Source: Nitrospirota bacterium (GTDB lineage Bacteria; Nitrospirota; Nitrospiria; Nitrospirales; Nitrospiraceae). Taken from it: a DNA stretch of 42,662 bases. Position numbers and translations under genes: made by a program. A model generated the notes under the pieces. The model was not told the DNA's origin and ran no database searches. It saw only the letters and a program-made list of their open reading frames with translations. Positions 1 to 42,662 of the stretch are shown piece by piece; positions within the stretch are counted from its first letter, which is position 1; the number at the start of each line of letters is the position of its first letter. Location of the stretch: assembly GCA_030645475.1 (NCBI GenBank), contig JAUSMA010000040.1, forward strand, positions 1-42,662. The letters run 5' to 3'.

Positions 1-114
1 CAAGAGAATTCCCGTTGTATGCATAACGCGCGCTCCTTGTTGGTGAAAACTGCGATCAATAGAACGGTTGCGAGAATAACTGGGGGGGGAGGCGCTGTCA
101 AGAGATCGGCGGAG
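1..114. other. Left-edge intergenic stretch
   Basis: No coding sequence is supported here. It holds a run of eight G and then the left end of the palindromic repeat described next. The neighbouring gene to the left is outside the window. Confidence 0.5.
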
Positions 115-239
115 GCAGGATGTTCAAAAAGTTCGTTCAGCAAGGCCGCAGCGAGTGAAGGGCCGAGGCGTACCCGTAGGGTACGTTGAGGGTCTGAACG
201 ATGCGAGAACGAAGCTGGCGGACTTTTTCAACATCCTGC
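115..239. repeat. Family A palindromic repeat, copy 1 (MITE/REP-like)
   Basis: A 125-bp imperfect palindrome. The ends are inverted copies (GCAGGATGTT at 115 and AACATCCTGC at 230), each next to an A/T-rich AAAAAGT box. The centre is a perfect hairpin: CGTACCC, GTA loop, GGGTACG at 169-185. It directly abuts the TAG stop of the HD-GYP gene (239-241, minus strand) and so would lie at the 3' end of that mRNA. Related copies lie at 12346-12462 and 13669-13705. It could act as a terminator or mRNA-end structure, or be a non-autonomous mobile element; the sequence does not decide. Confidence 0.8.
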
Positions 240-1837
240 TATAGGAAGTAGCGGCTGGTATCGAACTTATACTCCGTATTGTCGATCAAACGAATAATAT
301 TATGGCGGAAATCTCCGATCTCATCTTTCTCTGTGAGGTCGATCTCCCGTCCGTGCTCGACGGGGTCCCCCTGAGGATCGGTGATGACCTTGACGAACGG
401 CCGTTCGGCGTTCGCTTTATCGACGGCTGGCTTGAGCACGACGGCTAGTTCACTCGTGTCCAACATGACCAGGCTGCCGATGGGGATGATGCCGACACAG
501 TTGACGAACAGTTTGAGCAGTACTGAGTCAAAGGCCTTGCCGGACTTTGAGAACATCATATTCAAGACTTTCGAGGGGGACATGGGCTCCCGACGATAGA
601 CGCGGGAAGAGGTCATAGCGTCATAACAGTCTGCGATCGTGAGGATGCGACCGGTCAGTGAGACGGTCCAGGGCACGGTCAGCTTTGGATAGCCGGAGAA
701 GTCCAGGTTCATGTGGTGCTCGAAGGAGGCCGCGGCCATGCGGCCCGGGAGATTGGTGATGCCTCTCAGTTTCGACAGACTCAGGACTCCCTCCGTAGGA
801 TGATTGCGCATGGCCACCCAGTCCTCATCGGTAAACTCGCCCGGTTTGTTCAGGACCTCCATGGGAATGGTGGATTTGCCCATGTCGTGGAACAGTGCCG
901 CAAGGCCGAGGTCGGCCAGTTCCACTTTGGGATAGCCGGCGCGATTGGCCAGCGCAATGGACAGCAGAGAGACATTGACCGAGTGATTATGGGTGTATTC
1001 ATCATGACAACGAAGGGTCGTAAGCCCGAGAACCGTCGCTTCGTCGTCCAGCATGAGATCGACGATGTTTTGGATCGCCCGCTTCGCTTGTTTAAAGCTG
1101 ACCGTTCCGCCATCACGGACTGATTGCGTCAGTGTGCCGACCGATCCTGCGACTTTGGCATAGCCGTTCTTGGCGTTTACCTTCCGCTGCATTTTGGGGT
1201 CGGCGTTTTCTGTGCCGTCCGATCCCTTGCTTTCCGCCGTTCCGGTTCCGTTGCCTCCATTCACTTCGGCTGCTTCTCGGACTCGCAGTTGCCGTTGCTC
1301 TTCTAATTCGATGCCGGTGATGCCCCGTGCGGTAAATGCTTTTTGAAGGTCGTCGATGGTTGAGGTGTGCGAATCAAGGCTGACAAACAGCGCAGCAAAC
1401 TCACGAAGATCTTTCGACTCCGCGGTCATCGAGAAGGTGATTCCGCCGATCTTCCACAGGTTCAAGACGTCGATGATACTGGTGGCCACGGCCATCTGTT
1501 GGGCGTTCACCTTTAAGTGGCTGTCTCCGAGAAACAAGAAGTCGTTTTGCAGACGGAGGGTGACCGGTTGATCGTGCGCCATGGTTTTAATCAAGGTCAG
1601 CATCGTGTCGACGGGTTTATCCAACGCGGAGTTGGTGCGGTCATAGATGCGGGAGCTCTTGAGCAAGACGTTCAGCTGCGTGACCAGCTGAATGCCCAGC
1701 ATGACCATCTGCTGGTCCAGAATGTCCCCGGCCTCCGAGCCACGGGCGATTTTCTGAGACAGGGATTTTTCGTGGGTGAGGATCGGTTGGGCCTGTTCGT
1801 CCGCGGCTGGGGTCTCTTTGATTTTGAAGTCACTCAC
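239..1837 (-). CDS. HD-GYP domain protein, putative c-di-GMP phosphodiesterase
   Basis: A 532-residue cytoplasmic protein. The C-terminal half (about 275-445) is an HD-GYP domain: HDMGK at 317-321, FEHH at 372-375 and the signature GYP at 382-384. Such domains hydrolyse cyclic di-GMP at a di-iron/metal centre, and the metal-binding His/Asp residues look intact. Residues about 45-160 form an N-terminal domain resembling the N-terminus of the adjacent HEAT protein. The two domains are joined by a Gly/Asn/Ser/Glu-rich linker (about 190-225). The start is GTG at 1837 with a GGAGCC Shine-Dalgarno 6 nt upstream, 16 nt after the stop of the HEAT gene, so the two are probably co-transcribed. The stop codon TAG touches repeat family A. 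Confidence 0.9.
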   Translation of the reverse strand: MSDFKIKETPAADEQAQPILTHEKSLSQKIARGSEAGDILDQQMVMLGIQLVTQLNVLLKSSRIYDRTNSALDKPVDTMLTLIKTMAHDQPVTLRLQNDFLFLGDSHLKVNAQQMAVATSIIDVLNLWKIGGITFSMTAESKDLREFAALFVSLDSHTSTIDDLQKAFTARGITGIELEEQRQLRVREAAEVNGGNGTGTAESKGSDGTENADPKMQRKVNAKNGYAKVAGSVGTLTQSVRDGGTVSFKQAKRAIQNIVDLMLDDEATVLGLTTLRCHDEYTHNHSVNVSLLSIALANRAGYPKVELADLGLAALFHDMGKSTIPMEVLNKPGEFTDEDWVAMRNHPTEGVLSLSKLRGITNLPGRMAAASFEHHMNLDFSGYPKLTVPWTVSLTGRILTIADCYDAMTSSRVYRREPMSPSKVLNMMFSKSGKAFDSVLLKLFVNCVGIIPIGSLVMLDTSELAVVLKPAVDKANAERPFVKVITDPQGDPVEHGREIDLTEKDEIGDFRHNIIRLIDNTEYKFDTSRYFL

Positions 1838-1853
1838 GGCAACGGCTCCTTAC

Positions 1854-3656
1854 TTATGATGCAGCCTGTTTGAGCTGCTGCTGTCGTTGAGCTTGGGCGA
1901 GTGCCGCGGTGCAGGCTTGCCGCACAGAGGCGCCGCCTTTTTTCTGCCCCAACTCAAGAGCAATGAGAGCGGTCGGGCTGGCCAGTTTCCCCAATGCTTC
2001 GGCGGCGAGGGCGGCGAGCTCTTCCTTTTTCTTGCGATTGGTCCAGGACCATTCCGTGAACAAATTTTCAAAGTAGGGGATGACCTCATCGCCACTGGTG
2101 GCGCGCATGGCGAGGAACACCGCGCGTTTTTCACTTAGGGTTCGATCCATGAATGTGTCCGTCGAGATGAGGGGGGACCAAGCGGAGTAGGATGCCTTAT
2201 ATTGACCGGTCATGAGCAGCTTGAGCGCCGCGAACCGCACCGACTCCTCGGCATCGTGCATGAACGCAATCAGTTTCATGCCGTTACCGTTGGGACGGAA
2301 GATCCCGATCGCTCGGATGACTTCCTTCCGTACCTGGATATCCGGATAGCGCACCAGTTTTTCAATCGCGTCTGCAAATCGTGGATCGTTCCATTTGAGC
2401 AGGATCGTGAGCAGGTTCTTCACATAACGTGGGCGGCGGTCTGACAATCCTCTAAGCAGGTGATCCGGTTGATCTTTTGCGAGTGCCTCAAGGGCTTCTG
2501 CCGCGATCGCTTGATGGACAGGTGTTTCCAGGTTTCCCAAGAGGGTGCATAAGGCAGGGACGGCTGCTGACGTCATCGACAGCAGCACCGCCGGTAATCC
2601 TTCCGTGGTGGCGCCGGGGGTCCTGTTCAAATAGGCCTCGATCATCTTCATGCGTTCGGGGCGGCCAAGGCTGTCGAGCAATGCTGCCAGTTGCGTTTTC
2701 TGATCTTCGCCGAGATCCGGTCTGACCTCAGCGGTGACATGTAAGAGTCCAAGCACGCTATCCAGCACGACCCATTTTCCTTGGGCTGCCAATGAGTCGA
2801 GGACGTTTCCCCAAAGATCGAGTAGCTTGGTCAGAATCGCCGCAGATTTTTCCGATGCCAGGATCGCGGTGAGCATGTCCAAGAGATAGGTGGTGTTATC
2901 CCTGGTGCTCTCGGCCTCGATCTCCTTTGCCAGTTCGGCTAATTCCGTTTCGGTCACGTCATAACCTACGTGACCGGACTGGAATCGGCTCGCCCCTCCC
3001 GCCGACTTGTTCCCCGAGACATTGCCGCCATCGACTCCAGGTCCCTTCTCTTTCCTGGCTTTGGCCTGTTCCCGGTCAAGAAGGTCTCTGAGGCTCGACT
3101 CCGGCGCCTCCATGGTTCCAGCCATAGGGAGTGCAAAGACATCGCCACCGGTCGAGGCCTTGGCGATCTCTTCGGCTGTGACTACAGTGATGGTCGAGAG
3201 GTTCTTCGCCCATAAGCGAGTCACGATATCGTCATCGTTTTCTTCATTCGGATTGAGGCTGCCCCACAGGGAGTCGAGCAAGAATGAGAGGTCTTCAGCG
3301 GGAAGCCCTTCGAGAAATGTCAGCTCCCTGATGCCATCCGAGTAGAGTTTGAACGCGACACTTTCCGTACTCGAGCCTTGCTCGGCTTGATAGACGACTT
3401 CTCCGTTGAAGTACAACTCAGAGCGTTGCACAAGAAACGCCAATTTGGAGTAGGTGGCGAGGTGGGTCGTGAGTCCTTCGAATAATTGTTGGAAGAACTT
3501 CTGCGCCACAGGGTTTGCGGCCCCGTATGTCCGACTGGACTTCGCGGTTTTGTCCAAGAGTGTCAGGAGCCGCTTGACTGATGATAACTCGGGATTCGGC
3601 GGCTCTTTTACGGGCGCGATGGGGAGTGCGCGGCCCTCTGTCGTGAGTTCGTCCAT
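1854..3656 (-). CDS. HEAT-repeat protein with N-terminal domain shared with the HD-GYP neighbour
   Basis: A 600-residue protein without signal peptide. Residues about 28-135 resemble the N-terminus of the downstream HD-GYP protein: both have a K-S-S-R-x-Y box followed by an N two to four residues later, then an 'L/FLF..GE/GDS' strand and a 'GI..LTF' strand. A charged linker follows (about 185-225). The rest is all-helical, with HEAT-like repeats clearest at about 350-520 (alternating Leu/Ala-rich helices with Asp-x-x-x-Val-Arg turns). HEAT repeats usually bind proteins. Position upstream of, and 16 nt from, the HD-GYP gene suggests a scaffold or sensory partner for c-di-GMP signalling; that role is inferred. 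The start codon is ATG; no strong ribosome site is visible. Confidence 0.85.
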   Translation of the reverse strand: MDELTTEGRALPIAPVKEPPNPELSSVKRLLTLLDKTAKSSRTYGAANPVAQKFFQQLFEGLTTHLATYSKLAFLVQRSELYFNGEVVYQAEQGSSTESVAFKLYSDGIRELTFLEGLPAEDLSFLLDSLWGSLNPNEENDDDIVTRLWAKNLSTITVVTAEEIAKASTGGDVFALPMAGTMEAPESSLRDLLDREQAKARKEKGPGVDGGNVSGNKSAGGASRFQSGHVGYDVTETELAELAKEIEAESTRDNTTYLLDMLTAILASEKSAAILTKLLDLWGNVLDSLAAQGKWVVLDSVLGLLHVTAEVRPDLGEDQKTQLAALLDSLGRPERMKMIEAYLNRTPGATTEGLPAVLLSMTSAAVPALCTLLGNLETPVHQAIAAEALEALAKDQPDHLLRGLSDRRPRYVKNLLTILLKWNDPRFADAIEKLVRYPDIQVRKEVIRAIGIFRPNGNGMKLIAFMHDAEESVRFAALKLLMTGQYKASYSAWSPLISTDTFMDRTLSEKRAVFLAMRATSGDEVIPYFENLFTEWSWTNRKKKEELAALAAEALGKLASPTALIALELGQKKGGASVRQACTAALAQAQRQQQLKQAAS

Positions 3657-3816
3657 AGTGAGTAGTCGTATCCTGGAGGTGCTGAATCGTCAAGGAAATA
3701 GCCGCTCTTCACCAACTGCGCCCCCAGGAATTACTGAGGGATTCCTCCTTCTTTCAGTCCCTGCACAAGGGCATTGTGAACCCCGTGGTGCAGTCGGTAG
3801 AATCCGGTTCACCGTG

Positions 3817-4452
3817 ATGAATACGTCCAGCCACATTGTCTGTTTTGGAGACAGCCTTACGGCAGGGTTTCAGTCGCCCACTGTGGACAATCCTCAAGGG
3901 GCGGAGACGCCCTATGGGCGATTCCTTCAAGAATTGACCGGACCTTCCGTGCGCGTATCAGTCAGCGGCATCTGTGGTGAGCTGACCGGTGAAATGGCGA
4001 TGCGATTTCGATCGGCTGTGCTGAGCCATCAACCGACACATGTGGTGATCCTCGGCGGGACGAACGATCTTGGGTGGAATGCCGCACCGGCGGACATCAT
4101 GCGCAATCTGCTGAAGATGTATGAGCTGGCTTCCGCGGCGGGGATTACGCCGGTGCCGGTCACTGTGCCATCAATCAGGGTGGGTGACGATCTGCATAGT
4201 GAAGAGGGGCGGCAGTGGTGCGCGGAACATCTTGATCGGCGGCGCTGGCTCAACGGGTTGATTCTCCGCTACGCCGAATCGAAGCGGCTGGCGGCCTTCG
4301 ATCTTTTCACTGCCACGGCGGAGCCCGAGACACAGCAACTTGCGGCGCAGTACTCCAACGACGGTCTGCATCTGACCACCGCCGGATATCGGCTATTGGC
4401 TGAGCGTTTGTACAAGGAGATATTTGCGGCAACACCCGGGAGCCTATCGTGA
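3817..4452 (+). CDS. SGNH/GDSL-family esterase or lipase (TesA-like)
   Basis: A 211-residue cytoplasmic SGNH hydrolase. Block I is FGDSLT (nucleophile Ser13), block III is GGTND (oxyanion Asn) and block V is DGLHLT (catalytic Asp/His), so the catalytic set is complete. These enzymes cleave ester or thioester bonds; the substrate cannot be read from sequence. The frame is open from 3454, but homology begins only at the ATG at 3817, and the upstream part overlaps the divergent HEAT gene, so 3817 (or the overlapping GTG at 3814) is the start. The thioredoxin-like gene follows after 12 nt, probably in one transcript. Confidence 0.85.
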   Translation: MNTSSHIVCFGDSLTAGFQSPTVDNPQGAETPYGRFLQELTGPSVRVSVSGICGELTGEMAMRFRSAVLSHQPTHVVILGGTNDLGWNAAPADIMRNLLKMYELASAAGITPVPVTVPSIRVGDDLHSEEGRQWCAEHLDRRRWLNGLILRYAESKRLAAFDLFTATAEPETQQLAAQYSNDGLHLTTAGYRLLAERLYKEIFAATPGSLS

Positions 4453-4464
4453 CGAGCGGCAATC

Positions 4465-4779
4465 ATGATGCGTGAGGTGACCGATCGGGACTTTGATCAG
4501 GTCGTGGAACAGGCAGGGGTACCGGTGTTGGTGGAGTTCTGGAAACCAGGCTGCGGGGGTTGCCGCGCGCTGATGCGGGAACTCGAAAAACTGGAGCCCG
4601 ATGTCACAAGCAAAGTGCTGATCCTGACCATGAACGTGGAGGAGAATTTCCAAATCCCAGCGGAGCTGGAGGTCCACTCGTTACCGGTGCTCGCGCTCTA
4701 TCGTCAGGGAACATTCGAGCGTTTTATCGGTGGGCTGGGGACTAAAGAGGAGATTTTTAAACAGCTGCGGTTGACGTGA
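4465..4779 (+). CDS. Thioredoxin-like protein with CGGC active site
   Basis: A 104-residue thioredoxin-fold protein. It has the usual start of the fold (VPVLVEFW), a C30-G-G-C33 redox motif, and the cis-proline loop before a beta strand (SLPVLALY). Classical thioredoxins use CGPC; replacement of the proline by glycine should change the redox potential, so it may serve a special partner rather than be the general thioredoxin. There is no signal peptide, so it acts in the cytoplasm. It sits 12 nt after the SGNH esterase and is convergent with zwf, whose stop lies 9 nt beyond. Confidence 0.85.
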   Translation: MMREVTDRDFDQVVEQAGVPVLVEFWKPGCGGCRALMRELEKLEPDVTSKVLILTMNVEENFQIPAELEVHSLPVLALYRQGTFERFIGGLGTKEEIFKQLRLT

Positions 4780-4788
4780 GAGGAGTCG

Positions 4789-6333
4789 CTACAAGGTCCG
4801 CCAGGTCCGTCCATCCTGTTCAATGAGGCGATCGGCCTCGACCGGTCCGCTCGTGCCGGCCTGATATTCAGGCAACCAGCGCAACCCTTGCTTTTGCCAT
4901 CCTTCCAGAATCTTAGTGACCCAGGCCCAGGACGCTTCGACGGCGTCGCGCCGCATGAATCGTGAGGCATCGCCGGCCATCACGTCCAGGAGTAACCGCT
5001 CATAGGCTTCCGGCGACGGGCGGCCGAAGACGTCGCTGTATTGAAAGTCCATTTCTACCGGGTGGGTCTGTGCGCGGGTGCCCGGCACGCGCGAGACGAT
5101 GCGGAGCGAGAGCCCTTCTTCAGGCTGGATACGCAACGCCAGCACGTTCGGCGGTTGTCGCTGCTGTGCGTTGGCGTTGAACAGGATGTGCGGGATGTCT
5201 TTGAATTGGACGGCGATCTCGCTGGCCCGGTGAGGGAGTGCTTTCCCAGTGCGCAGATAAAAGGGCACGCCGTCCCAGCGCCAGTTCTCCACGAAGCATT
5301 TGAGCGCGACATAGGTTTCCGTTTTGGAGTCAGGATGAATGCCGTTCTCGCGGCGATATCCCGGAATGGGCGATCCATGGGCGGTGCCTTCACTATACTG
5401 GGCACGGACGGTGACCTGTTCGACATCCTGATCGGTAATAGGCCTGAGGCAACGGAGGACTTCCATCTTCGCGTTGCGTACGACATCCGGATCGAGCGAG
5501 TAGGGGGGCTCCATCGCGACCAGGCAGAGTAGCTGCAGCATGTGGTTCTGCACCATATCGCGCAGGGCACCGGCTTCTTCATAGTAGCTGGCTCTGGTTC
5601 CGACGCCTTCTGCTTCACTCACCGTGATCTGCACATGGTCAATGTATTTGTGATTCCAAATCGGTTCGAAGATGCTGTTGGCGAACCGGACGACCATCAA
5701 ATTCTGAACGGTCTCTTTCCCCAGGTAGTGATCGATGCGAAAGATCTGCGATTCGTCGAACACGCGTCCGGTCACCTGGTTGATGGCCTTGGCGGAGGTT
5801 AAGTCGCGTCCGACCGGTTTCTCGACGATGATGCGGGCGTAGGGGGCCTGTGCTTCCGGCTTCGTGGCCAATCCGGCTTGCTCGAGCCCCTCGCACACAG
5901 ATGAAAACGAACTCGGAGGGATGCTCAGGTAGAAAATCCGGTTGCCGGGCAACGTGAGGTTTCGCTCGATGTCTTCTGCCCGTGACTTCAGTCTGGCATA
6001 GGTGTTCGGGTCCTCATTTTCACCCGATACGAAGAAGAGATGTTGCGCGAAGTCCTTCCATGTGTCCTCTGCCAGGGCCTGCCGGGAATGTGTGAGCACG
6101 CCCTCGCGAACCGTGGCACGGAATTCTTCGTCCGTCATTGACTTGCGGCCTAACCCGATCACGGCATAGTTCGATGGAAGGAGCCCGTCGAGGAGCAAGT
6201 TATAGAGGGCGGGAATCAGCCGCCGGCGTGCCAGATCGCCGGATCCGCCGAAGATGACGAGCGTACAGGGCTCGACCGGAGGGATCGTTTCCTTGGAGGG
6301 GCTGATATCGATACGTGGGCTAGTCGGTGGCAT
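4789..6333 (-). CDS. zwf: Glucose-6-phosphate 1-dehydrogenase
   Basis: A 514-residue cytoplasmic enzyme oxidising glucose 6-phosphate to 6-phosphogluconolactone with NAD(P)+. The Rossmann motif GGSGDLA is at 29-35, followed by the family's PALYNL; EKPVG lies near 171; the substrate and active-site signature RIDHYLGKE is at 199-207. The length is typical of the family. The ATG at 6333 has AGGAGC 5 nt upstream. gnd is 11 nt upstream on the same strand, so the two dehydrogenases of the oxidative pentose phosphate pathway form a unit. A 6-phosphogluconolactonase gene is not in this window. Confidence 0.97.
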   Translation of the reverse strand: MPPTSPRIDISPSKETIPPVEPCTLVIFGGSGDLARRRLIPALYNLLLDGLLPSNYAVIGLGRKSMTDEEFRATVREGVLTHSRQALAEDTWKDFAQHLFFVSGENEDPNTYARLKSRAEDIERNLTLPGNRIFYLSIPPSSFSSVCEGLEQAGLATKPEAQAPYARIIVEKPVGRDLTSAKAINQVTGRVFDESQIFRIDHYLGKETVQNLMVVRFANSIFEPIWNHKYIDHVQITVSEAEGVGTRASYYEEAGALRDMVQNHMLQLLCLVAMEPPYSLDPDVVRNAKMEVLRCLRPITDQDVEQVTVRAQYSEGTAHGSPIPGYRRENGIHPDSKTETYVALKCFVENWRWDGVPFYLRTGKALPHRASEIAVQFKDIPHILFNANAQQRQPPNVLALRIQPEEGLSLRIVSRVPGTRAQTHPVEMDFQYSDVFGRPSPEAYERLLLDVMAGDASRFMRRDAVEASWAWVTKILEGWQKQGLRWLPEYQAGTSGPVEADRLIEQDGRTWRTL

Positions 6334-6344
6334 AGGGCTCCTGG

Positions 6345-7238
6345 CTATCGGCGAACGGCATGGCCGCCGAAGGCATTTCGCAAGGCCGCCAGCATCTTTT
6401 CTGCAAAGGATTCGCTCTGTCGCGATCGGAATCGCGTGAACAAAGCCGTCGCGAGGGTCGGGACTGGGACATCCTTCTCAATCGCATCGGCGATCATCCA
6501 ACGGCCCTCGCCGGAATCCTGCACGTACCCCTTTAACTGTTCCAGCCGTGGATCCTCTTTCAAGGCGCCCGCTGCCAGTTCCAAGAGCCAGGAGCGGACG
6601 ACGCTCCCATGCATCCAGAGGTCTGCGATGTTGGCGAGGTTGAGCTTGTAGTCACTTTTCGCCATGAGCTCGAAGCCTTCTGCATAACCCTGCATCATGC
6701 TGTACTCGATGCCGTTATGGACCATTTTCACATAATGCCCGGCGCCCACTCCACCGACGTGAGACCAGCCCTGTTCCGGTGCCAATGTCGTAAAGATCGG
6801 CGCGAGCTGTTTCACCGGCGCCTCATCGCCACCGACCATCAGGCAGTAGCCGATTTTCAATCCCCAGACGCCTCCGCTGGTCCCGGCATCGACATAGTGC
6901 AGCTGTTTTTTCTTGAGATCCGCGGCCCGTCGTACATCGTCGTGAAACCTGGTGTTACCGCCGTCGATGACCGTGTCGCCTGGCTGGAGCAGCGCTGCGA
7001 CGGCCTGTACGGTTTCTTCTGTCGGGGCGCCGGAGGGGACCATGATCCAGACCGCGCGTGGAGCCTTGATTTGGCCGACTAGATCGACTAACGAGGAGGC
7101 ACCGACACAGCCAACTCCTACGGCCTGTTTGATCAAATCCGCCGATCGATCGTAGACGACGACCCGGTGCCGGTCGCGCTGCAACCGGGTGACCATGTTC
7201 ATGCCCATTTTCCCGAGCCCGATAAATCCGATTTCCAT
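6345..7238 (-). CDS. gnd: 6-phosphogluconate dehydrogenase (decarboxylating), short form
   Basis: A 297-residue enzyme converting 6-phosphogluconate to ribulose 5-phosphate with release of CO2. The nucleotide-binding motif is GLGKMG near the N-terminus (7-12), and the catalytic segment is GHYVKMVHNGIEY with its Lys-x-x-x-Asn pair. At about 300 residues it belongs to the short class (GndA/YqeC-like), often NAD-preferring, rather than the 470-residue enterobacterial form. The frame is open to 7262, but the ATG at 7238 is preceded by AGAAGGAGTC and begins the Rossmann fold, so it is chosen. zwf follows after 11 nt. Confidence 0.95.
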   Translation of the reverse strand: MEIGFIGLGKMGMNMVTRLQRDRHRVVVYDRSADLIKQAVGVGCVGASSLVDLVGQIKAPRAVWIMVPSGAPTEETVQAVAALLQPGDTVIDGGNTRFHDDVRRAADLKKKQLHYVDAGTSGGVWGLKIGYCLMVGGDEAPVKQLAPIFTTLAPEQGWSHVGGVGAGHYVKMVHNGIEYSMMQGYAEGFELMAKSDYKLNLANIADLWMHGSVVRSWLLELAAGALKEDPRLEQLKGYVQDSGEGRWMIADAIEKDVPVPTLATALFTRFRSRQSESFAEKMLAALRNAFGGHAVRR

Positions 7239-7385
7239 AATGACTCCTTCTGGTGCGGTCATGACAGGACGGCGTTACGCAGATCACGGGCCTCATGCGA
7301 AGCCTCTGTTCCATCAGGCCTGCATGATGGATGAATAGCTGACGAGCCTCGTCAGGCGGCAGTCTGATGATCGATCCGGAGCCTG

Positions 7386-8171
7386 TCAGTCGATTCTGGC
7401 AGGATTTGGGACGTCCTTAAAGAGGATATCGGCTAGATCGCGGCCTAAGTTGAGCCGCTCGGGCAGAGTCGAGGCTGTGAGAAACCGACCAGCCAGGTCG
7501 CCCAGTGTGGCATCGCGGGAGGCGATGAACTTTGGCGCCTCGACCGGCGCGGTCAACCAGAAGCCCCGAAGTCTGAAAAACGCGTTAATGATGTCTTCGA
7601 AAAATAACGAGAGGATATATTGCGCGGTTGCCGGCTTATCGGCCAAATCTCGCGCTTTTCCCAGCCAATGGAAACATTCTGCCTTCATGCGAATCTGTTC
7701 ATTGATGCTGACGGCTGGGGGGCCTTGCCGGAAGCGCTGGTTGGCTCGTTCGAGGAGTTTGGCGCCGATGCCCTCGTGATCGAAGAGGATGCGGGCTTTT
7801 CGTAGCAGAGAGGGGAGGCGCGGGGAGTAGAGGAGATCCTCTTCAAGCTCATGATGTCCGCGATAACGGATGTCGGCCAGACGATCGGCGACACGGACGA
7901 TCTCGTGGCCGTCGGCCTGTCCTTTCACGAGCGCGATGAGATCGATGTCGCTGTGAGTCGTAATGGCGCGCCGCACGCTGGACCCCACGAGGATCACACT
8001 GACGAGATCGCCTCCGCGGCGGCCGCGGACATGGCGCAAGGCCACCGTGACGAGCTCTTCGAATCCCGGTTCGGTGATGGGGTCCGGTTGTTCCGGCGGT
8101 TCCGGCATGGCCAGCAGTTCGGCGTTCAACTCTTCTGACGTCGGCGTGGGATGGGTAACGGGGCTATCCAT
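7386..8171 (-). CDS. Nucleotidyltransferase-domain protein
   Basis: A 261-residue protein of the polymerase-beta-like nucleotidyltransferase superfamily. The signature G-S-S at 63-65 followed by D75-I-D77-L matches hG[GS]...DhD. The C-terminal half is helical and resembles the HEPN/substrate-binding part seen in aminoglycoside-type or minimal nucleotidyltransferases; the substrate is unknown. The N-terminus (about 1-40) is Pro/Glu-rich. The ATG at 8171 lies 2 nt after the stop of the small upstream gene, so translation is probably coupled. The protein is cytoplasmic. Confidence 0.75.
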   Translation of the reverse strand: MDSPVTHPTPTSEELNAELLAMPEPPEQPDPITEPGFEELVTVALRHVRGRRGGDLVSVILVGSSVRRAITTHSDIDLIALVKGQADGHEIVRVADRLADIRYRGHHELEEDLLYSPRLPSLLRKARILFDHEGIGAKLLERANQRFRQGPPAVSINEQIRMKAECFHWLGKARDLADKPATAQYILSLFFEDIINAFFRLRGFWLTAPVEAPKFIASRDATLGDLAGRFLTASTLPERLNLGRDLADILFKDVPNPARID

Positions 8172-8173
8172 GA

Positions 8174-8401
8174 TTAGACTTTCTGTGCGAGCTGAATATG
8201 TTTCGGGAGCGATCCCAGCCAGTCCTCGAACGGTTCGTCCGCATCGACGATGATTTCCAATTTGCCATTGGTCAATCGCCGGACAACACCTGGGCTTTCC
8301 GGGGACAACGGGATTTCAACCCATTCGCGATTCAGGCCGAGCGAGTCGGTGACTTCAAGGATCCGGCCGATTTGTTTGAACGACACAACTTCTAATGGCA
8401 T
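8174..8401 (-). CDS. Small conserved protein, function unknown
   Basis: A 75-residue acidic protein that I cannot assign to a named family. The sequence alternates beta-strand-like segments and contains a repeated 'VTD/RLTNG' pattern and a terminal hydrophobic helix. The ATG has GGAG 5 nt upstream. It is followed after 2 nt by the nucleotidyltransferase gene, which supports a real coupled gene; a partner or regulator of that enzyme is possible but not shown. Confidence 0.65.
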   Translation of the reverse strand: MPLEVVSFKQIGRILEVTDSLGLNREWVEIPLSPESPGVVRRLTNGKLEIIVDADEPFEDWLGSLPKHIQLAQKV

Positions 8402-8463
8402 TGGTACTCCATGATCTGCGGCATTCTAGATTTCGGTGGGAGAGGAGTCAATGAGCGAGCGAG

Positions 8464-9495
8464 TCACTCTCCCAACAGGCGGGCCACGATTTCGCCGGCC
8501 TGTTCGGTCATGGCGGTGGAGATACCCAGATGGGTGACGGCCCGAAACTTTGTGCCACCGACCGAATTGATCAAGAGCTCTTCCTCTTTCAATGCGGCGA
8601 CGATCGCAGGGGGCGTGAGGCGGTGGCCGATGACCTCGAACATGACGATATTCGTCTCGACATCCTGAGGGTTGACCTTGACCGTCGGAATCCGTTGCAG
8701 TCGTCGAGCTAATTGCTTGGCGTGAACATGGTCCGTTTTCAACCGTGCGACATGGTGCTCCAGCGCATAGATACCTGCAGCGGCCAGGATACCGGACTGC
8801 CGCATCGCACCGCCATACATCCGGCGCAGCCGTTTCGCCCGTTCGAAGAGGGCGAGATCGTTCATCATGAGCAGTGAGCCGGCCGGCGCACCCAAGCCTT
8901 TCGAGAGACAGACCGACAGGGTATCAAAGTGCTGGGCATAGGAGGCTGGTGGCAGGGTGGTGGCCGCGATGGCGTTGAACAACCGTGCACCATCCAAATG
9001 CATCGGGATGCCATGGGTAGCCGCCACAGCGCGAATACGTTCAATCGTCGCCAGCGGGTAAATCGTTCCGCCGCCGCTGTTATGGGTGTTTTCCAGGCAG
9101 ATCAGCCCTGTTTGAATGGTATGCGGGTCTATGGGGCGGATGGCCGCCTCAACCTGCTCCGCTGAGATGAGACCTCGAGTTCCCGCGACCCAATGGAGTT
9201 GGACGCCTGCTAGCGCTCCGGCGGCGCCCTGCTCGTAACGGACGATATGTGCGGTCTGCTCCACGATGACTTCTTGGCCCGGTTGCGTGTGGAGGCGAAT
9301 GGCGAGTTGATTGCCCATGGTGCCGGACGGCACGAAGAGCGCGGCCTTTTTTCCGAACATCGCGGCTGCCATGTCCTGGAGGCGATTGACGGTGGGATCT
9401 TCTCCGTAGACGTCGTCTCCTACCTCTGCAGCGGCCATGGCTTTTCGCATGGCGTCGGTGGGTTTGGTGACGGTATCGCTGCGCAGGTCAATCAT
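8464..9495 (-). CDS. ltaE: Low-specificity L-threonine aldolase
   Basis: A 343-residue fold-type I PLP enzyme that cleaves L-threonine/allo-threonine to glycine and acetaldehyde. The characteristic N-terminus [12 protein letters not shown] is present. The PLP lysine is K199 in [11 protein letters not shown], the cofactor-binding aspartate is in HLDGAR (about 166-171), and ENTHNSGGG precedes it. The frame is open to 9576, but family homology begins at the ATG at 9495. It is divergent from the MFS gene, with roughly 100 nt between the starts. The gene symbol is given by family; substrate stereochemistry is not proven. Confidence 0.93.
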
Positions 9496-9593
9496 TCGAT
9501 GTCCGTATGTGTGTCGTAAGATTGTGAGCCGCGCGCATTCTAGCAAATTTTCTCCTTGCGCGGGAGAGGTTGTCACGGCAGGATGCCGGTCCT

Positions 9594-10883
9594 ATGGCGT
9601 GGCTTCGAAAGGTGCTCCCCTCGGTGACCGATGCAGAACCGGACGAAGCCGTCCCGGTAGGCTGGGCATTCCTCTATTTCTTCTGCCTCCTCTGCGGGTA
9701 CTACATCCTGCGGCCTGTACGCGATGAGATGGCGATCCAGGGTGGTGTGCAGCATCTGCCGTGGATGATGACCGCCACCTTCGTCACTCTCCTATTGGTG
9801 ACGCCTCTGTTCGGATGGCTCTCCGCCCGTGTCCCGCGATATCGGTTGTTGCTGACGGTGTACGCATTTTTCGGCCTCAACTTGATCCTGTTTTTTGTGG
9901 CGATGACGAGCCACCTCTCTCCCCAGTGGGCCGCCCGCACATTCTTCGTCTGGTTGTCCGTCTTCAATCTGTTTGTCGTGTCGGTGTTCTGGAGTTTCAT
10001 GGCCGATCTGTTTACGCCGATGCAGGGCGTCAGGCTGTTCGGCGTGATCGCTGCCGGCGGCAGTATCGGTGCGATGGTCGGTCCGCTACTCACGACCGGA
10101 CTCACCTATGTCGTCCCGGTTCCCGCATTACTGCTCATCTCGGTAGGATTTCTAGTGGCCTGCGGGTTCTGTATCTATCGGCTGGATCGATGGGCGATGG
10201 CGCGACCTTCGGGTCAGATCAGTCGGCAGGGTGAACCGATTGGCGGGAGTATCTGGGCGGGGGTCCGGTTGGCGCTCTCGTCGCCCTATCTTCTGGGCAT
10301 CTGTCTCTATCTGTTTTTCCTGACGACGACCGCGACGTTCTTGTATCTGGAGCAAATGCGGCTGGTGAGTGAGCAGATTCCCTCCCCGCAAGGGCGCACT
10401 CGCTTGTTTGCGCTCATCGATTTGGTTGTGAACGTGCTGACGTTCCTCGTTCAGATGACCGTCACGAGCCGTATGATCAGTCGATTTGGGTTGGTATCGG
10501 CGCTTGTTGTGCTTCCCGTTGCGAGCGCCCTGGGGTTTAGTCTGATTGCCGTCACGCCGTTCCTCGTCACCTTTGTGCTCTTTACGATCGTGCGGCGAGT
10601 GGGGGAATATGCCATCGCCAAGCCCGCACGCGAGGTGCTGTTTACCGTGGTGAGTCGGGAGGAGAAGTATAAGGCCAAGAACTTTATCGATACCGCGGTC
10701 TCGCGCGGAGGCGATGCGACGACGGGGTGGATGGTGAGCGGGGTGAAAGCTTTGGGTGTCACGGCGGGGCAGATAGCTTGGGTTCTGGTCCCTCTGGCTC
10801 TGTTCTGGGGATGGGTCGGCTGGCGCGTCGCCCGTGAAGAAGAGCGGCTAAGACTTCTGAAGATCTCGGGCGGTTCAGCGTAG
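9594..10883 (+). CDS. MFS-type membrane transporter (nucleotide-exchanger-like)
   Basis: A protein of about 430 residues with some 11-12 hydrophobic segments and short charged loops, including the inter-helix SARVPRY loop typical of MFS carriers. The N-terminal YYILRPVRDEM segment resembles a group often annotated as MFS or ATP/ADP-exchange (TlcC-like) proteins; the substrate is not recognisable. It sits in the inner membrane. A TTG at 9570 with GGGAGAGG just upstream would add eight residues; the ATG at 9594 is equally plausible. The stop is TAG, relevant to the in-frame TAGs discussed elsewhere. Confidence 0.8.
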   Translation: MAWLRKVLPSVTDAEPDEAVPVGWAFLYFFCLLCGYYILRPVRDEMAIQGGVQHLPWMMTATFVTLLLVTPLFGWLSARVPRYRLLLTVYAFFGLNLILFFVAMTSHLSPQWAARTFFVWLSVFNLFVVSVFWSFMADLFTPMQGVRLFGVIAAGGSIGAMVGPLLTTGLTYVVPVPALLLISVGFLVACGFCIYRLDRWAMARPSGQISRQGEPIGGSIWAGVRLALSSPYLLGICLYLFFLTTTATFLYLEQMRLVSEQIPSPQGRTRLFALIDLVVNVLTFLVQMTVTSRMISRFGLVSALVVLPVASALGFSLIAVTPFLVTFVLFTIVRRVGEYAIAKPAREVLFTVVSREEKYKAKNFIDTAVSRGGDATTGWMVSGVKALGVTAGQIAWVLVPLALFWGWVGWRVAREEERLRLLKISGGSA

Positions 10884-10889
10884 TCCTGT

Positions 10890-10918
10890 TTACTGTCAGA
10901 AAAAACGCATGTTATAGT
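10890..10918 (+). promoter_or_regulatory. Possible sigma70-type promoter for the ProA-like gene
   Basis: TTACTG at 10890 and TATAGT at 10913 are separated by 17 nt, about 60 nt before the ATG at 10981. The -10 box is good and the -35 weak. The call rests on motif resemblance only. Confidence 0.35.
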
Positions 10919-10980
10919 CTCCCGTTCGTTCGACCGCATGGATCGTGTTGGGTCACGTTTTACGTCTCACGAGGTTCAAA

Positions 10981-12345
10981 ATGCCAGAAGTTCCAGTTAA
11001 GCTTTATATAGATAAGATATTGAAAGAATGTCGCAATGCTGTTCGTTCGCTTGCGCTGCTCTCTGGCCCTGTGAAAGAGAAGGCGCTACGGGCAATGGCG
11101 GATCGATTGGCGGCTGACGAAGACATCATTCTGGCGGCAAACGAAAAAGATGTGGATGCGGTCGGGAAGTCATTTGAAGCCGACGTCATGAAAGATCGGA
11201 TGAAAGCGGCTGTCGCCCGCTTGCGTATGACGACGGACGATATCAAAGAAATGGTTGAGCGTCTCCGCATGATTGCGGACCTGCCGGACCCGGTCGGTGC
11301 CGTGACGTCTCGCTGGGAACGACCGGACGGACTACAAGTCAGCCGTGTGCGCGTCCCGATTGGGGTGATCGGTGTCATCTCAGAACTGAGCCCGCTCATT
11401 ACGGTGGAGTCGATTGCGCTCTGTTTCAAATCGGGCAATCTCTGTGTATTTCGTGGCGCGCCGGAATGGGGTCTGACGCAACAGGCGATCGGGACGGGAC
11501 TGCGCGAAGCTGCGGAAGCGAACGGGGTGCCGGCCGGCGCATGGATCATCATCGACCGTCCTGAAAAAGAGGTGGCGGTCGAGCTGATCCGGTCCGGCAA
11601 GAGTCTCGATGCGATTATCCCGCGTGGCGGAGCCGGCCTCCGCAAAGCCGTGGTCGAACAGGCCAAGATGCCGGTGCTTTGCAACGATGGCGGGCTCACG
11701 TATATGTACGTGGATGCCGACACCGATATGCCGATGGCGCAGAACGTGGCGATTAGTTCCAAAGTGCAGAAGGCGATTGCGTCGAACTCGATGGACACGC
11801 TGCTGGTGCAACAGGTCATCGGGCGACAGTTTTTGCCTCCACTGATCAACCGCATGCTCGAAGAGTTCAAGGTCGAGGTCCGAGCCTGTCCCAAGACGAT
11901 GGCCTTGATGGGGCAAATGGCGATGACCGGACATGCCTCCATCATCCCGGCCAAGGAGGAAGATTGGCAGACCCAATTCCAGGGGCCTGTTCTGGCGGTC
12001 AAAATGGTGGCGAACCTGGATGAGGCTTTGGCGCATATCGTGGCGCATGGCCCCTGTCTCACTGCCGTGATCGCGACGACGAGTTATGAGTCGGCCATGC
12101 GGTTCACGCGCGAAGTGGATGCCAGCGCCGTCTTCGTGAATGCGTCGTCCCGGCTCAATGCCGGCGACAGCTACGGGATGGGCGCCGATATCGGGCTCAG
12201 TGGCTCGCGTCTCCATGCCAAGGGGCCGATTGGGCTTGAGCAATTGACGTGCGAAAAGTATGTGTCGTTCGGCTCAGGTCAGTTGCGTTTCCCACACCCG
12301 GTGCCGGAGACGTATTTTGACGCCATCATGCTCAAAAGGCCGTAG
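10981..12345 (+). CDS. ProA-family protein (gamma-glutamyl phosphate reductase-like) with Cys-to-Ser active site
   Basis: A 454-residue member of the ProA branch of the aldehyde dehydrogenase superfamily. ProA reduces gamma-glutamyl phosphate to glutamate-5-semialdehyde in proline synthesis. Family landmarks are conserved: IPRGGAGLRK, the SSKVQKA...S-N-S-M-D-T-LL block, VNASSR and LHAKGPIGLEQLT. In E. coli ProA the block reads K-T-Q-R-P-S-T-C-N, where Cys is the acyl-forming nucleophile; here the aligned residue is Ser268 (TCG at 11782-11784). Cys234 is nearby but not in the same place. Neither proB nor other proline genes adjoin. The protein may be a catalytically altered paralogue, so no gene symbol is given. 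The ATG at 10981 has GAGGTT upstream. The TAG stop is followed at once by repeat family A. Confidence 0.9.
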   Translation: MPEVPVKLYIDKILKECRNAVRSLALLSGPVKEKALRAMADRLAADEDIILAANEKDVDAVGKSFEADVMKDRMKAAVARLRMTTDDIKEMVERLRMIADLPDPVGAVTSRWERPDGLQVSRVRVPIGVIGVISELSPLITVESIALCFKSGNLCVFRGAPEWGLTQQAIGTGLREAAEANGVPAGAWIIIDRPEKEVAVELIRSGKSLDAIIPRGGAGLRKAVVEQAKMPVLCNDGGLTYMYVDADTDMPMAQNVAISSKVQKAIASNSMDTLLVQQVIGRQFLPPLINRMLEEFKVEVRACPKTMALMGQMAMTGHASIIPAKEEDWQTQFQGPVLAVKMVANLDEALAHIVAHGPCLTAVIATTSYESAMRFTREVDASAVFVNASSRLNAGDSYGMGADIGLSGSRLHAKGPIGLEQLTCEKYVSFGSGQLRFPHPVPETYFDAIMLKRP

Positions 12346-12462
12346 GCGTCTGCTGAACAGGCTCCCCAGCTTCGTTCTCGGCTCATCGAAATCCTCAACG
12401 TACCCCAAGGGTACGCCTCCGGTTTCGACTCACCTGCGGCCTCGTGGGAAAACCTGTTGAGC
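12346..12462. repeat. Family A palindromic repeat, copy 2
   Basis: About 117 bp starting right after the TAG stop of the ProA-like gene. The ends are inverted (GCTGAACAGG near 12352; CCTGTTGAGC at 12453-12462). The central hairpin is CGTACCC, CAA, GGGTACG (12399-12415), identical in stem to copy 1. It carries the AGCTTCGTTCTCG box found in copies 1 and 3. Confidence 0.8.
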
Positions 12463-12483
12463 TGGCGGGCCGAGGCTGCATTC

Positions 12484-13668
12484 ATGACCAACGACTCACG
12501 GTTGCCATCGCTCCATTCACATCTGGCTTGGTGGGGTCTCCGGCAGTTCACGTCGGACGAGGCCTATTTCCAGTGGCAGCGGGAAACGCTCTCTTTCGAA
12601 GACCTCACAACATTACATCGGCAGGTGGAGCAGAAGCGTCGCGGTTCTGCTGCTGACGAGATCGCATTCTACGATGTCACGGCCCATCCGAATATCCTGC
12701 CGATTCTGTATAGTCAACGGTACGACTATTATCTTGCCATCGGCCTTCGGGTCGCGGATCGCATCGGTGTGGCCCGATCCATATTGGATGTGGGCTGTGG
12801 GGTCGGCATCCTCACGACGTTCTATGCGGAGCAGTACCCTGATAAGACCTTCGTCGGAATCGATCGCTCGCCTGTTTCGATTGTACGCGCGCAAGAACGA
12901 GCTCAGGCGCTGGGCCTGACCAATGTGCGGTTTGACTGTCTCGATTTCGAGCACCTCGCGTCCAATCCCTCTTATGATCTAATCCTTGCCACGCATGCCC
13001 TGGTGCAAGCTGAACAGGACCCTGGTCTTCCCAGTTGTAGTTGGAACACCTTCGAGCGTGTCAGAGAGAGTCAGCAGCAAGCAGACTTTGAGCGGCGAAC
13101 GGGGATCGGCATCAGGCTCGATCGCCTGAGTAACCTGCTTTCTTCCGAGGGGCGTGTGATCCTATTTGAGAAAACCCGTCAGTTGGCACGACGAGTCCCG
13201 TTGCAACGGGCTGTGGCTGCACGAGGGTTTGATCTAATCGAGCAGCCGGAATTAATTCGCTACCGGCTCGTCGAAGAAGTTGCCGACGATGGCCCCCTGT
13301 ATCTGTTGGGGAGGGGAATATCGCATCCCCTTCATTGGGATGAATCACCAGAGCCAGACGAAGGTTGTCCGTTCGATCGAACGAAGCTGGAACCAGGTTC
13401 AGTCGATCCTGGCGCGCCGCTCTATGAGAACCATTGGCCTTCTGCACAGATCGTCTGGGAACAATTGCGCGACAAGAAGGTTCTTCACGAGACGACGAGG
13501 CAGGAGCCGGATGGACGTCAACTGCATGTCGAGCTTGGGCAGGCAGCGGAGGGAATCTATCTCTATTGTGCCAACACCTTGGATCAACGCCAGTTGGTGC
13601 TTGTTGAGCCAACCAGCAGGGCCATGCTGGAGTCGTACTATCGAGAGATTGCCAGCGGCGAGCCCTAG
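12484..13668 (+). CDS. Class I SAM-dependent methyltransferase, two-part
   Basis: A 394-residue protein. The SAM-binding motif I is ILDVGCGVGIL (about 100-110), followed by the acidic motif II (VGIDRS) and FDCLDFEHL, a complete Rossmann methyltransferase core at about 90-210. The C-terminal 170 residues are beta-rich and not recognised. The target is unknown. The frame opens with a TTG at 12457 inside the repeat, but the ATG at 12484 is a better start because the upstream part is repeat sequence. Its TAG stop is followed directly by a partial family A repeat. Confidence 0.8.
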   Translation: MTNDSRLPSLHSHLAWWGLRQFTSDEAYFQWQRETLSFEDLTTLHRQVEQKRRGSAADEIAFYDVTAHPNILPILYSQRYDYYLAIGLRVADRIGVARSILDVGCGVGILTTFYAEQYPDKTFVGIDRSPVSIVRAQERAQALGLTNVRFDCLDFEHLASNPSYDLILATHALVQAEQDPGLPSCSWNTFERVRESQQQADFERRTGIGIRLDRLSNLLSSEGRVILFEKTRQLARRVPLQRAVAARGFDLIEQPELIRYRLVEEVADDGPLYLLGRGISHPLHWDESPEPDEGCPFDRTKLEPGSVDPGAPLYENHWPSAQIVWEQLRDKKVLHETTRQEPDGRQLHVELGQAAEGIYLYCANTLDQRQLVLVEPTSRAMLESYYREIASGEP

Positions 13669-13705
13669 CGGATGCTGAAAAAGTCCGCCAGCGGCGTTCT
13701 CACCT
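13669..13705. repeat. Family A repeat, partial copy 3
   Basis: This begins directly after the TAG stop of the methyltransferase and matches one arm of copy 1 (GGATGCTGAAAAAGTCCGCC, then GCGTTCTC). The central hairpin and the other arm are missing or diverged. Confidence 0.7.
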
Positions 13706-13751
13706 CGAAAGCATCCTCTGGAATGTTCGCATGAGAGTGAGCCAGAGTCGT

Positions 13752-14012
13752 TCAGGATAGAGGGACCGGTGTCCGAATGCTATGCTTGATGGCGAGCACG
13801 ATGAGATTGTTGTCCCGAATTGCGTAGATAATCCGATAGTCGCCATCGCGGACTCGATAGAGATGGTCCTCGCCTTCGAGCGTTGTGACGCCTGGGGGGC
13901 GCGGATGATTCCTGATGGCATTGAGCCATTTCACGAGGGCCTTCCGAAGCGGCTTCTCAACGGCTCTGAGTTGTTGTTCGGCTGGTGGGGCAAGGAGAAT
14001 GGTGGAGATCAT
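13752..14012 (-). CDS. RelE/ParE-family toxin
   Basis: An 86-residue protein with the RelE/ParE fold pattern: an N-terminal strand, two helices rich in Ala/Lys, then LEGEDHLYRVRDGDYRIIYAI, the core strands with the conserved Arg and Tyr of this superfamily. RelE toxins cleave mRNA on the ribosome; ParE toxins poison gyrase; which applies is not clear. It is 9 nt downstream of the antitoxin gene, in the usual antitoxin-first order. Confidence 0.85.
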   Translation of the reverse strand: MISTILLAPPAEQQLRAVEKPLRKALVKWLNAIRNHPRPPGVTTLEGEDHLYRVRDGDYRIIYAIRDNNLIVLAIKHSIRTPVPLS

Positions 14013-14021
14013 CGGAAAATA

Positions 14022-14276
14022 TCAGAGCCCCAATTCTTTCAGAATCGCATCGAGCGACTGAGCGCCTTTCTTGTTGGCCTGGGCTAACGCGGCTCGGGCA
14101 TCGACAAGATCGATACGGTTTTCGAGCGCCTCCAGGAGTCGCAGATCCTCGATGGGCACGACCGCGGCGACCGCTCGGCCGCGTCGGCGCAACAGCACAC
14201 GTTCGCTGCTGAATGCGGCACGGTTGATCGCATCGGCAAACGCCTCACGCTCTTTATTGCCCTCTGGATTACCCAT
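14022..14276 (-). CDS. Phd/YefM-type antitoxin
   Basis: An 84-residue protein with the Phd/YefM N-terminal pattern (a nucleotide-box helix, then RVLLRRRGRAVAAVVPIEDLRLLE) and a charged C-terminal tail expected to wrap the toxin. Such antitoxins bind DNA through the N-terminus and repress their own operon. The ATG at 14276 has AGGAGG 6 nt upstream; a GTG directly before it is an alternative. No palindromic operator could be assigned with confidence. Confidence 0.82.
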   Translation of the reverse strand: MGNPEGNKEREAFADAINRAAFSSERVLLRRRGRAVAAVVPIEDLRLLEALENRIDLVDARAALAQANKKGAQSLDAILKELGL

Positions 14277-14479
14277 CACGCTCCTCCTGATGCATCCTGC
14301 TGTCGGATGGACAGACTCTTCGAATGATGCAAGCTGTACAGGGGGCAGGAAGCGAAGTCAACCGACGAGAGCCGGTCGCCGGCCCTATTCCATTTTTTTT
14401 GTAATTGGGGTATGAAGTGGGGGGTGGCGATTGCATCGCGGTCCCACATGACTCATTCACATATCAGAGGAGAGACTCC

Positions 14480-14575
14480 ATGGCTAAGGGCATGACACAG
14501 AAGAAAAATACCAAGAAGAAACCTGCCACGACGGTGAAGGAAAAGCGCGCCGCCAAGGTTGCCAAGAAGAAGTAA
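14480..14575 (+). CDS. 31-residue lysine-rich small protein
   Basis: A short open frame of 31 codons from ATG to TAA. The product begins MAKGMTQKKN and is about 40% lysine, ending KVAKKK; it has no hydrophobic segment. GAGGAG lies 7-8 nt before the ATG, and a 7-bp inverted repeat follows the stop. Very short Lys-rich proteins of this type occur widely next to no fixed partner; nucleic-acid binding is plausible from charge alone. Supported by start signal and composition, not by a known domain. Confidence 0.65.
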   Translation: MAKGMTQKKNTKKKPATTVKEKRAAKVAKKK

Positions 14576-14587
14576 GACCGTCTGCGT

Positions 14588-14606
14588 TTCGGCCGTCCTG
14601 GCCGAA
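14588..14606 (+). terminator. Possible hairpin after the Lys-rich small gene
   Basis: TTCGGCC, a 5-nt loop, GGCCGAA, 12 nt after the TAA of the 31-codon gene. There is no following T run, so it would be a weak or non-canonical terminator. Confidence 0.35.
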
Positions 14607-14950
14607 GCCACACCCGCTGCGTCCATCGGCGTGCGTTAGCTGCATGCCGCGCACGTCGATGGTTGCGCGCTGGGGCCGTTGCTGTCCAGCCTGTGCCTCG
14701 CATGTGTTGCCGTGATCGCGTTCGCTCACCCCATCGGCTTGCCGTACCGATCATCGCACGCTGGTCATCATTCCTTCTGTGCAGAATCCTGTCTTCAAGT
14801 CCGCACCAGGCGAGGCGTCAGCTGTCATGAAGATTATGTCGAGGACTTTCGCCGTCTGAATAGAGGAGGCGGTCGTGCCCGATGAGTGGGTATAGAGGGG
14901 TGACTATTGGGCCGAATGTTCTGGGAGGTCTGTGCGAGTCGATGCCCCGA
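14607..14950. other. Gene-free stretch
   Basis: No open frame here shows a start signal or family resemblance, on either strand. Short frames that cross it are GC-rich shadows. No repeat seen. Confidence 0.5.
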
Positions 14951-15127
14951 TTACTTTTTCCGGTAGACGTTCAGTCCGACTTTTTCTTCGCGGTCCTGAA
15001 TGGTCACATTTCCCTCTGTTGAGGCAATGATAATCGTCTTCCCCGAAGCCGAGGGCCCGAACTCTTTGGATAGGTCGACTTTGATGGTCAATATGGTCCC
15101 TGCAATGGTCATCTCAACGTTTTTCAT
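14951..15127 (-). CDS. 58-residue conserved small protein
   Basis: An open frame of 58 codons, ATG to TAA. The product starts MKNVEMTIAG and contains the segments LTIKVDLSKEFGPS, SGKTIIIASTEGN and GLNVYRKK. I recall this pattern from small conserved proteins in Nitrospira and Geobacter-like genomes, but no function is known. It is predicted to be nearly all beta strand. AAAGG lies 8-9 nt before the ATG. It is followed on the same strand by nothing close; the SUI1 gene is 122 nt upstream. Confidence 0.75.
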   Translation of the reverse strand: MKNVEMTIAGTILTIKVDLSKEFGPSASGKTIIIASTEGNVTIQDREEKVGLNVYRKK

Positions 15128-15249
15128 GCGGTGGCCTTTCAGTGATGGATGAAGCGTGAGTACGCGCTGTCAGAATAATGGTGCATCCTGTACCGTGGAC
15201 GGGGGAGGAAGTCAATCCTGACGCGCCGCAGGCAGTTCTCGTCCGACGT

Positions 15250-15645
15250 TCATCCTCCCGCAAACACCGGTCGAAATCCGGCATTGGTTAAGATGCGGAA
15301 GACGGTGTCCCGTTGATCCCCCTGCACTTCGATCCGGCCCTCCTTCACCGTGCCTCCGGCGCCACAGGCTTTCTGCATGTCTTTCGCAAGGGTCTCTTTC
15401 TCGGCCAGACTGATGCCGGTGAAGCCGGTGACGACCGTCACGGTCTTCCCGCCTCGGTGCGCGGTTTGGCGAATGATATCCACCCGCCCACGGCTTTTTT
15501 TCGTTGAGGGCCGCGCTGCGTCGCTTGTTGTGACAGAGGTCTTGCCTTCTGGAGCCAGAGGGAGGTTCATGCTCTTTAGGGTTGCAAACGGACTCTTCCA
15601 GAGGATGGGCTCACCACTGGTAGGCACGCGTTTCTTGTCTTTCAT
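15250..15645 (-). CDS. SUI1/YciH-family translation initiation factor
   Basis: A 131-residue protein. The N-terminal half is Lys/Ser/Thr-rich and probably disordered. The C-terminal half is a SUI1 (eIF1) domain: VTVVTGFTGI, then GAGGTVKEGRIEVQGDQRD and the last helix with a Phe-Arg-Pro end. Bacterial YciH proteins are thought to influence start-site or initiator fidelity on the 30S subunit. The gene starts at ATG 15645, 13 nt after the YaeQ stop, so both may share a transcript. Confidence 0.9.
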   Translation of the reverse strand: MKDKKRVPTSGEPILWKSPFATLKSMNLPLAPEGKTSVTTSDAARPSTKKSRGRVDIIRQTAHRGGKTVTVVTGFTGISLAEKETLAKDMQKACGAGGTVKEGRIEVQGDQRDTVFRILTNAGFRPVFAGG

Positions 15646-15658
15646 CGCGACACCCGCA

Positions 15659-16219
15659 TTATCGTCCAGATGGAGTGGCCGGCTGTTTTAACAGGGTCAA
15701 TTCCAGTTGCACAGTATGCTCTCCATTCGCCATCCAGATCTGCCCTTCTTGAATGGTGCATTGCAGTTGCATGCTGGGCATGGCTAGTTGAGCTAAGGCT
15801 CGGCTCCCGTCGAGCGGAAGATTCATCACGGTCAGATTCGTCAACCGCTCAAGTGTGGCCAGATTTTTCTCCCACCATTGATCGGCGCCACGACCGCCAT
15901 AGGTATAGAGGTAGACCTGTTTTGCGCGGCCGCAAGCCTGGCGAATGGATTTTTCATCCGGCTGGCCCACTTCAATCCAGAGGTCGATGGCGCCAGTCAA
16001 ATCCTTGAGCCAGAGTGCTGGCTCCTCTTCGGTGCTCACCCCCCGGCCAAACGACAAGGCCTCATGCCCATGGAGGACAAAGGCGAGCAGGCGTACCATC
16101 ATGCGCTCGTCGGTTTCGGATGGATGGCGCGCCAGGGTCAGCGAATGGTCCTCATAGTACTGGCGGTCCATATCGGAGATCTGCAGCGTTGCCTTGTAGA
16201 TGGTCGCGTTCGAGGCCAT
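15659..16219 (-). CDS. yaeQ: YaeQ-family protein
   Basis: A 186-residue protein matching the YaeQ family over its full length: MASNATIYKATLQISDMDR at the start, then ETDERMMVRLLAFVLH, DLWIEVGQPDEKSI and a run of strands at the end. YaeQ has a PD-(D/E)XK nuclease-like fold; the E-x-x-x-D/E-x-K-like residues in DLWIEVGQPDEK fit that, but no activity is established. The open frame extends to 16282; the ATG at 16219 is chosen because family homology begins there. Confidence 0.93.
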   Translation of the reverse strand: MASNATIYKATLQISDMDRQYYEDHSLTLARHPSETDERMMVRLLAFVLHGHEALSFGRGVSTEEEPALWLKDLTGAIDLWIEVGQPDEKSIRQACGRAKQVYLYTYGGRGADQWWEKNLATLERLTNLTVMNLPLDGSRALAQLAMPSMQLQCTIQEGQIWMANGEHTVQLELTLLKQPATPSGR

Positions 16220-16278
16220 GGAGTGGTGGATCCTGTGTCTGTTGAATGATGCAAGTCGACGGAGTCGGCAGCAGTCGT

Positions 16279-16512
16279 TCACATATCTTTATACGCGATA
16301 TACCAGCCTTCAACCCGTTCCCGTGCCCAGGGCGTTTTTCGGAGAAAGGTGAGGCTGGATTTCACGCTAGGGTCGTGGAGGAAACAGCGGATCGGGACGC
16401 GTTTTCCCATCTCGGCCCAGCCATACTTCTCGACCAATTCCGTAATGATGGTTTCTAGCGTGATCCCGTGCAAGGGATCGCGAGGATGAGTAATAGGGGG
16501 TGGCTGGCTCAT
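16279..16512 (-). CDS. VF530 (DUF2132) family small DNA-binding-like protein
   Basis: A 77-residue protein with the family's [20 protein letters not shown] start, then [24 protein letters not shown] structure in this family resembles DNA-binding proteins; the function is unproven. It begins 9 nt after the YchF stop on the same strand, suggesting that the two are transcribed together. Confidence 0.88.
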
Positions 16513-16521
16513 GGGCGAAGG

Positions 16522-17613
16522 TTAGACATTGAAGCGGAAGTGCATGACATCGCCATTCTGGACCACGTATTCCTTGCCTTCCAGCCGCATCTTCCCTTTT
16601 TCCTTCGCACCCGCTTCGCCCTTGCAGGCGATGAAGTCGTCGTAGCCGATCACTTCCGCTCGGATGAAGCCTTTCTCGAAATCGCCGTGGATGACGCCGG
16701 CGGCTTGTGGGGCCGTATCGCCGATATGAATGGTCCAGGCACGGACTTCTTTCACGCCGGCGGTAAAGTAGGTTTGCAGGCCCAACAATTGGTAGGCCGC
16801 GCGAATCAGACGGTTGAGTCCCGGCTCGGCCATGCCGGCATCGGTCAGGAATTCCAGCTTCTCTTCGTCCGACAGTCCGGAGATTTCCGACTCCAGTGCG
16901 GCGCAAATGGCGACGACCGGCGCCCCTTCGCGCACGGCGAATTCTTCCATACGGGTGAGGAGGGGATTATTGGCGAATCCCTTTTCCGCTACGTTGGCCA
17001 CGTACATGACGGGCTTGATGGTGAGGAGGCAGAGGGGTTTCAGCAAGGCCATCTGAGCCGCATCCAGTTTCATCGTGCGGGCCGGTTTGCCCTGGTTCAA
17101 GCAGATCGCGACTTGTTCCAGGATTTCGCCCAGCTTCACCGCATCTTTATTCCCGGCTCGTATGAGCTTGAGGTTGCGTTCCTGGGATTTCTCCACGGTG
17201 GTGAGGTCTGCCAGTGCTAACTCCGTAATGATGGTCGCAATGTCGGAAATCGGATCGACCTTGCCGGCCACATGCACCACGTTATCGTCCTCGAAACAGC
17301 GCACGACGTTTACGATCCCGTCGGTTTCACGAATGTTGGCGAGGAACTGGTTACCCAAGCCTTCACCCTTCGAGGCTCCGGCGACCAGGCCCGCGATGTC
17401 GACAAACTCAGTGGTGGCATATTGCATTCTCTGGGGGGTGACGATGTCGGCGAGCGCCTGCATCCGCGCATCCGGCACTTCCACAATGCCGACGTTCGGC
17501 TCGATGGTGCAGAAGGGGTAGTTCTCTGCTGCGATTCCCGACTTAGTCAGCGCATTGAATAGGGTCGACTTGCCCACGTTGGGTAGTCCGACGATTCCGC
17601 ATTTCACACTCAT
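16522..17613 (-). CDS. ychF: Redox-regulated ATPase YchF (Obg-family)
   Basis: A 363-residue cytoplasmic P-loop protein. G1 is GLPNVGKST (about 8-16), the G3 DIAGLV segment follows, and the C-terminal TGS domain holds [17 protein letters not shown]. YchF/OLA1 proteins hydrolyse ATP rather than GTP and associate with ribosomes and stress responses. The length is normal. The ATG at 17613 has AAGGAA 5-6 nt upstream. VF530 follows after 9 nt. Confidence 0.97.
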
Positions 17614-17976
17614 GATAATTCCTTCACGTTAAGGGCGATGCTGTTCGAGTCGTACCGTTTCCAACGAGCCTGTAAGGCTAGGGGGGAAGGAAAAGCGGAT
17701 CGTGCATTCTACTGTTTCAGAGGCGGTCTGGTCCAGCCCTCCTGGCCAGTATGACGAGATGAGCTGATGCCTGATCGCGTAGGGCAAGAGCGGGCGGCGT
17801 TGTTCGTGAAGTCTGAAGGGTCTATCGTGGGAGGGTGGGGCGAAGAGCGCATGGCCTGTAGCAGGGACAACGACAGTTCAATTCGTTTCCCATGGCGATG
17901 GTATCGGCCAGAAGCTATGCGCTACAGGGTCTTTTCCTCGGACGAGAAAAGAACGACGAATTAAGAGGTAGGCTCC
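17614..17976. other. Gene-free stretch
   Basis: 363 nt between ychF and the class II aldolase gene. Plus-strand frame 17767-17964 lacks a ribosome site and family resemblance and is not called. No repeat or clear hairpin was seen. Confidence 0.5.
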
Positions 17977-18618
17977 TTAGGCTGCAACTGATGTATTCGC
18001 ACGCATTGTGCGGTGCACACCGCTCTTGAGCACAATTTCGCAAATGTGATCGAGACGCTCGATATGTTCGTAGGCGGCCCAGGGATCAGTCGCCACCGCA
18101 CAGACGCCATGGTTGGCTTGTCCCACGATATCGAACGCCAGAGCCCCGTCCTTCCCGATGTCGAAGCATTCAGCCGTCACGTCTGCCAATTCACGCGACA
18201 GGGCCGGCAAGGCAGGCACCGTTGGCCCTACTCTGGTGTAGCGCGAGATTTCAGGGAACTCGGCGCTGATCGCCTGTAGGTCGCAGCCGGCATAGATGGC
18301 CGCCACGATGTGCGTGGCATGGACATGCACAACGGTCCGAGTGTTTTTCGTGTCGCGTTGTAAGTTCCAGTGCATCCAGAGTTCACCGGATGGTTGCTGC
18401 CCTTCTTGGACCTTGGGAATCAGTGTGCCCGTCAGCGGATCGGGCACGATTGCAATCCGCACGACATGCTCCGGATGCACAATGGTCTTCCGCCATCCCG
18501 AGGGGGTAATGTAGAGATACTTCCCTTCACGCTTCCGCATACTAATATTTCCGTCTCTCGTCGTAATCCAGCCCCGCTCATACACGCGTCGCATGACGTC
18601 GCCGATTGCTGTCAGCAT
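17977..18618 (-). CDS. Class II aldolase/adducin-domain protein
   Basis: A 213-residue protein of the zinc-dependent class II aldolase family (fuculose-1-phosphate aldolase, ribulose-5-phosphate epimerase and relatives). It shows TRDGNISMR and TPSG for phosphate binding, the acidic residue E79 in SGELWMH, the zinc histidines H98 and H100 in VVHVHATH, and a later NHGVC. All the usual metal ligands appear present. The substrate is not determinable. The ATG at 18618 has GGAG 5 nt upstream. It is a single gene by position. Confidence 0.88.
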   Translation of the reverse strand: MLTAIGDVMRRVYERGWITTRDGNISMRKREGKYLYITPSGWRKTIVHPEHVVRIAIVPDPLTGTLIPKVQEGQQPSGELWMHWNLQRDTKNTRTVVHVHATHIVAAIYAGCDLQAISAEFPEISRYTRVGPTVPALPALSRELADVTAECFDIGKDGALAFDIVGQANHGVCAVATDPWAAYEHIERLDHICEIVLKSGVHRTMRANTSVAA

Positions 18619-18859
18619 GGTTGCTCCATAGGTAGGTGTCTCTATAAGAAGGTATCGGTCTATTCTGTCCTGTTCTTGAGTATTGCTGAGGATGAAGAAT
18701 GCGCGCGAGTGGCGTATGGCTGATAGCAGAGGGGAACAGCATGAGCAGTTACCCTACGCGAGACCATCACGTTGGCCAATGCATCGATTGACCACAGTTT
18801 CAGGGAGGCGTACCATCATAGCCGACCGTTCCATCACATCCGCATGGGAGGAGGCTCTC

Positions 18860-19105
18860 GTGGAGAATCACGTTGAAGATCAGCCGGTCCTTAATCATAT
18901 TCAGCACCTTGTCGCAGAGGAGCATCGGCTATACGAGCAAGGGGCACTCCCCAAAGCCGATCGGAAGCGCCTCGCGAACGTCCAGGTGGAGTTGGATCAA
19001 TGCTGGGACCTCTTGCGCCAGCGGCGTGCCCTGCGCGACGTCGGGCTTGATCCGGACGAAGCAGAGGTGCGTCCGCCGCAAGTCGTCGAGAATTATGAGC
19101 AGTAG
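18860..19105 (+). CDS. DUF2630 family protein
   Basis: An 81-residue protein starting at GTG 18860, with GGAGGAGG 5-6 nt upstream. The product matches DUF2630 throughout: a VLNHIQHLVAEEHRLY start, LDQCWDLLRQRRALR in the middle, and D-P-D-E-A-x-V-R-P ending VVENYEQ. It is predicted to be two long helices. Function unknown. The frame is open from 18683, but that part has no family match and overlaps a fragment of a dispersed repeat. Confidence 0.88.
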   Translation: MENHVEDQPVLNHIQHLVAEEHRLYEQGALPKADRKRLANVQVELDQCWDLLRQRRALRDVGLDPDEAEVRPPQVVENYEQ

Positions 19106-19299
19106 GGATTCGTCGACAGCGCGTGGACGAGAGTCTCTGTGTGCCACTCCTCAGATGTGATTGACTGACCTGTCTGCCACCAGGGCACATGCCAGAACAA
19201 CGACCTACCTGCCCGGTGGTCCTGGGGTTTCCTCCATAGATGCAACATGAACGCAGAGATTGTCCGCCTACATACAATACGTGCCTGTAAGGTGCGGGC

Positions 19300-20421
19300 A
19301 TGACCGGGCCACCGTTGGTGAGCTGGATCGAGGCCGGCCAGACTTGCTCTGCGCGCTGGCGATCGGAATGGGGATCCCCACCTCCTGCACGCGTGGTCAC
19401 CGCCAACGACAGCATGACCGCCGACGCCGCCTATCGGCTGGCCTGCGAGGGGACCGCGCTGCTCTGGAGGGGCGACTTCCAGAATGCACGACAGTTGCTG
19501 AATGCGATGGCGCGTCGAGTCGACCGCAATCCCCCCAAGCCTGGCTCGTCGCCGGCTGAAGGCTTCCATTTACATCGGCAGGCTCAGTCTCAGCGCGCCC
19601 GTACATTGGGCATGTTGCTGGTGGCGCTCGACGAGGGTTACGAGATTCGCCTGCGTCGTGCTCCAGACCTGGTCTTAGCTTGCACTGAAGCGTACGGCCC
19701 AAGTGAAGGACTGACCTTGGTGTCTCTGCGCGAGTTGCTCGGGTTGATTGGTGCGCATGAGTGGCGGAAGAAAGGCATAGAGATTCCTGCACTCGGTGAC
19801 CGCATCCACCCCCACTATGGCGTGTTCTCGCCGACTCGCGGCGAGTATGTGGGCCTGGTCGCCGAGGCGCCCTTGCCACCCTGTACGCGGGCGTTTGATA
19901 TCGGGACAGGGACGGGTGTGTTGGCTGCGGTGCTGGCCCGACGTGGCCTGCCGCATATTGTCGCGACCGATCAAGATTCTCGCGCCCTGATTTGTGCGCG
20001 TGAGAATCTTGCGCGACTGGGTTGTACTGACCGAGTGGAGGTGGTGCAGGCTGATCTCTTTCCGGAGGGCCGGGCTCAGCTCATCCTGTGTAATCCTCCT
20101 TGGGTTCCGGCACGGCCTAGCTCTCCCATCGAACAGGCGATCTATGATTTCGAAAGCCGCATGCTGCACGGATTCCTCAATGGTCTAGCGTCGCATCTGG
20201 AGCCGGGAGGGGAAGGCTGGCTCTTGCTCTCGGATCTTGCCGAGCATCTGGAACTGAGGACGCGGGTAGAGTTACTCGCGGTTTTTGAGAGCGCGGGGCT
20301 CAGGGTGATCGGTAAGATCGATGCCAGGCCGAATCACCCCCGTGTCTCCGACCAAACGGACCCGCTCCATGCCGCTCGTGCGGCGGAACTCACGTCCCTC
20401 TGGCGCCTCGGAGTTCGCTAA
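19300..20421 (+). CDS. HemK/PrmC-like class I methyltransferase
   Basis: A 373-residue protein. The N-terminal 180 residues are helical and unassigned. The methyltransferase core begins with AFDIGTGTGVLAA (about 198-210), continues with ATDQDSRAL, and has ILCNPPWVP (NPPW at 265-268). An N-P-P-aromatic motif marks enzymes that methylate side-chain or base amino nitrogens; NPPW rather than PrmC's NPPY suggests a different target. It is not true PrmC, as the N-terminal domain and context differ. It stands alone. Confidence 0.78.
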   Translation: MTGPPLVSWIEAGQTCSARWRSEWGSPPPARVVTANDSMTADAAYRLACEGTALLWRGDFQNARQLLNAMARRVDRNPPKPGSSPAEGFHLHRQAQSQRARTLGMLLVALDEGYEIRLRRAPDLVLACTEAYGPSEGLTLVSLRELLGLIGAHEWRKKGIEIPALGDRIHPHYGVFSPTRGEYVGLVAEAPLPPCTRAFDIGTGTGVLAAVLARRGLPHIVATDQDSRALICARENLARLGCTDRVEVVQADLFPEGRAQLILCNPPWVPARPSSPIEQAIYDFESRMLHGFLNGLASHLEPGGEGWLLLSDLAEHLELRTRVELLAVFESAGLRVIGKIDARPNHPRVSDQTDPLHAARAAELTSLWRLGVR

Positions 20422-20758
20422 GGTGTGGCTCCGTTTGGCGAAAGTGAACATCATGACTGGCGGCACATTATTGCTGTCGATATCGCATGAATTGACTGGC
20501 TCGAATTTTACGATCCAAAGAACATTTCCCGCCCGCGCGTCATCGTTTCTGCCGGTATCAATCCATTCCGTTGTTCGGGTCAAATTTTGGCAGCACTGTC
20601 CAATCTCTTAGACGGTTAAGTCTTGCCTGACTGGACCGAAAGAGATTGTACGGATGGCCGGTCCAGCCGTAGGCATTGGCTCGTGCTTCCCAATGTCTAT
20701 GGTTTCGTCCTTGTTGAGCACAGCTGGAGATCATGCCGTTCTCTAGCAAGGAGTTACG
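20422..20758. other. Gene-free stretch
   Basis: No supported gene. The only nearby signal is an AAGGAG-type ribosome site directly before the globin start. Confidence 0.5.
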
Positions 20759-21160
20759 ATGGCCCTCGCTGAAGTGAAAGAAAGTTATAGCCGCTGTTGC
20801 GTCAATCCCAAGTTTTTTGATCTCTTCTATGAGAACTTTCTGGCGAGTCATCCCACGATCGCGCCGATGTTTGCCAAGACGGATATGGCTAAACAGAAGT
20901 CGCTCTTGCGCCAGGGCGTCTCGATGATGTTCATGGATCTGGGCGGGAATGGTGTGGGGAAAACGGGCATTGATCGCATCGCCGAGAGTCACAGCAAGAA
21001 GAAGATGAATATCGATCCCAACCTCTATGACTACTGGATCAATTCTCTGGTAAAGGCCGTTAAGGCATGCGATGCGAAGATGACGCCTGAGCTTGAGACG
21101 GATTGGAGAAAAACATTACGGAGTGGTGTCGACCGGATCGCGTCGCAGTATAACAAGTGA
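20759..21160 (+). CDS. Globin-family protein
   Basis: A 133-residue cytoplasmic globin. A YENFLASHP segment in helix B/C, TDMAKQKSLL in helix E and IAESHSKKKMNIDPNLYDYW around helix F/G fit the single-domain/sensor globin pattern; H78 is the probable proximal haem ligand. The absence of a reductase domain suggests sensing, storage or NO/O2 chemistry with another electron donor. AGGAGTTACG precedes the ATG. A 10-bp hairpin follows the stop, so it is probably monocistronic. Confidence 0.85.
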   Translation: MALAEVKESYSRCCVNPKFFDLFYENFLASHPTIAPMFAKTDMAKQKSLLRQGVSMMFMDLGGNGVGKTGIDRIAESHSKKKMNIDPNLYDYWINSLVKAVKACDAKMTPELETDWRKTLRSGVDRIASQYNK

Positions 21161-21181
21161 GCTGATGAATTAGGATGACGG

Positions 21182-21208
21182 CTGGGAGTGGCTCGCCACC
21201 ACTCCCAG
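21182..21208 (+). terminator. Hairpin downstream of the globin gene
   Basis: A perfect 10-bp stem, CTGGGAGTGG and CCACTCCCAG, with a 7-nt loop, 21 nt after the globin stop. It lacks a T run, so termination is probable rather than certain. Confidence 0.5.
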
Positions 21209-21655
21209 TGACCTGTGCCGCGCATTCTTGCGGCATTGCCGATGGGACAGTATGAATGCCTGCTTGTTGAGCCCCCTATCGAGGGCTCATGTCACCGGGG
21301 TAGATCGACCGCCAAGTCTGAGCCATCAACAATGGATGCACACATATCGTCTGTGAGATTCCGCGCATAGAACGCCTCGGGCCCACCGCGTCAAAAACGT
21401 TTGTGAGAAAAGCTTCGTCCTGCTAAGGTGAAAAACGAGTCTCTCGCTTCCAATCTTCATCAGCCACATATGAGGGTAGGTAAGATATTAGGTTGCCGTG
21501 AATGATTTCGTTATAGCCGAGCCGTTCTGTCCTCTGCACCAGGAGCCAGTGGACGTCAACTTCGAGAGAAATGAAGTGAGGGGAGAGAGTCGGCGACGGG
21601 GGTGTTGCGTATCTCGCGGCTGTGTTGTGTTGAATGTGTAACGGAGGATCAGATT
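21209..21655. other. Gene-free stretch before the cupredoxin gene
   Basis: About 450 nt without a supported gene, likely containing the promoter of the cupredoxin gene, although no convincing -35/-10 pair could be placed. Confidence 0.45.
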
Positions 21656-22102
21656 GTGAAGCGAGCGTTAGTTCTGTGTATCGCGGTATTTATTTCAGTT
21701 GTCTGCGCGCTTGATGCGGGGGCGGGAAATCCCGATGTTGAGTTCAAGATCAAGGTCAATAAAGACGGTTTCAGTGACTCTAATGGACGTCTCATTGACG
21801 TGCCTTTCCATGTGAAGAAGGGCGAATCCGTGCGCGTAACATTTATTTTTGACGAGAAGACCTCTGAAGTCTTGCGCGATCTCATGCGCGCCGCTGAGGA
21901 ACAGCGTGGATTTGTGCATGCATTTGCCCTGCATAATGGCAAGGAAATCGTTGCGGAAACGAAGGAGCTCAGTCTCAAGAATAGACAGGCAATCCTTGAT
22001 TTCATTGCCGGAGACAAGGGGGCACAGAGCTACAAGATTTATTGCACGCTGATGTGCTTTGGCATGGAGCACTTACACAATCTGACGATCGAGGTTGGCT
22101 GA
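21656..22102 (+). CDS. Exported cupredoxin-like protein with CuA-like Cys/His motif
   Basis: A 148-residue protein with a signal peptide (MKRALVLCIA through about residue 23) and a cupredoxin-like beta fold. An early ligand candidate is H88 in FVHAFALHNG. The C-terminal segment KIYCTLMCFGMEHLHN gives C130-x3-C134-x4-H139-x-H141 with M137. CuA sites of cytochrome oxidase subunit II and N2O reductase have C-x3-C-x3-H-x2-M; this resembles that but with one extra residue before His. It is therefore a candidate copper electron carrier or copper binder in the periplasm. The GTG start at 21656 has GGAGG upstream; in-frame sequence to 21602 precedes it. Family assignment is moderate, metal content inferred. 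Confidence 0.7.
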   Translation: MKRALVLCIAVFISVVCALDAGAGNPDVEFKIKVNKDGFSDSNGRLIDVPFHVKKGESVRVTFIFDEKTSEVLRDLMRAAEEQRGFVHAFALHNGKEIVAETKELSLKNRQAILDFIAGDKGAQSYKIYCTLMCFGMEHLHNLTIEVG

Positions 22103-22282
22103 CGTGTAGGTTCCTCGAAACGTGACTGCACTCGTCCCGTAGATCCTTCCATCTTGCACGCCCTCTAGCAAGAGCCTCTCGCAATACGCCGGACTTCCGC
22201 ATGGTTCATCGCGCCTGTGATGAGGTGCGGCGTCGGGGGCGCGTCCATCCGACGGTTGAGGTCGAGGTATAAGCTCACACAG

Positions 22283-22303
22283 AAACCCCGCGCGGGGTTT
22301 TCG
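22283..22303 (+). terminator. Rho-independent terminator-like palindrome
   Basis: AAACCCCGCGCGGGGTTT is a perfect palindrome (22283-22300), followed by TTCG-type T-poor sequence. It lies between the plus-strand cupredoxin gene and the minus-strand gene ending at 22343, so it may serve both. Confidence 0.6.
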
Positions 22304-22342
22304 TCGATCGTTGCCTCCATCCCAGTTCAGTCCCAATCCGTG

Positions 22343-22528
22343 TTATCCCATCGCAGCCCAGATTTTCTGGGCGTTCTCACCGGTAAATGTCATGTCATCC
22401 TGTGTTGTAGGACTGCGCTCGAAGTAGAGGTGTAGTAATCCCCCTCCAAAGTGAGCCTCTCGGACAAGATCAAGATTGATCGCCACTTCACCGCTCCGTT
22501 CTTCATCCTGCACTTTTACGAACCTCAT
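22343..22528 (-). CDS. Small conserved protein, function unknown
   Basis: A 61-residue protein from ATG 22528, chosen because AAGGAGG lies 8 nt upstream; a GTG at 22537 in the same frame overlaps the ribosome site. The product (MRFVKVQDEE at the start, ending GENAQKIWAAMG) has a beta-rich centre. It resembles single-domain proteins of about 60 residues in which the middle strands carry LDLVREAHF; I do not know the family name. No signal peptide. Confidence 0.65.
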   Translation of the reverse strand: MRFVKVQDEERSGEVAINLDLVREAHFGGGLLHLYFERSPTTQDDMTFTGENAQKIWAAMG

Positions 22529-22668
22529 CACGCGCACCTCCTTGGTAATTGTAAAGATTGTCTGTGTTCGAGAGGCCGAACCGTCTCGCTTCTGTGCGAC
22601 CTGTCAGCGTGAAAATATTCGGCTAGCAAGCCTGAGTCAAGGTGGGAAATGGGCGTGCCATCTGAAGG

Positions 22669-22950
22669 CTAGAGCAGGCCGCGTTCTATCTCGTGCAGAT
22701 AGATGAACTCTGGCGCTTTCACGCCGGCCTGTTTTCTGATCGCAATGAGCTCCGGGGACTCGAAGAAACGACGGGCATTGTCCAGCGAAGACCAGGCTGA
22801 GAAGTGGACGATGCGGTTGGTCTCGTTGTCGTAGCGAAGTAATTGATAGCTGATCTCCCCTGCGAGTTTTCTGATGTCTGCGGCTTGGTCGAATACGGCT
22901 TTCCATGCCGGATAGGCTTCGACTTCATGAATGATCAAGACATGTGGCAT
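22669..22950 (-). CDS. ABM/dimeric alpha-beta barrel protein
   Basis: A 93-residue protein resembling the ferredoxin-like dimeric alpha-beta barrel group (antibiotic biosynthesis monooxygenase, EthD and similar). It starts MPHVLIIHEVEAYPAWKAVFD, has a central 'SYQLLRYDNETNRIVHFSAW' strand-helix, and ends with a 'FIYLHEIE' strand. The ATG at 22950 has TTGGAG 6 nt upstream; an earlier ATG in frame (22989) has no family support. The enzymatic role is unproven. Confidence 0.7.
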   Translation of the reverse strand: MPHVLIIHEVEAYPAWKAVFDQAADIRKLAGEISYQLLRYDNETNRIVHFSAWSSLDNARRFFESPELIAIRKQAGVKAPEFIYLHEIERGLL

Positions 22951-23148
22951 GTATGCTCCAAGTATTGGTGGTAGGGGGAGTCCCGTCAAGAGGTTCGTCG
23001 GAGATTGCCTTGGTAATAGGGACGGGGAGTCTCCGTCTCAGAATCGTCAGTCTACATCAAAGCAGAAGACGTACGCATCTCGCAATAGGAGATGCGCCGT
23101 CCCGGCCGGTAGGGTGTCGAGCGTTCTCCGTTGCTGCGAAGGTGGCGC

Positions 23149-23177
23149 TTGACAGGAAGTGTTCCTATCTATAAGAT
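23149..23177 (+). promoter_or_regulatory. Sigma70-type promoter of the DUF2024-marR-trHb operon
   Basis: A perfect TTGACA (-35) at 23149-23154, exactly 17 nt, then TAAGAT (-10) at 23172-23177. It lies about 50 nt before the DUF2024 start. The spacer contains a 13-bp palindrome, described separately. Confidence 0.75.
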
Positions 23178-23204
23178 GTGGACTCCTGAATAATAAATAA
23201 TTCA
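23154..23204 (+). promoter_or_regulatory. Inverted repeats around the operon promoter, possible MarR operator
   Basis: AGGAA-GTG-TTCCT (23154-23166) lies in the spacer between the -35 and -10, and TGAAT-8nt-ATTCA (23187-23204) lies just after the likely start of transcription. Inverted repeats at these places are where MarR-family repressors usually bind, and a MarR gene is in this operon. Binding is inferred. Confidence 0.45.
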
Positions 23205-23225
23205 CGATGTCAGAGGGAGGCCGGG

Positions 23226-23480
23226 ATGGAGACGGTGAAGGTGTTCGATGTGTGGGTGGAGGTGCCGGGAAAGACCCTGCATTTTGATGTCATGACCAGC
23301 GATCAAATAACTGCGCTTAGGTTGGCCAGTGAGTATGTGCAGGCGCAGGGGCATGCGGCAGTCTCCGTGACGGCGGAGGAATGCCGGTTGTGTCACCAGG
23401 AGCCGCTGGCCATGTTCACGGAGCATCAGCAGCGAGCGTATCGACAGTTGGGGGGATTCATCGTGCCGTTATCGGCATAG
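23226..23480 (+). CDS. DUF2024 family protein
   Basis: An 84-residue protein whose pattern fits DUF2024: a FDVWVEVPGKTLHFDV start, a middle helix, then AEECRLCHQEP, a C53-x2-C56 pair followed by His57. Function unknown; Cys/His suggests a metal or redox role. First gene of a likely operon: MarR follows after 15 nt, and the haemoglobin 33 nt later. AGGGAGG lies 8 nt before the ATG. Confidence 0.78.
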   Translation: METVKVFDVWVEVPGKTLHFDVMTSDQITALRLASEYVQAQGHAAVSVTAEECRLCHQEPLAMFTEHQQRAYRQLGGFIVPLSA

Positions 23481-23495
23481 GAGAGGGGGCGAGAG

Positions 23496-24164
23496 ATGGG
23501 CAAGCAGCTACCCCTGCAGGGGGAGAAGTCGACCGTCGATCATATTACAGTCGGACTGACCAAGATCGCGACGGCCTTACGAAGCCAAGCCTGGGAAGGC
23601 GGTACGGCGCGAAAGCTCACGCCGACGCAAGGGCAAATCCTTGGGTTTCTGGCTGATCGCGGGGCCCAACCCGTTCGGCTGAATGACGTCGCGACAGAGT
23701 TGTGTTTGACGGCGGCTACGGCCAGCGAAGCGGTCATGACCCTCGTTGAGAAGAAGTTCGTTCACAAAGCCCGATCGGCGGAAGATCAGCGGGCACTCGT
23801 CATCACGCTCACGGCAGCCGGCAGACGAGAAGCCCAGCGCGTCACGGGTTGGACACAGGTTGTTCAAGCCGGCGTGAAGAGTCTCACGTCTGACGAGCAA
23901 GCGGTGTTGTTACGGGGGCTCACCAAGGTGATTCACTCGCTACAAGAACAGGGGGCGATCTCAGTCGTGCGGATGTGCGCCGGCTGCACCTATTTTCAGC
24001 CCCATATCCACATTGATGCCGCGAAACCTCATCATTGCGGGTTGATGAACAAGGCGATCGGTGAAGGCCAGTTGCGGCTCGATTGTCCGGAATTTATACC
24101 AGGGGCTGAGATCGAACAGACGCGTCGATGGGAGAGGTTTCTGGGAAGTGGGGAGGGGCGCTAA
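23496..24164 (+). CDS. MarR-family regulator with C-terminal Cys/His cluster
   Basis: A 222-residue protein. Residues about 15-150 are a MarR winged helix: LTPTQGQILGFL, then LNDVATELCLTAATASEAV as the recognition helix region and a KARSAEDQRALVITLT wing. Residues 158-200 form an extra module holding C161-x2-C164, H170-x-H172, H179, H180, C181 and C197. That set could bind a metal such as zinc or iron and act as a redox or NO sensor, though this is inferred. Position between DUF2024 and the exported haemoglobin suggests it controls both. GGAGAGG lies before the ATG. Confidence 0.85.
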   Translation: MGKQLPLQGEKSTVDHITVGLTKIATALRSQAWEGGTARKLTPTQGQILGFLADRGAQPVRLNDVATELCLTAATASEAVMTLVEKKFVHKARSAEDQRALVITLTAAGRREAQRVTGWTQVVQAGVKSLTSDEQAVLLRGLTKVIHSLQEQGAISVVRMCAGCTYFQPHIHIDAAKPHHCGLMNKAIGEGQLRLDCPEFIPGAEIEQTRRWERFLGSGEGR

Positions 24165-24197
24165 GCCCTATTTATTATCAATATAAGGAGGACGGTG

Positions 24198-24641
24198 ATG
24201 AAGCAGCGGAATGTGGCGAGCCTGATGATCATGAGTCTGGTGCTGATGGCTGGATCGGTGCAGGCGGCCGATGGAGCCAAGGGAAAGTCGTTGTATGACC
24301 GGTTGGGCGGTAAGGGCGCAATCACCGCAGTGGTGGAGACGTTCGTTGGCAATGTCGGAGGCGATGCGCGCATCAATGGATTTTTCGGGAGTACGGATCT
24401 TACGAAACTGAAGATGCATCTCGTCAACCAGATTTGCGAGGCAAGCGGTGGGCCCTGCAAGTACACCGGGCGGACGATGAAGCAGACGCACGCCGGGATG
24501 GGGGTGCATGACGCGGCATTTGGCGCGCTGGTCGAAGACCTAGTGGTCGCGTTGGATCACCACAAGGTCGGCAAGACAGAGAAGGATGAACTCCTGAGTG
24601 TGCTCGGCCCGATGAAGAGCGATATCGTCGAGAAGAAGTGA
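24198..24641 (+). CDS. Exported group 1 truncated haemoglobin
   Basis: A 147-residue protein. A signal peptide (MKQRNVASLM to about VQAADG) precedes a full TrHb1 (2-on-2) domain: SLYDRLGGKGAI (the AB start), a Phe-Phe near 62-63, KYTGRTMKQTHAGMGV with the proximal His98, and ALVEDLVVAL. Most truncated haemoglobins are cytoplasmic, so export is a special feature; the periplasm is where NO and O2 enter and where copper oxidases work, so NO or O2 chemistry fits. The ATG at 24198 has AAGGAGG 6 nt upstream. Third gene of the DUF2024 operon. Confidence 0.92.
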   Translation: MKQRNVASLMIMSLVLMAGSVQAADGAKGKSLYDRLGGKGAITAVVETFVGNVGGDARINGFFGSTDLTKLKMHLVNQICEASGGPCKYTGRTMKQTHAGMGVHDAAFGALVEDLVVALDHHKVGKTEKDELLSVLGPMKSDIVEKK

Positions 24642-24723
24642 GGTCTGGAGTTGCGGGGGAACCCTATCGGGTATCCCTCGCACTCATGTCGAACTGTCTT
24701 TTCACTCCCGCCTATTGGTGCCA

Positions 24724-25053
24724 CTATGATTTGTGTTTGAGCAAGTCCTTGAGGTTGGAGAAGGGCGTGAAGGTCTCAGGCCGATCCTGCTCATGGCTCG
24801 TGGGCGCGGCTTCAGCTGTCTCAGTCACGCGATACCGCTGGTGCTCATTGTCGTGGCAGTAGAGACAGAGCAATTCCCAGTTGCTCCCATCCGGCGGATT
24901 GTTGTCGTGGTTATGGTCTTTGTGATGGACCGTGAGCTGGTGGAGTTTTTTGCCGTCGAATTCGCGGCCGCAATGCGCACAGATCCAGGGAAACAGTTTG
25001 AGCGCCTGCTCTCGATAGCTCTGGTCCTGATGAGACTGGTTGCCCCGTGTCAT
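24724..25053 (-). CDS. YajD-type HNH nuclease
   Basis: A 109-residue protein. Zinc-ribbon pairs are CAHC (C-x2-C) and CLYC, with a core of LTVHHKDHNHDNNPPDGSNWELLCLYCHDNEHQ holding the HH..N..H catalytic ring of HNH endonucleases. It matches the YajD family, whose members are of unknown biological role. The C-terminus (about 75-109) is acidic and flexible. It stands alone, convergent with the exported haemoglobin gene. Confidence 0.88.
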   Translation of the reverse strand: MTRGNQSHQDQSYREQALKLFPWICAHCGREFDGKKLHQLTVHHKDHNHDNNPPDGSNWELLCLYCHDNEHQRYRVTETAEAAPTSHEQDRPETFTPFSNLKDLLKHKS

Positions 25054-25157
25054 GCAAGCTCCGGTAGGATAGATACTTGTTACGGAGAGATTCTACAGGA
25101 AGTGTTGGACGAATGCTTGCCACCGGCTGCGAAGTGAAGCAGGTATCGTTCCTGTCT

Positions 25158-25574
25158 TCATGGTCGTTCATCCTGCTCTATGGCTTCGAACAGGCTCCCC
25201 ACAGGATGTGTCACCGACTTTGGGTACAACACCCATTTGATCAGATGGCGAATGAGATATCCTTGGTGGCCTTTCGATCCTAGTAGGGGAGCATGACGGT
25301 TCCAGCTCTTGATCGAGATGTCAGTCACCGCCGGCAAAGTCAGAAACCATTGAGCCAAGGCCTCGTTGCCGGGTGCCTGCTCGATTGCGTGGATAAACTG
25401 TCGGTGAGAAATCTTGAACTGGCGCAGGAAACTTCCATCGATGCCGAGCGAATGTCCCAAGGCCAGGCGGTACACAAATGGCAACTGCTTGGAACGGGAT
25501 GCACGGACTTTTGCGGCGAAGCGAGGTAGCCAGCAACAGCCTGCGAGCTGATCTATCGGGCGTGGCAGTATCAT
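25158..25574 (-). CDS. DUF5069 family protein
   Basis: A protein of about 138 residues from ATG 25574, matching DUF5069: PRPIDQLAGCCWLPRFAAKVRA near the start, GIDGSFLRQFKISHRQFIHAI in the middle. The function is unknown. The open frame extends to 25601 with a TTG start. No signal peptide. The tail is less conserved. The 3' end shares a short CTCCCC-type stretch with family A repeats, which looks coincidental. Confidence 0.7.
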   Translation of the reverse strand: MILPRPIDQLAGCCWLPRFAAKVRASRSKQLPFVYRLALGHSLGIDGSFLRQFKISHRQFIHAIEQAPGNEALAQWFLTLPAVTDISIKSWNRHAPLLGSKGHQGYLIRHLIKWVLYPKSVTHPVGSLFEAIEQDERP

Positions 25575-25711
25575 CGTGGGAAGAATACGCAAAAGAAACA
25601 AGACCTGGGAGCATTGTACTGGCTCAGATTGGTCTGGTCCATATAGCTTAGGCGAACCAGTTCTCCGTCTCCCGTTGCAGAAGGGGGCTGGTTATGTTTC
25701 CTGGCCGGTGT

Positions 25712-25921
25712 TTATTTCATCACTGGAGCCTGCCTCAGGGTAAAGATTCCCACATTCCTTGTAATGATCACCTGCCCGGTTCGATTCAAGCGAGACACCT
25801 CTTGAAAGAGCTCATTCCAGGTGAACTGCGGGTAGCGAGCCACGAGGGCCTCGAACTCGCATTCCTCAGCGCCTTGCAGGCATTCGAAAATACGGTCGGT
25901 AATGGGCTTTTGTCCTGCCAT
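25712..25921 (-). CDS. Small winged-helix-like protein
   Basis: A 69-residue protein from ATG 25921, selected because AAGGAG lies 9 nt upstream. The product, MAGQKPITDRIFECLQGAEE through TRNVGIFTLRQAPVMK, has a helix-turn-helix/wing pattern (AL..RYPQFTWNELFQEVSRL, then a beta hairpin), suggesting a small DNA-binding or sensing module. The family is not recognised. The frame is open to 26104, but the upstream part lacks a start signal. Confidence 0.65.
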   Translation of the reverse strand: MAGQKPITDRIFECLQGAEECEFEALVARYPQFTWNELFQEVSRLNRTGQVIITRNVGIFTLRQAPVMK

Positions 25922-26240
25922 CTGGATTGCTCCTTGTTCCGCTGTGCGCGTTGGCAGAGCCATGCGCATAGCGATATCGGCGGTGGAACGGCGGAGACTG
26001 GAGAATCGATCGCGTAAGGAAGGGCCAGGAAGCGCGAGGGATGAGACAGTCGGCATGGTTGAAACGCCTGGATTCATGCTACGAGCGAAAAGACCGCGCG
26101 TCAAGCAGCCGTATTCATGCGCATTTGTGTCGTCGAAGAAAACAGGCGACGGAACTCAGCTGAGCCGGCTCCCACCATGCGCCGCATCATGGTGGGGTGT
26201 AAGGCCTAGCCCCGCGTCTTTTCTGATCGGTCTATCACGA
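25922..26240. other. Gene-free stretch with an inverted repeat
   Basis: About 320 nt with no supported gene. It contains a perfect 9-bp inverted repeat, CCCACCATG and CATGGTGGG (26171-26196, 8-nt loop), 45 nt downstream of the SGNH gene's stop on its strand. With no T run, it may be a terminator or a processing structure. Confidence 0.5.
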
Positions 26241-26996
26241 TCACTCGCCCAGTAGTCGCTTGATCATATCCTCCATTCCGTCAGCCCACATCTGGTACCC
26301 ATGCTCATTTGGGTGCACGAAATCCGGCATGAGGTCTTGAGAAAGGTGTCCTCTGACGTCGAGGAAGTGCAGGCTGAGGTCCATGAAAAATATATGCTGG
26401 TTGTCGGCGTAGGTGCGGAGGTGGTCATTGACCGCCCCATTGATGAGACGGATCGGGTCATCGGCTGAGGCCGTACGCGGAAACAAGCCGAGCAAGAGAA
26501 TCTTGGCTGCTGGAAGGCGGGTGCGCAGGGTTGTGAGAATCGCATGGATGCCAGCGGCGGTCTCCTCTGGAGGATCATGATGCGCGCCGGTGTTGTTGGT
26601 CCCGATCATCACGACCACCAGCTTGGGGCTAATCCCATCGATCTCGCCATGGTCGAGCCGCCACAACACATGCTCGGTGCGATCACCATTAAATCCCAAG
26701 TTCACGGCACGGCGATGCCCATAATAGGTGTTCCAAACGCGGCGTCCCTCATTGCCCCATCCCTGGGTAATGGAGTCTCCGATCATGACAAGGTCGATGT
26801 TAGCCTGACGGATGCGTGCGAGTGCATGCTCATGTTGGGTTATCCACCAGGCGTCGGTCTGTGGGATGGGAGCTATCGAAGCGGGTGTGCGATCGCGGAT
26901 CAGTGAGAGGGGTGATAGGGCAAGCGTGATTCCCAAGATGACGAGGAGAGGCAGGAGATAGCGGATGGGTGGCGTACGTCGGTTTCTGAAACTCAT
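26241..26996 (-). CDS. Membrane-anchored SGNH/GDSL hydrolase (PAF-AH-like)
   Basis: A 251-residue protein. An N-terminal hydrophobic segment (YLLPLLVILGITLALSPL, about 13-30) after RRTPPIR gives a signal anchor. The SGNH set is complete: MIGDSITQGW (Ser75), GTNNTG, and the C-terminal FVHPNEHGY with catalytic Asp/His. The closest group is the platelet-activating-factor acetylhydrolase gamma/1b-like subfamily, which deacetylates lipids or sugars in the periplasm. The ATG at 26996 is chosen: the upstream open frame lacks homology. Confidence 0.85.
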   Translation of the reverse strand: MSFRNRRTPPIRYLLPLLVILGITLALSPLSLIRDRTPASIAPIPQTDAWWITQHEHALARIRQANIDLVMIGDSITQGWGNEGRRVWNTYYGHRRAVNLGFNGDRTEHVLWRLDHGEIDGISPKLVVVMIGTNNTGAHHDPPEETAAGIHAILTTLRTRLPAAKILLLGLFPRTASADDPIRLINGAVNDHLRTYADNQHIFFMDLSLHFLDVRGHLSQDLMPDFVHPNEHGYQMWADGMEDMIKRLLGE

Positions 26997-27097
26997 TCTT
27001 CGTCGACCGTAATATAGATGAATGGGGGCACAGAGATTGTACGTGTTTAAGCTGGTCCGATCTATTGGGTAAGAAGGGGCGTGGCGGCGAACTACGT

Positions 27098-27225
27098 GGT
27101 GCGTGGGGCTGGCAGTCTCGTTTGTTCGTCGAGCCACATAAACCAGAAAAGCCAGAGAGGTGAGATGAACCGGACAGACGAGAGGCCTCAGCTTTCCGCC
27201 ACGCGCCGAGAAATGTTCGATCGCA
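27098..27225. repeat. Family B dispersed repeat, copy 1
   Basis: A degenerate repeat with GGGGCTGGCAGTCTCG, AGATGAACCGGACAGACGAG, GGCCTCAGCTTTCC and ACGCGCCG modules in the same order as at 30590 and 31606. It lies upstream of the SGNH gene. The function is unknown. Confidence 0.65.
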
Positions 27226-27255
27226 AGATCCCTCGTTTCCTCCGTTCCGTTGTGT

Positions 27256-27714
27256 TTACTTCGCGAAAGGATTGCCTGCCTTTTGCCATTCTTCGAGGTT
27301 CATGACCACGGCGGTAGTCTGTGTGAAGCCCAGCTCCGCAAGAGATTGTGCCGCGAGCGAGGCACGGTTGCCGCTTTGACATTGCAGGTACAGGGTCTTG
27401 CCCATTTCCGTGTTAGTCGGAAAGCCTACATGTTTCCAGATTTGGAATTCGAGGACACCACGGGGAACGTTGATCGCGCCCGGTATATGGCCCGCGGCAT
27501 ACTCATGGGGCTCACGCACATCAACGATCAGGGCATCGCCAGGACGCTCAACGATCTTCCGATACTCCTCCATACCGATTGTCTTGACCTGCTTCTGTGC
27601 AGCCTGAATCTTTTGTGTCACCACCGGCGGAAAGCTCTGGGAGAGAGCCATGGGAGGGACTGTCAGCATTGCAACGATCACGAGGGCCATGAATGACGTG
27701 AACAACTGGTTCAT
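27256..27714 (-). CDS. Exported rhodanese-domain protein
   Basis: A 152-residue protein with a signal peptide (MNQLFTSFMALVIVAMLTVP, cleavage near residue 25). A single rhodanese domain follows: DALIVDVREPHEYAAGHIPGAINVPRG, then YLQCQSGNRASLAAQSLAELG with the active-site Cys112. Rhodaneses transfer sulfane sulfur, but many periplasmic ones act in sulfur metabolism or cofactor handling. The ATG at 27714 has AGAGG 6-7 nt upstream; the frame is open to 27813. Stop is TAA. Confidence 0.9.
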   Translation of the reverse strand: MNQLFTSFMALVIVAMLTVPPMALSQSFPPVVTQKIQAAQKQVKTIGMEEYRKIVERPGDALIVDVREPHEYAAGHIPGAINVPRGVLEFQIWKHVGFPTNTEMGKTLYLQCQSGNRASLAAQSLAELGFTQTTAVVMNLEEWQKAGNPFAK

Positions 27715-28025
27715 GTGTATTTCCTCTTTGTGGGACATGAGGGCAAGGCGCGCACCTGCGCCATCATGATCATGACAGCAAAGGAGTCTACGCCGTTCTT
27801 GTGAAGGGCTCAAGGCACAGCGGAGTGTCGTGAGGGGGAGTTAGCGAGAAGCAGTCCGCCGGTCACATGCCTGGAAATGGTCGTTCGGCTGATCGCGCCA
27901 GCCGATCCTTGTGCAAGGTCAAGTTATGATCCTTCCTTTTCTCTATGGAAGCCGTTAGAAAGGCAGCCGATACATTTCCCCTTCTCCCGGCGACTTCAAA
28001 TATGATCAGGTCTGGAGGCGTGAAG
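27715..28025. other. Gene-free stretch
   Basis: The divergent region between the rhodanese and the interrupted lipoprotein gene. No convincing promoter pair, hairpin or short gene was recognised. Confidence 0.45.
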
Positions 28026-28430
28026 ATGACTGTCAGAGAACAGGTTGTTCGGCATACACCATCAGGACGTTCCATCGTCGGCATGTTTGCACTCTTAGGA
28101 AGCATAGGGTGGGGAGTTGGCTGTAGCCATCCGTAGACCTACCAACAGCGCTCAGAAATAAGACGCTCGGTTGATCATCTCGAGCCTGCGGCTCGGGTCC
28201 TACAGCACCGTGTAACTATTTACCGAAGTCCCGCGCCGGAGCCTGGGGCGGAGTATGAAGAGATTCTTTCGCTTGTCGTTGGACTCGAGAGCGCCCAGGA
28301 TTGGTGGCAGATTCGTTGCCCTCAGCTCCTTGGGTATTGGATGGAGATTCTTGGCAAGATCGATTCGAACGAGCAGGACCAGGGCTGGTTTGACCGGTGG
28401 CTGAAGCAGTCGTGCGAAACGGTTTCGTGA
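28026..28430 (+). pseudogene. Lipoprotein gene interrupted by an in-frame TAG
   Basis: One frame reads from ATG 28026 to TGA 28428-28430, 134 codons, broken only by TAG at 28134-28136. The first 36 codons give an N-terminal segment with lipobox-like GVGC (residue about 34) after a hydrophobic stretch (GMFALLGSIG). After the TAG the frame continues for 97 codons, TYQQRSEIRRSVDHL through RWLKQSCETVS, with amphipathic helices and no other stop. The GGAGG at 28014 lies 7 nt before the ATG. Either a pseudogene by one nonsense mutation, a sequencing error, or readthrough; the first is most likely. Product function unknown. Confidence 0.7.
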
Positions 28431-28436
28431 ATCGTG

Positions 28437-29432
28437 TCATCTTGTTTGAAATAAATGGATGAATTGCTTCAGTAGGGCTTCCTGGTCCAACTCCAGCTGC
28501 CGTAAGGATAACGATGATACGACCTGCAGCGTCTCCCGGATCCAGGTGTCGCTCCATATGAGTATCTGCGGGTTTCGTTCGATTCGGACTTTTTCGACGA
28601 GGAAGAGCCCCGATTCATACAAAACTTTGCCAGGGCATTGGCCTTCGACGGGTCGTTGGATCAATTCAAGCGACAGTGTCGTGGCGTCGTTGGTGTGTGG
28701 GTTGAGAGAGACGGGGAGCCCCGCGTCAGTCAGTTGCTGAAGCGCTCGGGCCGCAAGTGTTGTACTTGCCCGGCCTGCCAACACAGAAACGTGCAATGTA
28801 TTGATATCTAGACCTCTTAAGCTGACGCCTATGCTTGCGACGGGTATCGCTGACGCGACAGGGTTTACCGGCTTTTGATCAGCAAGAGGACTCGCCGAGG
28901 TCATCCGGCCGTGACGCGTATCCTCTGATTGCCATTCAGGGTTCCCGAGTTTGTAGTTCGTGATGAAACGGTGGACAAACCCATCCAAGTCCGACTCAAG
29001 CTCTTCGATGCTAACCGGTGCCCTTGCTTGAACGGCTGCGCCAATCGACCAGGTGATGTCATGTATGACTTCCGAGTTTCTTGGGACGATGACCGGTTCG
29101 ATGAGGGCCAAGGAAGGCTCGTAGAGGACGTTGCCCGGACACGTATCTCCCAGCGGTGTGGGGTTCAGCGTGAGTTTTAGCATGGCAGTGGGTGGTGAGT
29201 GCGGCTGATCCGGGTGAGGCAGGGGAAGGCCGGCTTTCGCAAAGAGATCCATGGTTCGATCATAGAGCCTCGCTTTGAATTCCGGTGCAGCCTCCATCAC
29301 GAGCCGAACGTGATTTAAATCAAGATTTCGAATAGCTGGAACCTCGGCGTGGGAATCTACTAACCCATTGATAGGCAGTGCGGTGATCGACAAGAGGAAG
29401 AGAATGCGCATCCAGCGGAAAGAAGTGGTCAT
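28437..29432 (-). CDS. Exported protein with two copies of an unknown domain
   Basis: A 331-residue protein with a signal peptide (ILFLLSITALPINGLVDSHA, cleavage near 30). Residues about 35-162 and 205-330 are diverged copies of one domain. The most telling match is T-C-P-G-N-V-L-Y-E (97-105) against Q-C-P-G-K-V-L-Y-E (265-273), with L-x-L-x-x-x-P/Q before it in both, then an L-x-L-I/V-E-P/K-V stretch and a R-N segment. The family is not known to me. The two Cys (one per copy) could pair or bind metal. It lies convergent with the interrupted lipoprotein gene, 6 nt apart. Confidence 0.75.
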   Translation of the reverse strand: MTTSFRWMRILFLLSITALPINGLVDSHAEVPAIRNLDLNHVRLVMEAAPEFKARLYDRTMDLFAKAGLPLPHPDQPHSPPTAMLKLTLNPTPLGDTCPGNVLYEPSLALIEPVIVPRNSEVIHDITWSIGAAVQARAPVSIEELESDLDGFVHRFITNYKLGNPEWQSEDTRHGRMTSASPLADQKPVNPVASAIPVASIGVSLRGLDINTLHVSVLAGRASTTLAARALQQLTDAGLPVSLNPHTNDATTLSLELIQRPVEGQCPGKVLYESGLFLVEKVRIERNPQILIWSDTWIRETLQVVSSLSLRQLELDQEALLKQFIHLFQTR

Positions 29433-29774
29433 AGAGTCATCCCGTGGTACGTGACCCTATCACATAGGGGTTATGCAACCGAGGGAATCAGTCGTTATGA
29501 AGATAAGTGCGTGGTAAATGGCGAGAAAGAAAGACCCTCTCTTATGATACGTCTCTCGCATTTGATCAGACCTACAGTAGGGACGAATTGCCAGAGACGA
29601 GCGACGAACCTGGTAGGTGCGCCGCGCGCCGCGCGCCGCGATACGTGTGATTGCAAGGTCTGATCTGGGTGCTTGTTTGACAGGTCCTGGTCTGGGGCTC
29701 TAGTCTTCTGGCGCAAGGGACAGGGAAGAGATGCCTGCCTGTGGGGGCATAACAGACAAAGAGGAGAAGGATTC
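29433..29774. other. Gene-free stretch with REP-like and GCGCC runs
   Basis: The region between two divergent genes. It contains a GCGCCGC tandem run near 29618-29640, a REP-like GATTGCAAGGTCTGA at 29649, and a TTGACA at 29677 with only a weak -10 (TAGTCT, 18 nt on), which may be the promoter of the next gene. Confidence 0.45.
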
Positions 29775-30536
29775 ATGTGTACGCGTTGGGTGGTTCGGGT
29801 TGTATCTGTGGCCTGCATGGCGATGTTATGCGCGGCGATAACGCCGGCTGTTGCGGAGAATGAATCGACGGTTCGAGAAACGGGACGGCTGCTTGCGCTA
29901 TTGCTCGACGTCGGACGGGTGGTGATTGGACATAATCAGCTCTTGCTCAATGATCCGACCAAGGGAAACAAGGGGTTCACGTCCGAGGTGTTTGCGCAGC
30001 AGACTCTCGCGGCATTTAAGGACCGGACGGGGCATGATCTGGCGAATCTATCCGCCGCCACGGTGCCGGAGATGGCGAAGCCCCTGCTGGCGAGGCTCTT
30101 GGAGGAGAGCAAGAAGACGGTGGCGAGTTACCAGACGGTGATCAATATGCCGGGGATCAAATACAAGGGGCTCATCCCTGCCACGTTCGGCACGGAAACG
30201 GGGACACGATTCCAATCGTGGTCCGGTGTGTACATGAAACAGACGGCGCCTGACAGCCTGGTCCGCAATCCAAAGAATAAGCCCGACGCGTTTGAATCCG
30301 CCGAGATGAAAAAGATGAATGAGCCATCCTTCCCGCGGGAGGGTGAGCAGGTCGTGAGTGCCATGGCGGAGGATGGAAAGGCGGTGCGGGTGCTGTTGCC
30401 GCTGTTCTATGGAAAAGATTGTTTGATATGCCATGGCACGCCAAAAGGCGAGCGAGATGTGACTGGCTATCCGCGGGAGGGCGCGCAAGAAGGGGACTTA
30501 GGCGGTGCCATCAGTGTGAAGCTCCCCATGCCGTGA
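29775..30536 (+). CDS. Exported DUF3365 protein with one haem c site
   Basis: A 253-residue protein. A signal peptide (VVRVVSVACMAMLCAAITPAVA, about 6-27) leads to a DUF3365 (TLL-like) sensory fold, with one haem attachment motif, C216-L-I-C-H220, near the C-terminus. Such domains bind a c-type haem in the periplasm and are sensors of gases or redox partners; as a free protein it may carry electrons or bind ligand. The ATG at 29775 is chosen for the signal peptide and GGAGAAGG before it. Another DUF3365 gene lies 288 nt away, convergent. Confidence 0.87.
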   Translation: MCTRWVVRVVSVACMAMLCAAITPAVAENESTVRETGRLLALLLDVGRVVIGHNQLLLNDPTKGNKGFTSEVFAQQTLAAFKDRTGHDLANLSAATVPEMAKPLLARLLEESKKTVASYQTVINMPGIKYKGLIPATFGTETGTRFQSWSGVYMKQTAPDSLVRNPKNKPDAFESAEMKKMNEPSFPREGEQVVSAMAEDGKAVRVLLPLFYGKDCLICHGTPKGERDVTGYPREGAQEGDLGGAISVKLPMP

Positions 30537-30589
30537 CGCCGGCGGAGTCGGTCTGGTCCCTCGTTGTGTGAAGGAGGGGCAGAGAAGCG

Positions 30590-30755
30590 AGAATGGCGGA
30601 TGGCTGATAGCGGATGGCCAGCGCAAGCGGGGAGCGGCGGGGCTGGCTGGTTTCGCTCATTCATCGAACCACACCGATGAGATAGACCGGACAGACGAGA
30701 TGAACCGGAGAGACCAGCCGAATCAGCTCCCCGCAACGCGCCGGGAAATGGTTTC
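30590..30755. repeat. Family B dispersed repeat, copy 2
   Basis: Carries GATGGCTGATAGC near 30600, GGGGCTGGCTGG, AGATAGACCGGACAGACGAG, ATGAACCGGAGAG, CAGCTCCCC and ACGCGCCGGGAAATG in order. This fills most of the gap between the two DUF3365 genes. Confidence 0.7.
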
Positions 30756-30824
30756 TGACACCTTTCAGATCCGTAGGCAGCTGACGTGATTTTTAAGACA
30801 GTTGCTGACTCGGCGTCTGGTCCG

Positions 30825-31400
30825 CTATCGGACCAGTGGAATCTCGATCACCAATCCGCCCATGACCTCGTTCATCTTGAAGGTTTTCTTCGGGCTCTTG
30901 GGATGCGCGTTGTGGCAGCCGATGCAGGCCTGGCTGACGGCGCGATCGGCATAGATAGCTTGAAAATAGGTCTGATCGCCATCCGTCACGGTGTTCGTCG
31001 CTGATCGTTCGGGATGCTGGCGTACGGCTTCCAGTCCATCCTTTTCAGTTTCGTTGTACGGCCCGTTGTTGGGATTAATAGGCCAGAGGCTGATCAGACG
31101 GTAGCGGACCTTCAATCCGGTCTTCATCGCCAGATCGCTGGACTCCATGAGAAACTGCGCGGGTAGCGGCAGCACATTCTTCCTCGTGCGCCAGTTCTCA
31201 GCTGCGGTGGTGCCCCCGCTCTTCTGCAGCCGCTCGACGACATGAATCGTGTAGAAGGTTCGGTCGGCTTCAATAATCGCGTGGATGTAGTCAGCCACGG
31301 TCTCTGGCGGGATGCCGGGCAGGTCTGACGCGTTCGAGATACGAGGAACGAGTGAGCTTGCGACGAGGATCAGGGTTGCGGTACAGAGCAACTTACTCAT
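30825..31400 (-). CDS. Exported DUF3365 protein with one haem c site, second copy
   Basis: A 191-residue protein with a signal peptide (MSKLLCTATLILVASSLVP to about NA). A DUF3365 domain with haem motif C159-I-G-C-H163 near the C-terminus, followed by the NAHPKSP and MGGLVIEIP segments typical of the family. It shares the fold and haem position with the protein at 29775, but their sequences are only distantly alike. The ATG has GAGG 7 nt upstream. Cytochrome partners are not in this window. Confidence 0.88.
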   Translation of the reverse strand: MSKLLCTATLILVASSLVPRISNASDLPGIPPETVADYIHAIIEADRTFYTIHVVERLQKSGGTTAAENWRTRKNVLPLPAQFLMESSDLAMKTGLKVRYRLISLWPINPNNGPYNETEKDGLEAVRQHPERSATNTVTDGDQTYFQAIYADRAVSQACIGCHNAHPKSPKKTFKMNEVMGGLVIEIPLVR

Positions 31401-31708
31401 AGCGGTACCTCATTTTTTAAGTTGGACCCAGCCTCAGGTAATAGCATAGTCCTCTGCCGAGGAGTAGGCAAATACCCGAATTCCATCTCCTGCAGCGCTC
31501 TTCGGGTGTGGAATCGTGCAGCAAAGCAATCGGACGAAGAGAGGGCGGTGAGACGGGGAGGTCTATATGTTTTCGCTTAGCGGGTCTGTACCTTCGCCGC
31601 AGGGAGGATGGGTGATGGCTGATAGCAAGAGCCAGCTGGAATCGGCGGGGCTGGCTGGTCTCGTTCGAAAGACCAGATAGACGAGATGAACCAGAGAGCC
31701 TAGAGGCC
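31401..31708. other. Gene-free stretch holding family B copy 3
   Basis: Contains no supported gene. Its right-hand part (31606-31722) is a dispersed family B repeat: GATGGCTGATAGC, GGGGCTGGCTGGT, AGATAGACGAGATGAACC, GGCCTCAGCTCCC. The repeat overlaps the last codons of the methyltransferase gene on the right. Confidence 0.55.
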
Positions 31709-32305
31709 TCAGCTCCCTGTCACGCGGCGCAGCACGCGAACCCGCTCCCGGCCCTCGCGACCGGGAAAAGCCACATCCGGCACATAATCCTCGACGATGT
31801 CGTAACCCTCTGCAAAGAGCGCCGTTAGATCCGCCACGTTGAACGGGAAGGGCGGCCCGTTCTCACCCGGACCGAGCGCCGGATCGATGAACCAGACCCC
31901 GATCAGCAAGCCTCCGCGCCGTAGCGTGAGGTCGATGCCACGCCGGTAGTCAGCACGCAACGTCGGGGGCAGCCCGCTCATGCAGGTATGTTCCAGCACG
32001 ACATCATAGGCATCGCACATTGCGTTCGGCGGGTCAAAGAAATCTCCCGTCACGAAGCGTTCCGATAGATGGGGATACTTCGCGCGGGCCTCCGCCACCC
32101 CCGTCGGCGCGATGTCCAGCCCCGTCGCATCCAGTCCGTACTCCACCGCCAGCGCCACCTCATGTCCGCGTCCGCAGCCAGGCACCAGCGTTCGCCCACG
32201 CACGGCATGACGCTCCAGATACTGTTTCATCGCCGGTGCTGGAGCGCCTTTATCCCAGAACGCCTCGCCTTTTTGATACTTCTCATCCCAGTCCATGTTC
32301 CTCAT
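31709..32305 (-). CDS. TPMT-like class I methyltransferase
   Basis: A 198-residue protein of the thiopurine methyltransferase family. It starts NMDWDEKYQKGEAFWDKG, has motif I LVPGCGRGHEVALA, LDIAPTGVAEARAKY, then GDFF and a VVLEHTCMSGL segment. These enzymes methylate small S, Se or Te compounds and similar toxic chemicals; the substrate here is unknown. An alternative ATG at 32296 would shorten it by three residues. Its last codons overlap repeat family B. Confidence 0.85.
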   Translation of the reverse strand: MRNMDWDEKYQKGEAFWDKGAPAPAMKQYLERHAVRGRTLVPGCGRGHEVALAVEYGLDATGLDIAPTGVAEARAKYPHLSERFVTGDFFDPPNAMCDAYDVVLEHTCMSGLPPTLRADYRRGIDLTLRRGGLLIGVWFIDPALGPGENGPPFPFNVADLTALFAEGYDIVEDYVPDVAFPGREGRERVRVLRRVTGS

Positions 32306-32391
32306 TTATCCTGTCGTCAGCGCGATGTCAATCACGGAGGGTAAGCTTCTCTTCAGAGAGCGCGGTGCTCACGCACCGCAGTGGAGAAGGA

Positions 32392-32488
32392 GGAGAGGAG
32401 TGGCAAGCGAAGATTGCCGCGACGCTAGGATTGGAATCGACGATGCGGAGGCGTGGGAGGCCGAGGAAGCCGCTAGAAAAATAGCCTG
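32392..32488. repeat. Family C REP-like repeat, copy 1
   Basis: Contains TGGCAAGCGAAGATTGC, GGATTGGAATCGACGA, GGGAGGCCGAGGAAGCC and GCTAGAAAAATAGCCTGTC. The last bases run into the 3' end of the AraC gene. Copies at 34958 and 42395, plus a partial at 41154. Confidence 0.75.
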
Positions 32489-33459
32489 TCAGATTTTCGA
32501 TTCTTCGATTGGCTGCGGAATCGGGCCGGCGGTAGATCGAACTCCCGTTTGAAGGCGCGGTTAAAGGCGGGCTCCGACTCATAGCCAACCTCGGCCGCGA
32601 TTTCTGCCACGCTATTGCTCGTGGAGGTAAGCTTCTGCGCGCCGAGTTGGAGCCGCCAGCGGGTCAGGTAGGCGATGGGGGTTTCCGAGAGATACCGCCG
32701 GAATCGTTCGGCCAGGACGGAGCGCGACGTGCCGACCTCGTTCGCGAGAGCGGCGATCGTCCAGGGGTGGGCGGGCCGGCGATGCAGCAGCGCCAGGGCC
32801 TTTCCGACGTCAGGGTCGCGGACACCGGCCAGCCATCCGGTCTGCTTCGGCGGGAGCCGGTCGATGTAGCGCCGCAGCGTTTCGATAAACAACACTTCCG
32901 ATAACTTGGCACGGACAGCCTCAACCCCGGGTTTGCCGGCATCCGTTCGATCGATCGAATGACGCATTGACTGTTCCAGCCATTGGCCTGACTCGTCGTT
33001 GCGGATGTTGACCTTCAGAATGGGCGGCAGTCCGCTCAGGAAGACGTGGCTGAGGTGCAGGTCGCAGGTCATATAGCCGCAGATGATTTTCGTGAGCGCG
33101 CCGCCGCCCCCACAGCGCGAGACCGTTACTCCCTCCGACAGCACACGTTGTAATTCGCCGGCGTTATCCATCGGCGCAACGGGCGACCCGTTGCCCATGA
33201 TGTGCGCATCGCCGCGGGGAAAGATCACGATGTCCCCGGCCGTGAGCGAAACCGGCCGTTCGACTCCATCTATCCGGGCGTAGGCACGACCCTTGGTGAT
33301 GAGGTGAAAAATAATCACGTGTTTGGCGCCGACAGAAAGGTACGACGCCATCGTCGGTGAGTCGGGTTCGTGCGCACACCAGGGTGCGGAGAACTCGCCG
33401 TTGTAGAAGACGGCACCGTCGAGCTTGACGGCCTTGAGCACTTCCGACAAGACATCCAT
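32473..33459 (-). CDS. AraC-family regulator with cupin sensor domain
   Basis: A 328-residue protein. The N-terminal cupin domain (about 10-190) has strands such as IIFHLITKGRAYARIDG and a later GDIVIFPRGDAHIMG, typical of an AraC ligand-binding (cupin_6-like) part. The C-terminal 100 residues are a double helix-turn-helix: WTIAALANEVGTSRSVLAERFRR and SVAEIAAEVGYESEPAFNRAFKREF. It is divergent from a methyltransferase and AhpD-like pair with about 200 nt between, so it may control them. ATG 33459 is chosen; the open frame extends to 33516. Its 3' end overlaps a family C repeat. Confidence 0.88.
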   Translation of the reverse strand: MDVLSEVLKAVKLDGAVFYNGEFSAPWCAHEPDSPTMASYLSVGAKHVIIFHLITKGRAYARIDGVERPVSLTAGDIVIFPRGDAHIMGNGSPVAPMDNAGELQRVLSEGVTVSRCGGGGALTKIICGYMTCDLHLSHVFLSGLPPILKVNIRNDESGQWLEQSMRHSIDRTDAGKPGVEAVRAKLSEVLFIETLRRYIDRLPPKQTGWLAGVRDPDVGKALALLHRRPAHPWTIAALANEVGTSRSVLAERFRRYLSETPIAYLTRWRLQLGAQKLTSTSNSVAEIAAEVGYESEPAFNRAFKREFDLPPARFRSQSKNRKSDRLFF

Positions 33460-33661
33460 GCGGGTCACCCACTGGAGCGACAGCGTGCCGGCAAAAGAAG
33501 CCGGACGCCTGATCAAGAGACGCGCAGACTAGCACGCTCCGGCTAAGAGAACCAGACTCCCGGATAAAAGTATTTCCGCCGCCACGTACTACAGTGCGCC
33601 ATGTGGTTCAGCGGCGTGCTGAACCGATCAGAAATCAGAGCACTCACAAAGGAGGAACCTC

Positions 33662-34483
33662 ATGGCTATCAGCGCGGTATCACCCGACGTGGAGAATCTG
33701 AAGACTCGACTGAAGACCATCTGGATGGCCGGCGACTACGACCGATTCTCGCGGTACATGGAAAGCGGTGCGCGAGAGTTCTACGAGCGCCTGCAGGTCG
33801 CGCCCGGATGCCGGTTGCTGGATGTGGGCTGCGGCTCCGGGCAGTTCGCGCTGATCGCCGCAAAGGATGGCCTGGAGGTGACCGGTGTGGATATTGCGAG
33901 CAATTGGGTGGAACGGGCACGGGCGCGCGCGCAAGCAGAGGGTTTGCGAGCCCGCTTCGAGGAAGCGGATGCAGAGGCGTTGCCTTTCGAGGAGGCGAGC
34001 TTCGACGTGGTGGCGAGTTTGATCGGAGCGATGTTTGCCTCGCGGCCGGACTTGGTGGCGAAGGAATTACTGCGAGTCTGTGTGCCCGGGGGAACCATTG
34101 CCATGGGGAATTGGACGCCGCAGGGGTTTGTCGGTCAGATGTTCAAGACCGTCTCGAAATTCATTGCGCCGTCCGGCATGCCCTCGCCGGTCCTGTGGGG
34201 AGATGAAGCCACGGTTCGCGAACGGCTCGGCAAGGGCCTGTCCGAACTCCGTCTTGTGCGGCGTCAGTACATATTCAGTTACCCTTTTCCTCCCTCGGAA
34301 GTGGTGGAACTCTTCCGTCTCTACTACGGACCAACCAATCGGGCGTTCGCATCTCTTGACGGAGCGGGGCAAGAACAGCTCCGCCAGGAACTCGAAGCGC
34401 TCTGGTCCTCTCACAACCGAGCAGGCAGGGATTGCACGACCGTCCTGGGGGAATATCTGGAAGTCATTGGCGTGCGTGCGTAA
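33662..34483 (+). CDS. Class I SAM-dependent methyltransferase (UbiE-like)
   Basis: A 273-residue protein. Motif I is RLLDVGCGSGQFALIAA (about 51-67), followed by VTGVDIASNWVERARARA and FEEADAEALPFEEASFDVV. It resembles the UbiE/COQ5 group and may methylate a small molecule. The ATG at 33662 has AAAGGAGG 5-6 nt upstream, a strong start. The AhpD-like gene follows after 32 nt and the AraC gene lies divergently upstream. Confidence 0.88.
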   Translation: MAISAVSPDVENLKTRLKTIWMAGDYDRFSRYMESGAREFYERLQVAPGCRLLDVGCGSGQFALIAAKDGLEVTGVDIASNWVERARARAQAEGLRARFEEADAEALPFEEASFDVVASLIGAMFASRPDLVAKELLRVCVPGGTIAMGNWTPQGFVGQMFKTVSKFIAPSGMPSPVLWGDEATVRERLGKGLSELRLVRRQYIFSYPFPPSEVVELFRLYYGPTNRAFASLDGAGQEQLRQELEALWSSHNRAGRDCTTVLGEYLEVIGVRA

Positions 34484-34515
34484 AACCTGAAGAGTCCACA
34501 CAAAGGAGAATGACG

Positions 34516-34866
34516 ATGACAAATGCGACAGCAACGGAGTTACAACGGGAAACGGGTCTGTACGATATGAAGAATCTCGACAAGATTAGGATGCTGGGGG
34601 TGCATGCGCCCGAAACGATGGCTGCGTTTGTGGCATTCGACAGGGCAGCTCTAGCTGAAGGAGCGATTTCAAGAAAGTATAAGGAGTTGATGGCACTCGC
34701 GGTCGCATTGACGACGCAATGTCCTTATTGCATCGAACTCCATTCGAGCAAGGCGCGAGAGTTAGGCGGTTCGGAGCGGGAGATGGCGGAGACCGTTCTT
34801 GTCGCTGCGGCCTTGCGTGCGGGAGCCGCGGTCACCCACGGTACACATGCCATGAAGGGAGTCTGA
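34516..34866 (+). CDS. Carboxymuconolactone decarboxylase-family protein (AhpD-like)
   Basis: A 116-residue CMD-domain protein with the AhpD-like catalytic set: E57 in YKELMALAV, and C69-P-Y-C72-I-E-L-H76. This set supports peroxide or redox chemistry as in AhpD, although many homologues are uncharacterised. The ATG at 34516 is preceded by GGAG 7 nt away; an ATG at 34510 is an alternative. Likely co-transcribed with the methyltransferase and perhaps under AraC control. Confidence 0.9.
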   Translation: MTNATATELQRETGLYDMKNLDKIRMLGVHAPETMAAFVAFDRAALAEGAISRKYKELMALAVALTTQCPYCIELHSSKARELGGSEREMAETVLVAAALRAGAAVTHGTHAMKGV

Positions 34867-34957
34867 ACGGCACCCTCAGGCCAGCATGAGGAGCGGGTCG
34901 GTGAAGCCGAGGCAAAGAAAATGGGGCAGTTGCTGTCCCCTTTTCTTTCTCGGGGGA

Positions 34958-35052
34958 AAGAGTTGGCAAGCGAGCATTCGGCGACGCTGGGATTGGAATC
35001 GACGAGGCGGAAGCGGGGGAGGCCGAGGAAGCCGCTAGCGTAGCCTGTTCCA
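34958..35052. repeat. Family C REP-like repeat, copy 2
   Basis: GTTGGCAAGCGAGCATTC, GGGATTGGAATCGACGA, GGGGGAGGCCGAGGAAGCC and GCTAGCGTAGCCTGTTCC, in the same order as copy 1. Confidence 0.75.
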
Positions 35053-35099
35053 TTTTCCTGTGTCCGTGTTCGCACTAGATTGATCTATCGCGATGTGTG

Positions 35100-35198
35100 G
35101 GATAGGCGAGGAAGGTGCCGGACCGCCACAGGCCTGGAAATTCTGAATATCTCCGGTTCCCTCCCCCTTGTTTTATTGTCCTCAGCAATGCTGAGGAC
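35100..35198. repeat. Family D repeat plus hairpin
   Basis: GGCGAGGAAGGTGCCGGACC, then a GGAAATTCTGAATATC box resembling the GGGACATTCAGAATG box at 37219, and the perfect palindrome at 35178-35198. Likely a REP-type or transposon-end element. Confidence 0.6.
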
Positions 35199-35350
35199 GG
35201 TCCTCCGGATATTCAATTGGACCAGTCGCTGGAATGGCCGTATGTTGCCTATAACGATCTCGCCATGGCGGCGGGGTCAGATCGATGGGCGTCCGGAATT
35301 CGCCGGACGGTTCCTCTGCGAGCCACGAGTTGTCAAAGGAGGGTTTTACC

Positions 35351-35581
35351 ATGATTCCCAAAAAACATACGGCGTATGTCTTTTCATTTTTTATGGCGCT
35401 GCTCATGTCGAGCATTATGTCTTCTATTATTTCGATTTTTAACGTGGGACTGATCGACGGAATCGTCGTCATCTGGTTAAAAGCCTGGACGCTCGCGTTT
35501 GTCATCGCCTTCCCGACGCTGACGCTGATTACGCCGATGGTTCGCAAGTTGGTGTCTATTGTGGTCGAAGACAACAGATGA
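35351..35581 (+). CDS. DUF2798-like small membrane protein
   Basis: A 76-residue protein with two membrane segments (about 9-30 and 42-65) and a positively charged end. It fits DUF2798 by size and pattern (MIPKKHTAYVFSFFMALLMS, then TLITPMVRKLV). Function unknown. The ATG at 35351 has AAAGGAGG 8 nt upstream. It overlaps the reading frame leading into the DUF2938 gene, whose start is 68 nt downstream. Confidence 0.65.
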   Translation: MIPKKHTAYVFSFFMALLMSSIMSSIISIFNVGLIDGIVVIWLKAWTLAFVIAFPTLTLITPMVRKLVSIVVEDNR

Positions 35582-35649
35582 CGTACAGAACACGTGTCTG
35601 TTGTTGCCGCTCCATAGCCATAGGTAAGCACGTAGAAGGAGGTGGTGTG

Positions 35650-36159
35650 ATGGGTATCGAAAATAGTTACATTGGTGGTGCCGTGGCAGTCGGAATAGGT
35701 GCGGTCTTGATCATGGATCTCTGGAGCCTTTTTTTGCAACGTGCGTTTAATATCTCCTCGCTCAATTTTTGTTTGGTTGGGCGTTGGCTGAGCCACATGC
35801 TGACCGGCACCTTCAAACACGCGAGCATTGCCGCTGCCCAGAAAAGGCCGGTAGAATGCGCGATAGGCTGGACCGCACACTACCTGATCGGCATTACCTT
35901 TGCTGTTATGCTTGTCCTTCTCACATCCGGCAGTTGGCTTGAAGGTCCGTCTCTATTACCAGCCTTGTTGGTTGGTATAGGTACCGTGCCCATCCCGTAT
36001 TTCATTGTGCAGCCGGCCTTGGGATTTGGTATGGCGGCAGCCAAAACGCCGAATCCAACTCACGCGAGACTGAAAAGCTTGATCACCCACACAGTCTTTG
36101 GGGTCGGGCTGTATCTATCGGCCTTTCCAGTGAGTTACGTCATGCACATGTATGCCTAG
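35650..36159 (+). CDS. DUF2938 membrane protein
   Basis: A 169-residue protein with four or so membrane segments. It matches DUF2938: GIENSYIGGAVAVGIGAVLIMDLW at the start, IGWTAHYLIGITFAVMLVLL, then PYFIVQPALGFGMAAAKTP. Function unknown. The ATG at 35650 has AAGGAGG 6 nt upstream. The LysR gene follows after 51 nt and might regulate it. Confidence 0.8.
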   Translation: MGIENSYIGGAVAVGIGAVLIMDLWSLFLQRAFNISSLNFCLVGRWLSHMLTGTFKHASIAAAQKRPVECAIGWTAHYLIGITFAVMLVLLTSGSWLEGPSLLPALLVGIGTVPIPYFIVQPALGFGMAAAKTPNPTHARLKSLITHTVFGVGLYLSAFPVSYVMHMYA

Positions 36160-36210
36160 GGGCGGCTGTGCCAGAGCGACAGTGATGTCTTCAAGGGGGA
36201 GGCCAGGGCG

Positions 36211-37092
36211 ATGGAAATCTACCAGCTGAGAACGTTTGTGACCGTCGCACGGGAAGGCAGTATCACGCGTGCCTCGGAGCTCCTATTTCTCAGTCAGCCA
36301 GCTGTGAGCGCGCATATCAAAGCCATGGAGGATGAGCTCGGGCTGATATTGTTCGAGCGTACGCCCCGTGGCATGAGCCTGTCAGGCAACGGAGCGAAGT
36401 TGCTGGCTAAGGCGGAGCAGATGATCGTGATGCAGCGAGACTTCATCGATGAGGCACGGCGTATCAAGGGCCGGGTGAGCGGCAAGATCCGTCTGGGGTC
36501 GAACCGCAGTACCAGTGCGCAGGTGTTGGGAAAGCTGTTGACCAGGCTTTCCGAAACATGTCCCGAAATGGAAGTGGCGTTGGAGTATGGTCGCTCCGCC
36601 GAGATCGTGCGCGCCATCCGCAGTGGCACGCTGGATGCGGGCTTCTACACCGATGACGGCAATCCCGATGCAGAACTGGAGACCATCGAGGTGGATCGGT
36701 TCGGCGTCTTCCTGGCCGTCCCGCGGGGGTGGATCGATGATGTGGTTCGCCCAGACTGGCAGAAACTGGCGCGCATGCCATGGATCTGCCCGGCGTCGAA
36801 CACATGCTGCGGGCGCGCGGCGGAGAGTCTGTTCGAGCGGAACGGATTCCGTCCGCAGAAGCTCGTCAGCGTCGATCAGGAGAATGTGACGCGAACGCTG
36901 ATCGCCGGGGGCGTCGGCGTAGGACTGTTGCATGCCGAGACAGCCCGGGAGGCGGAGGCGAAAGGAGAGGTTGTGTTACTCGGCGGTGTGCAACAAGAGG
37001 TCCGGGTGCTCTTTGCCAACCTGTGCGGGCGCGCGCATGACCCTCTTATAGGGGCCGTGTCGGCTGCAGTGCGAGAAATCCTTGGCTCGTGA
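36211..37092 (+). CDS. LysR-family transcriptional regulator
   Basis: A 293-residue protein. The N-terminal winged helix is MEIYQLRTFVTVAREGSITRASELLFLSQPAVSAHIKAMEDELG, the family's standard pattern, with a PBP-like co-inducer domain at about 90-290. The co-inducer is unknown; a Cys pair (NTCCG, about 199-203) is notable. The ATG has GGGGAGG 8 nt upstream. It is on the same strand as, and just after, the DUF2938 gene, so it may regulate those membrane proteins. Confidence 0.93.
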   Translation: MEIYQLRTFVTVAREGSITRASELLFLSQPAVSAHIKAMEDELGLILFERTPRGMSLSGNGAKLLAKAEQMIVMQRDFIDEARRIKGRVSGKIRLGSNRSTSAQVLGKLLTRLSETCPEMEVALEYGRSAEIVRAIRSGTLDAGFYTDDGNPDAELETIEVDRFGVFLAVPRGWIDDVVRPDWQKLARMPWICPASNTCCGRAAESLFERNGFRPQKLVSVDQENVTRTLIAGGVGVGLLHAETAREAEAKGEVVLLGGVQQEVRVLFANLCGRAHDPLIGAVSAAVREILGS

Positions 37093-37179
37093 CCCGAGGG
37101 AATCTCGGTTCGAATCGGAGAAAAAACATGGGGCAGGCTCCTATCGTCGTGCTTCCTGAGGCGATGGGGGAGCGGTGAA

Positions 37180-37250
37180 GGGTGGGGCAGCGAGGAAGGT
37201 GCTAGACCGCCACGCGCCGGGACATTCAGAATGCCCCCCTGTTGTCTTCC
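37180..37250. repeat. Family D repeat, copy 2
   Basis: GGCAGCGAGGAAGGTGCTAG, ACCGCCACGCGCCGGGACAT and TTCAGAATGCCCCC modules as at 35100 and 41297. It lies between lysR and the small lipoprotein gene. Confidence 0.65.
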
Positions 37251-37316
37251 TCACGGGTGCGGTCAGGAAGAGGAATGTCCTTGCGGGATGTCGCGACTAA
37301 TGGGAAACCTAAGACG

Positions 37317-37610
37317 ATGAATCGCGCATTCAGAACAATCTGGGGCAGCCTGGGAGGTGCCGTGCTGTTGTCGATCGCCCTGAGCGCGTGCGGCACAGTG
37401 CCCCCCGCCCCGGTGGCGGCGGTGCACAGAAACGATGCGTCTGCCGGTGAGTCCAGCGTCGGCCAGTCTCTCCACAGACAACTCCGTGAGCGGGATAAGC
37501 GTATTGAAGAGTTAGAGTCTCAACTGAATGTCTTGAAGCTGATTGATCAGGACGTTGAGACGCGGAAAAAGCCCAGCCGGACGCCCGCGACGCTAACGCC
37601 TATCGAGTGA
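37317..37610 (+). CDS. Small lipoprotein with coiled-coil tail
   Basis: A 97-residue protein. The signal peptide with lipobox is MNRAFRTIWG... LLSIALSAC (lipid Cys about residue 25). A Pro/Ala-rich spacer follows, then a coiled coil (LHRQLRERDKRIEELESQLNVLKLI, about 53-80). The frame opens at 37242, but the ATG at 37317 gives the typical lipoprotein start. Function unknown; such outer- or inner-membrane lipoproteins may act in trimeric assemblies. The following frame overlaps its stop and is an IS3 remnant. Confidence 0.75.
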   Translation: MNRAFRTIWGSLGGAVLLSIALSACGTVPPAPVAAVHRNDASAGESSVGQSLHRQLRERDKRIEELESQLNVLKLIDQDVETRKKPSRTPATLTPIE

Positions 37611-37732
37611 ACGATCCCGCCACGTACCGGGAAACCGTTTCGTTCATTGAAGAGTTCCACAGTCGCCAGATGCTGCATCAGAGTCTAGGCCGTCTCATGC
37701 CGCTGGAGCTCGAGCGACGGAGCAGTGCCGTA
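37607..37732 (+). pseudogene. IS3-family transposase C-terminal remnant
   Basis: A frame that opens with a GTG overlapping the lipoprotein stop and reads YRETVSFIEEFHSRQMLHQS, then LGRLMPLELER. That matches the extreme C-terminus of IS3-type OrfB (F-I-E-x-F/Y-x-x-R-x-x-x-H-x-x-L-G-x-x-x-P-x-E). The rest of the transposase, including its catalytic D/D/E, is absent, and the tail after about codon 42 has no family match. A fossil of an insertion. Confidence 0.6.
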
Positions 37733-37801
37733 ACCTGGTGTTCACAAAAGCTTGGGCAGCTCATCCCAACCCCGTTCTTTTCCCTTCAGAGGTTTCGGCC
37801 T

Positions 37802-38803
37802 TCACCCAGCCAACCAGCGCATTCCGATGCGAAGGGGCGCTCCAAGATATCGATTCCCCGTCAGGCGGCGCATGGCCCGATTCTGGCGCAGCTTCCAATA
37901 GCGCCAATCGCCCTTATTAAAAAAAGGCGCGAATAGCTCCTGCACCGAGGAGTCCAGCTCCTTGTAGATCTCCTCATCGATACTAAAAAACGGATCGCCG
38001 TATTCAAAGTAGTAATCCTTGCGAAAGTAGCCAATGGTCATCATTGTGCGTGGCTCATCGGTCGGGTTGGGAGTCCCGCGGTGCCACATGCCAGGATCGC
38101 GGATCAGGAGATCGCCCGGTTGGAGCGTGAGCTTTTTGGAAGGAAGATGGCTTGCGAACGCCTCCAAGGCCTGGTTGGTGGTATCCTCACCGAATGGGCG
38201 AAGGTTGAACTTGAAAAACTTTTCGCTGCGCCACAGGTGACTGCCGCCCGGCCATACTTCGGTCGGGCCGTTATGAAGTCCGCAATGCATGAGTGCAATA
38301 TTGACATAACAACCGCGCACAGTGTCCTCATCGTAAAAGTCGATATCGCGATGAGGCGCCTGCGTAATCGCCCCTTTCGCACAGGTGTCGCTCGAGACAA
38401 ATTTGCAATAATAGTCTCCGCCCAACGTTTCCGCGAGAATAGACTCCGCAAACGAATTTCTGACCACGAGAGGGCTCGCAAACGGGCCTCTGAGCTTTGG
38501 GAAAATCCGAAAGCGGGAATTCTTTTCCCAAAACACGCTGTGTCCATTTTCACCTTCGCCGATGTATCGAGTGCGGTGCCCCTCCGCATGAAGTCGCTGC
38601 ACATTGTCTTTGTACATGGTCTTGAAGCGTGCATGAAGCTCCGTCACCAGGGATTCAGGTACCGCGCCTTTGAGCACGACATAGCCCCGGGCATGTAGCA
38701 GCATGATCCCCAGCTGGGTGTTCTCGATCGAGAGCGTCCCGCTGCGACGCTCTCGATCAGAAATGATGATGTTCAAGTCGAGAGGGTCCGTACGAATCGA
38801 CAT
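37802..38803 (-). CDS. PhyH-family Fe(II)/2-oxoglutarate dioxygenase
   Basis: A 333-residue protein of the phytanoyl-CoA dioxygenase family. The metal ligands are H151-x-D153 in APHRDIDFYD, and H241 in MWHRGTPNP; R252 follows for 2-oxoglutarate binding (EPRTMMTIGY). Such enzymes hydroxylate many small molecules; the substrate is unknown. The N-terminal 25 residues are extra. The ATG at 38803 has GGGGAA 5-6 nt upstream. It has no recognisable pathway neighbours and looks like an isolated accessory gene. Confidence 0.87.
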   Translation of the reverse strand: MSIRTDPLDLNIIISDRERRSGTLSIENTQLGIMLLHARGYVVLKGAVPESLVTELHARFKTMYKDNVQRLHAEGHRTRYIGEGENGHSVFWEKNSRFRIFPKLRGPFASPLVVRNSFAESILAETLGGDYYCKFVSSDTCAKGAITQAPHRDIDFYDEDTVRGCYVNIALMHCGLHNGPTEVWPGGSHLWRSEKFFKFNLRPFGEDTTNQALEAFASHLPSKKLTLQPGDLLIRDPGMWHRGTPNPTDEPRTMMTIGYFRKDYYFEYGDPFFSIDEEIYKELDSSVQELFAPFFNKGDWRYWKLRQNRAMRRLTGNRYLGAPLRIGMRWLAG

Positions 38804-38959
38804 ATGATTCCCCAGTAAAATATGTCCAGGATTCTAACTGTAGCACCGCAGGCACATCATGCAAGCGTTTTAGGAGAGCGCTGCAGAATGAGAATAACGA
38901 GTAGTACTGTGCTCACGTGTGACCTCCCCTCCAGAATGTGATGAACCTAACCTCATGAG

Positions 38960-39502
38960 GTGCTGCAAACAGCCATGTTTATAGTATCAATCACCTCCCT
39001 CATCGTCTGTTCACTATTGCTCATAATCCGGAGTCTGGATCCTGCAGCAACGGCATGCTCGCTCGGCTGCGTTCCCAGTCAAGCCACAGGCCCTCTCTTT
39101 AGGCCGGCGGAAAATGTCGATCCGCAACGATCCGTCGTGTATGTCTATTTCCCGTATGGCACTAACTCATCTAATGCCTACCAAGGGTTTTCTGTAAATG
39201 GCGCACGCATCACACGGCTGGACTACGGTGGGTAGTATTCATTTGTTTCGCTTTCCGGGCAGGTGACCATTTCACTGAGCCACTACGAAAACAGCGAGCA
39301 TGTACCAAATCTTGTTGCGGGGCAGACCTATTTCGTCAAAGTGAGGGGAAACACAGGAATGAAAGCATCGAGCACGTATTGGTTTGTCGAGGCGTTGGAA
39401 GAAATTCGAAAATGCCATTTGATGGAGCCTCTAAAGGAGGGGGGTGAGTGCAAGAGCTGGAAACGAACGTTGCCCGTTTGCCAGTTTAATCCTCAGTGGT
39501 GA
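38960..39502 (+). pseudogene. DUF2846-like gene interrupted by an in-frame TAG
   Basis: One frame runs from about 38960 (GTG; ATG 38975 alternative) to TGA at 39502, broken only by TAG at 39233-39235. The product would have a hydrophobic N-terminus (MFIVSITSLIVCSLLLII), then VVYVYFPYG and FSVNGARITRLDYGG, TAG, YSFVSLSGQVTISLSHYEN and LVAGQTYFVKVRG. That order (strand, NG..I..L..GG-Y, L.PG.., LxAGxTYFVKV) resembles DUF2846, with the stop at the GG-Y turn. Either a nonsense pseudogene, an error, or readthrough. Confidence 0.68.
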
Positions 39503-39599
39503 TGCGAAAAATTCCCGTGACGGCTACGCATTGGGAAACTCAGAATGTCCCCGTACTTTCCTCCCAAGTACACGATTTCTCCCGGTGCGATCGACAGAT

Positions 39600-39986
39600 T
39601 CAGAGTGAAAGTTTTGGCGGCTCGAAAGCTAGGATTGGAAAACCACGGTGAGGTGATAAATAATAATTGCCAGGATCAACCATGACTACATACAAATTTC
39701 CGTGATGATCGTCAAAATCGCTTTTCATGGTGTAGGCGTCAACGCTTAAGAGCGCGGTTTCAAAGAGACCTGATGAGCCTTCAGGAAGGAGGCGCAGAAA
39801 TGTTGCGAAAGAAATGTACCGATCCGCTGCGCCGGTGGACAGGATAATCATGCTTTTCCCATCAGTCAGGTCGAAGGACTCAACTCGGTCTGCGCCATAC
39901 CGGTTGCTGAGCGTTCCACAGCCGCCAAGAAGAAATAGGCTCAGAGCCAATGGTCCGAACTTCCTGAAATGTGCCGGTAATTTCAT
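39600..39986 (-). CDS. Putative lipoprotein, function unknown
   Basis: A 128-residue protein from ATG 39986. A signal peptide with lipobox, FGPLALSLFLLGGC (Cys about 23), precedes a beta-rich domain ending LYVVMVDPGNYYLSPHRGF. The open frame extends to 40022. It may be related in fold to the broken DUF2846-like gene (both end in a 'V..GNYY/TYFV' strand), but that is weak. GC content is lower than most of the window. Confidence 0.62.
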   Translation of the reverse strand: MKLPAHFRKFGPLALSLFLLGGCGTLSNRYGADRVESFDLTDGKSMIILSTGAADRYISFATFLRLLPEGSSGLFETALLSVDAYTMKSDFDDHHGNLYVVMVDPGNYYLSPHRGFPILAFEPPKLSL

Positions 39987-40022
39987 TGTGTCGGTGAAGG
40001 TAATTACCTCAAGCGAAATCAC

Positions 40023-40244
40023 CAGAGGTTCATCTTGCCTTGCTCGCTTCGCTCAAAACAATTTGGCTGGAATAATTCGGTGAGAGTATAGCGAAATCAG
40101 CTCGGTGCATCCATCGATTTGGGGGGAAGGAGGAGAGAGGAGGGGAGGTTAGGACGCGCGCGGGGAAACAGTGCCGGAGGGCGTGGCGTCTGCTGGGGGT
40201 GTCGGATTGCAAGACCTGACCCATTCTACGTTACTCGTCGTTTC
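40023..40244. other. Intergenic region with REP-like end
   Basis: No gene is supported. It contains GATTGCAAGACCTGACCC at 40205-40222, found exactly again at 41346-41363 and nearly so at 29649. This looks like the end of a REP/transposon-linked element. Confidence 0.55.
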
Positions 40245-41009
40245 TTAGGAAGCGAGTGCTCTTGATGAAATAAAACGTTTAGAAAATTCCTGGAGTGAAT
40301 AGTGAGCGTCGTCCAGACTGAGTTTCGGCGGCCAGTGAACCTCCTTAATGGCAGGGTCCACCCTCACGATGTAGTTACTCCAATCACGGTCACCTTTTAT
40401 TCTAATCCCGGGCGTCGGATCATCCGCCGTGACGCATTTGAAGTTAAGTACTTGAATGGCGAGGCTGCCGAATATCATGGTCATTATGTGACCTCTATAG
40501 GGCGTTCCGCTAGCCGCGACAGTTTCAACACCTTTGTGATCAGTGGCTGCTCTAAAGACCGAGCCGGAATAATGAGCGAGCCAAACCTCCAGAAAGTCTC
40601 CTGGCGGTGCTAATGTTGCGCGAAAGTTCGACCGATCTTCGTCAGTATAGAACCGTCCCCCTCCATCCATTGACTCAAAAAGCATCGCGCATTTCATTGT
40701 CCATCGCGCGATTTGTAGCTGCTGCACGGAATCAAGTGTAGCTGGGTGATTGGTGATCATCGGAATCAGAATGGGCGCGGTTTCGCTTTCGCGCTTGCTC
40801 ATCCATCCATTGTTGCAGGTTTGGCAAACCCCATTGAACTCCAGCGCACGATTACCCATTTTAGACCACTTCCTCAACGGGTCTTTGTTCCTCCTGGCCT
40901 GCATGGGAACGATTTCATCTGTACTTCTTTTGAGGAGTCTAATAAGCCATTGTGGCCATACGTCCTCTTTAGTTAAGGCGGTACCGTCACAAAAAATACA
41001 TCTTCGCAT
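40245..41009 (-). CDS. Cys4/HNH-like protein, function unknown
   Basis: A 254-residue protein. Its N-terminus has C4-x2-C7 and then a V-W-P-x-W-L motif (TKEDVWPQWL), and later VC62-x2-C65 followed by NNGWMSKRE. This four-cysteine zinc ribbon with W/N residues resembles a group of HNH-type or defence-associated proteins with 'CxxC..E.vfP.W... CxxCNNGWMS.lE'. The catalytic HNH His is not obvious. GC is low for the window. Its neighbour is another unknown Cys-rich protein. Function not inferred beyond nucleic acid binding. Confidence 0.65.
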   Translation of the reverse strand: MRRCIFCDGTALTKEDVWPQWLIRLLKRSTDEIVPMQARRNKDPLRKWSKMGNRALEFNGVCQTCNNGWMSKRESETAPILIPMITNHPATLDSVQQLQIARWTMKCAMLFESMDGGGRFYTDEDRSNFRATLAPPGDFLEVWLAHYSGSVFRAATDHKGVETVAASGTPYRGHIMTMIFGSLAIQVLNFKCVTADDPTPGIRIKGDRDWSNYIVRVDPAIKEVHWPPKLSLDDAHYSLQEFSKRFISSRALAS

Positions 41010-41384
41010 GGTGAGCTTTTCCCGTTTTGAGGAAAGAACGGGGACATTCTACGTGTTCAGACTGAGCTGGTCTATGGCGAGGTGGAAGAGCCTATATGAA
41101 ATAAAGTGGCGCGGGGAAATAGACCGGAGGGTATGGTGCCTAAAGGACGACGGTAGAAAAGTAGCCTGTCCCCTTTTCTTGTCCGATGTCTGGCATGGCC
41201 TTGAATGGTTCCTGAAATATTTTAATTCCGGGAGTATTTTACGTTACTGGGTCTGGCGGGTCTATTGTGTCGATGTGAGGCGAATGAAGTAAGCAAGTGG
41301 GGGCACGTAAGGAAGGAGTCGGACAGCCACGCGCGGTAAATGTTGGATTGCAAGACCTGACCCCGGTTCTCGGTCGGAAATGGC
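41010..41384. other. Gene-free stretch with family C and D fragments
   Basis: Contains a GGGGACATTCTACGT box near 41040, the TAGAAAAGTAGCCTGTCCCC motif at 41154, AAGGAAGGAGTCGGACAGCC and CACGCGCGG near 41308-41337 and GATTGCAAGACCTGACCC at 41346. No gene is supported on either strand; the long plus frame 40750-41292 is antisense to the gene at 40245. Confidence 0.6.
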
Positions 41385-42170
41385 CTACCTTCTGTGCGTT
41401 AATTCCTGTATCTCCACAATTGCATTGGTTGGAATTGAATTCCTGTTGCCTTCAAGACATGCGTTACATGTGGCGCAAGGTTCTTCGTTAAACGTGCACC
41501 ATAGATAGGAGAGGGCCACTCCTATAAGGTCGTCTCTGCGACACTTGTCATAGAGCTTTACAATGCAGGGAATGCTTTCTCTTTGGAACTTACTGAGTAG
41601 GTCTTGGTGGTAGTGTATTTGGAATGACTCGCACAGATCGTCTATTGTTTCCGGTGCCGAAAGGTAGTCCACTCCCCAAAAGCGTTCATGGTCTGCAATA
41701 GCATCGCGGACAAGAACCGCGTGAGGGCCGCTATCAGCAGGGTTGCCAATCCTCTGTCGATGACGAGCACTGCTTTCAAGTGTGTCAGTTGTCTCGACCT
41801 GTGTGCGAAACTTCTGCCACTCTTCTATGCTGACCCAAGTCTGAGCTAGCAGGAAAAGATCTTTCCAAATCTGTTCGATACGTTGGTGGAGCGACAGAAG
41901 GCCAAGAGCGCGGATAGTGCCAGGGGTTAGAACGCGAGTACCATGAAACCAGTAAACCTCATCTGGATTGTGTACGGTTGCCCCCTGATCACGTAGAAGG
42001 TCTGGGAGTATTTCTTTTAGATGTCGGTGATCATTTGGGTGCGATCTTGAGTAGGCGTCGCAGTTGAATGATCTAACAATCTCTCGAATATCTTGTCCGC
42101 TCAAACCCAGGATTGACTCTAGAGAGGAAGTCGTGGAATCAATATTTGAGCAGTCCAATATTGTTGGCAA
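41385..42170 (-). CDS. Unknown protein with HGTR motif and Cys-rich tail
   Basis: A 261-residue protein that I cannot assign. It starts at TTG 42170 with GGAGG 6 nt upstream. Residues 71-76 read YWFHGT, followed by R; an H-G-T/S-R element occurs in ADP-ribosyltransferase-like and other 'ART/HYD' proteins, but alone is not diagnostic. The N-terminal third is helical; the C-terminal 60 residues include CIVKLYDKC and EEPCATCNACLEG, a zinc-like Cys set. It is between repeats and the IS30 end, hence in accessory DNA. Confidence 0.6.
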   Translation of the reverse strand: MPTILDCSNIDSTTSSLESILGLSGQDIREIVRSFNCDAYSRSHPNDHRHLKEILPDLLRDQGATVHNPDEVYWFHGTRVLTPGTIRALGLLSLHQRIEQIWKDLFLLAQTWVSIEEWQKFRTQVETTDTLESSARHRQRIGNPADSGPHAVLVRDAIADHERFWGVDYLSAPETIDDLCESFQIHYHQDLLSKFQRESIPCIVKLYDKCRRDDLIGVALSYLWCTFNEEPCATCNACLEGNRNSIPTNAIVEIQELTHRR

Positions 42171-42551
42171 ATGAAGCCTCCGTCTCTTGAGAATCTTCTT
42201 CTGGCAAGAAGAGTTTACTTTTTCTGACCAGGTGGGTCTATGGTTTCATTCGAGGTGAATGACAATGGCGAGCGTCCGTGTAAGGCGAGGAGGGGATTGA
42301 GAAGCCAGACTCAATTGGGTCGGTCAGCCCGCTGTTTGATCATGGCCTGGCCACCGTTCGGGCCTGTGCGAAGCGGCAGCAGCCATTCGGTAGGAAGGCT
42401 GACAAGCAAAGATTGCGGCGGCGGTGGAGTTGGAATCGACGACGCGGCAGCGGGGGAGGCCGAGGAAGCCGCTAGAAAAGTAGCCTGTCCCCTTTTCTTG
42501 TTTGTCCTCTTTTCTTGTCCCCCGCAGATTCAACTCCCCAGTGCATAACAT
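42171..42551. other. Gene-free stretch with family C repeat and IS30 end
   Basis: Holds family C copy 3 (about 42395-42500: ATTGC.., TTGGAATCGACGACGC, GGGGGAGGCCGAGGAAGCC, TAGAAAAGTAGCCTGTCCCC) and a short AT-poor tract that is likely the IS30-type terminal repeat (around 42525-42550). The 42240-42548 plus frame runs through repeats and is not called. Confidence 0.6.
42395..42501. repeat. Family C REP-like repeat, copy 3
   Basis: Same modules as copies 1 and 2, ending in TAGAAAAGTAGCCTGTCCCC and TTTTCTTG, identical over 28 nt to the partial at 41154-41181. Confidence 0.78.
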
Positions 42552-42662
42552 TCAGCCGCGTCTGACCAGAGCCTGAAAGACCTCGTTGGGCGTTTTAAAT
42601 CCGAGTGATTTTCTAGGTCTACGGTTGAGCAGGCGTTCGACCCTCGCCACCGTCGCCGGGTG
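42552..42662 (-). mobile_element. IS30-family transposase, C-terminal end (cut by window)
   Basis: The last 36 codons and TGA of a transposase reading from the right edge: TVARVERLLNRRPRKSLGFK and TPNEVFQALVRRG. The LN-x-RPRK-x-LG-x-x-T-P-x-E-V-F motif is the hallmark of IS30 C-termini. It is partial because the window ends; the catalytic DDE part is outside. The inverted repeat of the element probably lies within 42525-42550. Confidence 0.88.

Follow-up and report, generated by a model that had tools for sequence, protein, structure and literature searches.

A conserved DUF2024, MarR and truncated haemoglobin operon in Nitrospiraceae, with a four-cysteine regulator and a predicted operator

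A locus in a Nitrospira-like genome places a MarR protein with a cysteine-rich C-terminus between a gene of the DUF2024 family and a gene for an apparently exported truncated haemoglobin (trHb), raising the question of which DNA site this regulator reads, which signal it answers and what the three products do together. The locus lies at positions 23149-24641 of the window, that is, the whole stretch of DNA that was analysed (42,662 nucleotides), which belongs to a genome of 3.75 Mb (G000). The regulator is referred to below as Cys4-MarR.

The operon and its conservation in Nitrospiraceae

A first-pass annotation had described three genes separated by 15 and 33 nt behind a single TTGACA-17-TAAGAT promoter, and the open reading frames, Pfam matches and promoter coordinates agree with that description. 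The features are as follows, in 5' to 3' order.

23149-23177, + strand: sigma-70-like promoter TTGACA-17-TAAGAT, with the -35 TTGACA at 23149-23154 and the -10 TAAGAT at 23172-23177
23154-23166, no strand assigned: AGGAAgtgTTCCT repeat within the -35/-10 spacer
23177-23189, no strand assigned: predicted operator O1, core TGGACTCCT at 23179-23187, consensus AGGAGTCCT / TNAGGASTCCTNA, directly 3' of the -10 and over the expected transcription start
23187-23204, no strand assigned: TGAAT/ATTCA repeat
23226-23480, + strand: DUF2024 open reading frame, 84 aa (PF09630, E 1.4e-15)
23496-24164, + strand: Cys4-MarR open reading frame, 222 aa (PF12802, E 8.7e-9; PF01047), winged helix at about residues 40-112
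23976-24086, + strand: codons of the CX2C-X16-C-X15-C module, C161 at 23976-23978, C164 at 23985-23987, C181 at 24036-24038 and C197 at 24084-24086
24198-24641, + strand: predicted exported group-I truncated haemoglobin, 147 aa (PF01152, E 7.7e-15), signal peptide at about residues 1-23

The promoter is the top of three sigma-70-like matches within 22950-24800. When the 160 bp 5' of DUF2024 were aligned for 21 orthologous promoters, a -35 element of the form TTGAC/TTGC and a TATA-like -10 held their positions throughout. Downstream of the window globin there is a YajD-type HNH gene on the opposite strand and no MOSC gene, while several relatives carry a MOSC-domain gene 3' of the globin (L002, L003, L007, L127, L184, L185). 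The same strand carries, about 2.1 kb 5' of the trio, a gene for a single-domain globin with a weak PF00042 match (20759-21160, +), of which a copy with 96% identity lies 5' of the trio in L002. An exported protein without an assigned family (21659-22102, +) and an ABM-type monooxygenase-like protein (22669-22956, -) are kept next to the trio in the closest relatives.

Relatives of the regulator are found in 137 of 175 genomes of the family and are mainly of two kinds: orthologues (n=21, identity 63-96%, with the window protein itself at 100%) and a paralogue group that shares 35-43% identity with the window protein and is near-universal in Nitrospira. With all three proteins as tBLASTn queries, the order DUF2024, MarR, trHb was seen to be kept at the orthologous loci, and the trio occurs in 21 Nitrospiraceae genomes, so that the co-occurrence proposed as a check on the earlier annotation is borne out and its view of a single regulated operon gains support. 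The globin gene is damaged at two of the trio loci, being truncated in L029 and interrupted by a stop codon in L028, and no globin was found by tBLASTn at the orthologous locus L030. Since L028 also has a frameshifted Cys module, the operon looks broken in L028 and L029; assembly errors are possible. Neither the globin nor DUF2024 is confined to the trio operon: of 172 genomes of the family, 156 encode homologues of the window globin, mostly elsewhere in the genome, and 142 encode DUF2024.

A conserved palindrome at the expected transcription start

Comparison of the 21 trio promoters brings out a palindrome that the first-pass annotation had overlooked, present in the window as the O1 core. 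Its general form, (T)AGGANTCCT(A), lies at the expected transcription start in all 21 promoters. The O1 palindrome is matched with at most one mismatch in 21/21, compared with 1.16 in shuffles, and exact AGGANTCCT is found in 16, compared with 0.04. In seven of the 21 promoters, a second copy (AGGACTCCT) sits in the -35/-10 spacer, always exactly 21 bp, or two helical turns, upstream of O1. The two inverted repeats to which the earlier annotation had drawn attention are both present, but the promoter comparison does not uphold them as operators: only the right half of AGGAAgtgTTCCT is kept among the five closest genomes, its left half not being conserved even in the four closest relatives, and the TGAAT/ATTCA repeat is confined to the five closest genomes. 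As AGGAAgtgTTCCT lies at about the position of the second copy in the seven relatives, it is probably a decayed second operator, O2.

The case for an operator rests on conservation, since a scan of the window alone for AGGASTCCT with one mismatch was not above chance. Across the whole of the trio genomes, TNAGGASTCCTNA occurs seldom, and the trio promoter is mostly its only site or one of two. A search of the window's own genome with WNAGGASTCCTNAW returned one site, outside the trio; the trio site was missed because it contains a mismatch. A perfect AGGACTCCTGA-type site outside the trio in this genome is at L055/L110 (G000:C60:205878-205891). Literature searches on the operator sequence returned unrelated papers only.

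Other phyla were sampled through 18 plasmid records that encode MarR relatives (11.8 Mb), in place of whole genomes; this set is rich in rhizobia and covers Alpha-, Beta- and Gammaproteobacteria, Nostoc, Deinococcus, Thermus and Bacteroidota. The cross-phylum form of the operator, TAGGANTCCTA, has 15 sites in 12 of the 18 loci of about 8.6 kb, compared with 0.045 in dinucleotide shuffles, and the next best of 30 control palindromes with permuted half-sites occurs once in the same loci (0-1). Over the whole 11.8 Mb, the same 15 sites are the only ones, all within 4 kb of a Cys4-MarR gene, compared with six occurrences of a reversed control pattern. Sites lie directly 5' of the MarR gene in Nostoc, Ensifer, Sphingomonas, Sinorhizobium, Defluviimonas, Novosphingobium, Shinella and Rhizobium SL42. 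Others are found 5' of thioredoxin-family or TlpA genes (the thioredoxin-family case in Novosphingobium and Nostoc), 5' of a cytochrome P460 gene in Thermus, and 5' of a run of genes in Spirosoma that begins with DUF2024 and ends with MarR. The deeper Nitrospirota relatives L103 and L104 also have the operator at the MarR gene. In genus g15 (G050, G052), pairs of DUF2024 and trHb genes have no MarR gene between them and retain TAGGAATCCT / AGGAATCCTA 5' of DUF2024, so that the site goes with the globin operon and not with the regulator gene alone. The near-universal Nitrospira paralogue (L010, G000:C15:168036-168662, and relatives) has no AGGANTCCT at its own gene.

A second clade of distant homologues shares the Cys module, has the recognition helix TKGTVSQ and is associated with a palindrome of its own, GTATCGANTCGATAC, in divergent promoters. 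In the Pseudomonas aeruginosa locus (L165:3027-4534), the MarR gene diverges at GTATCGANTCGATAC from genes for a thioredoxin, DUF2024 and a Rho-binding antiterminator. By its gene order, this is probably the PA0942-PA0939 type of locus; a literature search by P. aeruginosa locus tags found no study of the MarR/thioredoxin/DUF2024 locus. Enterobacter sp. 638 has GTATCGANTCGATAC and the same gene order, and Phaeobacter has a variant of the palindrome. In the Nitrospirales family f2, the GTATCGANTCGATAC-linked MarR gene diverges from genes for a thioredoxin-like protein, an exported trHb and a MOSC protein. In six f2 genomes and six records taken together, GTATCGNNNCGATAC occurs 11 times, with eight of these sites at a Cys-MarR gene, and a control pattern has none. 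In a tree of 44 proteins, the second clade takes nine rows and is well supported, with the AGGANTCCT forms scattered over the remainder. Both trHb and DUF2024 are found with both clades.

The four-cysteine regulator and its partner proteins

Membership of the regulator in the MarR family follows from its matches to PF12802 (35.9 bits, cut-off 27) and PF01047 (32.2 bits, cut-off 24.6), and the family profile matches MarR chains in the PDB down to 2.7e-22. The C-terminal module CX2C-X10-17-C-X13-15-C is present in 44/44 sequences of a subfamily that spans five phyla (Nitrospirota, Pseudomonadota, Cyanobacteriota, Deinococcota and Bacteroidota). Among the eight Cys and His residues listed in the first-pass annotation, C161, C164, C181 and C197 are thus invariant across phyla, as the check proposed with that annotation asked, while the histidines are not conserved: H170 is Tyr in most orthologues, and H172, H179 and H180 vary, with His179 frequent and not general. 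The module has no relative in Pfam or the PDB; three PDB matches to ferritin light chains (E 1.2-6) were rejected as chance. AlphaFold2 models have low confidence, with a mean pLDDT of 43 for the whole MarR protein and 40 for the C-terminal module. The Cys spacing resembles that of HiPIP-type Fe-S domains; profiles lend this relation no support, PF01355 being absent from the matches of 19 modules (E<=10), from G000 and from 198 Nitrospirota genomes. Searches of viral contigs gave no relatives. Divergent Cys4-MarR relatives in Nitrospirota adjoin ParB-like and transfer-like genes in mobile-element-like settings (L095, L097, L105, L106, L109, L111, L115, L116, L117, L121).

Four cysteines at near-constant spacing argue for a bound metal or cluster. 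The module probably holds an Fe-S cluster, by analogy with ArnR of Corynebacterium glutamicum, a MarR/ArsR-type winged-helix protein with a C-terminal [4Fe-4S] cluster that represses the haemoglobin gene hmp and is released by NO (PMC12343034). The two proteins have in common the winged helix and the C-terminal cysteine module, and a haemoglobin gene is the target in ArnR. However, ArnR has three conserved cysteines (179, 193 and 223), and its homologues are almost confined to Actinobacteria (PMC12343034), whereas Cys4-MarR has four including a CX2C pair, occurs in other phyla, is encoded inside its operon with an exported trHb in place of Hmp, and has a predicted cluster. All 44 sequences have the four-cysteine pattern in place of the 179/193/223 arrangement described for ArnR, and the best reading is that Cys4-MarR works in the manner of ArnR from outside the ArnR family. 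The Rrf2-type NO sensor NsrR likewise represses NO-detoxifying haemoglobin genes as an Fe-S protein, and the mode proposed here would be alike, but its DNA-binding family is unrelated and the window MarR has no Rrf2 match. CioR and OsbR of Chromobacterium violaceum are MarR proteins that control genes of respiration and stress, and CioR represses its own operon, which gives protection from NO, sulfide and cyanide; with one and two cysteines, respectively, and no Cys4 module reported, they were rejected as the same system. A local MarR autorepressor is of a known kind, and ArnR is a precedent for a MarR-like fold with a C-terminal cluster-type sensor. The subfamily itself is apparently undescribed: Cys4-MarR proteins with two clade-specific operators were not found in the literature covered, which leaves out most subscription journals.

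The third product, described earlier as a truncated haemoglobin with a signal peptide, is confirmed as a truncated haemoglobin by its PF01152 match, and its N-terminus, on inspection, reads as a signal peptide. It belongs to group I, as its PDB matches are group-I globins (best match 2ksc, E 3.2e-17). When 18 exported homologues were aligned with Synechococcus GlbN and Mycobacterium tuberculosis HbN, all 18 had Val at B10, Leu at E11 and His at both E10 and F8 (Val50, Leu75, His74 and His98 in the window), and most of them have a Cys pair (Cys80/Cys87 in the window). Both E10 His and F8 His are shared with GlbN, in which His46 (E10) and His70 (F8) are the bis-His haem ligands, and the invariant E10 His suggests a similar bis-His haem here. 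The window globin differs from GlbN in its predicted export, in Val for Tyr at B10 and in the Cys pair. HbN is also a group-I relative, but its Tyr-B10 and Gln-E11, held necessary for NO dioxygenation, are replaced by Val and Leu, so that the NO oxidation ascribed earlier by transfer from TrHb1 proteins cannot simply be carried over.

The DUF2024 protein matches PF09630 over its full length (57.4 bits, cut-off 27) and has no signal peptide. As noted previously, it carries a CxxCH motif; C53, C56 and H57, together with H19, are invariant in aligned homologues. The only solved relative is PDB 2HFQ, whose family is here tied to Cys4-MarR operons, and the literature on DUF2024 yielded one passing mention.

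Proposed regulation and alternative explanations

Taken together, these observations suggest, with a probability of roughly one half, that Cys4-MarR is a local autorepressor of a globin and DUF2024 defence operon, whose four cysteines, most likely as an Fe-S centre, sense reactive nitrogen or redox stress. A MarR dimer would bind the AGGANTCCT palindromes over -10/+1, at one site or at two sites 21 bp apart, and block transcription. NO, HNO, peroxynitrite or the accompanying redox stress may then alter the C-terminal Cys4 centre and release the repressor, so that DUF2024 and the exported haemoglobin are produced along with further repressor. Outside the cytoplasm, the globin would act on the reactive species, and DUF2024 may take part in the same response as a small metal or thiol protein with its CxxCH motif. 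The low confidence of the AlphaFold2 models, the missing HbN distal pocket, the lack of AGGANTCCT at the gene of the near-universal Nitrospira paralogue and the abundance of rhizobia among the plasmid records weigh against this reading. The first-pass annotation had the regulator switching the globin on; regulation of the operon stands, but the position of the operator at -10/+1 points to repression that is probably lifted on signal rather than to activation.

Indications of the signal come from the neighbouring genes. Globins recur next to the regulator in other phyla, as the earlier link between the two would predict, and they adjoin both clades: trHb in the window clade and in Nitrospirales family f2, protoglobin in Hymenobacter and Agarilytica, and single-domain globin in Nostoc. 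NnrS and cytochrome P460 genes lie near some homologues, and DUF2024 is found near Cys4-MarR in Hymenobacter, Spirosoma, P. aeruginosa and Enterobacter. Globins of three families, NnrS, cytochrome P460 and the ArnR precedent favour reactive nitrogen, and NO is a plausible signal. Many homologues are flanked by genes for TlpA, thioredoxin, Tpx, AhpD-like proteins, catalase, SOD and MOSC, and the signal may thus be oxidative; many of these neighbours are in keeping with thiol or peroxide stress, and sequence is unable to decide between the two.

These thiol and peroxide genes also lend weight to a different, less probable account, in which the same repressor and operator use Cys4 as a thiol switch or labile zinc site to sense oxidants, electrophiles or reactive sulfur, and the globin is a peroxidase-like or redox haem protein. 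The placement of the operator 5' of thioredoxin-family genes in Novosphingobium and Nostoc, the equal ability of four cysteines to bind zinc and a globin with a nonpolar distal pocket and E10 His would all suit it, yet three globin families, NnrS and P460 form a more specific signature of reactive nitrogen, and four cysteines at near-constant spacing exceed the needs of a thiol switch. Improbable by comparison is a structural zinc knuckle in a regulator whose usual MarR pocket takes up a small organic ligand, with the globin link incidental. Classic MarR proteins bind small ligands and structural zinc would suit the Cys4 pattern, but the genes that recur in the neighbourhoods are redox, haem and thiol genes, with no catabolic or efflux gene among them. 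That palindrome and gene order were merely inherited, without regulation, is very hard to credit: many loci are related by descent and several rhizobia are in the plasmid set, but the operator is kept where flanks diverge, with its spacing constant, from phylum to phylum and also in trHb operons that lack MarR.

The autorepressor reading may extend further. Globin, DUF2024, thioredoxin-like and MOSC genes are recurrent next to both clades, and it is tentatively proposed, with less confidence than for the operon itself, that Cys4-MarR proteins form a new class of Fe-S reactive-nitrogen sensors that spans five phyla, with two clades and operators, controls these genes and includes the P. aeruginosa-type locus. 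Such a class would give DUF2024 its first physiological context. If the autorepressor reading is right, a widespread bacterial redox/NO sensor has been overlooked because annotation says only 'MarR family', DUF2024, MOSC and thioredoxin-like proteins would be joined in one stress response, and the control of exported haemoglobin would be explained in nitrite-oxidising Nitrospira that live among NO-producing partners. The conserved operator makes the regulon predictable and testable in culturable hosts such as Nostoc, Sphingomonas and Thermus.

Members of an exported family (about 240 aa, motif WHxHWVVL) also recur near Cys4-MarR genes in Deinococcus, Alphaproteobacteria and Bacteroidota (L043:4796-5539, L044:4666-5382, L046:4704-5444, L049:1673-2404, L050:2843-3610, L051:6032-6748, L167:3143-3892), and the three members compared with Pfam gave no match.
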